64,000 bases of DNA, taken from assembly GCA_019914995.1 (NCBI GenBank), contig CM034126.1:67001-131000 (forward strand), read 5' to 3'. Positions 1 through 64,000 of this stretch are shown piece after piece. Positions within the stretch are counted from its first letter, which is position 1. Every line of letters starts with the position of its first letter. The notes under the pieces are model-generated. The model was not told the DNA's origin, made no database searches, and worked only from the letters and a program-made list of their open reading frames with translations. A program made the position numbers and the translations under genes. This DNA is from Acanthochlamys bracteata. Lineage: Eukaryota > Streptophyta > Magnoliopsida > Pandanales > Velloziaceae.

Positions 1-301
1 TGCTAGTCCAAAAGAACCGTTCTTGGAGCCTCCTCATTTGTTCACCAGTAAAGGTTTTTTTCATAGCAGCTGTCCATCCATAGTTCCTAGCCTTAATTTC
101 TTTCTGTTTAGCAGAAGAAGAGTTGGTCTCAAAGAAGGAGAAAGTTGATCCAAAGATAGTTGACCACGACAAGCCCTTTGTAGACGACCTATGAGAAGAT
201 CTCTGTGAAGAACTACAAGGTATGCTACTGTTATCCTCTAGTTGAATTGAGTTTGTTTCAGAAATTTCTGGAATCAGATCCGTCCCGGTCAATGCCGTCA
301 T
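1..301 (-). CDS. ATG4: Autophagy cysteine protease ATG4, first coding exon (partial)
   Basis: ATG4 is a cytosolic cysteine protease that trims the C-terminus of ATG8 so it can be joined to phosphatidylethanolamine, and later removes it from the lipid. This exon encodes the first 100 residues and is cut by the window edge. The N-terminus is Ser-rich and poorly conserved. The diagnostic part is at about residues 74-97, reading NYGWTAAMKK then MRRLQERF, which matches the plant ATG4 block GWTAF.KR...IRRFQERVLG just before the peptidase C54 domain. The catalytic Cys, Asp and His lie outside the window, so activity cannot be judged. The start at 301-299 is the first ATG after a good acceptor and opens a stop-free frame to the window edge. 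The family call is fairly firm; the paralogue is not determined. Confidence 0.8.
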   Translation of the reverse strand, partial: MTALTGTDLIPEISETNSIQLEDNSSIPCSSSQRSSHRSSTKGLSWSTIFGSTFSFFETNSSSAKQKEIKARNYGWTAAMKKTFTGEQMRRLQERFFWTS

Positions 302-304
302 TAC

Positions 305-916
305 CTACTCATTCATACAAGCAATAGACAATACAATTGCACGCTTGAAGGCATGTAATGAAATCTGCATTCAAAAGGCAGCAGTGGATTATGTCATTCT
401 TTCATTGTTTGTGAGCTTTGAACTCTGATGGACAGGTTGAGGAATTGAGATCATAAAGACAAAATCAAAGCCAAATCTAAACTGTACAGAATACTCTAAA
501 GAGGAAGCAAATTTAAAAATGAGAAATTTTATTCTCAATAGCAAGCACGGTATCTACGTGTTTGTCCGTCTATTTGATTCTTTTATCGCGTGACAAGAAC
601 TACACAGAGACAGAGATGAGAATCACAAGTCGATAGAAGAGTGGACCCCTTCTCTTTCACTCAAAATGTTATCAAGAGATTTTTGTCAGATTGCAGGCAA
701 ATAGGCTTCATTTGTTTGTGAAAAGACGAAAGAGAAAAGTTATAAGAAATTAACCATGTCATAATCAAAAAAATTAGAAAGAATTCAGATATCATCAACA
801 TTTAAAATTGAACAAAAAAATTCGTACGAGACAATTAATGTTACTCAAATTACTCGAATGGAACGAAACGAAACAATAACGGAAATCGAGGAATTCATGT
901 TAGAAAGATTAGTTAC
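305..916 (-). other. 5'UTR intron of ATG4
   Basis: On the minus strand a donor (CG|GTAACTAATC, exon end at 917) and an acceptor (GAGTAG| just before 304) bracket about 612 AT-rich bases. The ATG lies only three bases inside the second exon. The upstream exon (917 to about 1190) is pyrimidine-rich with a CT run near 1000, typical of plant 5' leaders. Inferred from splice signals only. Confidence 0.5.
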
Positions 917-1239
917 CGTGAACGGCGAAGCAGCGATTGGAAGAGAGATGAAGATTGGAGTAGTAGAAGAACAAAGAACACGTACAGAGAGAGAGAGAGG
1001 AAAAGAAATTGTTGTTCTTCTTCTTTTCTGTTTTGTTTTAAGGTGCTGTGTTGTTTGTTGACGGCAAGCAAAAACCAAAAGCCCAAGCGAAGCGAAGCGA
1101 AGAAGAAGCAGCTACGAAATTGATAAATAAATAAAATCTGGTTCTCCATTTGTTTGTTGCTGGTCGATTGAGTGCAGAGGGGAACACTCCACCGCCATTT
1201 GCCCCAAATCTGGTTCGGTCCGGTCCCCGTCCTTTCGAC

Positions 1240-1345
1240 AAGATCGGTCTTCTAACACTCAATGTCGGCCCACAAACTTGACGGCCCACAACACTGAGAA
1301 ATAATAGATTGTGGCCCTCTGTTAATGGGCCTCCCAGCCGAGCCC
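1240..1345 (-). promoter_or_regulatory. Cluster of GGCCCA/TGGGCC (site II) motifs upstream of ATG4
   Basis: GGCCCA occurs near 1268 and 1282, and GGGCCT near 1328, with further GGCC steps between. Such site II motifs bind TCP factors and are common in promoters of plant housekeeping genes. Their position just upstream of the inferred ATG4 leader fits a TATA-less promoter. Function is inferred from motif and position. Confidence 0.4.
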
Positions 1346-2329
1346 AGCATCACATTTCATTACAATTTCTTTCTTCAACGTAATTCCATGTACGTGCACC
1401 ATACATTTGGGCAACCCAAAGTCCTATACTATTTTATCACCCATCACGAGGCATATTTTATATTCCATCTCAACCGTAGAATAAAATAAATAAATCATAT
1501 CGGAGTATATTTATATTCGATCGGGTATCCATCCGGTACCTTTCACGTACGCGAGAGTGAAAAATTTTTCTTCGGCAACATCATCAAAGTGAAAAAAGAA
1601 ATGGTTTTATTTCAAAAGAAAGATAAAAACAAAAAAACAATATCACGTTTCTCATCCCCGGTACGTACATGCATGTGGTAGTATACGCCCAAGATTCCGA
1701 AAAACGTATTGTATTTCTTCTCCCGCTTCTCCACTTGTTTTCCGTCACCTTGTCCTCCAAAAACTTTCTTCCATCGACCCCAAACTATAGTAGTATCTTC
1801 ACATCCAAAGCATTTCCACTAGCTGCAATTCATTTCAGAAGCATAATACATATACACATATATACGTACATTTGCGTAACACTATTGCCTTCTTCAAAGT
1901 TCAAAGACGGAATGATCGATGCTGAGGTGGTAGACGCAGAAACATCACGGTCTGAATTACTCATTAAGAAAAAAAGAACAAAGCAGGCGTAGTATAACGG
2001 AATGACAAGAGATCAAAAAATAAAGCAACCTTGTGAAATCATGACTTAGGAACGCTTGTTGGCTTGGGAACATAAACGCAGTATCAAGCATATAGATGTT
2101 TTATAAGAAAACACACAATTGCTTCAATTTTTATCATATTAGAATAGAGCCTCATCTCTTTTCTTTACTGATAGATATAAAAATGTTAAAAATGAGTCCT
2201 ATACTAGGTCCATGGTCATGCAACATCTTCTCAGGCAAGATGATCTAGTGACATGATAATTAAAGAGGATGCCAGATCTTTAGGATATGCAAAACACAAT
2301 ATTTGAACAGAAAGCAATTTTTCAGTTAC
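1346..2329. other. Spacer between ATG4 promoter and XEG113 pseudogene
   Basis: No coding region could be supported. A 107-codon plus-strand frame (1669-1992) has no recognisable motif and low-complexity composition. No RNA gene or transposon end was recognised. Confidence 0.5.
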
Positions 2330-3589
2330 GAAAACCACCTTCATCCCCGACTTTCAAACTGTCATCAATGACTGATACATACAGCTGATCGATCTGTTGA
2401 TGTTGACATGTCTGCTAGCTTCAGGAAAACGGGATAAATATGGAAGTGGATTATGTTTAAAATAAGAACACATGTAAGATAATGCTTAGTCAGAAAAGCA
2501 GCACCTTTCAGAGGGTATGGTATGATTTACTGATTTCATTCAACAATCTGCAGAATCTTTCAGAATCACATTGTATTAACAATGAAAGGGCAATCGAAAA
2601 ATTACCCAATATATATATGTTCTTTCATAAGCTAGAAAGACCATTATAATATATCCAACATTTGCAGGTAGGTCGTTTGACTGCTTGAATTTAAACCAGC
2701 AATCTATGAATGTTTACTTCATAACATTCTGGAGATGAAAACCCAAGAAACTAAGAACTGTGTTTACTTCAGCCAGACCATGTCACTATTAACATAAGGA
2801 GTTCAAAGACTCGAGGAAGCAGATCATTTATTGCTTGAACTCTTCCAATTCCCATTCTTTGGAATTCCAGGTATACCCCAACCAGGATCAGTCGTCATCA
2901 CGTTGCTGCCTGTACGTGTCAAATACCGGAATGCCTTTCCATTACAAAGCCTCCAAGAGTTTGGTGTCCATTGCACCTGCTCTTATGCCTCATGGTATAT
3001 GAGCTCGGTTGTATAACTATACCAAACAACTGTCTTTTCAAGTTTCCTCAACCAAATTAGAAAGGAAGGGTAGGGTTGAGGAGGATTACCAACTAAAAAG
3101 TTGGACAGATTGAGATCCATCAAGTGCTTAACCCAGTTCACAGCCAAATTCAAGAAGGTAAACTTTGCAAATGTGCACAATAATGACATGTCCTTTTCCC
3201 AATGATCGACACCTTTAAGGCCTTGAGATCAGGAAAATGTTATTTCTCTCCGGAGCATCCCATATCACCCTTGTCGATAAGCTTTGGTCAGGATTCTTGT
3301 AAACTAGACAATAAGAGGAAATATCTCAGTGAAGTATCTCCACTGTGTTATCTAGTATCCCATGAAACAACTTAATATATAACATTTTAAGGATAAAAAA
3401 ATTATAAAAACTTGAAAGTAAGCATGAACGAGAATTCTATACTATCAGATATTACCAGCAGAGTCAGAGGCGGAAAAGAAGATGATGAGGAAGGAACCAA
3501 GAAACAGCACCGAGGATGATCAATAGGATAGTCATTAGATAAAAGAATTGAACATAATACCTATTACCACCACCGTTCTCTGCTCCCAT
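2330..3589 (-). pseudogene. Decayed partial tandem copy of XEG113 (exons 1-4)
   Basis: Same strand as the intact XEG113 downstream, with matching blocks in the same order. Near 3470-3589 is an exon-1-like start (MGAENGGGN followed by a hydrophobic segment, the counterpart of MAEGGGG plus membrane anchor). Near 3070-3290 is an exon-2-like stretch with IWDAP and NWVKHLMDLNLSNFLVG. Near 2785-2900 is an exon-3-like stretch with GWGIP and SDMVWLK. Near 2340-2450 is an exon-4-like stretch resembling NPIPYLARFPEA. Stops and frame changes interrupt each block, the first Asp of the DxD motif has become Ser, and nothing resembling exons 5-13 was found. It looks like an incomplete duplicate that decayed after copying. 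It could also be a fast-evolving short paralogue, but the number of breaks argues against that. Confidence 0.75.
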
Positions 3590-4358
3590 TCTAGTTTATA
3601 GTATTTCTTGTAAATCTAAAAATTTTATGTAAATCTAAAGGAAAGAAAATTTCTTTTAATTACCTGTCAAGATTCTTAAATGTTTTCAGTGTCTCGGTGG
3701 CTGTTACGAACTTGACATTCTGCTACAATAATTTCACTGCAATTCAAATTAATAAATACATAAATACCAGTGTCAATTGCAAGGAGAATAAGAAATAAAA
3801 AGCAGCATTCTTAACGCCGTCTCCCGTTGCAAACCTCTACTAGACATCTATTTCCTGCATCTCCCCAAAGCACAGCCTGGTCTTCCGGCACAGCATAAAA
3901 AAAATACTCAACAATGAAATAAGAAAAGTGGCCCTGAACACAAACAAGGAAGCTTCTTTGATACACAAGTTGATGCTTGTTGAAATTAAATGTTGGGACT
4001 CGTGTCACATTTAAAAAGTTAGTGTACACAATTGCGTTCCCAGGAATTTAATACATGGTAGACATGGTTTTAAATAATTCAAGAATTATTTCCAAACTAT
4101 ACCCCCAACATCATACTGTGACCCTGAACAAACTAATGTATGATTAACAAGATCTTCATACTCCTGCATAGGTACACCAAACTCTCTTCAGTTTAGTTGT
4201 ATCAAATTGGAACTCTAATGCCTCTCAATCAGCATGTCCGTGTATTTTCGTGATGCTTTGCAGTGGCTGTGGTACAGTAATGGTTGTTTGCACGAACAAT
4301 GACCTTTCTTTCTAAACAGGTGGGCGGTCTTCCTCCCGAGATTTGGGAGGTTCAGGTT

Positions 4359-7300
4359 TCAACCAGGCTTCTCATCCCAAAACATATCATAGTATACGTG
4401 CCCAGGATCGTGGTCCATCACGCAGCACCATATTCCCACATATCTCTTCACACGGTTTCTAAATTTTGCCTCTATTGCCTGCATGAAGTATGTGCGGTTT
4501 ACTCATTGAAAGATAAATTAGGAGATATGTTTCCTAGAAATAGAAACAAAAGGCTTGGAACTAGTCTTGCCTTGTCAGAAAATCCTTGAAAAGTGTCTTC
4601 CATGGATGAGAAATGCAAAACTTTGACATCCTTGTACTTGGAGAAGGATTCTGAGAACTGTTAAGTTTTTCTTGGTGAGTATGTTTAGTATTCATGAAAA
4701 CATAAAATCAAGAGTTTTACAGAACCGGAAAGTATATGTCAACGATTATGAAAATGTACCCAGTCCAAACAGGGTTGGTTTTGATAGAAGAAAAGGGAAC
4801 TAGCATTACTTGTTCTGCACATTTGTATTATAAATGCAAGAACATTAACGTACACATGCTAAGGAAGAACATCTTCAGAACCCATTCCCACTTGCAAGAT
4901 GAAATTAAGTAGTGGTAATGTTCAATAACAACTATTAAGACATATTAATGCTCATAAAACGAGAAAAAGGCTTACCATCTCTTGATTGCTATGCTTAGGA
5001 AATCTGAGTACTGATTTAGATGCTTCATTGGCAAGACTGCATTTTGAATTTTGACTGTTACATAACTGTACTTCAAGGATTGATTCTTTAACCTGAAAAA
5101 ATTGATTCCATTATTAAAATGTCCATCTTTCAACACATTTCTTGATTTTAATATTATGAATCTTACCTTTTCAGGTACTAACGGGTTCTCAAGGAAGCTG
5201 TACTCCCTGAAATCAATCTTTGGACCAAATTCTTCTTCTGGAAGTTCCTTCAGCATGACATTTACCTACAAATAAGAATCTAATATCACATCATCAATGT
5301 GAAAGTGGAGCAAATGACAGTCAATGCTGAAATTACTAACAGAAAGTAAATTTTGGGATAAATAGATATTTGCATAAGATTTGACACCAGTCAACTTTTG
5401 CCAAGTATAAGGAAGAGTTTTCTTCTTCTTTAGGAGAAGAAAGGGTAGACCAAAATTAGCTTGGCCTAAGATGGTGGCGAAGGATTTAGAAGAATTAGAT
5501 CTTCCGCTGAATCTGGTATATATCGAATCGAATAGGAAAAACAGATTTATATATCCGACCCCACTCAAGTGAGATAAAGGCTTAGTTTGTTGGTGTTTTT
5601 TTCTCTAGAAGTCCAACATATTACCATCTTTAGTAAAAAGCAAAAAAAAAATAAAAATACAATGAAAAAAAGAAATGAAGAAGAAGAAGAATAACGAGAA
5701 GAAACAACAGAACAAACTTCAGAAATTCCCAAATTTTAGAAAGATTCACATGCTAGTACATGGAGAAAACTGAAGAGCAGGTTAAAAAGAGAAAATTAAA
5801 AATGAGTCAGATAGAGAGCTTCCGTTGAATAGCTTCAAGAATCTATCACAACTTGATACTACCATCAAACAAGACTCTCCACAATCATTTTAGCTAATGC
5901 AAATTAGGCTAACAACCAGTTAACTTCTGAACAGTTCTTGGGCATGCACAATACACTGTCGTGATATCACCATTCCTAAATCTACTTTAACTTTGGTTGG
6001 GCGTGTTGAATCAATGAAAGGCACACATAGGGTAATACCTCAAATATATGATCCATAGGGCAGAGGAAAGGCTGCTTAGTAATTGTCCCCTCCAGGATTC
6101 CAGGATGTCCAAACCACATTCTCTCCAACCTGCACCACAATGGAGGCATCACCTAAAATATGAACAAAGTTAGAACAAGAATGAACATATTCAATAAAGT
6201 ACATTTTCCAAGAATCTTCTAACAATCTAAAAGAATATGTATATTTCATGGCACAAAGAAAAAAAGTGATTGTAAAAGATACTTCTTTTATATTTAGGTA
6301 AACTTCGATATGTATATGCATATTTATGTGCCTACTTATGACATAAAAATTGGATGTGGAGGAGTACATGTTTTCCTATTACATTATATTGAGCTTATTC
6401 CTCTTATATTCTGGAGTTTTAAGTATAACTATTTTCAATATCACTTGAGCAATAGCAAGAATCCAAGAAATATAACAACATAACCAGCTCGCAATTTTAA
6501 GGATTATTAATTTTCTTTTTAAAAGGAGGAGTATCAAGTATTTACACAAATTTTATCTGAGCCATATCCAAAACATCAAACACAATTTCTCCAAAAATTT
6601 GTGTAGCTTTTCTTTCAAGTTTTGAGTTTTGAACTGCTTCTGTGAAAAGGAAAAATGTTGAAGATGTTCTTCCTCAGAGGATAAAATCATATGGAATTAA
6701 ATACAATTACAATGGTATTCATAAACTATAGTTAAACTCAATGCACCACTACAAACCATAGTTTCTCATGTCTTAAGGACATGATCATTTTTAAAACTTG
6801 ATACTAAATATGCTTGTCAAAAAGATAAGCTTGACATGAAAAAAAGATCTGAATTGTACTCTATAATGGGAAATTTCGCACTCACCAGTGTCCTGTTCAA
6901 CACCCACGCAATAGCAAGTGCCATCCTTATCTGTTTCAACTGCAACAACAACAAACAACTAATTTATCCTGCAATATTCCATTCCTAGATTTTGTCGGTG
7001 GAAGAACCAACTGACTATATTCTTGTAAGCTGCTACTCACTTGGTAATTAACCAGCTTGAAATGAGATTCCACATTATGTGGGGCATCCAGCAATAGGCC
7101 CTTTGGAATAGCTGGGTTAAATGATAGGAAGCCTCCTGAAATGGAAACATCATATGTAAGCAGAAATGGCTGACTTTCATATTTGCTACTGATCTTAGAA
7201 TGCAAGTCCTTCTGAAATAGAGTAACCAACATAACCATATTAAGAAAGAAAAGTAAAAACCTGGTAAATTTATATTATTCCCTTCAAGTACTTCATCATG

Positions 7301-10300
7301 CTGTAGTAAAAGGCAAGTGTAGATCTTTATCTACCTTGCATCTCTATGTCATAGCTAAAAAAGTAAGTTTATGCGCTCTGGAAAGTTTTCTAGATGTCTG
7401 AAGCTCATAAGTATAGTATGAACAGACTAAGCAGCAAGGCACTTTATACTAAAATAAAATTCTTCAGCTCCAGTACTATTATATCAGCCATACAGTTATA
7501 CTCTTTCAATGCAAACTTAACATTCCTTTCAAGCATCATCAGCAACTCATATAGTGTAGCAAACAAGTGGAACAAAAGAAGTCTGTTGAAAATCATTGGA
7601 CTGAATGGTACCTGGTGAATCGTAGTATTCTGGATTGTCATAGAAAAGCTTGCCTTCACGTAACCTGTGGCGTTTTCCTTCTGTTCCTGCATATTGAAAT
7701 GTAGTGTGCACAGCATATGGTTCCAATCTGAGCTGTTGAGGCATTGCCTTCACATATCACATAAATACAAACACAGTTACAAGAGAGGTAATTCATAAGA
7801 AGACAACTAACTCCAGCTAAATTAAATTACAAAACACATCATATAGCACATAAACATCCAGTATCAAATAATCATGAACCAAAAACAGTGCGTTTGCTTG
7901 TATCAAAACTACAGAGGCAAGACTGAATAAACAACTAAATTAGAGTACTCCGAGAAATACCTGGACAAAGTATGTATGCCCGCTACAAAATATACTGGCT
8001 GGTAATATTCCCAATTTAAGGCTTCCATCATAAGAGTATACTAGACCTTCCTCTCCTTCAACAGATGGTCCAAGAACTTTGTGTACGAGATCATTGAATG
8101 CTGTCTGATCCCACAGCTTCTCATCTGCCAACAACAGATCTTTCCACTCTTTGGCGAGCCTTTTTGCTGGATCTGTTGGACGCCAATGAAATATACCGAT
8201 ATTGTAGGAACCACTAACTGCCACACATACAAAACAGACTTATACATTAATAAGTTACAGAACCTTCGATTTTAGAAGAAGAGAACATGCAATTCTGAGA
8301 ACTGGAACCTTTAAGTAAAGACAATGCAAATACATTATGATGATCATATCAGATGACATCAAAACAGATAAGTCTATTGCAGATAATTCTATTGCAAATG
8401 AGTATGGAGTTCTCAAATTATGTTTAGGACACTTAACATGATATCATCTATCTTCTATCACATTAGCAATCAAAGTTATTGAGAACTCCACACTCATTTG
8501 TCCTAAATTATGCATTTAAACGAATCAAGAAGTCCAACAAAAACAAAAGAGCATGACCGACAAAATTTACCTTATAGATATCTGATCAAATTCAAAGATC
8601 CGCTAAACTAAAATTACTATATCGAATCTTGTCGAGTACTGATGCATACTTGCATAAATATAAGACATTGTTTACATCATGACAATGTGCAGCTAAACTA
8701 AAGAGTTAAGAAAAGTGACTAAAAACATGAATATCAATTTTTTTAACAAGAACAACATGATAATCAAGGAATTTACAGTTTTCATAAGCGAATATTACCT
8801 TGCTGCCAGACTTCCAAACTGTCATCAGTAACAGTTAGTATAACTTGATCACTTGACGTTAAAATATCTGCTTCAGGAAAACGAGCAAGGTATGGGATCG
8901 GATTCTGCATAATAGTATAGGAAAACTTGTTGGTATAACAGCTGGTATCAACACACCAGGACTACCACATTCGGTAGTGTTTTCAGTAACAATGGGAGCC
9001 TTAATAGAAAAGGGAAACTTGAGACTAAGAGTAGCAAAATTCCTTCCATCTTTCATATTCTACAGTTTTTACTGGCATCAGGTCATCATCACGAAATCGC
9101 AATCTGGAGCTACCACCATCAAATGCTAGAGGATTACCACATTGTTACTTACCATGAAATTTAGTGGCGGTTATCTTTATCAATGAATTTGCTCCCTAGG
9201 GCACTAGCAAGGAGAACAGAATTTTAAATAGTGGAATTTCCTAAATGAATTTCAACTGTAACCTCCCAAGTCGCACAGCAACCCAAGTAACAACTAACCC
9301 ACAGGTTTTGATCTAGAATTAAACAAATACTCCTCATATACATAGAATTTCAGAAGCATTGAGAGGATGAAACTGGGTTTGCATGTGCATGCTACCATGC
9401 AAGCAGAAAGCAAAGAGGTATTGAAGAATATATTAAAAGGTTATGCTAGCACCAACACAATGCGACAAAGAGGTATGGTTAATAATGTCTACCTTTAACC
9501 AGACCATGTCTGTATCACACATCAGAAGCTCATATCCAAAAGGAAGAAGCGCATTTATGAGCAGCACCTTCTCCCTTCCCATTTTATGGAATGTGGGTGT
9601 CCCCCACCCAACATCGATGGTATTCATTTTGCTACCCATGTCAAATACAGGAATGCCTTTCCAATACAAAGCTTCCAGTAGCTTGCTATCCATAGCGCCT
9701 GCGGAAAAGATGCAGATGTCCTTAGTAATAAGATGACCAGAACCCCATTATACTCACAGCAGATGAAGGAAGCATACTCTTACTAAAACAGGTAGCACAA
9801 GTTGCAGGGAATTACCAACTAGAAGGTTGAAAACGTTTAGATCCGTCAAGTGTCTGACCCAATTCAAAATGAAGTCCATGAAGGCATAGTTCCCGAAAGT
9901 CATGATGATGACATTGTCTTTTGCACGAAGTTTCACCATCTCCTCGGTCAGCAAAAAAGCCTTCTTATCTGGCATCCTAATCGCAGCAGGTGCATCCCAT
10001 ATAGCTCTTGTTAATAGGGTTTGGTGTTCTGATGGGGGGGCCTTGGGGCCATTTTTTCTTGTGGACGGATTGCGTAGGGTGTAATTAATAATTGATTCTG
10101 AAAAGTTGCTCTGAACAGCAGTAGAAGCTAGATCTGTACGCCAACAATGTATTAAAATCATGCATTCTGTGTTTTTGTACTCAGCGTGAGCAAGACAGAA
10201 GCATTTCCAAATTGTTTTACACCTACCCATGCATATAATAAATTTGTAAACAACAACATGAAGAAAATCTTCATACAAGAGATACACTACAAATAAAAAT

Positions 10301-10650
10301 GTAGTAGTGTTCTGGCTATTAATAAACTTCATCAAGCATAGGTGTCTTGTAATGTAGCGATCCATGGGAGTTTTTATACGATACGTATTGCTTACGATGT
10401 CAAGGAACCGAATGCGCACTCAATCAATGATTGCTCCAGGCAAAAAGAATTCTTTCAACATATTAATTAACAATGAAAAGAAACGAGAGAAAGAAAGACT
10501 TGGGAAAAACTGACCCGCCGTTGAGACGACAACGGAATTACCGTAGGGAGTGGAGATGATAAAAAGCGCCGACACAACGATGCCGACTGCGACGATGGCG
10601 AAGATCGCCACGAACACCGGCCTCCATACTCCGCCGCCGCCCTCCGCCAT
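4359..10650 (-). CDS. XEG113: Extensin arabinosyltransferase XEG113 (GT77), 13 coding exons
   Basis: Golgi type II membrane glycosyltransferase that adds arabinofuranose to hydroxyproline-linked arabinan on extensins. Exons in transcription order: 10650-10515, 10133-9816, 9698-9493, 8904-8799, 8217-7961, 7747-7612, 7135-7041, 6939-6886, 6152-6039, 5265-5167, 5092-4976, 4657-4571, 4478-4359. All phases agree and give 614 residues (Arabidopsis XEG113 has about 644). Residues 12-34 form the anchor. NVIIMTFGNYAFMDFILNWV opens the catalytic domain and CDTDMVWLKNP holds the DxD motif (Asp213, Asp215). Later blocks (SYNIGIFHWRPT, LVMPPLWCRL, KELPEEEFGP, KRYVGIWCC) follow family order. The last intron has a GC donor at 4570-4569. 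The frame ends early at WDEKPG; a one-base shift would give WKPEPP and 13 more residues. The start at 10650 fits the family better than an ATG 13 codons upstream. Confidence 0.92.
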
Positions 10651-11324
10651 AAGCAATCGATCTTGGTAGAACAACAACGACGACAACAAAAAAATTTGAA
10701 AGTTTCCACAGAGAGATAGATCTATGATATTTCTTCTTCTGTTTGATTGTGATGATTTGAAAATAATTGTTGCAGCGATGAGCTAACGAGCAGCTGGAAA
10801 TTGGAAACCATTTCCATATATTATTCTAGCTGTTAGTTAGTAGCCCAAAAAAAATTTTGCTCTCTTTTTTTAAGAATATAAGAAAAAAAAAGTGTTGACT
10901 TTGATCGCTTGATGGATTGATGCTTTGCTTCAGTTTCGTCTTCGTTTGGCAGGCGATGGAAGAATTTTGCATTTGAGGACCTTCCATTCTATATATAAAA
11001 AAAATGATAGTTAACGTCTTAACAGAATCAGGCCGTAAAGCAGTATGTTTGTAGATCAGGTCCTTCAAAAAGTCTTATTTGTTTATAAAGTTCATTACCA
11101 TACTTTTTATTTAGTGAATAAAATCCGGTCCCTTTGAGCCAGTGCCGGCGAGTCTGACCGAAAAATCGGTTACCGGGCTCGAAATCTGGACCGAGTCTTA
11201 AGGTAGACCACCTGTGCAGCCAACCCGGTGAGACCCGAGTTGATACGAGCGATTTTCCGGGTCAACTCGCCGACCCGAGTGAGCGGGTCGACCCAGTTGA
11301 ACGGCACCCTCACAGAGTCACAGA
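10651..11324. other. Upstream region of XEG113 and spacer
   Basis: The first 100-150 bases are probably the XEG113 leader and core promoter, read on the minus strand. The rest holds A/T runs and no supported gene. A minus-strand frame at 11170-11463 continues past the PDX1 remnant but shows no PDX1 similarity. Confidence 0.4.
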
Positions 11325-11801
11325 TGCAGATCATGGTGGCAAAGGGCCTCTCCGAGATCGCCGCAGCCACAGACGAAGGGGATTCTGAACTTGTGGTTGT
11401 TGATGTGGTTGCTGCCGTCGGTTGGTAGGAGGACCTCGCTCTCGTCGACGTAATTAACGCCAATGGCCTCCAAGATGTGGGCCTCGACGAAGTGGCCGAT
11501 GCAGGCCTTGGGCATGACCGGGATGGTAACGGCGTGCTTGATCTCGCGGATGAGGCCTGGGTCGATCATGCGGGCTACCACGCCGCCGGCACGAATGTCA
11601 GCGCGGACGCGCTCGAGAGCCATGACGGCGAAGGCGTCAGCCTCCTCGGCAATCCGAGCTTGCTCGGCGTTGACAATATCCATGCAGCATCTAGGCGAGG
11701 CCGACCTTAACGGAGAAGATGGATGCAGTGGAGGAAGAAATCTTGAAATCAGAAACGGCAGCACGGTTGCCGTAAACAGTCACAAAGGCGCTGCCAGCCA
11801 T
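11325..11801 (-). pseudogene. Truncated intronless PDX1 (pyridoxal 5'-phosphate synthase) copy
   Basis: Functional PDX1 makes vitamin B6 with the PDX2 glutaminase. The copy starts [12 protein letters not shown] and shows FSVKVGLA, then an in-frame TAG where the family has Gln (GLAQMLRGG), then a small deletion that changes frame. The second frame carries [54 protein letters not shown] and [20 protein letters not shown], all clear PDX1 blocks including the KARIGH-type lysine. Similarity fades just after LGEAL, near a segment resembling AAMIRT, so the C-terminal half of the barrel, about 150 residues with the phosphate-binding loop, is absent. Known plant PDX1 genes often lack introns, so this could be a decayed ordinary duplicate or a retrocopy; no poly(A) tract was recognised at the truncated end. 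Confidence 0.85.
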
Positions 11802-11889
11802 CGGTGCTTCTTCCTTGTACTGCATTTTGCTTCTTCAGATAAAGTAATTAACAATCTTGTGAAGAAGAAAGGGAATAGATTTGAATGAT

Positions 11890-13574
11890 GATAAGGACGG
11901 ATGGCGGCGAGGAATAAGAAAAAAGAGGGAAAAGCGGACGAGCTAAAAGTAAAACCAGGCGGGCGAGGGTTCGGGGTCTTTATGTTTATGGACTAGAAGC
12001 ATCGCAATTACAAAAATCTCACATTGATTAATTACTTAATATAAATAATTTGATCTATTAATTACTTAAATAATACTTTGTCATATAATTCTAAGCTATG
12101 ACCATTTTTAATATCTTATTACTTACATCTAGTTATCTGCTGTCTCTTACTGTTTTTTGTTTTACAATTTTTACTTTGAGCATTTGAAGCTAACAACAGC
12201 AGTAGATACCAAATGCATATTATTTGTTTCCGATTTACGGACATAGCAATCAAAAGGCGCAGAACACTTGCCGAAACCACGTGATGAGCTCACGCTTTTG
12301 TGTTCAGTCACCAATAAATTAAAATATCCATAGAGATAGATTCCCACATTAAAGTTTCATTCAATAGTTCAGCTAAGTAGTGCACGTTTTGCAGCGTATA
12401 GCACTCGAAGACAATATTGACATTAAATACTTCACCACTTTAAAGTTCATTGGATAAGTTTTAATTTTGATCGAAGCATATATATTGTTGTTGTGACATA
12501 AAAATTGCGGACAAGATTGCAAACAATTTTAACGGAGCTAGGCGATCGAGTCGTTTTGACCTCCGGAAAATAATTCAACAGTTGCTCAGAGTAACTTAAT
12601 TGTGCATGGAATCATTCCGTCGCTTTTTAGATATTTTACTTAAACTAAATGTAGTTTCTGTTTTGGGACAGGATTGCAGGGTGCTTTTACATGCAGTGTA
12701 TTCTACTGGGAACAACATACGTTGCTTTTAATTACTGAGATCTTATTAATGTTCTGAAGGTTGTACTACAGCTTACTGTTTGTATATAACATAACTCCAC
12801 GAGCCTTTACCAATTGTGCCGCCCAGAAATTGTACTGCTTTACAGTAGAAGTGGTCATTTTCGACACGATCTCCTAAATCTGAAAAAATTGGCAGTAGCA
12901 TATATACAAGATTTAAAAAGAGGTTTCTGCGTGGAGTGTACCATCAAATCATTGAGGAGGGATAGATTAGTTTGGCAAAAGAACAATTAAAATTGAAGTT
13001 ACTTTAGATTGATGGTGGCTGATAATGGCGATGCTCAAGTTCATGCATATTGCATGTGCTTAAATCTTTTAATATTATAGAGAATTGACAAGCTCTCAAA
13101 TTAGGGTTGGTTGACTTAAAAACCATTCATGGAGCTAATTAAGGTCAACCTCATCACTCTTTAGTTGCCGCATATATATACCGTACGTGGGGCTATCTCC
13201 GATGCTTCTCCTTATATTGATTTCCAGTAATAAGTTTGTGTTGATCTGTAAAGGTATAGTTAATTTGAGTATATATAATTAAAAAAAGTTCAATTTTATC
13301 TTCTATCCTAGTAAGTTTGTCGGTTTGTGTCGAGTAAAGTAAAGGACTTTCTTTATAAAAGCAACAAATTAAAGAAGAGCGAAGGTTTGACATGTACGTA
13401 GAATACAAGTAACATATGAATTGCATGCATGTCTCTTTCTATGCTCATATATAACAAGTTTTATTACATATATGTAGTACAGTTATAACATGAAAAAGTT
13501 GTTCAAGACAGGTCGACGAATGGATACGGAGAGCTAGATTAGTTGCACCTCTCAGGCTCTATTTTGTACAACAT
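11890..13574. other. AT-rich spacer, no supported gene
   Basis: No exon chain, RNA gene or repeat boundary was found. Open frames are short and low complexity. Confidence 0.5.
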
Positions 13575-13856
13575 TTAAAAGGGAAAGACGAAATAATTAG
13601 AAAAAAGGAATAGCTCGTATACGTTGATATTAATTGCACCCTTAACTCCTGAGAAACTGGTGATGAAGGGTACTGGATTTTGGTTCATGATGACGGGTCT
13701 CCTGCGGAAAACACATGCGGGGATCAGCAACGCTGCCATGGCGTTGTGCCTTTTGGAGGGTCCTGATGGAGGCGCAGGATGGTCTCTAGGATGAAACATG
13801 AAACCAAATGGGAGGTTTTGGCCATTGTGTAAGACATGGGGTAGTCGCCGCCTGCA
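13575..13856 (-). CDS. Short frame with an IDA-like (EPIP) peptide motif
   Basis: The minus-strand frame contains LPFGFMFHPRDH followed by PAPPSGPSKRHN (13778-13743). IDA and IDA-like precursors carry FGYLPKG then PIPPSAPSKRHN or PIPPSGPSKRHN near their C-terminus. The processed peptide binds HAESA-type receptor kinases and drives organ abscission and root emergence. The motif match is too long to be chance. The rest is not typical: the frame is closed by a stop at its 5' end before any signal peptide, and about 55 residues follow the motif instead of a few. The overlapping frame upstream (13969-13724) encodes an Ala/Pro/Glu-rich stretch without a recognisable signal peptide. It may be a pseudogene with a frame change, or a gene whose first exon I missed. 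Confidence 0.4.
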   Translation of the reverse strand, partial: CRRRLPHVLHNGQNLPFGFMFHPRDHPAPPSGPSKRHNAMAALLIPACVFRRRPVIMNQNPVPFITSFSGVKGAININVYELFLFSNYFVFPF

Positions 13857-13999
13857 TCACCCGGCGCTGCCTCTGGAGTACTAATTACTGCTTCTTCATC
13901 AGATGCTGGCACGGGAGCATCTGTTGGCTCTGCCACGGGATACTCTAGTGCCTCAACCGCCGCTGGCACAAACGCATCTGTTTAAAAGGTGTTTAGTGC

Positions 14000-15104
14000 A
14001 GAAGAAAGCACGACATGGCTTATTTTGAAATGGTGAAGACAATTAATATATGCAGTTACTATTCGTCGATCTCTCTCACCACCATTTGTATGTACTGTTT
14101 GTTGTCGACTTTGAAAATCACTGCTCTTGTCTTTGTCAATATATGCGCGCAGTTGGCGGAAAGGGATGGAGATATAAAGAAGAAGAAGAATATATATTAT
14201 GACTAACGCGCGTGATTGTGTTTTGATGAGTTTTGCGGAAGATAAACGACTTGATCGATGTACTTAGATTTGCTGGCTAAATATGAGAAAGTTAAAATGA
14301 TTGATTCATTTTTAATTAGATAGAAATAGTGATGAGTAGAAATTGAGTCTTCACTTCACTTGGATCCTCCTCCGAACCTTAATAAATTCAATTACCAATG
14401 GCCTTAATTATACGGTAACTAATAAAGCCCAAAACTAAAACTACTGGGCCATTGAACGAGGCTTATTAGATTGGACCTATGCTACCAGCAACAAGGAATA
14501 TACAGGACGACTTCAAGTTCGAGCGCTGATTGTATGCATGTAGTTAAAGCAATTCAGATGCATAAGACTAATAATGCAAAGACCTTTTATTTTTAATTTC
14601 TGGAGTATGCAGGAACATGTATAACAATTATCGACGCACTCGATCGAAGTCAGCCACAAAAGTCAATGGTTAAAAAGAATGAATTCGACGTTCCTCTGCT
14701 GAGTACTTTTTATAAAAATCCGTTTATAAAAATAACAAATATCGACCCAAGTAATTAATAGTAAAATAAATAAAATACTTGCTAAGTTTCAATCGAGCGG
14801 ATGGATACTCGGAATATGTAAACCAAATCTACGTACATTGTTAAATTTGAGCGATGCTTTTTTATATAATTTTGTAACGCAAGCAATTACGTACTAAACC
14901 ATATATATTCGAAATGAAACGACACATGTTTTTCAACTAAACGAAATATATCTTCGTTAGTTGATCTCCAACCATATATTCAGCATTATAATATGTCTTC
15001 ATTCATTAGCACGTAGCCAGATGGCTGTTTTTTCGTTACTTTAAAAGTAAATCATGATGAAATGGTTGTTCAACTACTTCAACCAACCTGCTATTTTTTT
15101 TATA
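14000..15104. other. AT-rich spacer
   Basis: Nothing recognisable on either strand. Confidence 0.45.
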
Positions 15105-15536
15105 CATATATATATATATATATAGGGATAGGATATAGATATTTTATATGTTATATATACTTTAAATATGGCCAGAGAAATCTCCAAATTCGATCGTTAC
15201 CGTTGGATATGTAGAATTATGAGTTAGAAATATGCTTATCGAATTTCAGTTCAATCAAAAAACGAGTCGATCTTCATTCATTCACTTGATCAAAATGACT
15301 CAAAAACTAAAAATATATATTTTGTCAATTTTTACTGTTTAAGTCATCTTAATCAAGTTGCCAAGTAGAGGTCGATTCGTAATCCGATTGAAGTGAAATT
15401 TGGTAAACTTGTTCACAACTCATAGTTTATTTATCCAACGGTGACGATCGAATTTAGAGATCTCTTCGGCCAAATATGGTATATAAAAACCAATAAAATA
15501 CATATAATATATGAATTATTTATATTCTATCTCATA

Positions 15537-15560
<24 letters not shown>
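15105..15560. mobile_element. Foldback MITE-like element in TA microsatellite
   Basis: Two arms of about 200 bases face each other. The left arm holds GGCCAGAGAAATCTC and ATTCGATCGTTACCGTTGGA. The right arm, reversed, holds GGCCGAAGAGATCTC and ATTCGATCGTCACCGTTGGA, and similarity continues outward into TATAT-rich ends and inward past ACTATGAGTT. Both ends abut (TA)n runs (near 15105-15124 and 15535-15558), as for plant MITEs that insert into TA repeats. It has no coding capacity. The family is not identified and exact ends are blurred by the TA repeats. Confidence 0.7.
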
Positions 15561-15573
<13 letters not shown>

Positions 15574-15783
15574 GTTTGACTACAAAAAGAAGAAGAAGAT
15601 CAATCAATCAATCAATCGATATATAGTATAAGCTATGGATGATAGTGCGACGCATGATGCGTGGACGGACGATGAAAACAAATAAGCATATATGAGCCCT
15701 GCCTGATAAATTGGGCTCCAGTAGCAAGTAATTCAATTACACTTGGATTGATTGCTCATGCGTGAGCCCTAATTCTTTTACTA

Positions 15784-15845
15784 AAGTGAAGATTGATCTG
15801 ATTAAATATAATCTAGAATCAACCGAAGTGAAGATTGATCTGATT
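15784..15845. repeat. Short direct repeat, two copies
   Basis: AAGTGAAGATTGATCTGATTA occurs at 15784-15804 and again at 15825-15845, 41 bases apart. It looks like a small local duplication. Confidence 0.6.
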
Positions 15846-17749
15846 ACATTTTTACTAAAGTCATACATATGTGTACATGTAATGATGCATCCATCCAGCT
15901 GGCTCAGTCGATCAATCTTCCAGATCATGCATAAAGCAATGCAATCTACTAGACTAGTAGAAGATAACGAATGCATGCTCTACTTTTAAAAATATTTTTA
16001 AATATTTAGAAATGAGTTTAATTGAAGCTAGCCAGATAAATATATTATGTATGTGTTGAGATTTAATTTTATAATAATCTTGCAAGATTAGGCTGTCGAC
16101 TCAATGGTTAAGCTAGCGGACCAAATTATACCACGCATCGGTTATAAGTATCCAATTTTTGAACTGCATATAAATCAAAATTTCTTCAAACTAAACCCTC
16201 GTATAATATATTCGTCAAACATTTCTCAGCAAATATCTTCTCCAATTAATTCAACATGTGTATGGATCGCACAGATATTATTCATTTAATAATATAATAA
16301 TACAGCTGAAGTTTGAAAATGCATGCGTGTGAATCAAAGAAGAAGCAAATATCAACTTATACTCGATCGTAATGAAAGATTTGTCATCCGAAGGAACTCC
16401 CAAATTTCTTGGAAGAAGTTAATTTTGAAAAAATAAAAAGTAATAAGTATGACGAAGAAAATCAAATTGAAATGCACACGTCTCTTGTATATACGTCGAA
16501 CGAACGTTTGCGTGATAGGATTGGATCTTTAAATACTTCAGATGATAAAAATACATTCAACTAACTTAGTTGAATGCAATGCATCAGCAGACATTATATA
16601 TATTTTTGTAAAATAATTAACAAACACGTTGTTTATATATATTCTACTTGTACATGTTGGTACGTTCGTCGACGTTTACATATATTTCTACGGTCCCGAT
16701 CAACCTCAGACAGTAATAACAAGTTCAAAGTTTTTGTTTTAGTTTACCCCCAAAATAATAATATCTGACTTATTAGTAAAATATACTTTTTTTTGAAAAT
16801 AATTAAACATCTATTATTAGTTGGTCCATATGAATAATTTTTATTCGAATTTTTTTAAACCAAAAAATTTAATCCATATCATCAATATCGAAATGGATAG
16901 CTGGCACGTATATAAATATATACACGTTCTGTTGAGCACTAATTAAACCTTTACGTCCTTATACATAACATATTGGACCATCCCCGTTTCTTTGTAAGGT
17001 GTCATAAAAAGTTGGGAACAAAATTTTTAATTAATTGCTGCTATCGATAGCACTACAAAATTTTTAATTCTTCAATTCTTCGAAGAAACATTTTCTGCCT
17101 TCTTTCGAATTAAATGAGCGCGCGTAGTAACTTTTTTCTTCTTTTGTAAGTTTTTTAAAGTGAAAAAAAAAATGTACGACTGAATTTGTACGGTATAACT
17201 CGTACGCACCTACCTTCAACAAAAGTCGTACGTCAAAAATTTTGATGTTCACGATTTGATAATTTATTTTTATAATGTGTTTTAAATATTTATAATTAAA
17301 TTTTACATAAGTAAAAAAATTAAAGTTTCAGATATTAGAACCCGCTCTTATTTCAAACGAGTCGAGTTAAATACTTCCACACGGTCAACCTGCTCGAGGA
17401 CGCGCGTCTTCCGACCCTACGTACTCTCACGCATTACTCGCTTTCCAACTTCAAAATAAAATCAAAACTTTTGTTTCTGTATTCGAAGAAAAAAGAACTT
17501 TTTGGCGTGCAGTTAAGTTGTAAATGAGTGAAATCAGTTAATAAATAAAATTTGCTCTCCTCCTCGACTCTGCAAACAAATATGTTTTCATAGGATCGAT
17601 GTAGGTGAGCTGTGCAGTTCAATACTTTACTTTTAAAATAAACACGCTTATATATATATATATATTTTTTTATTTAAAAATAATTATTATTATTTAAAAA
17701 AAAAAGAGAGAGAGGATTTGTTGGGTAGCTAACAAATCAAAAGTTTTCC
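15846..17749. other. Spacer and distal promoter upstream of CYP707A
   Basis: AT-rich, no supported exon. Candidate regulatory sites for the downstream ABA gene cannot be told from background by eye. Confidence 0.4.
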
Positions 17750-17757
17750 TATAAATA
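17750..17757 (+). promoter_or_regulatory. TATA box of CYP707A
   Basis: TATAAATA lies 166 bases upstream of the CYP707A start codon. A pyrimidine-rich leader (CCCCCCTCCCCC) follows about 15 bases downstream, so the transcript would start near 17780. Confidence 0.55.
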
Positions 17758-17915
17758 ACAAAACCCCCCCTCCCCCTCAACATCTACTCCATTCCATATT
17801 CTTCCTTCACTAATAATAATAATAAAAAGAATAGTAAGCTTTCATCGCTCTTCTACAAAACTACAGAATTCAGTAAGTGCTAGTTTTGGTTAAAATCTCC
17901 TCCGTGCCTGTTGCT

Positions 17916-20101
17916 ATGGCCCCTTTCTTCCTCTTCCTCTTCACACTGTTGTCTACCCTTTGCTTCTTCTGCTTCATCCTCAGAAGTAGAAGAACAAGAC
18001 GAACAAGAACGCCGCAGTCCGGCGAATACGTTGTAACTACTAACAATAAAAAACTGCCTCTCCCGCCGGGCACGATGGGCTGGCCTTATGTCGGTGAAAC
18101 CTTCCATCTCTATTCCAGTAATCCCAACACCTTCTTCGCTCAAAAACAGAAGAGGTTTTAAACGGCGGATCCGTCGATCAAATTAACGACCGAGATTAAT
18201 GGATGTTCTATTTACTGATGCAGTGGCAACTGATTCATTTTGCAGGTACGGCCCGATATTCAAGACGCACATTCTTGGTTGCCCCTGTATTATGGTCTCC
18301 AGCCCCGAAGCGTCGAGGTTCGTTCTCGTCACAAGAGCTCGCTTGTTCAAGCCCACTTTTCCTGCCAGCAAAGAGCGTATGCTTGGCCCGCAGGCTATCT
18401 TCTTCCAGCAGGGCGAATACCACGCCCGTCTCCGGCGATTAGTTCTACGCGCTTTCATGCCCGATGCCATCCGCCGATCGGTCCCTTATATCGAGGCCGT
18501 CGCTCTACGCGCTCTCCGGTCATGGGACGGAACGCTCATCAACACCTTCCAAGAAATGAAGACGGTCAGTATCCTTGCTCCTTCTTCCCTTCCGCTGTTT
18601 CCAAAAAAAAAAAAAAGAGAAAAAAAAACCGGAGTTTTCTGTTCGCTCGTGTTTCTCATGTAGTTGTCGACTGATTTGGTTTCTTTTGTTTCCTTTTAAC
18701 AGTACGCGTTCAATGTGGCGCTGCTATCAATCTTTGGGAAGGATGAGCTTTCTTACATAGATGAGCTGAAGCGGTGCTACTACACACTCGAAAAGGGATA
18801 CAATTCTATGCCCGTCAACCTCCCTGGAACTCTGTTCCACAAGGCAATGAAAGCTCGCCGTCAACTCGCCGGAATAGTAGCTAAGATCCTTGCGGCGAGG
18901 CGTAAGAGGAACGACGATCAGGCAACTGATGACTTGCTTGGCTCATTCATGGAGAGCAAAGAAGCACTCACCGATGAGCAGATCACTGATAACATCATAG
19001 GAGTTATGTTCGCTGCGCGCGACACGACAGCAAGTGTGCTCACTTGGATTGTTAAGTACCTCGGCGACAACCCAAGCGTGCTACAAGCAGTCACTGTATG
19101 TCCTTTGATCTTTGCTGCATACATATAGGTGTAGTCAAATAGTATCTCATGATCTGAGATTGATTGATAGATTCGTCGGTGTTGGATTTTAAATGTGGTG
19201 TGCAGGAAGAACAAGAGGAGATCATGAGGAGCAAAGAGGATATGATGGGAGACGGCGAGGAGAAATCATTGACATGGGCAGATACAAAGAAGATGCCGAT
19301 GACGTCGAGGGTGATCCAGGAGACTATGCGTGTTGCTTCCATCTTATCTTTTACATTCAGAGAAGCAGTAGAAGATGTGGAGTACGAAGGTAATTAATTC
19401 ATTCATCAACCAATCACTCCATTAACAAATTAATCATTCAATGAATGGTGTTGTTCTTATATGGTATTTTGCCGTACGTGTGTGTGTGCGTGTGTATGTG
19501 ATGGCAGGGTACCTTATACCAAAAGGATGGAAAGTATTGCCTCTATTCAGGAACATTCACCACAGCCCTGACAACTTCGCGGACCCTGAAAAGTTTGATC
19601 CCTCTAGATTTGAGGTGACTAACACAAGCAGGATGCATATTAGTCATACGTATAACAGATCATGTACTTTGATTAATTGAGAGTTGTGAAGCTGTGCTAT
19701 GAGTTGATGTTGCAGGTATCTCCGAAGCCGAACACCTTCATGCCCTTTGGGAATGGGACCCATTCATGCCCTGGAAATGAGCTGGCTAAGATGGAGATGT
19801 TGGTCCTTCTCCATCACCTAACCACTAAATACAGGTATTCTTGTTATATTCTATTTCTATGAACTTGTTTTTCAGATGAATCAATCAGTCAGCCAGTCCG
19901 TCTGAGATTGATTGATTCATCCATCCATTCATCTAAGCAATGAGATAGTGAGTTTTATGACCGTTTTTTATTCTCAGGTGGTGTACGAGTGCATCGGATA
20001 ACGGGATTCAGTTCGGGCCGTTCGTCCTTCCGATGAATGGACTCCCGCTAAAATTCTCTAGCAAATCGCATTCTGATACGATGAGAGAAATTTTAACTTG
20101 A
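17916..20101 (+). CDS. CYP707A: Abscisic acid 8'-hydroxylase, cytochrome P450 CYP707A
   Basis: ER-bound monooxygenase that hydroxylates ABA at C-8', the main step of ABA breakdown. Exons: 17916-18154, 18246-18564, 18703-19095, 19206-19389, 19508-19614, 19716-19834, 19978-20101. All junctions are GT-AG and in phase, giving 494 residues, slightly long for the family because of a Thr/Arg/Asn-rich stretch after the anchor. Residues 1-22 form the membrane anchor. LPLPPGTMGWPYVGETFHLY is the CYP707A proline-rich hinge. AARDTT (290-295) is the I-helix oxygen-binding motif, ETMR (356-359) the ExxR motif, and PFGNGTHSCPG the haem loop with Cys432. PTFPASKERMLG and KGYNSMPVNLPGTLFHKAMK are almost diagnostic of CYP707A. 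An ATG 13 codons upstream is less likely because it adds residues before the anchor. No defect was seen, so it should be active. Confidence 0.95.
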
Positions 20102-22354
20102 TTTCTGCCTAGCACACGATAAGAAGAAGAAACATAACGGCGCCCTACTTTTCTTCCACATGATATCGCTCTGCTCAAGTGACGTCATATGAAGAAGCTC
20201 TGGACTCACCAGCTACATACGTACATGCGTATGAATGAGTTCAGGCAGGCATAAGATCGGAAGAAGAAGAACCCACCCTGCAATCACGAAGTGATACAGA
20301 GTTGCTTCGGAGACGTAACGAGAAGAGAACCAACTTGAATGAACAACAGAAAACAACTTAAAAGACTGCAAACAATATACAGATCATCAAATCAAGAGAT
20401 CCAGCAATCTATTATAAGGATAAGGGATAAAAGAAACCTCCCTCCTTGAAAGAATAATTTTACTAAGACATTAAATATTTGTGACGTCAAGGGGAAGAGA
20501 TCATTCAAGTAACAAAATTACTTCAAATTTTTTTTTTTTTTTTTTTTTGTGTTCTGGTCAGTTGTATTTTGCAAGAAATTCAACAACAATTTAAAAGAAA
20601 AAAAAAAAAATTTCTTTCGACATCCTTTGAGTTCAAGCTTCTCGGAGTTTGACATATCGAGTTCTGATGATTACGTCACAGTAATTTCACATGAAAGATG
20701 ACTCGACTTTATATAGCAAATCTTAATCAGTCGAACAACAATTTTTTCTCAAGAGAAGAAAAAATTGTATACTGATATCGAAATAAGATATTCGTTGGCC
20801 CGAGTATATTACGATGAATCATTACTTTTAGAAAAAACAAGACGAGAGATCTTTTGTTTTTCTTTATAAATTAATTTCCGTGCTTTTGTTGAAGATAGAG
20901 CATCAACTTTTTTTCTTTCAAATCAATTCAGACCAGAAACTGAATTAAGTAGACGTAAAAACATCAGCATCGTATCTGATATGTACATGCAAAACACAAT
21001 TCCTGTCATCAATCTTAAGCAGCACAAAAGATACAGATATATGGGGACAGATCTCGTTGTTCATGAATATTCCAGTAGCTAGCTATCAAGGACACCATCA
21101 TATCTCAATCAAAGATCTTTGGTCACTACAGACATTATAACAAGATCTTTCAGCTTTTTAAGGCATGCGATACGCAGCTTATGCAATGCTTTTCGTGTTC
21201 GTTATGTTCCTTCCTGGACATGCAAAATCTTGACCTTCTTCTATTACTGGATCTTTTCTTGATTTGACGCACTAACCTATTACCATAGCAGTAACAGAGA
21301 TCTAGTGCTTGCCAGCATTGCTAGCGAGTGCTTTTTTTTGGCAAAACAGCTTTTGTTAAACTAACTGTTGTGTATACTTGATGTTTATGAACCACCCCAG
21401 CACAATATATGTAACAGTACCATTGTTGGGGAAAAAGAAAAAAGAATGTCGTCTTTCATGAATCAGCCACTGTTGAAGTTGATCACTAAGTAGCTGCACT
21501 TGTAAATTAATGTAAATGTATCAGAAAAACTGGATCAAATTATGGCCTGCTTCTGCATATATATATATATATATATATCAGAAATTGCGGGAGGTAAGAA
21601 GGACTGCAATTACCGATGCTGATATTATATATTCAAAGGAATAAAAATTAAATGAGACTTTGAAAGAGTGTTTTGTAGGTTTAATTAGTTTACTTGGATG
21701 AATATACGCTCTAATCTTTATGTTTATGTTTATTTTATGCAGTAGAGAAGACTGATCATGAGTCTTGACGGGGGAAGCTTCTAAGCAAGAGAGGAGTTCG
21801 TGTTAATTAGTAGCAATGAATGGTAGCAGACACGTGGATCAGATCCTTTGTTACTGTAAATTGTTTTGATTACAAAAAAAAACCTTCTCCTTTGTTACCA
21901 ATTTTCCTGTTTTCTAAGTGGAGAAGTAAGTTTATTGTGTTTTATTAACCTACTGCTGCAATAGTGTCTCCGAAACAACAAAGCTTTTACTGAGTTTGCT
22001 GAAGAATAGGCTTGTACAACTATTTTAAGCACGTTTGATCCTGAACCTATTCACCCCTGTTTTCTCTTGTCAACTGGTTCTTTACTTGGACTGCGAGGTG
22101 TCAGCTTCTTGAAAGATGTTTGACAATTTGAAAAATGAACCTAGACTCTAATATATTTGTGATATGGTTTTTAGAGATGCGCGCACAGATCTAGTTTTAC
22201 TACGTAGTCAGATTGTCTATTTAATATTGGATGTAATCATGTTTGCTTATCGGTTCCCCTCTTGCATTATTTTGCTGCATCCTCTGTTTTCAATTTTATT
22301 AATTTTGTCATAATTCTTTATTATCCTAGTACCACTGTCGATAAATTCTAACAG
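20102..22354. other. 3' flank of CYP707A and spacer
   Basis: Starts with the likely CYP707A 3'UTR. The remainder holds homopolymer T/A runs (near 20528-20548 and 20598-20610) and a (TA)n run near 21559-21578. No coding exon was recognised. Confidence 0.4.
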
Positions 22355-23180
22355 AAACAGCAGATGTTGACTGAATCCACTGAGAATTTGATTGAGGCCA
22401 AATTGAGGTTCAAGAAGGTTGAAATGTGGGAATGTCTTGAAAAGTTAGAGCAAAAAGCCAGAGCATATGTAAGAAAAGAATATAACAGTAAGCGACGACG
22501 GGTTGCTGATTGAAGAATGAGATAGTTGTAATACTGACAATCAAGTAAGTGAAGCTTTTAGTTCACTATCGATTCTCGCACTTCATACCAGTCGTCACTG
22601 GATCCTAGACATGTCTTTGTATTTAATGCTCAGTAGCTACGTTCTTCACTTTGAGTGCAATGAGGTGAAACTTCAATGACTACGATTACATAAAATGACA
22701 TTTGGGCAATATGCTTTGGATTGATTTTCCTTGCATCTCATGTTAACTGTACTGTATAATTTAGTGGTATTGTTCTGAATGCGTGCACGTGAGCTCCCTT
22801 GAGACAATTTCAAAGGATGATGGCTAATTCATTCGTAATCCTTGAGCAGCTAATAATATTCTCTTTTTTAGATGCAGAGGGTATATAACAAGGATGACTT
22901 CTGTGACATGCTCTCGTTCTGTTTGCTTCGAAGAGGATCCTGGAGCGGAGAGCTCGTGTTTTCTGAAATTATAAAGCATAAAAACAGGTTTTGAATCTCT
23001 TTTCCTTTATCTTCTTTGATTTGGGAAGTTCTGTTGTATCAAAATTGATGTGCATGGTCTTATGTGAGTTGCAGAGTTTCTGAAAATTTTATAACAGGCC
23101 TCCTTTGGACTAATGCAACCAGGGATTTGACGTCAGATGCATCTGTCTGGGAAGAGGCAGTGGATTCTGTGGTGGTATAA
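22355..23180 (+). CDS. Unrecognised three-exon gene or gene end
   Basis: Three open segments with good splice sites join in phase: 22355-22468 (donor AT|GTAAGA), 22872-22987 (acceptor TTTTTTAG, donor AG|GTTTTG) and 23075-23180 (acceptor GTTGCAG, stop TAA). From the ATG at 22364 this gives about 108 residues. The first exon is Lys/Glu-rich and helical (LRFKKVEMWECLEKLEQKAR), the second mixed (DDFCDMLSFCLLRRGSWSGE), and the end has SVWEEAVDSVVV. I do not recognise the family. More 5' exons may exist but none was found between 20900 and 22350. Joined phases make a chance arrangement unlikely, though a remnant of a larger gene is possible. Confidence 0.4.
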
Positions 23181-23634
23181 GGGTAGAAATAAACCTAACA
23201 TTTGTCTCTAGTATCATTTGTTTGATATGTTCTGCTGTAGACAAGCTCATCTACCTGGTTGCCATTGCTGCTATCTGGACCTGCCTTACCGACATTCATT
23301 TACTACAGTGCATCGTCTGATTGTGTGCGTAAGAGGCAAATTTGTTTGCAGAATCTTCCGTTAATTCTGCTTGCATGCAATTCTGAAGTGGTCCCACCCC
23401 CTTTTAGTTGAGGCTTCTTAATTTCTTATCTGTTGTAGTCTGCAGATGCAGAATTTCAAGTGGAAGGGTGATCTTTTGTTTTCTTGGGATCTTTTTTATC
23501 AGCTGCCGGGTGTGACTCATTGGGTGTCTTCTCTTTCCCTTAGGGCAATCCAATCTCTATCCAGTTGCGATCGGTTTTCTTTCATGTTTCCTTTTGATGA
23601 ACAATTAAGATCCAGTACTTGCTCTTGTCGTCTT

Positions 23635-25650
23635 TCATTTCTCATCAGGATGCTCTCTTCTTTCTATGAATTCAGGCTCGCTTCTCCTTTGACGGCTGCT
23701 TGATCTCATGGAGAACATAAACCCCAGAACAAACCCTATTGTTGCTGCAGACAGCATGGCTGCACAGACATACATCCCATCCTTGACTACATAACACCGC
23801 CTGTTGAGCCACCCTCTTCCATACTTCTGCCCTGCGTTCATGCTTGATGCAGCGCTAAGCATGATTGCTGCCAACCAAAAGCTCACCCTGGCAAATGAAT
23901 TCATCCAAGCCATGTTAGCTACAGTTATGGCATGAGCAGTATACTTTAGTTGCTTTTGTATAGGTTATGATGAAGGGATACATACTTGCAACAAGTTATA
24001 AGTATCGGTAAGGCATTATTATTTGGATGATAGATAAATATAGTGAATGATGGTGATGGTGAAGCATTTTTCCACCTCAACAATGTTTGTTTTTGGTTTC
24101 ATTAAAGAAATAGAAGAATAAATGATGGGCACACATGGTTCCATTTCATACGTACCCACCGATAGATACGCATGGTGAGACAAAAAAAAATCAAATTTAT
24201 TTTTCTTTTTATTCTTTTATTTTTTAAATTTTTTAATATTTATTTTAATTAAATATTTTATTTTATTTTAATATTTATNNNNNNNNNNNNNNNNNNNNNN
24301 NNNNNNNNNNNNNNNNNNNNNNNNNNNNNNNNNNNNNNNNNNNNNNNNNNNNNNNNNNNNNNNNNNNNNNNNNNNNNNNNNNNNNNNNNNNNNNNNNNNN
24401 NNNNNNNNNNNNNNNNNNNNNNNNNNNNNNNNNNNNNNNNNNNNNNNNNNNNNNNNNNNNNNNNNNNNNNNNNNNNNNNNNNNTTTAATTAATATATGTT
24501 AATTTTATTATAATAATATATATTTTTTAAATTTATTTAATTTTAATTGATTTTAGTTGGTAAAAAAAATAATAAAGTTATATGATAAAAAAATTAATTT
24601 ATAATTTATTTAATTTAGTTTATTTATATCAAAATACTAATACAAATTTAAACTAATACAAAAAAAAATATTTAAATTTTTCATAAAAAATTTACTTTCG
24701 TTACTCATTTATTTATCTATCTATTCAAATATATTTAATTTATTACACTTATTATATATTCAAATATTATAAATTTAAATAGTTATTTTATTTAATTATT
24801 TTTTATTATTTTATTTTTATTTCTTAATCTATGTATCTAAATATACCACAACGGTCCAATATTGTATTTTCTAGTAGCATTCCTTTAGCTAACAATTATA
24901 TAACCTTGTATCCTGTTCAAATCGTCTTATTCTTATGTGAGAGGAACAAGAAACGCATCGTAGCATGTGGTGTGACAACCTGTAATTATATTCTTTTGTT
25001 AACATGAAACTAAATGGATCGTGCAAATGCACAAACTGTTTGTTTATGCTTCTATTTTCTTCAGTGCGAGCGCAGAAAGATAAGCTTTTTACTTTTTACA
25101 ACAGTTCTGGCATGTTTCATCATGAAATGAAGTTAATTGAAAAATGCTATCATCATATAGAGACTGGAAAGGAAGAAGAGCACGATAAGGTGGCCGAGTG
25201 TATGCGTACCATGAGAGGACCATGAGAAAGATGCCCAGCTTTTTGTTTCGCTTTTCTGATTTGTTTACTCCTCTTCTTGCGCAGAGTTTGATGCCGGCGG
25301 CGGAGTTCCCGGTGATGAGTGCTAGGAAAAGGCAGATGATAGCGGCTATGCCCAAACCAAAAGATCTGCTCCTTGGCAAAGAACACAGGTTCCCGTCCAA
25401 CTTCATGTCGTTAGCCTGTAGCAGTAAATCAAGAAATTTATCCATCAATAATGACTGAATGGAGTTAAGTTAATTTGCATATAGGGTATAGAAAGACGGA
25501 ATTACTAATTAATGAGAGGAAGGCCACCTTAAGTTTGTTGGATTCAGCTGCTAAGCAGCATGAGAAGGAAAAAAGACCAAGGAGCACAACTGTCAAAGAA
25601 ATTATCAGAAACCCTCTGTCTTCGTTGACGACGGCAAGAGTGCTCGCCAT
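23635..25650 (-). CDS. DUF1218 family membrane protein
   Basis: Plant-specific four-helix membrane protein of the DUF1218 family; members such as VCC and the MWL proteins affect vein patterning and wall or lignin traits. Exons 25650-25528, 25415-25210 and 23887-23635 join in phase to give 193 residues, normal for the family. Hydrophobic segments are at about residues 13-33, 63-80, 102-124 and 149-166. Conserved features are the N-terminal CCLAAESNK, the CSLPRS loop, and Cys in LNRRCYVVKDGMYVCAA. The C-terminus is basic then acidic (FIERREHPDEK) and probably cytosolic. Intron 2 is about 1.3 kb, very AT-rich, and contains the assembly gap. The family is fairly sure; function of this member is unknown. 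Confidence 0.8.
24279..24483. other. Assembly gap (run of N)
   Basis: 205 unknown bases inside the long second intron of the DUF1218 gene, flanked by several hundred bases of almost pure A/T. The low complexity probably caused the gap. Nothing can be said of its true length. Confidence 1.
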
Positions 25651-26630
25651 AATTCTTGAATCTAAAAACGCTTAAAAAGTACTGGTGTTGTTGTTGCTGA
25701 CTTGAAAAGAGAGCCAGGTCGATGCTGAGTAAAGAAGGAGAAGGGATTCTCTGTTTGCTTGATGGTTGAGAGAGAAGCAGGGAGGAGGATTCATTTTGTA
25801 ACATCTGTCTACTGGAAGACATGAGAACTGGGAAGGGGTTGTCTTTTGGACTTCTAAACTTTGCAAGCAATCCATCCTTCGTGCCTTTTGGCCTTCTCAC
25901 ATCTTCAATCATTAATCAATTTAATCAAATATTACTTAGATCTGGTCAACTTCTGCAGATTGATTAACTTCAAGTGATGAAAGATGGGAATTGTTATAAG
26001 ATAATAGGTACAGAACTCCGAAATTTAATTGTGATTGTAAAACTTTAGATGATGAGATGGAGGTGGTTTATTATATTAAAATAGATGAAATTGAATAAAG
26101 GGAAATGGATGCGGTCTTAGTAGTAGTAGCTATCGATGTGAATAACGTCAAAAACGCGGCAGTCGTGTGACCCCATCGATTGGTTGATTTGAAGGGAAGA
26201 AAGACGGATCATCTAAAATGCCAACCGCCCCCAATGTTGATGATTTTTTTAATTTTATTTATTATAAACAACTTTCGACGAAATTGTTTATATTCCTCAG
26301 GAATTTCTACCAATTCTTAAAACTGACTAGTGAAAGAATTATTCATAAATTTTCTAAAATAATATATATCGGTCTTCATGACTACTGCTTTTGATTTATC
26401 AGCTGCTTTTGCAATGACCTGGGTTCACGACTTGGCGAGTGGATTGGGCGGCCCATATTTTAAGCCTATCATCACTCTTACGGATTTATTTGAACTTGAA
26501 GCACAAAACCTGTCGTGTTAGCGGTTTTCTTCCAACTTTTTTGGAGATACTTCCTTATAAAGCATACACATCTGATTCATTACTTACTTTGGTGACTACG
26601 GCGTTGTAGCAGCACTCTCATAAGCAAATG
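25651..26630. other. Upstream region of the DUF1218 gene and 3' flank of FAO
   Basis: Contains the presumed leader and promoter of the DUF1218 gene (minus strand) and the 3' side of the alcohol oxidase gene. No further gene was recognised; the 122-codon minus-strand frame at 25544-25912 overlaps exon 1 in another frame. Confidence 0.4.
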
Positions 26631-29600
26631 CTAGCAGGCAGGCAGCATGTTCTTCTTCAGCTTCCTTTTCAGGTCATGTAAGACGGACTGGGCGGTACAG
26701 TATGCAATGGCTTGCACCGTCACCATCGGGTTAACTCCGACCGCTGTCGGCAACACGCTCGCATCAGCAACATACAACCCTTCCACCTCCCAGCTCTCCC
26801 CTCTTCCGTCCACCGCTCCTTCCCCTTCCTCCGACGCCATCCTGCAGCTCCCCATCTGATGCGCTGACCACAAGGGCATCCCCTCTGCAGGCGCTCTCAT
26901 CGACGATCGCCTAACGAAATTCTCCCACTCCCTCAGACTCATCCTCCCCACCTCCGCTCTCTCTCCGTCACAGTTCGTCGTCCCCACCTCTTCTGCCCCT
27001 GCCGCTGCCATGAGTCTCAGCATCCTCTCTATCCCCTTCCGCAACACCGCCTCATCTCTTTTATCGAGTTTGTACGACACTGAACCTGAGGAGTTCACTG
27101 AGCCAGAGCCACGGTCACGAGACAAAGCAAACAAATGTGCCGTCCTATCAAACCTCGCCATTCGCGCCTTGAAGTCGGTACCGGAGACCCATGGCGTGAC
27201 AACGGAGAAGAGTCCCGGGTGCAGCGACGGAGTCTGGATAATGCCTCCGTAGTTACTACTATCCAAGGGTTCAACCTTAGACATGGCTGTGATGATTCCG
27301 CCCTCGTAGCTTTTGCAATCCGTGAGTGCTTTGGCGGCTTTGTCCGGGAAGTATCCCCAGGCCATGACCACTGGGTGTAGGTGCAGGTTCTTCCCTATGT
27401 GTTTGTTCTTAAGCCCGCTCCTTCGGAGTAGTACCGGTGTGCCAAGAGCCCCGCATGCTACGATGGTTGCCTTCCCCTCAATCGTGCACACCTGTAGGTC
27501 CTCACCGAACTCCAACAGAACGCCAGACGCTACTCTATGGCGCCGCCCGGACTTCTGACCGTTTCGGCTGCTATGGAGCACGCGGACTGCTTTTGCATTC
27601 GGGATGATGACACCGTTGCCGGAGCGTGCCATGTCAACTAGCCACGTCTCTGAAACTGCTGCCTTTTTTCCATCTCGGCAGCCGAAGCAACACCACCCAC
27701 AGTCATGATCCTGCGGAGCATTTCTCGGGACATCCTTGACAGGGTAGCCCATCTGTTCGCACCCTTTTCGCAAACCTGCATTGCCCAGACTCTCCTTCCG
27801 TGGGCAGGGTGAGCAGTGCTGCATGCCCATCCTCGTGATCACAGCTTCCAGAGCCTCTTCATAAGCGTCGCTGCCGAAGAGTTCCAGCCCGAGCTCTTCC
27901 CTCCACTCTTTCGTCACGTCTTCCGGCGTTGTCAATGCTGCCGCCCAGTTGATAGCAGAGCCGCCACCCACTGTGGAGCCGGAGAGTATCCCCAATCCCA
28001 TGTCCTCGGTGCATACTAGACCACCGCCCTCATACATTTGATCAAGGGTAGGGCCTTCAAGGAGGTTCAGTCCGGCACGGGCAAAGTAGGCGCCTTTCTC
28101 AATGACCACGACCTTGTAGCCTGCCATGGCGAGAACTCCAGCGACGACGCCTCCACCGGAGCCAGATCCAACAATAACAGCGTCACAGTGGATGGTAGGG
28201 ACGGGTTTGTCATGGCCTGGTATGCGGCGAGCAGAGAGGGGAATTCCGACAACAGCCAGGGCTGCAGATAGGGCAGAGCGAGGGACATCGACATGGACCA
28301 GGCAGCGGCGGAGTGGACCCATAAGGTGGTCGTCATCATCGTCGGTAGACTGCGGTTGTCGCTGGAGTTGAGGGTCAGGGCCGCAGTAGCCGAGGGCCTT
28401 CCAAGTAGGGTTCTCATTATTCTCGTCCAACTGAAGCGAAACCAGCAAAGTGAGAATCAAACTTGGCAAAAAACTGATCTATATTTGATCTAGCTAGGGA
28501 GCGTACGTTACGAAGTACGTCGACGGGTTACCTGGGTGAAGTAGAAGAGAGCAACGAGATACTTGATGGCGCGGTAAAGCATCCTAAGGTAGACGATGGA
28601 GCTCTTGGACCATGATAACAGGATCTCCTCGCGACGACGGAGTTCTATTTCGGAGAACTTGTGGAAGTAAGGGGAACGGTTCGAGAGGCTCTCGACGCCG
28701 CAGAGGAGGAAGGTGCCGTACCAAGTGGATAGCAGCCACAATGCCGTACGAAGTAACCACAACATAGCGTGCTGCAACCTTCCGGACATGTAGCTCCCAA
28801 CCTGCGTGCGGTAGACATTGCAAATTCAGGAACTAGTAGTATACGCTCGTGCATCATGCAGAGGGTTTTATTTATTTTGAAGCGACCGCTTAACCAATTC
28901 TTTTCATATTCTTTTTACATAATAACAAATTTGGTTTTCTTTGTTGTCACGGGAGCTATCACAAACTTTGACAACAAAATCTTTTTTTTTTTTTGAATAT
29001 AGTTATATTGATAAATAGTGAAACGTACACAACAACACACCGCATTCGTTTTCGTTTCTTGGAAAGGTTTAAAAGTACTTCAACTAAATAATTATTATAA
29101 AACTTTTCAAAAAATTAATTTTTGTTAATATAAATAATCTTATAACGAAGATTATTTGAACTTTTCTAATACTTAAAAAATTATAAAATTATAAAAAATT
29201 TATTAGAAAATTAGAATGAAGTTTTGACAAAAAATAATAAATACCTCAAAAAATACACTCCAAACTATCGAGATATATGTTTAACAGTAAACACACTACG
29301 CATGCATATAAGCCGGTAAAAATCTCGATGATAAAAAAAAAAAATTGATACAAGCTAGCTGATTGAGAAAGAACAAGAAGACGTCGATATAAAGGGATGT
29401 AAGAGTGATTCTGAAATTGAAATAGGGGTGACAGTGGGGTGTGCTTACTACTTGTGGGATTCCAAGCATGGATGCAGAGGTAAGGAACAAGGTGCCGAGC
29501 GATTGTGCGTCTCTTTCAATAATGCCTGCCGGAAGAACCTCAATGGACGGAAGCAAGGTATCGCTCAATGCGGTGATCGACTCCATCTCCTTCGCCGACA

Positions 29601-29844
29601 GCCTGTTCTCCAACGTAGTCCTCTCCAACGCTCCTCCTCTGCCGCCGCTCTTCGTCCTGGCAAAATTAACTACTTTACGATCATGATCGTGATCTTTCTT
29701 TTCATTTACATGCATGTCATTTTCTTCCAACTCCACGACCACCGTCGCTTCTGTTTTTTCGCCGCGGCCATGCCATCCTTTCTGCGAAGTCAAGTAGTAG
29801 GAGAGGGTGTGAGATTGAACAAACGGAATCGGAGACGAAGACAT
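26631..29844 (-). CDS. FAO: Long-chain fatty alcohol oxidase (FAO), GMC flavoenzyme
   Basis: Membrane-bound FAD enzyme that oxidises long-chain fatty alcohols to aldehydes with release of H2O2, in omega-oxidation and wax turnover. Exons 29844-29449 (or 29452), 28801-28532 and 28430-26631 give about 820 residues, a little above the usual 730-760. Exon 1 carries an unusual acidic, His/Asp-rich insert (KKDHDHDRK) before the conserved LSAKEMESITALSDTLLPS. Exon 2 has the membrane segment LWLLRTALWLLSTWYGTFLL. Exon 3 has the FAD loop VGSGSGGGVVAG at about 309-320, STVGGGSAINWA, the SAHQMGSCRM block with the catalytic-type His, and the GMC ending LYVADASVLPTAVGVNPMVT. Two donors three bases apart are possible at exon 1, differing by one Val. 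Start chosen at MSSSP after a leader; an ATG 45 codons upstream is in frame but less likely. It appears intact. Confidence 0.92.
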
Positions 29845-30009
29845 GGTAGCTAAGCTCAAGCTATATATATGTGGAACAGATTGGAGCGTGCAGCATGATG
29901 GTGGTGATCGTTTGTTTTGAATAAAAATTTGATTGATGAAATAATAAAAAGGGCGGAAAGAGGAAGGGATGGTGATCATCGAGGGATCGATCCATGAAAA
30001 CTATTGCAG

Positions 30010-30018
30010 GTATATATG
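30010..30018 (-). promoter_or_regulatory. Possible TATA box of FAO
   Basis: An ATATATAC-type element on the minus strand about 165 bases upstream of the chosen start. A second TATATATAG at 29861-29870 lies too close to the start codon to be its TATA box. Confidence 0.3.
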
Positions 30019-30096
30019 TATTTAATTAAGGTGCCCAAAAGAAAGAGAGTACATTGAATTCTTACCAACACGCATTGAATTCTCCCTGCACTTGAA

Positions 30097-30249
30097 ACCT
30101 TCTTGAAAAAGAAATATTGCGCTTATACTATAGGCATTTAAGCACCAACTGTTGCTACTAGGTAGCGTTAGGTTTAACCTTCTTGAAAAAGAAATATTGC
30201 GCTTATACTATAGGCATTTAAGCACCAACTGTTGCTACTAGGTTTAACC
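30097..30249. repeat. Tandem duplication, 80 + 70 bp
   Basis: The unit beginning ACCTTCTTGAAAAAGAAATA and ending GCTACTAGG...TTTA occurs twice in a row (30097-30176 and 30177-about 30246). The copies are nearly identical except that the second lacks about 10 bases (GTAGCGTTAG). The near-identity suggests a recent event. Confidence 0.9.
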
Positions 30250-33200
30250 TTCTTTTTTGTACGTGTTATTGAATATTGCAGGTTCCGTAGTTTTCAAACT
30301 TGGTCTCAGCAAAACTATGTCCTAATCAATTCGTGATTCCAGACCAGACTCATAAATGGTCTATAAGGGCGGGTTCTACTTTATTCATAATTCTTTTTTA
30401 CTTTACTAAAGAATAAATATTGACAAGTAATTAAGCTGTTAATACTCCAAAAAAAAGTTGCTACTGTAGTCAAAGTTCTCATCTTCAAAATTAAATGATA
30501 TGAAAGACCAGATTGACTGGAGAATCAATATGCAATCAACTCAGGAGCCAATTGAGGTTTTATTTTGGGTTGATTAATTCAATGTTTATATTTCTAACCG
30601 TTTGACCAACTTTCTAAAATTTAATTACGTTGGTCGTACATTTCACTATGTCCTTAATTTGTCATCCAATACTTTACAAATGGACGATCGATCCATCAAG
30701 ATCAGACATATATAATCAAATAACCCCCTTTAAATAATAAGGTAATTAAGCCTACAGGCACAAGGTATCTCTTGTAGTTTCTTAAATCATACCCAAAATT
30801 AAATAATAATAAAAATAACATGAATATTATTTGTGGTGATAATAACATAAATGTTTCCCAATAACATCCCCTCAAAAACATAATCATCACAACCTCATGT
30901 TCACAACAACCTTCAGTCGATGCTCTTTATATGACACCAAACAAAGTTCTGTTCTGTCCTGTTTGTTAGCAAGTTGCAATCTTTTGTTTTCCTTGACGGA
31001 AACGTTTCAAGTAAATTACATAAAACTGAGAGATGATGAAGGGTTTCCAGTACAAAGCAACGACGAGAGTATTCGTCCAGAAAGAATTTAGGTTGGCGAT
31101 TATTAATTTAGAGAGTAGGTGACAGTGAAAGCAAACCACCAGGTTGAATTGCAACGAACGAATGAAAATGAATATATATTATATTACCCTCAAACGAAGT
31201 TAGCGTACCATCGTTGAGGAAAGCCATATTTGATTCCTTCATCCGTTGATTTGTATCCATCTGCATTCAAGACTGGCTAATGAAAACATGAATGATGAAC
31301 ATAGTCTATTATAGTTATATAAGTAACTCCGTCCCTTGACATAGTTTGCTTCACTGCAACGCAAAAGTAATGATTCCATTCATTTGTCTTATCGTGCTTA
31401 ACTACTAAAGAACTCATGTCATTTACATGTTCTAGAAATTTACTTCAGCCTTTAGTTTACCTAGTCAAGCAAACAAATTGTCAGGCACAAATATACGCTA
31501 CAGAAATGAAACATACGCAAGGACAGTTTAGGTTCTTCAGAAAATATTCGTAGTTCAATTAACACAGAAATTCAGAAATTTTGTAGAACAGACTCTTCTT
31601 TTTCAGAATGAGAGTAGGCTTCTTTTTTTGTTTATTAAGATGCTTGGAACGAGCATGATACGTACGAAAGCGAAAAGCTAGGTAAGATAGTAAAATTATA
31701 CTCTTTCCAAGAATCAAATTGATGAACGTATAGATACATATTTGTTATGGTACTATGTCATCCTTGCAGTTGATGTGGCGAAGTTGTTAGGTATTTCTCT
31801 ACCTTCCCCCCTGTTTCTCGACCAACAGGAACTTAAAGAGGTTGTATCATACAACACTATGTTACAAACTAATTCTTGTATCAACTAAGTGATCAATCTT
31901 AAAAAACCAACAAACTTAACGTTGTTTATTTCAACTTTTAACTAGGCTCAACTTTTCCTTCCCATTCAGTATTACTCAGAAGCAACTAAACATACAACTT
32001 TCTATTTAGTCCTGACTGTTCATAAAACAACAACCTCGAGTCACCCGTCTCATCATTGCAATCTTGAAATGAACCCCTTCTAGAGTGCAGAAGATTAAGT
32101 TGCAGAGACAACTACTTATCTCAAGACGTTAATGAAGATATGCAATTTGTTACATGATGAAAGTGAACGACTCAGCATATATCGATGAGAGTAGGTTGCT
32201 CTGGACGCTAAATAATTTGGTCTTTTGATTTCCTTCTATGCAGGTCTTTCTTTACCCACATCAGTTATTTATGAAGCTAACTAGACTGACAGTGCTCTTT
32301 AACAGTATAGTCTGTATCGAATGAATGGTATATGTCATAATAAAAAATGCATGTATTAAGCATTATAGCAAAAGACTGTACTTCAGTACCGATGGGGACA
32401 TATGCATACACTCTGTAGTCCAGGTGCTGTTCAGAAGGATATGTTGCCCCAAAGTCAGAGAAAATGACAACTACTCTTGGAACTTGTAGAGAACAAGGGT
32501 TTATGTGCCCAACACAGAATGAACGAGTCCTGCATAATATAGTAAGAGAAGAACTACCAAATGGAAGCTGCGATCTGCTCTACTACTACTTATTTTGGTC
32601 AGAAAGTGAAATGATGTCAGATGGAAATTATTTGGGTAGACCTATGATTCCTTTACAATAGTAATCAATTTTAAGTTCTATCAATAGAAGTGTCATGTCG
32701 TGATCAGGTTGCTTTATCCTCATCATTCCAGTTTCAAGCCACGTTAACATAGCAGGTATTGCATAATTACTTTCGAAAGGAAAAAAGAAAATAGATTAGA
32801 GCAATTGACATGCATACCTTATTTATACATCTTGCTAGCAGCATTCCATCCTCTTGTGAAGCTACTGGATAACTAACAGACGACCTGCGCATATTGATAA
32901 GTAGGCAACACTACTATTCCAACTCTACCAGGATTCCTCTCCCTGCATTCCAAATAACATCTAATTACAATTAATATACCAAAAAAACATAGTTCGAAGC
33001 AAACAGGACTTCATCATCATAACAAAATTTACCATAAGCGCTAAATGGATTTTGGAATCGCTTTTAGCATTCAAAAATAAGGAGCCTCAAGTTACATCAA
33101 TAAACGTGATCTCCAACTGACAACAGTTGTTTAAACAAAGGTGGTCTCTGCACATTGCTAGCAGGTCAACTTGGAACCAGACACAAAGAGAAATAGGAAC

Positions 33201-33308
33201 AGGACCTTCTATGCAAGGGTATGATGATGCATCTTTCCCTTTTTTGCAGATATACTACAACACAAGTTACAAAATGTTAGGAGTGACTTTTGTAAGTATA
33301 AACACAAT
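30250..33308. other. Long spacer, weak exon-like minus-strand segments only
   Basis: No gene could be assembled. A stop-free minus-strand stretch at about 32350-32535 (reading VPRVVVIFSDFGATYPSEQ) and another at about 32818-32890 followed by a GT donor look exon-like but match nothing I know and did not join into a longer frame. The rest is AT-rich. Confidence 0.35.
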
Positions 33309-36300
33309 CTACACCATCTCAACCCCTGCAGTGCTCCCATCTTGAGGCCAGTCAGCATCACTAGCGGTCCTGTCTGCATCACTAAGGGGCCTGTCTGCAT
33401 CACTAACGGCTAACACAGGATCATCTGTTTTGCCTCCTGGGACTGCCGCATCAGGATTCTCAACAGGTAGAGGTGCTTCAACAGGAGGTTCCGTTACTTG
33501 TACAGTTGACACTTCATCGCTAAGTGGTTTTGCAGCAATATTAGTATTGCTGGACAAGCTCGGTGTGGATGAAGCTTTTGAGGACATCTGCATTGCTGCT
33601 CTAGAAGCTTGCAATATTTGAAGTCGGTAATCAGTTTCAGGGCGCCGGCAGATTTTCCTCAGTGGAACTATCTCCTACCATGAGGTGAAAGGAACCTCAT
33701 TAAATTAGATAATGGGGCCTTTTTGTAGGATAAGATGCTGACGGCTAAAATGTAAACTGGAGTATTACTAAGCTAAATTATTATTACAAAAGCATAATAG
33801 AGCTGACATGATTGGAACCGTCATTTTGAACAATTTGGTGTTTAAGATTGGACACTATGCAGTGTGTTGTTTGGTAAATGTTGCTAAAACCATGGTTTAG
33901 TATTCCTAGAACCACTGATTCAGTGCTTCCTCAAAGTGGAAAACATTTGAACAAGCAAGTGAGAGGACTTGGATCTCCTTGATGACTCTTAGAAAGTCTC
34001 TTATAGAATCCATTTTATCCATAACAGAGAAAGGATATTGAATGTCTGTCATTGACTAATTACCAAAGATGTCTTCAAATTGCTGGAAGCCTTTCACGAA
34101 CATTTTACATTCCATCAAGATGACAATTTTACCAGGATGGACAAGTTGAAGTAAGGATTTTGATTTTCCTCAGATATATCAGTCAAGTTATTCTAGGAGA
34201 GCGCATAGTTAACCATGCTATTAATAGGTAGAAAACACAGTACACACAGAGGAATACTGCTCCTTGCTGAGTACAATGAGAGGTTTCTATACAAAAGATT
34301 GGCAAGAGGAGGTAAAATGAAGGCGAAGAGAGCTGCAGCACAAAAGCACCCAGAACTTTGCTTATTCTTAAATTCTATGATCAAGATTAACGTATAGTCA
34401 TAGAAGACCAATAAAAGCATTTACCAAAGACCAGACCAGGATACCTCACTGCAATGATACAGAAGCAAGAAGAGACGATACCTCAGACTCATCATGATCA
34501 TAGCGGACTAGGAATCTGCAACGGCAGCCGCGTACATCATGTCTCCTTCTTTGAGCATCAATGACATGGGCATCAAAATATAGAGCTTGCTCTTTACCTT
34601 CCTGACCAATTGAAGAACAAAACTTCATAATAAGCAAGCATAGAGAGCTTCAAAATCGTTACACAAAAAGTAATGAAAACCCTCCATAGACATGGACAAT
34701 GTCAAAACCTTTAGCAGTAGCATAAAGGAGCTTTCAAGAATTACTAAATCATCCTCATTTCCCACTTAGAATCTCATTCCACAACGATGAAAGATATCTT
34801 ACTTAAAAATACCTGAAAACATAGTATGAGGTCTCCAGGCAGTACTACAACACATTCACCAGCTTCGCATGGAAGTGATCTTTGTCTCACGCATTTAACA
34901 ACATTGACCCACTCATCTTCTTCTATTCCAAATCCCGCAAAATGCACTCGAACTTCCTAAGAAAGAATCAACATTAGCAGCATTAGAAAACACATGCAAT
35001 GCATGTTCCACAACTTAATTCTGTTCAAGGATCTGAGAAAACCTCTAAGAGTACAGTCTGAAAACATGCTGTGAAGTGGTCTAAAATAATTCTTAAACCT
35101 CGCACATCTTCAATGTAACAACAACAACATCAACAAAGAACAACTAAACCCCATTCTACTAGGCACGACCAGCTACATGGATGATTTTTCATGCCATTGC
35201 TGTAGGGGGAGAAAAAGGGAATAATTTTCTAGACTATGCAACTTGCTGAGATAATGTCGAAAGTAGGTTTAACAGCAACAAACCTATAGGATTGACACTA
35301 TTAGGTTCATACATGATAAACGGTTTTAGACTTTCAACAAATACCTGTGTTTACCTACTAACTCAATTATGAGGAATAAAAAAGAATATTCTTCACTAAA
35401 ATACATGAAGGAGCAGTTGACGATAGACCCTCACCGGATCACCTGTTTCAAACATCCTGTGAGAAACAAATGCTGCCACGTCATACCTACAGACACAAGA
35501 ATAGGGTTAGTAAAGATTTCAGCATATGAAAATGAATCCTGGCCGCTCCACATCCAAGTAACATGAGTAAACGGAGAACAATCACCCATCAGAAAACTAC
35601 ATATTAAGTTGTTACACAACTCAAGAATAAGCAGAACAACTAACAGAATGTCACAAACATTCCAAAAGATTAAGGAAGAGAAGTCCCATCATGCAGAAAC
35701 TAAAGCACTTTTCTCCTCTTTAAACAAAGCAAACATGGCATTAAGTTAGACATTTTAACAACTCAAAGTAACTGTTAAAAAAATTCAGAGTTAGCTACTT
35801 TGCTCCTTCGTATGTTAATCCTAGACATCTCAAGCAACCATGAAAGTCTTTCAAAACATCATACAGTCTCAAAATTTAGCACACTCTGAGCTATTGGAAT
35901 ATATAAAAGAATGCAGAATACTTGACTTAGACATTAATTAATGTCAGCAGCCCCAACTCTAGAGACAATCCCGCCAGATTACGCTTTACAATTGTAAGTC
36001 CACCAAACTGGAAGGTAATAGAGTGATCAAAACCAATTTTTGGAAAAGGTGCTTTTTTGTCCAGTCAACCTGCCAGTCACTAGAGAGTCTTGAGAAAATC
36101 ACCAACAATGTTAGTCGACCAGATTCCAAAGGATCTTTGTTCCAGCAATTTAAATGCCCATAATGTAAATCGAGGAACATAGCACATAGGATCATTGTTT
36201 CCAAAATTACAAGTGGACCCTACCAAATATATGTCGATTCTTGTGAATATTATCTCTGAGAGGGATAAATTAATAGAACAAATATATTTACTTGCAGTAT

Positions 36301-38149
36301 ACGTTAAGCTACTATATGACATCCGAAAACTATGACCAAACACTTCCAGACATATTAGTGGTGAAATAAAGGAAATATAACCTATACTGCCTCACATAGG
36401 GAAACCTTATCCTTGTACCATGGAACAAACAATAAAGTCATTTGGGAAGGAACTGACCGATGAAAAGGCACACTTATGTTATGAATAACCAGTAAAATGA
36501 AGCAAAAATACTTACCATGCCCCGTCTCTTGCTGATTTTGCTTCAAACTCAACCTGCGCATTCTCCAGAGAATTCCTTCCTACACAAACAAAGGAAGAAG
36601 GCACTCTTATCTAGTATAGACCAAATACTATGAAGATCAGATATACCATGGGAAACAATAAGACAAGTAAACAAAAGAGTGAAAGAGAAAGTTTAAGACA
36701 TCCTAAATTGATAAAGATCACATTTCCAGTCTGTGATATGAGTTGAAAATGCATTCATTGATACACTTGACCCAACTAGAAGTTAAAGTTGAACACAACT
36801 AGCACATGTCCATAGTAATTAATTATTATAAGTCATTATGCCATGTGTGAGTTTGGCAATTTCTGTTTGCGTCAATCCTTGAGATACGCATGAGCATCCT
36901 ATGTCTTATCATTTAGACATGGTGTCAAAAACTATATTGCTTAACCTATAGTGCTTCAATATGAAACATATCATAGATGGTAGACAATGTTTAAGTGTCA
37001 CCCATATCTGTATCCACTACAAATTATAAATCTAGCTTTTGTGTGATAACATATAAAAACTTTATATAGCCGTTGAGACTGAAAGTGAAGACAAAAAAAC
37101 ACATCAAAAGATAAAGAAATGAGTGAAGAATATAAAGTGCATTGAATTATTGGTCATGCTATCCCCTCATTATCGTGATAACATTAATATGCCGTAGAAA
37201 GAAATAAACACAAAGACAATTTTATTTAGAAAACAAAACAAAACAAAACAAAATGAGGTTATCTATAATGAGAATCATAAGAAAGCTACCAGCATGAGTA
37301 GAAACAGGATTTGACACATTTCTGAATTGAGAAGATTGATCTCGTGGCATAGGAGTGACATTTAGTTTTGTGGTCGCTTTATTTGATTTTGCTCTCTGGG
37401 CATACCTTCTGTTTTGGAACCAGTTCCATACCTTAAGCATCCCCCAAAAAAATAATAAAATAAAATAAAATAAAAATAAAAAAGTACGAAGTTTGTAAAA
37501 TGAAATACAGAAGAAGAGGTGAGTAAAGCATAAAGTAATTTACCTGCTTTGATTGTACAACAATCTTTCCAGCTCGCTCCGGAGATTGGCTTCCACAAGA
37601 TCACACCGTATTAGTTCTATCCCTAAACTTCTCTTGGCATAGCAAATGAAGACATTATCCTTGGGAAAAACCTGACCATACCTAAACTTCTCCGCGAGAG
37701 AGTATATGACTTCACGAGGAGGTATTGCGTTGTTTATTTCTTGCAAGCACGATTCCATTTCCACAACCTTAATTAGGAGAACTAAGCAGTGTTACAAGAA
37801 AAGCTAACTAACTACAGCATACGATCAAGTGCATGTTTGGGATATCTATACACCTGCCTCCGACATTGGCATTTAAGACATACGGCTAGTACATAATACA
37901 ACGTCTGAACATAAGAGACTTCAATTGAAAAAAAATGAAAACTCGTAAAAAGCAAGTATAATCAATAAAAATTCATAAACAGGAAGGTTTATAATTTATT
38001 ATGCCTCAGTGGGTTTATAATCTATAAACTAAGTTGGTTCTAGTCAAACAAAAACGAAATCAAATCGATAATGATTAGGATTTTGAGAATGGTACCTCGC
38101 CGGGAGTGAATCGAAAGACAGGGCCGCCATTGCTCGGTGGACGACCCAT
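33309..38149 (-). CDS. SHH2: SAWADEE homeodomain protein, SHH1/SHH2 family
   Basis: Nuclear chromatin reader. SHH1 binds histone H3 with methylated K9 and unmodified K4 and recruits RNA polymerase IV for RNA-directed DNA methylation. Exons: 38149-38096, 37767-37682, 37589-37544, 37431-37290, 36579-36516, 35486-35435, 34956-34813, 34601-34482, 33674-33309. All phases fit, giving 357 residues. [18 protein letters not shown] is the family start. The homeodomain spans about residues 10-75, with [16 protein letters not shown] as helix 3. The SAWADEE domain (about 112-250) has [35 protein letters not shown] and the CEAGEC and CRCRF cysteines for zinc. The acidic, Pro/Ser/Thr-rich tail of about 100 residues and the total length favour SHH2 over the shorter SHH1 (about 258 residues). 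The tail has an in-frame SDAD repeat. Intron 2 is only about 92 bases. The family is sure; the paralogue less so. Confidence 0.88.
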
Positions 38150-38349
38150 CTCCTCCTCCTGCTCTCCTTCTTCGCTTTTCTTCTAATTCTGAACTCTCCT
38201 GTGTTTTTCTTAGAAACAAATATATATATAATATATTAAATTCGAAAATTTCCCCGAATTCTTTCTCCTTCCTTCTCCCAGCGGAGTTAACTATAGATTG
38301 ATTTTCCTGTAAAATTCTGGAAGAACTCGGGGGTTCTAATGGTGGCGAC

Positions 38350-39350
38350 AACTTGAGGGCAGTTTGCAGTGCGTCGGTGAAAAACAGCTTTTTTAATTGT
38401 TTATTTATACTTTTAATATTTTTTATAAATATTTAAGTAAAACATAAAATTTATTTTTTAATATAGTAAAAAATATTTTTAAAAATAAAATATTTTAAAA
38501 TTACTTCTAAATACATATTTAGCTTCGGCAGAGCTCAATTAATTTATCCTCGTCAGCCCATTACATCCATCATCTTATAGCCCAAGCCCAAACCCGCATG
38601 GGCTATATGCATTTTTTTATATGTTTGAAAATGTTTATTAGCAAAAAAAATTTCTGAAATAAAATATGAGCTTTTTTTTATTTAAAAAATAATAATATAA
38701 TTTATAATTTATAAATTTTCATGATGTAAATTTTTTTTATAATTTTTAAAATTTTTAAAAATTATAATATTCTAAAAATTTTAATAAAAATGTGAAATAA
38801 AAAATATTTCTTCCGCACATACACTTTTTTTTTAAGTATTTAAGACGAGTAATCTATGATATAAATAAAGCAATATCTTAGGAGCTGTAGCAAACCTATC
38901 GGTTTATCTATTTCTTATTTCGATTAATCTATAAAGAAAATTTAGTTATTATTATTTAAATAATTTTTAGTAAATATTGATAGATTTTTAGAAAGGTTGA
39001 ATTTAAACAAAAAATAGTTCTATAGAATTCCGGGCAATCAAATTACTAAAAATTAATATTATAAAAAAAGATTAACATGATAATATTGTAAATTATATAC
39101 TAATTTTCAACTTAAAACAACAGTTGAACCCTTAATATTATGCGATTGAAATCAATTGTTAAAAATCAAATTTAACTTCTGCTTTGTGTCATAATTGTAA
39201 TTGGTTGGCTCTTAATTTCCGCTTTTGTGTTTTCGTCGAAGACTTGTTCACCGACAGATTGCATATTTGCATGAAAAACAAGATATTATTTTCTTCATGT
39301 GTAATAATAATAATAATAAATATCTCGTTGTCCGTTATCTTCCTGCTGCA
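38350..39350. other. AT-rich spacer between SHH and kiwellin genes
   Basis: Shared upstream region of two divergent genes. Long A/T-rich blocks (38390-38870 and 39000-39180) and a short GGGCTATA/AGCCCA-type stretch near 38570-38605. No gene or transposon end was recognised. Confidence 0.4.
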
Positions 39351-39354
39351 TGCC

Positions 39355-39363
39355 TATATAAAT
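39355..39363 (+). promoter_or_regulatory. TATA box of the kiwellin gene
   Basis: TATATAAAT stands about 85 bases before the ATG at 39439, at the right distance for a start site near 39388. It supports the ATG at 39439 as the true start, and so the reality of the in-frame stop after it. Confidence 0.55.
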
Positions 39364-39438
39364 TTAATCCCCCCTCTGATTATCTGATCCAACGAGTCAC
39401 AACTTCATATCAACTTAATTACAATTTTACACACGGCA

Positions 39439-40014
39439 ATGACCTCCCTTACTAATTATTCGAAACCAACAACACTAGCAGCAGCGATCTGAACGTCGAT
39501 CCTGTTGCTTCTGTTATTGCTAGACACCTGCGAAGGTACTTGCACTCCCAGTGGATCGCTTAAAGGGAAACAAGTACCCAGAAGCAAATGCGACCCTGCC
39601 ACTGCTACCTGCTGCGAAGCCGGCCACTTCTATGAGACCTACACCTGCTCCCCGCCGGTGACAAAAATGACCTCGGCCATTCTCACCCTCAACGATTTCG
39701 AGAGAAACGGTGACGGCGGTGGGCCGTCAGAGTGCGACAACCGTTACCATTCCAACAAAACCTCTGTTGTGGCGTTATCTACAGGGTGGTTCGCTGGCAA
39801 GAAACGGTACCACAACTTCATTACCATCCACCACGGTGGAAAGAGTGTCAGGGCCATGGTCGTCGACGAGTGTGATTCTACTATGGGCTGCGACGATGAG
39901 CACGGGTATCAGGTACCGTGCAGGAACAATGTTGTAGATGGGTCCGCGGCAGTGTGGGACGCCCTTGGGCTCAACCAGGAGTTGGGTGAGGTCAGAGTCT
40001 TCTGGAGCGAATAA
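39439..40014 (+). pseudogene. Kiwellin / ripening-related protein with a stop in its signal peptide
   Basis: Kiwellins are secreted Cys-rich proteins with a double-psi beta-barrel, abundant in fruit and in defence; some bind fungal chorismate mutase. One exon. From the ATG at 39439 the frame reads MTSLTNYSKPTTLAAAI, then TGA at 39490-39492, then continues in frame with a hydrophobic stretch (SILLLLLLLDTCEG) that is the rest of a signal peptide. The mature domain is complete: CTPSGSLKGK, CCEAGHFYETYTCSPPVTK, LTLNDFERNGDGGGPSECDN, STGWFAGKKRYHN, VVDECDSTMGCDDEHGYQVP and CRNNVVDGSAAVWDALGLN, ending TAA. All usual Cys-rich blocks are present. The stop makes this a very young pseudogene, a sequence error, or a gene using another start. 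No other ATG lies between the stop and the mature domain. Confidence 0.75.
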
Positions 40015-40462
40015 ACTAGGACGTTGATCATACATATGGTGTGATTAATTATTCAGGGGATCTATGTATTCACAACTTTAGTTTACAAATAATCGGAGAA
40101 TATTGTACTATGCATACGCCCATGCTGGATATATATGAAGAATAAAATCTCCATTCTTGTTCTGCTTATGAACTTTTTGGTTCAGATATATTTATTAATC
40201 GAAGCTCGCAAAACTAAGCCTTAATTAACTGAAACAATTCTTCAATGTCATAAACGCCACTCAAACATGTTTGGTTTGGTTTGAAGTCATATGTCTTGTT
40301 ATATAAGCTTTAAAGATCATTGAATTTTTCTATATTCTTGATGTTTTTATAATTAGGCCGGAAGCACGCCGTCCTTTATTTAACGTATAGCTAGCTTTCT
40401 GCATGTTGCCTTTTGTATATATCATGATGCAAGAAGACAATAGGAACATAGCTTCTTTATAA
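40015..40462. other. 3' flank of kiwellin and spacer
   Basis: Contains AATAAA-type sequence near 40141 (GAATAAAATC), a plausible poly(A) signal for the kiwellin transcript. No further gene. Confidence 0.35.
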
Positions 40463-40693
40463 GGGCGTGTAGGAACATAGCTTTTTTAATAAATAGTATT
40501 TCAAACGTACCAAATTTTAATTCTAATTTTATTATTTACATATTTTTAATATAATTATATTTTTAAATTTTTAAATTCTTTTAAAATCTATTATAATATA
40601 AATATTAAATTTTACTTTCTTTTTATTTTTTAAAAAATTTTATTTCGTATTTTTCATTTAAAAAAATTCAGTTACTTATTTAAAACACGACCC
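40463..40693. mobile_element. MITE-like element with TAA target duplication
   Basis: 231 bases, very AT-rich. The left end starts GGGCGTGTAGG and the right end, reversed, starts GGGTCGTGTTT. TAA precedes the left end (40460-40462) and follows the right end (40694-40696). A 3-bp TWA target duplication and short GGG ends fit the PIF/Harbinger (Tourist) type. It has no coding capacity. The terminal repeats are short and imperfect, so this is tentative. Confidence 0.45.
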
Positions 40694-40696
40694 TAA

Positions 40697-41201
40697 TTGT
40701 TGTTACTTACAGTTTTGAGGTTTTTTTTTGTTATAAATTAAGTTTTATCTCATTATTGCCTGGACGGTATCTACACCGTTGGTTTCATTGCAAGACCCAG
40801 ACAGACGGAAGAATAATATCACAACAATCGTCGAGCAAACAAAATATAGAAAACCAAAAACCTTAGTTTAATATATAGTCGACGAATTAAAAGTGAGTCC
40901 ATTTCTACTGGTCTTCTCCGTCTCCGATTCAAATTCCTATTTCTCGTCTATCTAAATTTTCTCTGGCAAACAAACAAACATTCTATCAATCTTCCTCTTG
41001 ATTCTTCCTTCTTTATTTCGAATTTCTGTTCATCTTTTGTTTGTGATTTTTTCTCCGGCGGTGCTCTGCCTCTGCCGGAGAAGAAGAACCCAGAGAAATC
41101 CATAATCCCAATATCTAACTACTTGTGGTTGATTGCCTAGGAAATCTCGTTGAGAAATAATTTAAACAGCGGTACTTCTTTTGGAATATAATTAAGAAGA
41201 G
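40697..41201. other. Promoter and leader of SYP22-like gene
   Basis: The last 250 bases are pyrimidine-rich (CTTCTCCGTCTCCG, TTCCTCTTGATTCTTCC), typical of a plant 5' leader. A possible leader intron was not resolved. Confidence 0.35.
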
Positions 41202-43907
41202 ATGAGTTTTGCGGATTTGGAAGCAGGGAGAGGTGGCCGGATGGTGGCGATGAACGGCGGAGGAGGCGGAAGTGCCTCGCAGGAGGTTGCTAAAGGTGTG
41301 TTCCAGATCACGACGGCTGTCTCCACGTTCCACAGACTCGTCAACACACTAGGCACACCCAAAGACACGCCCCAGCTACGAGAAAAGCTGTAAGATTTCT
41401 CAAATCACATCGTGTAAAAAAAACATTTTACACGATGTTTTAGTGTAGAATCACAAAGTAGAAACAAAAAACATTGCATATTGTACATAATCTTTGACAA
41501 TATAGTGTCTATGTTTTAGTGTAGTATTCTATTTTAAATGTTTTTAGAAGAAATTAAATATCCATGGCAGTTTAGTGTCAGAAGAAGTATGTCTTCGATA
41601 TATGAGAGTTTGTTTAATGTACCGAGTGAGTTTGTGGTATTGCTCCTGTTTAGTGGATGTTTATGCTTATTGTGTTTGTCCTAACTACTCTACTGGCAGG
41701 CACAAGACAAGGCTACATATCAGTCAACTGGTGAAGGATACTTCAGCCAAGCTGAAGCAAGCCTCTGAAGCAGCTTATAGCTCTGAAGCTAGTGTGAGTT
41801 CCCTGAGATTTTTATCTCTTGTTTTAACTTTTTTTGTTGAAAACACTTCAATTATTGAATGTGCATATGGAATACAATCCACAAGCTTTATTTGTTTATG
41901 CTGTTCCACTTGGAATTTGTTCGTGCGGAATGGGGGAACGCATTCATTTAGATCCAACATCGTCATTCTCGACTTGTTTTTTGTTGTTAACACCACTAGC
42001 TGACTAAAGCTGGACACGGGCTTGTTAGAGCTGCTTTAAGCTGGTAAAAAACTTTTGGGAGCTTGTATTGTTTCTCTGAAAAATCATATATTTTGCAGGA
42101 TAGCAATACGATTGCTGATGCAAAACTTGCTAAGGAATTTCAAGCAGTACTGAAAGAGTTCCAGAAAGTCCAAAGAACTGCTGCGGAAAAAGAAACTGCT
42201 TACGCGCCATTTGTACCCTCATGCTGTCCTTCCTACGAGGTTTTTTTTAGATTCACTTACTTGCTTTACATCGTTAGAGTGTCCCGGTAGACAATTTTAT
42301 AATAAATATTTGTGTGTGCGTTTATTTCATATCCGAGTATGTTGGCAATTTTACGGTAAATTCCATTAGCTTAGTAGTCAGTATGTACAGTTTCATGTAG
42401 AGTTCATGAGTTGATGTGTGATACTTTAGATAATTAATTTCAAATCCTCGAGTCCAGATACTCTTTTTATCTATATTTAACTTAATTTATTGCTAGGTTT
42501 CACTAGCAGTGGATGTGGTTGTGGAACTGCTACATCATTATACTACATGGCATATGCTATACCTGATTCCTAGCATGTACGATGGTACACTTGGATATAT
42601 TATGGCAGAATTCTCTTAATATGAATAATATATGATACTCTAGATGCATCGCAATATCTATATGGTAATTATCTCTTACTACAATATGCACTTACGTGCA
42701 TGTAGAGGGACCGGTCGAAGATAGATTTTAAATAATAAATTTAAAGGAAGAACAATGTTGTACTCACTGGTTAGTTTTTTTTTTCCACCCACTTTCTACT
42801 TTCATCTTTTTTCCAACTCTCTAATTCATTCTTATTATGGACCCTCTTCGTTGGATCTGTTATTTTCCTTTTTTTTTTGTCCTCCAATGTTAACTAACAA
42901 TTGCTGTTTTTTCATTGTTGCAGCTATACAGTTAGTGAGACTAATGTAAGTCCCAATAAAACTCCTGAGGAGAGAACGCTGCTCATGGTAACGAATAGGT
43001 TGGAACTTTCTCTCTGTTCATATGTTGGATATTTTTTTCCCTGTATCTGCTTTATAACTTCCACAGTTTAATCTCATTAGTAGTATCGGCAACTCTGTTT
43101 TCGAGCTGTCAACTGATTGCGCTCCCTACAACTTAGGAGTGCCACAGATATAGGACTTGCTTTATCCTCTAGAGGGTGAAGAGACCATGACATGTTACAT
43201 CTTTGAACCTATAGATGGGACTGATTGGCACATGTACACCAGAAAGCATACTAAATGGAATTAGAGTTTTGAGTTAGCTCATGTTGTTTTTCAAGTGATT
43301 CATTCATCTCATGTGTCAACAGGGGTGTGAGCAGGACACTCCCTTATCTTTGGGCAGGTTATAATTAATAAGAGATAATCATTTAATTCTTTGTGATTTG
43401 AAGCAGACAAGATGTCATACAATTAGAGAATGAGATTATGTTCAACGAGACCATTATTGAGGAGAGGGATCATGGCATTAGGGATATCCAAAATCAAATC
43501 GGAGAGGTGAATGAGATATTCAAGGATCTAGCTGTTCTTGTTCACAAGCAAGGGATTATGATTGGTAGGTCATTCCCTTTTGCAGGATTAAACTAATCTT
43601 CCTTTTCTGTATTTTGTTTGTTTCATCTTTGGTTGATGCCACTTTGTTCTTACAGATGACGTTGATGCCAACATTGACAACTCTGAGGCAGCAACCGCAC
43701 AGGCTAAAAGCCAACTGGTGAAAGCGTCCAAACTGCAGAGGTCAAATTCTTCTCTGGTAAGTTCGTATCGACATACATTTGAATTTCTATTTGCTCTCTC
43801 TCTTTCTCTGAGGAGTGATCCTTTAATTTGGTCCCATGCAGTCATGCTTGCTGTTGGTTATTTTTGGGATTGTGCTACTTATTGTGACCATAGTCCTGAC
43901 ATCTTAA
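41202..43907 (+). CDS. SYP22: Vacuolar syntaxin, SYP22/VAM3-type Qa-SNARE
   Basis: Qa-SNARE of the prevacuolar and vacuolar membrane, driving fusion with VTI11, SYP51 and VAMP727. Exons: 41202-41389, 41700-41793, 42099-42239, 42924-42998, 43407-43564, 43656-43756, 43842-43907. Exon 1 gives MSFADLEAG and the Habc start [20 protein letters not shown]. Exon 3 has [20 protein letters not shown]. Exons 5-6 form the SNARE motif ([20 protein letters not shown], then [10 protein letters not shown]). Exon 7 is the C-terminal anchor [21 protein letters not shown]. Every junction is in phase except exon 3 to 4: exon 3 ends ...PSYE in phase 0 while exon 4 needs two preceding bases. Compared with relatives (PSSYT), four extra bases (TACG) precede the donor. 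A weak donor at 42287 would restore frame and add a hydrophobic insert. With the ordinary donor the SNARE motif is lost. Confidence 0.85.
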
Positions 43908-45456
43908 GCATAAGCAAGAAGGAGATGGTGCTTCGATCCACTCGATCTCTTCAATGGATGTTACACAAGGAATAAAGCTGGATCTTGAAATGAACTTCTC
44001 TTTTAAGTATGATGATGGCGAATTGTTGCTGCTGTCGATGATGATGATAATGATGAGAACTTCCCCTTTTGATAATCAGTGCATATAGTTGCTAGAGTTT
44101 TTCTGTTTTTTGGGGTTGGGGGGGGAGAAGGGGTTCGTGTTTTTTTGTGAAGTTATTCTTTTTGTGCTGGGCATGCGTGCTGGTTGGACTGAGAGGCTTG
44201 ATTGTTACCTTTCCAGGAAGATTTGTTACATAGACAAACAGTTGGATTCGTGAGAGCTGTTGACATCAATAAAATCCATATTTGTTTGATAACTATTGTA
44301 GTATGTACGTATCTCGATAGATAACAAATGCATCAACCATTGTACTAGGCTCAAAAGTGAATGCAATCATAGTAACCTCTCTTAAAGAATGTGAGCGTTT
44401 CGATAGCAGGAGAAGCCATAATTTTAACTCGTCAAGTTTTTCTTACTTTTCGTTTTTTTATTTCGATTGTCGTTGCTGGACAGCCTGCTGCGCAACCAGA
44501 AATGAATAAGAAGCCAAAACAAACCGAGCAAGGAGGAAACGGATTAGCGCATGAAAATCGCGTGAGCTCAAAGACGTTTTCTTCTCCCGACACGTCTCCG
44601 ATGGCCCACTGCCTTCGACCGCAACGTGCCCATTTTTTTTTTTCTACACTTCTCTCTCTTACTCAAGAAAACCATCCAAAAAAAAAAAGCAAAAAGAAGA
44701 AACAAGCAGAAAGAAACGCACATGAAACACGCCTGCTGGGCTGCTGCTTTCTCTCTCTCTCTATCATCGCGCTGCCGTTGCTGCTCTACTACTGATACTT
44801 TCGCTGCTAGGGACTAGTGAGTCGATACTTCAGTTAGTTTAAATGGTAAAGATTGGATTTTCATTTTTATTTTCGGTTTTCTTTTTTTTTTTTTTGTGGG
44901 TAATTCTTCACCATGTTTTTCGTGCTGTACTTCAGATTGATTACTACTGTGCGTCTGGTATTGGTCTCATGCCCGTTAAATTGATTGATCGTTTGTTCCC
45001 CATGGTAGAATTTTAGCAAGAACAAAAATGTTTGAACTTGAATTGCTACCTATCTGCAAGATTTTCTTTTCTTTTATCTTGATAATGATTTCATTGGTTT
45101 ATTAGTGGTGCTTATTCTTTAGACAAGTGCATTGGTTCATTTAAGAAAAGATACTTCTTTTATGCCTCTCCTTTGAGTACAAACGAATCCTTAGCTGTTT
45201 CTTTTGCTTCTATACCCTGAGAACCTGGATTCATTCATAATTTCCTTATAGCCCGACGTTGTCTTGTTCTTTCAGAACTTATATTTTTCAAGTAAATATT
45301 CACTTTTTTCTTGTTGATTTTGCCTCTTGTTTCTACAATTTTCAAGCTGCTGACTGAATGCTTGCAATTGGGTAGCTATTGTTACTTAATGATCTCTGCC
45401 AACCTGCGTTTTGCAGATAGAATGCATGCAGCTGAGTAGCTCTCATTGAACATTCC
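43908..45456. other. 3' region of syntaxin gene; promoter, leader exon and leader intron of the next gene
   Basis: About 44,000-44,300 is probably syntaxin 3'UTR. A pyrimidine-rich leader exon ends near 44816 at a GTGAGT donor, and an acceptor TTTTGCAG ends near 45416, giving a leader intron of about 600 bases for the coiled-coil protein. The 134-codon frame at 44391-44795 is low complexity and was not called. Confidence 0.4.
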
Positions 45457-48400
45457 ATGGTTGAATTTACTGGATTCTGCTCCGAATTGATGGGTAACAT
45501 GCTCTATTTGATCATAGTCCCTTTCAAATTCCCCGTTTTAGCCATCCAGCATGGTGCCAGAGCTGTTTCCACCTCTACCCTCTTGTGCATCTCTGTGGTG
45601 AAGGCTATTACTGATTTCCATGTAAATATATTCTGGAGTATTATGGTCTGGATCAGTGGCTGCATCTCTTTTCCTGTTCGCATTTTAATTGCCCTGCAGC
45701 GGGAGGAGATGGTTAGTTTTCTTGATGTGTATTTCCTGGTAGTAGACGATTTCCACACACACACACACTTACTCTTTTTGCATGTGCTGAATATCAGTAG
45801 GAAACTGCAATAATCTAGCTGCAACAAAATGGTAGGGTAGGATGAGAAAGTGGAAGATAGTCATAGTTTAGTTCTTAGGACTGTGGAGCTTGCTCTGTTT
45901 CTGCAATCAGTTGAAGCAAGTTAATGTCATAATTACCAAAATTGGTATTGTTCTAATTTCTAGATAATGGCTGATAAAACCAAAATGGTAGTGCTTATTC
46001 TCTTTAAAGTTTGTTCTTAATAAAATTTTCTTATTCTCGTGCCTCAATCCTGTTTCTTGATGGGAAGTTGTCAATGTCTGATTGCCTCTTCCTAATCTTT
46101 GGTGTTTAGATCTAAGGGTGCTTTTGGCATTACTTTCAAGCACTTTCCAACTTTCCAACTTCACTTTTTTCAATAAACTTTCTACAACTTTATACAAAAT
46201 TTATTTTAAACTTAGAAAGTATAGAAAATCTACTTCGTGAGATCTTATTATTACTTATTTTTATTATTCTTTTGAGATAAAAAAAGTAGTGCTCATTTTT
46301 TGAAATAGAATAAAAATACTCCGCATTCTAGAAAAGCACTTTTTATAAGCACTTCCAAGCAACTCCTAACTAGTAAGCGATGATGAGATGCACTGCTTCC
46401 ATCCCCAACTTGCCCCAGATCATTAGGTGTACTTATGCATACAGGTACATGTGAAGCAATCTCTAGCATATTCGAAATCCCACTCCGCACTGGACTAGGT
46501 GGAGTAGGACAAGTCTTAATTTCTATATGGATGGATTGTATGGGAAGGTCTATTCAAATAGATTTGTAGTTTTTTCGTGTTTTTTTTTTCTTTTCTTGGT
46601 GTAAGTTGTATTGAAATTTTCTGGCAGTGATAGCGGTCTTATCTACTTACTAACTTCTCTATGCTGGCACTGGGGTTGAATAAAGTTACTCCTTAAAATT
46701 CTTCAGCATTGATCTTTTTGTGGAGAATTGTTTGAAAGCTGATATATGAAATTAGTTAGTTTGTTCTAACATTAAGAAACATATTTTGCCGAGATGCAGC
46801 TAGAATTTCAGCTTCAAGATATGCAAAGCCAATTGGGGAACCTTCTGTGGGAAAATAAGGGACTTGAGGCACGGTTGCTGAATGAAATCAAGGAGCGGAA
46901 GGTTATTGAAACAGTGCTTGAAGATGTTGAAGAGGAGCATGAAAAGGCTCTTGAGAGGATTGAAATATTAGAGTCCGAGGTAATACTCATTCTCATCATA
47001 GTGGTGTTCCGGAAGGTCAAAGTCTTAAACGTAGAAAGTTGTTTAGTTATCAGTTATATTTTCTTCTTGCCTAATTCCACTAAAAAGATGATGTGGAGGA
47101 TTTTCTGATGTTCGTCTATTATGCCAATTTTATCGTAACACTAATGTTTCGAAACAAGTCCGCTTTTAAAAGTTTGAGTCTTGACCTTCATTGCTTAAGT
47201 AGAAAAACATCGGCAGGTAGTCCAGGTTTCTGTTTTTTATTGTTCTCATCTATCCATTTACAGATTACCAGTCCAAAAGCACTTTGTGAATTAAAGTCTG
47301 TATTCTCTTAGTTGAGATGTTTACCTTTTGATTGAATTTGCTTCGTAATCTTAGTCTGCACACCCTTGGTCGCTCTCTCTCTACATCTTCTTTGTTATAT
47401 CAATTTGGAAATGCAACCAGTTTTATTCATGTAGGAGGATTTTCTCTTTTGGTAGAAATTGCTTAGGGAAACTGGAAAGACCTCTTTCGAGAAAAGGGGA
47501 AGACTTGTATTTAAGTTGCTGCATTCTTTTTTGACCATTCTGACATGTTTCAAGGCACATTATGTCATCGTAATTTGCAATATATGTTTGGTTGCAGAGC
47601 TTTTGTTCATGTACATTAGCTTCATTTCTCAGTGACAGGAGTTAGCTGTGCATGACTTCTCTCAGAGAGATTATCTCTCTTCTTTGAGTTTGTTGCAGTG
47701 TAGAACGTCTCCAGTAAGTAATAGCTGAAGCTGCTCTTTGCGTATGTCATTAAATACAGTCATGCAGACATGAAGAGCAATGTACCAATGAAAACCATTT
47801 GACTTACTAAATATATCTTTGAGTTTCTTTCCTGTGTAACCTTCCACTAGATTTAGCATAGCGTAATCCTATTATTCTTATTACAGTTGCAGTGTCTCAA
47901 GGAAGAGCATCACAGGTTAAAAGAACTTCAAGGGAAGGCCATCACAGATCACAAAGTCAATGACGAAAAGGATGTTGTTGTCCATAATAGCAAAAGTCTA
48001 ACGTCAAGCATATGCGGCACCTTGGAAGGCATCCCAGTGCATGGAACTCCTTGGAGTAAAATCGGTAATGATAGTGGAAAACACAAAGATATTGTAGAAG
48101 TTGCCAGTCATTGTCCTTTTTCTCCTGAAGTCATGGAGAACAGGATATTGGATGAGTTACTGGAGAAGGAAAAGGTTGTGGCGCTTTACAGGAGTTTGTT
48201 CAGTTCTCTTTTCTCACTGTTGGTTGGCATGATCATTTGGAAGGCGGAAGACTCATGCTTGCCTTTGTTAGTTGCTCTCTTTGCTGTTGTAGGAATGTCC
48301 TTGAGCAGTGTTGTTCAATTCTTCTCATCTATAAAGAATAAGCCGGCTTCTGATGCTGTTGCACTGCTGAGTATTAACTGGTTCATTCTCGGAACTTTAA

Positions 48401-48498
48401 CCACTCCAACACTCCCTAGTATTGCACATGTTTTGTGGCCAAATGCTGTGCAACTCAGTTACCGGTTCTCGAGCTGGCTTGGTTTTTCTGCCTTGTGA
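45457..48498 (+). CDS. Coiled-coil membrane protein of unknown function
   Basis: Exons 45457-45711, 46800-46979 and 47887-48498 join in phase to give 348 residues. The N-terminal part has two hydrophobic segments (about 14-30 and 39-75). Exon 2 is almost wholly a coiled coil of about 60 residues (LQDMQSQLGNLLWENKGLEA, then LNEIKERKVIETVLEDVEEE). The middle has a short basic and Ser-rich linker with a GTPWSKIG block. The C-terminal 120 residues hold three hydrophobic segments (FSSLFSLLVGMIIW, LPLLVALFAVVGMSLSSVVQ, LSINWFILGTLTTPTLPSIA). It resembles an unnamed, widely conserved plant family. I know of no assigned role. The layout suggests an organelle- or ER-anchored tether or shaping protein; that is inference only. 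Intron 1 carries a MITE-like element. Confidence 0.75.
46116..46366. mobile_element. PIF/Harbinger-like MITE in intron 1 of the coiled-coil gene
   Basis: 251 bases. The left end reads GGGTGCTTTTGGCATTAC and the right end, reversed, reads GGAGTTGCTTGGAAGTGC. TAA occurs directly outside both ends (46113-46115 and 46367-46369), the target duplication expected for this superfamily. Sub-terminal AAGCACTT motifs repeat in both halves. It has no coding capacity and is probably harmless in the intron. Confidence 0.55.
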
Positions 48499-49704
48499 GT
48501 ATGCTTTTTACTGATTGCGAGTTCGTTTGAAGGAGATGTATGGCAGAGATACTTCTAGTAGAGGTTTGGTTTCAGTTACACGGGCAGTCTTCTTTTGGTT
48601 GTTCCTGTTGATTCACTTTTAGGAAGGGAAGATTGACTGTGTTATCTTTTGCTGTAACCAAGCAGAGGCCTCTAGATGTTATAAGGTACGCTGTTAGTCC
48701 GTCCTGCCTGAAATCATTTTATGTTCTTGGAATGCACACCGTATTTGCAAACCTTTGTCGATTGTAGTATGAATGAAGTGAGTTGATATCTGTCAACAAT
48801 TGTTCTGTCAAAAATTGCTCCAAATTGTTATCTGTGTATCTGTCATGAACGAATGTTGCCAATATTGGATTTGGATATGATGAACAGGTTAGAGATACTC
48901 TTCGACCCCTGAACAAATAGCAGCTTCTGCTTGTGAGAAATGAACCAGTCTTTCCTGAACTGGCTTTTTTGTCCTACCCCGCTTCCTTTGTCGTGATGAG
49001 TTGGAGATTCTATTCCATTTTCCATTTCTATTACTCTCTAAAATTCTTCTCTACAAACAAAAGAAAGACAATTTGTTTATTCTCATAACAGCCGAGCAAC
49101 CTTTCATTCGTTAGAAGAAGTTGGCTTTTTGTCTTACAGCCAGGAAAAAAACGAAAACGTACAATAATATGAGTGAACGTGTTTAGGTTAACGTGGAAAA
49201 TGCTTGCTCCTGATATTAAATTGATAAATAATATTATTAAAAACGTAAAAGCAAGAAAGGGGCATCCCCAATTCGAGAATGTGGTTTATTCCTTTCTCTT
49301 GTGGCCACGCACGCGAATGAAACACTTTGAAGATGGAAAGAACGCCATCATGACACTTGAAATTTTCGGAGCATGCATGGCCTTTAGGAATTTTATTAAA
49401 CAATTTTCACAAATCAATACTTAACACTACTAATGGTGATGAACAAAAGCTTCATTTAATTCTCATAATAATGTTTTGATAACTTTGGTCGTATTCTTTT
49501 AATTACCATATAAGTTTTACCATTATGTTTATAAACCTTGATGAATCAGATTACCTTTTTATTTATTATTTTACCACGAGTTTTATTATTTACCTGGCGG
49601 CACCACTATCTCTTTCTATCGATCTCCACGCCGCTGCTTAAAAATTCCAACGTCCTTTATTAAACGTATTACACGTGTCACAATCCTACGCGTTATTCTG
49701 CTGT
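48499..49704. other. 3' flank and spacer
   Basis: Begins with the 3'UTR of the coiled-coil gene. Short open frames at 49173-49424 on both strands show no recognisable motif. Confidence 0.4.
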
Positions 49705-49712
49705 ATAAATAG
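49705..49712 (+). promoter_or_regulatory. TATA box of the small ORF
   Basis: GTATAAATAG stands about 30 bases before a CT-rich leader and 190 bases before the ORF start at 49895. An ACGTGTC G-box-like core (ABRE type) lies about 33 bases upstream, near 49672-49678. Confidence 0.45.
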
Positions 49713-49894
49713 TTCCATCCCCGGCGTTCCACTGCCTTGTAGAAATGCGAGCTCTCTTTCTTTCTTCTAATTTTTCTATTTCTTCCGTGTCTTTCTCGGT
49801 CAAAGTTGTTTTTTTGAATTAGTTTTTTGGGATCAATCGATGGATTGATTCATGGAGTTTGAATCTTTGATTAATTTGATCTGATTTGATTTGA

Positions 49895-50140
49895 ATGAGA
49901 AAGAAAGAACGCACACCTCCTCGGATTCGCTTGGTGCAGGTCGGGAACCGGCTGACTGTAATCAAGTCAGATTTCGGAATCGATCCGATTGCGCCGGATC
50001 CCGCCTTGCATCAACTGAATCCGAGCCGGATCGCGCGCTGTAACCCACATCACCCAAATGCCATCGATCTCCTCGTCGGAGATGTTACCGTAATCTTTTT
50101 GTTGTCGCTCTTGTTGTTGATCTGCACAATCTGTCGCTAG
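49895..50140 (+). CDS. Small basic protein or first exon, not recognised
   Basis: An 81-residue frame with start codon, GC-rich coding-like sequence and its own TATA box. It reads MRKKERTPPRIRLVQVGNRL, then a stretch rich in Pro, Ala, His and Asn (PDPALHQLNPSRIARC, HHPNAIDLLVGD), and ends with a hydrophobic tail (VTVIFLLSLLLLICTICR). GC content falls after codon 65, where GTAATC could be a donor. So the tail may be read-through into an intron and the true protein may continue downstream. The best later candidate is an open segment near 52003-52185 (VTQEQILNWRCEKLKDSKQL), but the phase does not clearly fit. I do not recognise the family. Confidence 0.4.
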   Translation: MRKKERTPPRIRLVQVGNRLTVIKSDFGIDPIAPDPALHQLNPSRIARCNPHHPNAIDLLVGDVTVIFLLSLLLLICTICR

Positions 50141-53100
50141 TAGAATCTATTTGTTTGTTGTTTGCTACCGTCTATTTGTTTGTTGATTTAAGTTTGTAGC
50201 TGAGTAGCTGATTCGGAAGGAGTTGCTTCAGCTCGTCGTAGATCTGATCAGATCGATAGATAAGATTCAATTGCTCTTGCTACATGCGACATGATTGTTG
50301 AAGTAGTTCGAAAGATATCTCCTTTCACAAAAGATAAGAAATTTCCACTATCTAATGGTAATGGCGTCGCACACTGGATCCGTCATACAAGATTAGGTAA
50401 CCTTATGTCTTAGTATCCATTGATCTGGAATTAGGTTAGTTATAGTACTGGTGGAGCAGTGATGCTCACCTTATTCTGAGTTTTAATTGTTATTTAGGGT
50501 GTTGTTTAATTAATGCTTTTTGAAGTCAGTGGATTTGAATATTAGATCAATTAAGAGTTTGTGATCATATCTATGATGGATACTCGATCTTTACCGCATT
50601 TTAATGCGATTCATTATTTTGGTCATGTAAAGTCAAATCTCTGTTGGGCTATATTAATAAATTCACATTTTTTGTTAGTACTTGCTAGTTTCGGTACATA
50701 TTTACTGTCATGTGAATCCTTATTCATGTTTATAAATGCTACACAGCTTCACCAGCCATCACGTTCAATGTAAATCTGAATCGTAGTTTCTTTAATGGTG
50801 TTTTGAGTCCTTAGACCTGTTTGGAAAACTTAGGTTAGGTTTATGTCTCTTAAACAAAATTTAAAGAGTATCATTGGCTACCAAACCCTAGAACAAAGTC
50901 ATCCTTTTGTATCTTTTGGTAATCAAGAAAACATAGGAAGTGCTTTCCTTTTGAAGGGATGACTTAGTTTTTTTATGTGTCAAATATGGAAGGCTGACCT
51001 TTGGAGTATATGCTTTGTGGGAAAAATTCCATTCAGCGAATAGCAAATTAGGGTCAGCTCTGAAAATTTCCATTCTCAAGTGATGTAAGGCAAATTGTTA
51101 ACTTACAATCATTTTTTTCTTTCTTTTCGTTTTTCTCAAACAAAATCGATAGATATGTGTAAAGTCTGTAGATGTGTGTCTGGATGTATTCTTGGAAAAT
51201 AGTGATTAGTCTTACATTTGCTTCCATCTTCTACCAAATTTATGCTAGGGTCTTATATGTTGCTACATTGATGTCAACTCTGAGGAATTCATAGGAGAAA
51301 AAACATGACTTCCTCATGAAGTCTTCAAACTTGTATAGTATGTGGCAAGGACTAGTGGTTAGCTTTAGCCTATAACTGTGTAGCTGCGATTTTAGCATAT
51401 GTGTTACTTGGTTTGGTGGTGTTATTTTGCTCATAAATAGGTGGTGACATACCCGCCTCCCCTTCATGGAGAGCGATATCACAAACATTAAACATTTCTT
51501 GTCAAATTCTTAAGCTGGCACACACGAGACAAAGTTGCAGCGTGTGACGTGCTTCTGTAGAAGTGAAATCAATTAACAGCAGGTAACATGTAATTTGCTT
51601 GGAGCCTTTCCCTTGATGGTTTTGTTTAGTTGTGGTAATGTATGCTTTTGGATACTCTTATATTATTCTATAGGTGTAAGTAATTTGATACATTGCATGG
51701 GACTGCTTTAATCTTTTCTGACTTCTTGGTTTAGTAATATGCCTACTTAAATTTTTTATTGAAGTTTGAGTGGCATCTGTTATTCGCCTATCTGTGGACA
51801 AGGCATCTTCAAGTTCTCTATAGTAGCAAGCTTTTGAATGCCATGGTAAGCTGGTTCATTTTTTCCTCTTTTAAGATTTGGATGCCATATTGTTTTTGTT
51901 GCAGTCATCATTATTGTAATGCATCTCTAGCTTAGAGCATATGCTGTTGTCAGCCGCTAGTTTTACATTATTTCAATTTGTTGCTGTTTACGGTTCAGCT
52001 TAGGTGTCACCCAGGAACAAATACTGAACTGGAGGTGCGAAAAGCTCAAGGATTCCAAACAACTCACAGTATACGGATATTCTAGCAAGTGTGCTTCGTT
52101 GGGATTGGACCTAATGTGTAATAGGAGGATGAAAATGTTTTCAGTGCCCTATAATCGGAATACTTCTATTCTGTTGTATAGTGGTTGATTTTTTTTCAAG
52201 TGTAATTGATAACATTCTCTTAGAATTTGTCAGTTAATTTCCTCGTAGAAATTTCTTTATCCTACTAGGACGACATAATAGATGCGTTGATGCTGGCTTC
52301 TCTGCTTGGATTAATCAAAATGTTTGATGGTTGCTTTGATTTCTGGCAGAGCATCTTCAAAATGTTTCCTCATCTAGCAAACACCGTTTTTTACCTACGG
52401 TTTATCTGAATAACTATTTTGTTTTGAAATTTATCATGTTATTCGTGTAATTTTTGTTTACGTGAAAATCATTAAAGTCTTGCGGCAGAAGAGTAAGATC
52501 TCGTTTTGGGGTTGCTTAATTTTTTTTTTTTTTTTTTAAAAGCACATCTCTTTTTTGAAAACAAAATTACCAACTTTTTAAGCTTTAAAATTATACATAT
52601 AATAACTATAACGTATATTTTATTATACTTTTCTAATTAAAAATAGTTTAAAGTTTTGAGTTTGAAAAAGAGATGTGCATTATGAGAACATAATTCTTGT
52701 TTACGAAAACTTTTCATTTCATTTTATTTTATTGAAGTTCTTTTATTTTAATAATATTTTTATAGTACTTAGAATTTTCTTTAAAAATTAAGAAATAAAA
52801 TTTTTAATAGAAAAATCATATTTATTTTAGAAAAATCTAAGTAAATTTTGTATAAAAATATTTTATTTTAAACACACACCACTCGAACAATTTCTAATAA
52901 ATATTTCAAAATTCTTCCCCAAGAAATGATAGAGAAGGGTAATTTTGTAAATAAAGGCACAACTCTTTGAGTTTGTTAAAACTGTCAAAAAAGGGTAAAT
53001 TCGTCTTGTCCCCCGTGATCCGCTTTATCATAAAAACATTTCTTTCATTCTCCTTCGTTCAATTCGTCTAAAATTCATTCGTAGCGAAATTGAAATTCCC

Positions 53101-53163
53101 TCCAAACAAATTTCTTGTTTCGAAGTCAATCATCATCGATTTGTTTTGGTAATTTTTGGACCG
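50141..53163. other. Long spacer or unresolved introns, with a foldback
   Basis: No confident exon apart from the candidate segment near 52003-52185. 52490-52900 is very AT-rich. The last 130 bases before 53164 are the likely RPN9 leader, with CATTCTCCTTCG and TTCGTTCAATTCGTC pyrimidine stretches. Confidence 0.4.
52542..52678. repeat. Short inverted repeat (foldback)
   Basis: GCACATCTCTTTTTTGAAAA on the left matches the reverse of the right end (GCACATCTCTTTTTCAAACT), with weaker similarity inward. It could be a tiny MITE remnant; no clear target duplication was seen. Confidence 0.55.
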
Positions 53164-55009
53164 ATGGAGCCACCACTGAAATTCTTGGAGACAGCGGAGT
53201 GTGCTGCGGCGAGATCAGGGAAGCCATGGCTCGGGAAGTGGTACAGCTATCTTGCGGATCTTTACCGGCGACAGCTCTGGGACGAGCTTGCATTCGCCCT
53301 CCATCAATTCAGTACCACTTTCTTTTACAACGAGGTTAAAATTTTGCTTCTTTCATCAATTCTTTATTTTACTCTGATCGATTTGATCAACGAAGGTTTC
53401 TTTTTTATCACTGTCCTGAAGGTCTGTGATTAAAAAGGAAGGTCTTGTTGTTTTTTCTTGTTAAAGATTCATTGAAGGAAAAGATTATGACTTATTATGA
53501 AAGAACCTTCGATAATAATTAAGAAACAATGGAACAATGATTTTACAAAAAAGAAGACTATTCATTTTCTTTCATGCTTTTAGACAAAGAGGTATATATG
53601 TCCTGGATTTGTTTTTTTGGTTTTGATTATTGTGTAAGAAAGGGTTTCAACACATTCAACCTTTCTAATGTGACATAGCTGCCATACCTCTTCTGCTTTT
53701 GAGGAAAATAGTATTGGAGCAAACTGGAGTTATATGGTTCTTCTGAAAAAATGAAAGTGATTCAGAGGAGAAAGTTTTCTCTTTGCACTTGAGCTTCGGT
53801 AGCAGAAGGTGCTTTGGGAACTTATGTTCTGGTTAAACTAGGGTCATTACATTTAACAATCTCAAGAATGTTTAACTCTGAAGAATGGAATTCTAGAATA
53901 CTCCCATATTTTGGAGTTGAAATGTTAACAGATATTAACAACTGAATTTGTGTCTATAGATTCTATAAGGAATTAAGCATTTTGTTCATGCTTCTGATAT
54001 GACAATTAATCTTATTTCTGCAATAGGCATTGCTTTGCACTGTTTATTCATGAATCTGCTTTCAATGTGACAGCAAGGAGCCATCATACTGTTATATCAC
54101 AACTTTATAGATCAATGTGCAACGAAAATTAATGTCAAAATGCTTGCTTATCTTGCAAGGAATATATCATTCCTATTTTCAGAAGCAGAAGCCATTACGT
54201 TTCTTGAATTGGTGGCTGACAAGATATGTTGCACAGGAGAGAGGCACATTTGGGGTGCTCTTTCTCTCATCAAAGTGACTGAGGCTGAGCATCTTTTTTA
54301 TAAAGGGAAAGCAAAGGAATGTAAGGAGCTTTTAGATGATTGTGAACTAGGTGCCTTGGCTGATGATGATTCTTCTCTTCAAGCTGCCTTTTACTGGGTT
54401 TCATCTGTGTACTATAACTATTGCAGAGATTTTACCCAATTCTATAAGCACATGCTTCTCTACTTGGATTACGTCGAAGAGGAATATGTTCCAACGCATT
54501 ACAGACTGGTAAGTTTGCAATTAATTTTGGAGGTTATTGTGTGAAAATCCATTACCGACTGGTAAGTGATGTATATATTACAAAGTTTGCATTACAAGGC
54601 CACAACAGCAGAAACTTATTTTCTTTCAAAGGCACTTTGATAGGGTCTTCAGGGAATCAATCAATTTAACATAAGAACATCTTAACTTTTGGTGAGGATA
54701 CATGTGCATTTTGAAAACTGAGCAAGGAAGTCTCATGCTAGTGGTCGCTAATGGTGTATGGTGAGATGAGGTGTGGGAGTCCTCTAAAAGAGGAACACCA
54801 ATAATTGTATGGATTTGTGTTTAGATTGTATAGTGATGAAGTGGAAAGTTTTATCCTGAAATAGGAAGTTCTAGTTTTAATGAGAAGCCTTATCCAAGGA
54901 GAATGAATGTTCAATGCTAAAGTGCGCTGCATTTGACTACCGAAAATGACAATGTTTTTGCGTATCTGGATTTTACTTTTTTGTTATATTTATTTATTTA
55001 TGTATTTAC

Positions 55010-55045
<36 letters not shown>

Positions 55046-56699
55046 TTTTTTGTGATTGAATGTTTTTGATATAGTATCTGAGCTCTTCTCTTCCCAGGGT
55101 ATCGCATTTGATCTTGCTATTGCAGCATTACTTGGAGAGAACGTATATGACTTTGCTGAACTGCTTTGCCATCCCATAGTAAGTAGTGCATCTCTTGTAC
55201 AGATAAATTTTGTGCTTTTGCTTTAAATATTTTCTGATGCAGTGATAATCATTTCAAACATAAGCATATTTCTGTATAAACATTCACTTCACAAATTCAA
55301 ATCACTTTCCATTATGCCTACTATAGTTTACCATTCCTGAAAAACTATAAACATGTGCATGTTTCATTATGCTTTTCATCTATATGCATTACATCCAACC
55401 TGCTTGCTGGAAGTAACTCGTCTACGTTGTTGATAGTTCATTGCTGCTGATCATATTGTCACTTATCTACTTGTGATCTGTTTTTCCCTAGGTAGATCTG
55501 ATCTTACAACTATAACTGTTTAGTTGTTTGAATACCAAAATAATGATTAAACGGGTTTATGGTTGATTCATCTTCTGAGCACACTGGGAAATAGAAAGCT
55601 TATTTCTCAGAGATTGAAAATGTCTTTAAGGTCCTCTATATTGAGATTCCAGGTACTCATTAAACCCAATATCCTGATGTGTTTTGCAGATGAGTGACCT
55701 TTTGGCAACGGATCAGTTCTGGATTTACTATATACTTCAGACAGTTGACACAGGACATTTGGTTTTCTATGAAGAAATACGGAGCATGCACAGTGTAGCT
55801 TTCAATAGTCAATTGGATTTAGTAAAAAATGAGAAGAAGCTTCGAGAGAAGTTGAATATTCGTAAGATGCAGATCATATTCAGGTAAACATGGCCAGGAG
55901 CTCAGTGCGCAGATTAGTAACTATTACAGGCTGTTTTTGGTATTGTTGTAATTATTTCTGTTGTTTTGTCTTTTGGATTTGAGTTTAAATCAACAAAAAC
56001 TCATACGGTTTTAATCATGCTTACCTATTGCAGCCGACCTTCTGAAAATCAAGTATTCTCTATTGAAGCTATTGCGAAAGAAACTAAACTTTCTGTTGAG
56101 GATGTTGAGATCCTTCTCATGAAAAGCCTTTCGGTAAGTGCTGTCAAACTTTCCGCTTTTATGTCTAATCTGGATACATAGAGTTTATAGTAGCTAATAG
56201 AGTTTATAGGATGGAACACAAACAATGGTATATTGCGTGTGCTCATGTTGACTGGTTTTGATTTAGCCATTTCTACTTGATCTTAACATCCTATATATGC
56301 TTTTTGACATGGTCTTAGAAGTCACTTGCTACTTGAATCCAATATCTGTAACTTAAGCTATTTTGTTTCTGGGCACTGCCAGCCTGCTGTTAACATTAAA
56401 TTATGTTTGCAAAAAATGTAAATGCTAATGCAGCTTTCGTTTTGCTGAAATTGTAATTTTCATGTAGTTTATATGCATGTGCTCACATCTATTCTATAGG
56501 TCTTACATCTCATACACAAGTCTTTCTGCAGATTCATGTGATAGAAGGCACGATAGATCATGTTGAAGGTACAGTATACATCTCCTGGGTCCGCCCTAGA
56601 GCTTTGCAGAAATCAGAAGTAAGGAGACTTTGTGATGGCTTCACTAGTTGGCTCGACAAGGTGCATGCTCCCTTGCAGTCTCTTCAAGCATTTCATTGA
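53164..56699 (+). CDS. RPN9: Divergent RPN9 (PSMD13-like) 26S proteasome lid subunit
   Basis: RPN9 is a PCI-domain subunit of the 19S lid and helps hold the lid together near RPN10. Exons: 53164-53334, 54074-54508, 55098-55178, 55690-55883, 56034-56133, 56532-56699, all in phase, giving 382 residues (canonical about 386). Family blocks in order: WYSYLADLYRRQLWDELAFA, LLYHNFIDQCATKIN, FYWVSSVYYNYCRDFTQFYK, GIAFDLAIAALLGENVYDFA, NEKKLREKLNIRKMQIIFSR, then the PCI winged helix ETKLSVEDVEILLMKSLS and GTIDHVEGTVYISWVRPRAL. By eye it is only about half identical to typical plant RPN9, which is normally much more conserved. The N-terminus is extended (MEPPLKFLETAECAAARSGK). No stops or frame problems. 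It may be a specialised paralogue beside a conserved RPN9 elsewhere in the genome. Confidence 0.88.
55008..55042. repeat. (TTA)n microsatellite
   Basis: About eleven TTA/ATT units in intron 2 of the RPN9 gene. Confidence 0.9.
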
Positions 56700-57372
56700 C
56701 GTTGCATCACAACCACTGTTATCTACTGTTATCTACAGGAGCCTGGCCTGCTTCATTTCTGCTCCAAGTTTCTTTTATTTTTGTGTATATACATTAAAGG
56801 GAACGTTGTCTTCATTCTTTCATTCTTTTAACACAGACAATTGAAGATTAGTAGTTACTTCAATATGTTGCGTGCGACGTAGTTAGCAACTGAATGGAAG
56901 CACTGTAGAACAGACATGTACACACTGTTTAGTGTTCAGTAACTTGAATTTTCGCATCGCACTCTGATAAATAATCAGGTGCGTGCTTCTTTTTGGCAGT
57001 TGATCAGTTTCTTAGCTACGTGTGTAAGGAGTTGGCACTTCAGCTACTGCTTTCTTTTTTCATGTAAACTTATTGCATGGTTCCCTCTATAAACGGAAGT
57101 TCAGATTTCAATTTATTGTGCTAACAAAAGCAACACTTTTTGTTTTAAATGACACAGTATAAAACTGTACGCTCAGTAAAAATGGTGGCAATGATTTTCT
57201 TGTGAGCAGCAAATTTGTACACCTGATAGCTATAGCACTGATGCAGCGAAATTTGCAAACCTGATAGCTATAGCACTGATGCTTGAAACCTTGAAGAATA
57301 AGCAGAAATGTAACTCTTAAAACTTTTTGCAGCTAAAAATTGTGGTCCCACACTTTGCCTGGAAAGGTTGTG
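56700..57372. other. Spacer between convergent RPN9 and FSD2-like genes
   Basis: The two 3'UTRs converge here, so transcripts may overlap. A 37-38 bp tandem duplication lies at 57206-57280. No gene. Confidence 0.5.
57206..57280. repeat. Tandem duplication of 37-38 bp
   Basis: Two adjacent copies share CCTGATAGCTATAGCACTGA and differ at a few bases in the GCAGC(G)AAATTTG part. It lies between the convergent 3' ends of two genes. Confidence 0.85.
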
Positions 57373-60271
57373 TCAGTCGGCCTCTGGCTCATCAATGTCA
57401 CTGTCCAAGTACATTTCTACTGCTTTGCTGCTAGCCATCTGTTCTTCATCCTGTTGCCTCCTTTCATCATCTCTTCTCCTAGCAGCCATCCCAGCTATCG
57501 CTTCCTCAAGTCTAGTGCTCACGACCTCCCAGGAAACCAGGTTTTCCAAAAATTTAGACACATAATCTGCGCGGCGGTTCTGCATAAATGTTTAAAAGGA
57601 AGCTGAGGTTAAATTACTCCAGGTACAAGATGGTAGCGAATAATCCCACAAAAATGTGAACTCTGGAATCTCACCGCATAGTCAAGGTAATATGCATGCT
57701 GCAAAGCCAGATCAACAATATGTTCAGAAATATGTTTCCAACATATCGAACATAAGAATTCAACTAATTACAACCTATTAGAGACATACCTCCCAGACAT
57801 CAATGGCAAGAATTGGCTGCCACAATAGAAACAAAAAAAATGACTTAGATGTTATTGCTGTAAAGCAAAGAATCTTTTGGATGAACTTGCTTTAACACTC
57901 ACAAGCTATAATAAGAAAAAAACTGTCTCCACAAGTAAAAGACTAGGGCCTTCAACCTCAAACAAGAATAAGAGAACTGTAGTACAGAAACTAAACCTTT
58001 GCATAGACTAAGGCAGGAGAAATTGTCGAAAGTAAGAGGAAAAGGTAAAGGAACAATGGCAACAGCAGGTGGGCAGAAGAGTGATCAGAGCATGTTGGAG
58101 TTTAGGAGCGCAGCAGCAGGTGGCTGGTTAGTGGAAGAAGCATGCAGGGTGAAGATGGAATTTCGTTGAGCCAGGCTTCCACGTTAGCAGATTCTGAGTT
58201 ATGAACATCATGCAGTGCACCCCCTTTGGGCATGCACACCTTCTGCCAACCTTCTTGTTACAGCTGGGAAGTTGTTTCGAAAGGCAGGACATGCTTGATA
58301 CAACCTTCAGTGGAGATAAGCTGCTGGGAGAAGTTCCTTGCACTCCACCTACCTTCGCCATTGTATAAAGTGGAGAGTTGTTCCGAGCTATGATGGAAAA
58401 TTACAACATGATTTGCACAGTATGGATCACTACATTGCAGAGTTATGTGCTAGTGGATTTATTTCATTATGAACCTTTACAAAATAAAACAGGCAAGACC
58501 CATGACTTCTATGATTGCTTTAGAAGGCAACTTGATATGAATTGGGATAAGAGGTAAACAAGAATTACCTAGTCAACACTCACCGAATAATCCCAAACAA
58601 GTGGGTTTACTGCATTTGGAGTCTTTGTTATGACAAGCTTATTATCTTTCTCTGATGGGTAGGGATTTACAGCATTTCCTATATCCAGCTTGTTCGCTTT
58701 ATCTAAATAAGGAAGGAATACATAAACATCAAATAAGCCAAATTCGATGCTCACATTCAAGCAGAGAAGCTATTGCCTAAATTTCAATCACAGAAGCTAT
58801 TGTCATGATGAGGAAACTACTTACATGCGAGCCAAACCCACCCAGACCCAAATTGATTCAAAGCAGTTCCGTGCAGCTTCATCATCATTGTATCAAATGA
58901 CCCAAAATCTCTCTCTATTAGATCTAAGAGAACCCCAGTAGGACGCCCTCCACCACCTGGCCTCATGGATTGCCAGAAGAACTCATTGTTCCATATCTGT
59001 CATATTAGATGACACCTTACCAGTAAGTGGACAGATGAATGTTGATGTTTCTAAGATTCACTTCGATAAAGTGAAACATCAGCAATTCAAACTATGTAAA
59101 TGTAAATGCTAATATTGTAAAATAGCACAAACGTTGGGAGATATACTGCACTGTTCAAAAAAGATGATATTGATGTAGGATGGGGGATCAAGTTCTAACT
59201 CTAAGAGCCATGTGATGGTGTACTTTACTTCAGCCCTGATTTTTAGCGCAATATTGGTTAAGAGTTTCAGCTTGACCACATTTTTGAATTGAAGCAATCT
59301 ACAAGTGGAGGTGGCAAAAAAAGTATTAGTTATACCTGAGCGGCATGGTCGAAGGTAGGGAGCCAGTTTCCCTTGTTATAGGAAGCCAGGATCATGTCCT
59401 CCAATTCCATCCCATCAAGTTCAGTGCCATCTATTATTGCATTGAGGGCCTCAACATGAGCCTTGTGGTGCCTTCCCCAGTGATGTTCAAGTGTCTCCCG
59501 GCTTATATAAGGTTCTAAAGCATCCTGACAAACCCAAAATCCAACATTATGGAACACCAATATCACAACGTATATAGGAGCACAAATCCATCTACTCAAA
59601 AACCAAGCATACAACATCATGACAGACCATACCAGAATCTTAAACAAGGAAAAAAAATATAGTAATAAAAGAAGCTTCACAATAAAAAGATCCAAGTGCC
59701 CTAGATTATGGAAACCCAAGAACAAACCTAAAACAGAGCTGATATCACCAGTCAAGAAACAGGCAACGGACGAGCAGCATGGTTTAAGAGAACATTATAA
59801 TATAGAGCAAAAACCAAGTACTTAACAAAAAATAAAGAAAAACACCATCCAAATTCAAGCACCACAGATACGTTCAGCACCAAAAAAAAAGCCCTTTCCC
59901 CCGAGGTCATGAAATTATCAAAATACCAAGAAGGATAACATGGACAGAAGTAAAAAAGTCTAATGTGGGTGAGAGAGAGTGATACCAATTCGTATGGAGG
60001 TGGCTTGAGCTCCAGTTGGGCGGTGATTGATCTGGAGCTAGCTTTCCTTCTTGAAGGGCAAGCATTACTTCCTCTCTGAAACGCAATTCACAATAAGCAC
60101 GCTGGTGTTGGTAATAGCAAAACAGAGACGCGCGCGCACACGCACACGCACGCACGCACGCAACAGAGGGAAGTAGAAAGGGACCTTGAGTGGAGACGGA
60201 AATGGTTGAAGGAGAGCTGTGGTGGTGTTGGTGATGATGGGAAAAGAGGAGAGAGAAATTCCAAGAACCAT
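57373..60271 (-). CDS. FSD2: Chloroplast Fe-superoxide dismutase, FSD2 type, with a changed metal ligand
   Basis: FSD2 works with FSD3 in chloroplast nucleoids, protecting the plastid-encoded RNA polymerase from superoxide. Exons: 60271-60185, 60075-59986, 59524-59336, 58996-58825, 58702-58584, 57816-57790, 57698-57675, 57579-57373, all in phase, giving 304 residues. Residues 1-45 are a Ser/Thr/Arg-rich transit peptide. [20 protein letters not shown] starts the SOD domain. The C-terminal acidic tail ends [13 protein letters not shown], the FSD2 hallmark. Metal ligands: His74 (EHHWGRHH), Asp225 and His229 (DVWEHAYY) are present. At the fourth position the family has AWNHEFFW; here it reads IWNNEFFW, so the His ligand is Asn126 (codon AAT, 58987-58985). 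FDH replaces FNN six residues earlier. The fold blocks ([33 protein letters not shown]) are intact. It may have low or no activity. Confidence 0.93.
60128..60161. repeat. Alternating purine-pyrimidine repeat
   Basis: CGCGCGCACACGCACACGCA-type run in intron 1 of the FSD2-like gene. Such runs are length-variable and can adopt Z-DNA in vitro. Confidence 0.8.
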
Positions 60272-60772
60272 CTGTTCTTCTTCTTATCTTCTTTCTTGCG
60301 AATGCAAAACCCTGCTTATCCCCTTTTTCTCAGTACTGCTTTCTTTCGCTGGGACAGAGAGGGACGCACTGACTGGTGAAGAACTGCTGGACTTGGCCAA
60401 GATGCGATGAATGCAAATAGATTGAGCCCAATTGGCAACTGCTGGACCCAACTAACCAAGCCCCACTCAAAATCTTCAATAATTTTAAATCGAGAGGAAA
60501 CCTTCCTGTTCTAGGGGGATTTGGATTTCTACCGTATGTTTGTTTTCTGAACAATAATACGACAATTATTCCCGAGCTCTCTCGAAACAAATGTTAATAG
60601 TAATAATAATAATAGTAATACCAAATTTACGTCCAAATTAGAGAGAGATACACATTTCTGAATTCTTCTTTCAACTATCATCTAAAATGCTGTAATCAAT
60701 CAATGAAACTATTACACTGATTATAGAGAGCAACTTATATATAACAGCTATCATATTATTACTACTTTTCTT
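60272..60772. other. FSD2 promoter and 3' flank of BAHD gene
   Basis: TGAGCCCA, TGGACCCA and AGCCCCAC near 60422-60468 may be site II-like elements for FSD2 (minus strand). A (TAA)n run at 60598-60618 lies nearer the BAHD 3' end. Confidence 0.35.
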
Positions 60773-63249
60773 TTAGAGAGTAGACAAAATCAAAGGTTTT
60801 CCACTTGCCGTGGCTTTGCTTGTGATCCTCTCCATCTCTACAACAAACCTTTCCATCGCCTTCTCTGGCAACTTCACCGGCACCACAATCCTATCCTCTC
60901 CTTCTCTGTTCTTAAACCTTACGTAGTAACTCAGCGCCTTCGCCGGAAGACGATCCGTCCCGCAAGTCCCCGGCGCGCCGAATATAGCTTTCCCCCACCC
61001 GAAATCCACTTCATGGAACTTTGCCCGAGTCACGTCCGCCGCAATGTACGTGTTGTACTCCCCCACCATTGCCACCGCCGGCCTTCTTCGGGCATCTAAA
61101 ACACCTGAGAGCGACTGCATGTACTCTCGAGTCACCGGAAATTTAGCTTTAAGGATAAGCTCCACCGCGTAGCTCAACTCCTCGTCGCAGAGTTTTCCGG
61201 CGCTCGTGTCCATGGCTGTGAACACGAAAGCGTTACCATAGAAGCCTGCAGGGATCCATGAGTTGAGCTTCGTGTAGGCCGTAAGAACGTTGAGGATTCG
61301 AACACTTTCTTTCGGATGAAATTCTAGAGCGATCGTTCTGCTACGCCACACTGCGGCCGCCAGTATATCGAATGTAGAGCATCGCCGGAGGATTTCAGGT
61401 GGTAGTTTGCTACGTAGCGCCGAGATCTCTCTATTGCCGAAGAAAAAAGATCGCTGAACGGCTCTAGTGCTTTCATTGTTGGCGTTGTTGTTCGGCGTTA
61501 GTGATGAATCTTGACCAGTTATGTACTCCGGGTGCATGTAGGTGATGCACGGGGGCTGGTGTTGGGAAACGAGAAGGTGTCGAGCCCACACAGGCGGTAC
61601 GGAAGGGAAAGCGGCGCCACGAGCAATCTCGCCGACGGCGTTAAGGAACTGTACGAGACCAGGACCGTCGCAGAGGGTGTGATTGAACCGGACGGCGAAG
61701 ATAAAGCCTCCGCAGGTTAGTCTGGTAACCTGCGCATATGCAATACCATAGAGCCCAGTTAACCAAATCGATTCGGTTATTAGTTTTTTCTATAAAATAA
61801 TTGTCTATCGTGTGTGAAATGATCCGATGTTAATTAATTTATTTCTATTAACGATCACTTTGCAATACTTTTCATTCGTTTCTTGTCGTTATCCATGGAG
61901 AACTATATATACAGTAGCCAATCCGGTCCCAGCTATTAAAGACTTAAGTGGTACTCTTAAAAATATTTCCAAAACAAGTGTAGCTTTTGATGTAGATAGG
62001 AGATTGCTTGATTCCAAAAGATTTTAATTTTAGGGGTCTATTCTGTTCACGGAAATAATAAGATAAATCATTATCAATGTGAACGGGTTCATCGACTCTT
62101 TTCTTAATCCCTTCTATTTCTGTCGCTCTCTATATATATAAAAATTAACACATAATGAGAAAACCAAATCTTCAATCTCTCTTTATAACCAACTGTGCAA
62201 GGTGGAGTATGATCAGTTGAGCTGACCTTGACTGTCGTAGAAGGGAGACAAATACAACAAATAATGAATCACAATCTTCCAATATAAGAAGATCGAGAAA
62301 CATATGTACAGCTATATATAGCTGAGCTGCTACTTCACATTATTTTTCATCAGTTGGCATGGGCAGCAAACATTTGACAATATGAGATGCATGCATGTGA
62401 TAGTCTTCCTTTCCTTACTGCACTCGATCTGCTTGTTGATTTTATCAGTACCACCTTTCTCTCCACTCAACCAATCATGTCATTATTAATTGTTATTATA
62501 ATAGTTTAATAGTTATAGTCTTATTGATATAGAATCTTACTATTACAAAAAATTAATTCTAATGAATGCTGATCGAGGACATATTCTTATCATCACATGA
62601 TTGTTTGATAAACTGAGATTATGTACTGATGATTCATTTTGAACAACTAATTAAAGTAATCATGATCAGACTCACCAGACTAATTCCTAACTCCCAACCA
62701 TTGATTGACTAATTAAAGCAAAATCTATCCAGAAATTAAATAAATAAAGAAAACATATATATCGTCATATATATACACTACCTGGAAGAGAAGCAAAGGG
62801 GAGCCGGTGATCCCGCCTGAGCCGGGAACCTCGAAGGCGAGCTCATCGACACAAGGAACAGGAGGCATTGGAACGTCCCTGAACTGCTCGATACGAACAT
62901 CAGCTTCTGCCTCGATGAACACGACACCTTCACCAGTGCAATCAACAGCTAGCTTCCTTCCAGGACCGAGTGCAACAAGCCTGCCTGCGAGCGGGTAGTA
63001 ATAAACCAACGCCTTCGCTATCGCGTCCGCAATAACTTTGGCCGGATCTTTTGTAACTATGTTGTTATTGGTCGAGTTAGCAGGGTAGAACATGATTATG
63101 GGTAGATGGAATAGGAGAGTTTCTTGGCTGTCCACGTCCGATAACAGCTTCAACTCTCGTGGCGTGTTAGCTGATGGACGGACAAGGAAAGGAGATTGTC
63201 GACGAACGGTGAAGACCGGAGGTGACGAAGAAGAAGAGAAGGAAGCCAT
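60773..63249 (-). CDS. BAHD acyltransferase, benzyl alcohol O-benzoyltransferase-like
   Basis: Cytosolic acyl-CoA-dependent transferase of the BAHD family. The closest remembered relatives are benzyl alcohol O-benzoyltransferases and other alcohol acyltransferases that make volatile esters from benzoyl- or acetyl-CoA. Exons 63249-62782 and 61729-60773 join in phase at the usual single BAHD intron, giving 474 residues. The N-terminus reads FTVRRQSPFLVRPSANTPRE and LLSDVDSQETLLFHLPIIMF, typical of the BEBT clade. LVYYYPLAGRL precedes the first domain core. The catalytic HxxxD is NHTLCDG (His173, Asp177), at the start of exon 2. The structural motif VDFGWGKAIFGAP is intact. A Gly/Asn-rich loop (DSSLTPNNNANNEST) is slightly unusual. 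The exact acyl donor and acceptor cannot be told from sequence. It should be active. Confidence 0.92.
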
Positions 63250-63305
63250 AGGAAGGAAAGGAAAAATAAATGGTTTGATTGATTGAAGTGTTTAACAGGA
63301 GCTAG

Positions 63306-63313
63306 CTATATAG
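63306..63313 (-). promoter_or_regulatory. TATA box of the BAHD gene
   Basis: CTATATAG within a GCTAGCTATATAGCTAGG palindrome, 57 bases upstream of the start codon on the minus strand. The leader would be only about 25-30 bases. Confidence 0.45.
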
Positions 63314-64000
63314 CTAGGCGTTGTGGGCTTGCTTATTATTTATCAAGGATGGGATCTTATGTATTTAAGGGTGGTTATGTATTACTATTTTTGGATCACG
63401 TTGTACGCGTTTTCATTTTTATATATTTTTTGGAAATTGGAAGTGCTTCTTTGAGTATTTCCGACTTGTATGAGACTCCACTTATTAGGTTTTTTCTGCT
63501 AGTAGTTTGCTTGCTTGCTTCGTTCGTTATTTTTGACTTCTTCATGCGTTGTGGTGGTGTGTCGAATACGGTTGAGATTTTGAAGGCGATTCTTTGGTTG
63601 CCAAACCCTTCCGCTACGGAATTGCGAAAATATAATACATCACAATTTTGTCTAAAAACGACTTCAGTGAACTGAAATTGTTAATGGGAAATTTACCGCA
63701 AAAGTGGACAGATTTGGTTAGGTGCCCGATCCAATAAGCAGCACCTAAATCTGAAGCGATTAGAAAAAGAAACAAGTTGGCGGTTCAGTTCGGTGTGCAG
63801 TCTAGTTGTAAGAATCGGATTGGACATCGAATCGAAAAACTGTTCGAATCACGGTTCTAAAATTGAACCGTCGGATCAATAATATTAAAATATTTTTAAC
63901 TAATAATAATAATTATAGTAAGAAATTTATTACTAATGGTACTATCAATAATAATAGTCATAACAATTGTAACAAAAAATTAGAGTATTTTTATTATGTC
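63314..64000. other. Upstream region of BAHD gene, window end
   Basis: A 130-codon plus-strand frame (63283-63675) has no recognisable motif and crosses the BAHD promoter, so it was not called. From about 63780 the sequence has GGTTCAGTTCGGT and AACCGTCGGA blocks common in dispersed plant repeats; no element could be delimited. Confidence 0.35.

Follow-up and report, generated by a model that had tools for sequence, protein, structure and literature searches.

In the lineage of Acanthochlamys bracteata, FSD2/PAP9, a subunit of the plastid-encoded RNA polymerase, has probably become a pseudo-SOD that is kept as a structural subunit, a reading to which we assign a probability of about 0.68. The protein has lost one of the four metal ligands that define an iron superoxide dismutase (Fe-SOD), together with the gateway Tyr of the active site, and retains the residues of the dimer interface and the acidic tail of its family.

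Gene structure and identity

The window, by which we mean the whole stretch of 64,000 nucleotides analysed here, carries on its minus strand an FSD2/PAP9-type Fe-SOD gene whose spliced model joins eight exons in phase into a protein of 304 residues (Table 1). All seven introns have a GT donor and an AG acceptor, and no stop, frameshift or splice-site damage was found over the eight exons of this model, which bears out the initial annotation in its description of eight exons in phase and of an intact gene.

Among solved chains, those closest to the protein are of the FSD2/PAP9 type (7bjk, 386 bits; 8w9z_L, 376 bits; 8qma_L, 374 bits; 8xzv_L, 351 bits), the first being named SOD [Fe] 2, chloroplastic, and the second and third PAP9, whereas five FSD3/PAP4-type chains score 221-232 bits. 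Ungapped identity to Arabidopsis PAP9 (AtPAP9) is 68.6% over 220 residues. The acidic C-terminal extension, with its Tyr, is also present, its last 14 residues aligning with the AtPAP9 tail EVYLDSDID, and a C-terminal acidic sequence is described as a signature of the PAP9 family (PMC8278866). Because the bit scores favour the FSD2/PAP9 chains and the acidic tail is present, we take the gene to be FSD2/PAP9 and not FSD3, as the initial annotation had also read it; it would as such be a putative subunit of the plastid polymerase.

Table 1. Coordinates of the FSD2/PAP9 gene, its exons and altered codons, and of other features in the window.
Feature	Position	Strand	Remarks
FSD2/PAP9-type Fe-SOD gene	57373-60271	-	Eight exons, 304 aa; spliced model
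FSD2 exon 1	60185-60271	-	Start codon, N-terminal region; spliced model
FSD2 exon 2	59986-60075	-	Spliced model
FSD2 exon 3	59336-59524	-	Ligand His74, gate His78, gateway Tyr replaced by His82, Asp118-His119, gate Gln122
FSD2 codon 82, CAT (His)	59456-59458	-	Fe-SODs: gateway Tyr (AtPAP9 Tyr39)
FSD2 codons 118-119, GAC CAT (Asp-His)	59345-59350	-	Fe-SODs: Asn-Asn
FSD2 exon 4	58825-58996	-	Asn126, dimer Ser173
FSD2 codon 126, AAT (Asn)	58985-58987	-	Fe-SODs: metal-ligand His (AtPAP9 His83)
FSD2 exon 5	58584-58702	-	Spliced model
FSD2 exon 6	57790-57816	-	Ligand Asp225, gate Trp227, dimer Glu228, all intact
FSD2 exon 7	57675-57698	-	Ligand His229, dimer Tyr231, both intact
FSD2 exon 8	57373-57579	-	C-terminal helix and acidic PAP9 tail
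Transferase (BAHD-type)	60773-63249	-	Two open stretches, Pfam match at consecutive profile parts
SOR/SNZ family (PDX1-like pyridoxal synthase)	11318-11779	-	Open stretch, profile positions 17-131 of 207 only
GMC oxidoreductase	26631-28478	-	Pfam match
Kiwellin	39493-40014	+	Pfam match
Proteasome subunit PSD13, N-terminal part	54071-54544	+	Pfam match
P450 fragment	18187-18663	+	Pfam match

As regards the other features of the window, the two Transferase stretches match consecutive parts of the profile and are therefore read as one gene with two exons, which lies upstream of FSD2 and shares its strand, and the SOR/SNZ stretch could represent a divergent or truncated copy.

Residues of the active site and of the dimer interface

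At codon 126 the plus strand reads ATT, that is, AAT on the minus strand, so that Asn stands within the motif IWNNEFFW; in the ungapped alignment to 7bjk this residue falls on AtPAP9 His83, and the replacement of a ligand His by Asn, which the initial annotation had singled out, is thereby confirmed. According to the structural account of AtPAP9 (PMC8278866), the metal is held by His31, His83, Asp182 and His186, the site is closed by His35, Tyr39, Gln79 and Trp184, and the dimer contacts involve Ser130 and Glu185, the contact through Tyr188 being made in the cowpea enzyme and not observed in PAP9. The corresponding columns in the window protein are residues 74, 126, 225 and 229 for the ligands, 78, 82, 122 and 227 for the closing set, and 173, 228 and 231 for the dimer. 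Nine of these eleven residues are unchanged, the exceptions being His83, replaced by Asn126, and Tyr39, replaced by His82.

A catalytic Fe-SOD (SodFM2) was defined by the four ligands His, His, Asp, His and by the closing set His, Tyr, Gln, Trp, and the window protein departs from both: three of its four ligands are kept (residues 74, 225 and 229, as had been claimed from the start) with Asn126 as the second, and His78, Gln122 and Trp227 are retained around a Tyr turned into His82. The dimer residues Ser173, Glu228 and Tyr231 are all in place, so that the protein shows the combination by which a pseudo-SOD was defined, namely catalytic residues lost and dimer residues retained. A conserved Asn-Asn pair has also become Asp118-His119 (Asn118Asp, Asn119His); these two changes, Tyr82His and the state of FSD3 described below extend the initial annotation. 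Alternative splicing that would give His at position 126 was considered and rejected, as no such AG acceptor occurs from -60 to +60 bases of the start of exon 4.

Conservation of the altered positions

The plant set comprised five other Fe-SODs, four of the FSD2/PAP9 type and one from cowpea, with sequences drawn from the alignments of solved chains; Arabidopsis and cowpea apart, the species are those from which we take these chains to come. The cowpea Fe-SOD is called cytosolic (PMC8278866). The bacterial set consisted of the best 80 of 399 confirmed loci, i.e., the nearest fifth of all those recovered, which were collected with two peptide patterns, one of them spanning the ligand position and permitting either His or Asn there.

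Within these sets (the bacterial counts all referring to the best 80 of 399), the ligand column is His in 5/5 other plants and 80/80 bacterial Fe-SODs and the gateway column is Tyr in 5/5 and 80/80, with the two Asn columns being Asn in 78/80 and 77/80 and the Gln79 column Gln in 79/80 of the bacterial proteins. An analysis of 3,011 genomes describes the four metal residues as universally conserved (PMC10172142), and the metal-binding residues are given as conserved in the poplar proteins, the truncated FSD2.2 being left out (PMC3579828). Our literature search found no published report of a plant FSD2 without a metal ligand in the portions of text that it returned.

Of the 36 columns that are at least 95% conserved in the best 80 of 399 bacterial proteins, the window protein keeps 31 and departs at five, while each of the five other plant proteins departs at one, in every case at L12P, a change common to the window protein as well. 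Its four additional departures are Y39H, N75D, N76H and H83N in AtPAP9 numbering. Lowering the threshold to 90% (44 columns, same 80 of 399) leaves seven departures in the window protein against one or two in the others. With four plants as the comparison, 4/35 versus 0/140 departures correspond to p = 0.0014, a value to be taken only as a guide since the plants are non-independent; nor are the four departures significantly concentrated in the eight ligand and gate residues (2/4, p = 0.22 over 35 columns). As judged from the aligned residues, this pattern is not that of a gene falling apart.

Rate of change along the lineage

In the six-protein comparison, in which 128 of 220 positions are identical in the five others, 21 changes are found in the window protein only, and the private changes of the others number 0-8 each. 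A four-species comparison that leaves out Arabidopsis and cowpea, so that the same species serve FSD2 and FSD3, assigns to the A. bracteata lineage 28 private changes in FSD2 versus 8-11 in the three others, and 15 in FSD3 versus 6-11. PAP11, another polymerase subunit, has 34 private changes in the lineage versus 7-25 in the others. An acceleration specific to FSD2 is accordingly rejected, the excess in PAP11 being similar and that in FSD2 not significantly greater (Fisher p = 0.39 against PAP11 and 0.22 against FSD3). Since PAP11 shows this similar excess, we do not claim a relaxation specific to FSD2: the branch of this lineage is simply long, and our argument is based on the identity of the altered residues, not on their number.

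The FSD3 partner

The searches of the assembly, whose counts are lower bounds, found a single FSD3, with its core exons at 7886509-7888081 of contig C12. It retains the gateway Tyr and the full set of four ligands, and carries Glu in the Gln79 column (GAG, minus strand, 7887893-7887895, at the end of core exon 1) and Asp in the Asn76 column. The Asp is common to two other plant FSD3 chains, presumably spinach-type and tobacco-type, and the Glu is absent from all five FSD3 chains aligned. In the Fe-SOD of E. coli, the exchange of this Gln for Glu shifts the iron potential upward by several hundred millivolts; a published test of the exchange in an Fe-SOD was not found in our literature search. 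The Gln79-type residue is the N-terminal water-coordinating residue that sets the SodFM2 subfamily apart (PMC10172142). An alternative donor nine bases on for the exon ending in Glu was rejected by eye, as it would bring in an insert of three residues and break an intron position common to FSD2.

Over the near-universal columns, the two that are absent from fragments being left out, this FSD3 has five departures, against two, four and three in FSD3 chains from other plants; among FSD3/PAP4-type chains, the gate His is replaced by Gln in 8xzv_M and the conserved Asn75 by Ser in 8w9z_G. Judging from such variation of the site across plant FSD3 chains, the catalytic constraint on FSD3 seems weaker in a number of plants, and A. 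bracteata is the only one among the genomes compared in which the FSD2 metal ligand is lost as well. FSD3/PAP4 is a related sequence and the presumed heterodimer partner of the window protein, from which it differs in being without the acidic tail and, in A. bracteata, in having the complete set of ligands together with the Glu.

Other superoxide dismutases, photosynthesis and polymerase genes

The assembly was searched with the family model (at least 5 matches) and with the protein as query (at least 11 matches), which gave two MnSOD loci besides a single FSD2 and a single FSD3; those MnSOD exons that were read show normal motifs around His and Asp. Neither a second FSD2 copy with the normal His nor an FSD1 was found in these searches, whose counts are lower bounds. 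The absence of FSD1 looks ordinary; Arabidopsis FSD1 has been suggested to be a lineage-specific duplicate, and no poplar FSD1 is listed in the same survey (PMC3579828). CuZn-SOD genes are present, with 8 exon matches in the genome, and include a candidate on contig 2 near 13.67 Mb (exons joined by eye), whose solved relatives rank as 6dtk (four stretches), 4rvp, 3hog (named chloroplastic) and 1srd.

The chlorophyll a/b-binding family is represented in the genome by a full set of genes, with 41 matches, and on this ground a loss of photosynthesis was rejected as the cause of the FSD2 change. With Lhca3, the chain taken to come from Arabidopsis and most of those taken to come from pea score a little higher than maize and clearly higher than barley, in itself a weak hint of a eudicot. 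PAP11 is present, its frame being open throughout the part compared. No plastid genome emerged from the search with the RNA polymerase family, the best matches of which contain stops or occur as scattered pieces. Paired CuZn-SOD, MnSOD and chlorophyll-binding genes lie on contigs C10/C15, C8/C11, C16/C18 and C4/C6, which suggests a past genome duplication, though one FSD2 locus and one FSD3 locus were found.

Discussion

The residues that have changed make the loss of normal SOD activity in FSD2 very likely. Without His at position 126, the site would be expected to bind iron poorly or not at all and to be unable to alternate between Fe3+ and Fe2+, and loss of the gateway Tyr would make any leftover turnover slow. 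In human MnSOD, the Y34H mutant has a k1 of 0.07 versus 1.5 and a k2 of <0.02 versus 1.1 nM-1 s-1 (PMC9208312); a large drop in turnover is therefore to be expected from His82 alone, provided that the Fe enzyme responds in the same way.

What the protein would be retained for is pairing with FSD3/PAP4 and docking on the polymerase. We infer this structural role because the association of FSD2 with FSD3, and mutants, have been published: the heterodimer and double-mutant data of Arabidopsis are cited in PMC8278866, and rice FeSOD3 is reported to bind FeSOD2 (PMC13140286). The initial annotation had offered a structural partnership with FSD3 as one conjecture, and with the dimer residues and tail kept and the association on record, it now gives the best fit, though as a role that we still only infer. 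Moreover, Glu185 of one AtPAP9 subunit touches a metal His of the other (PMC8278866), and since the equivalent Glu228 is kept, an inactive FSD2 could still reach the metal-site His of FSD3 across the dimer and complete the FSD3 site. Bulk removal of plastid superoxide would then fall to the chloroplast-type CuZn-SOD, for which the genome holds a candidate, and perhaps to FSD3.

An alternative is that the metal site has been rewired, with Asn126, His82 or His119 taking part in a changed site for Zn, Fe or another metal and serving some redox or structural-metal role. Asn is able to ligate a metal in principle, and residual metal binding in FSD2 is possible; three ligands are left, two new His residues have appeared in the same part of the protein, and zinc, a metal without redox activity, was present in recombinant AtPAP9 (PMC8278866), which makes a structural metal conceivable. 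That zinc, however, was bound with all four ligands present, the new residues of the window protein stand at near-invariant Tyr and Asn columns of Fe-SODs, and its sequence offers no replacement ligand. The earlier suggestion that Asn126 or the His of FDHAAQ might support altered metal chemistry finds no support in these data, this His lying seven residues before the lost ligand and the gateway Tyr being lost as well, and we regard a rewired site as unlikely.

It might also be supposed that FSD2 is being lost and that we have caught the first of many neutral changes. The raised number of private changes in FSD2 would agree with such an early pseudogene, but the excess in PAP11 is similar, the reading frame and splice sites are intact over all eight exons, the 31 retained near-universal columns (best 80 of 399 bacteria) are accompanied by the tail and the dimer residues, and this is the sole FSD2 found in the two assembly searches with their lower-bound counts; we hold incipient decay to be quite improbable. 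A base or assembly error at codon 126 of an otherwise normal Fe-SOD would require little, AAT and CAT being one base apart. It is nonetheless very improbable that a lone error explains the data, because there are four changes at conserved sites over two exons, with Tyr82His and Asn118Asp/Asn119His lying separately in exon 3 and Asn126 in exon 4 of a gene that is otherwise clean.

The reading of FSD2 as a structural pseudo-SOD may be carried one step further, in that both SOD subunits of the polymerase may have left normal superoxide chemistry and the pair may be kept purely as a scaffold. We advance this only tentatively; FSD2 is without a ligand and the gateway Tyr, and FSD3, with its ligands complete, has exchanged Gln for Glu. 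Yeast mitoribosomal mS42 and mS43 are both SOD-fold proteins that are not known to be catalytic. They pair as a heterodimer built permanently into the gene-expression apparatus of an organelle (PMC8998825, PMC9892005), as is presumed for FSD2 and FSD3, but in a ribosome instead of a polymerase and in another lineage. The nearest described counterpart of the window protein is AtPAP9 itself (7bjk; PMC8278866), which shares with it the dimer residues, the acidic tail with its Tyr and a presumed place as one of the two polymerase Fe-SODs. AtPAP9 differs in having four ligands, the gateway Tyr and Asn-Asn, the corresponding changes in the window protein being to Asn, His and Asp-His.

In plants, the chloroplast RNA polymerase includes two Fe-SODs as permanent components, and it is, to our knowledge, unsettled whether it depends on their catalytic activity or only on their shape. 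A photosynthetic plant with an FSD2 devoid of a metal ligand and an FSD3 with an altered second-sphere residue would answer this question by natural mutation, and, if both SOD subunits have indeed left superoxide chemistry, A. bracteata would represent a natural separation-of-function experiment.
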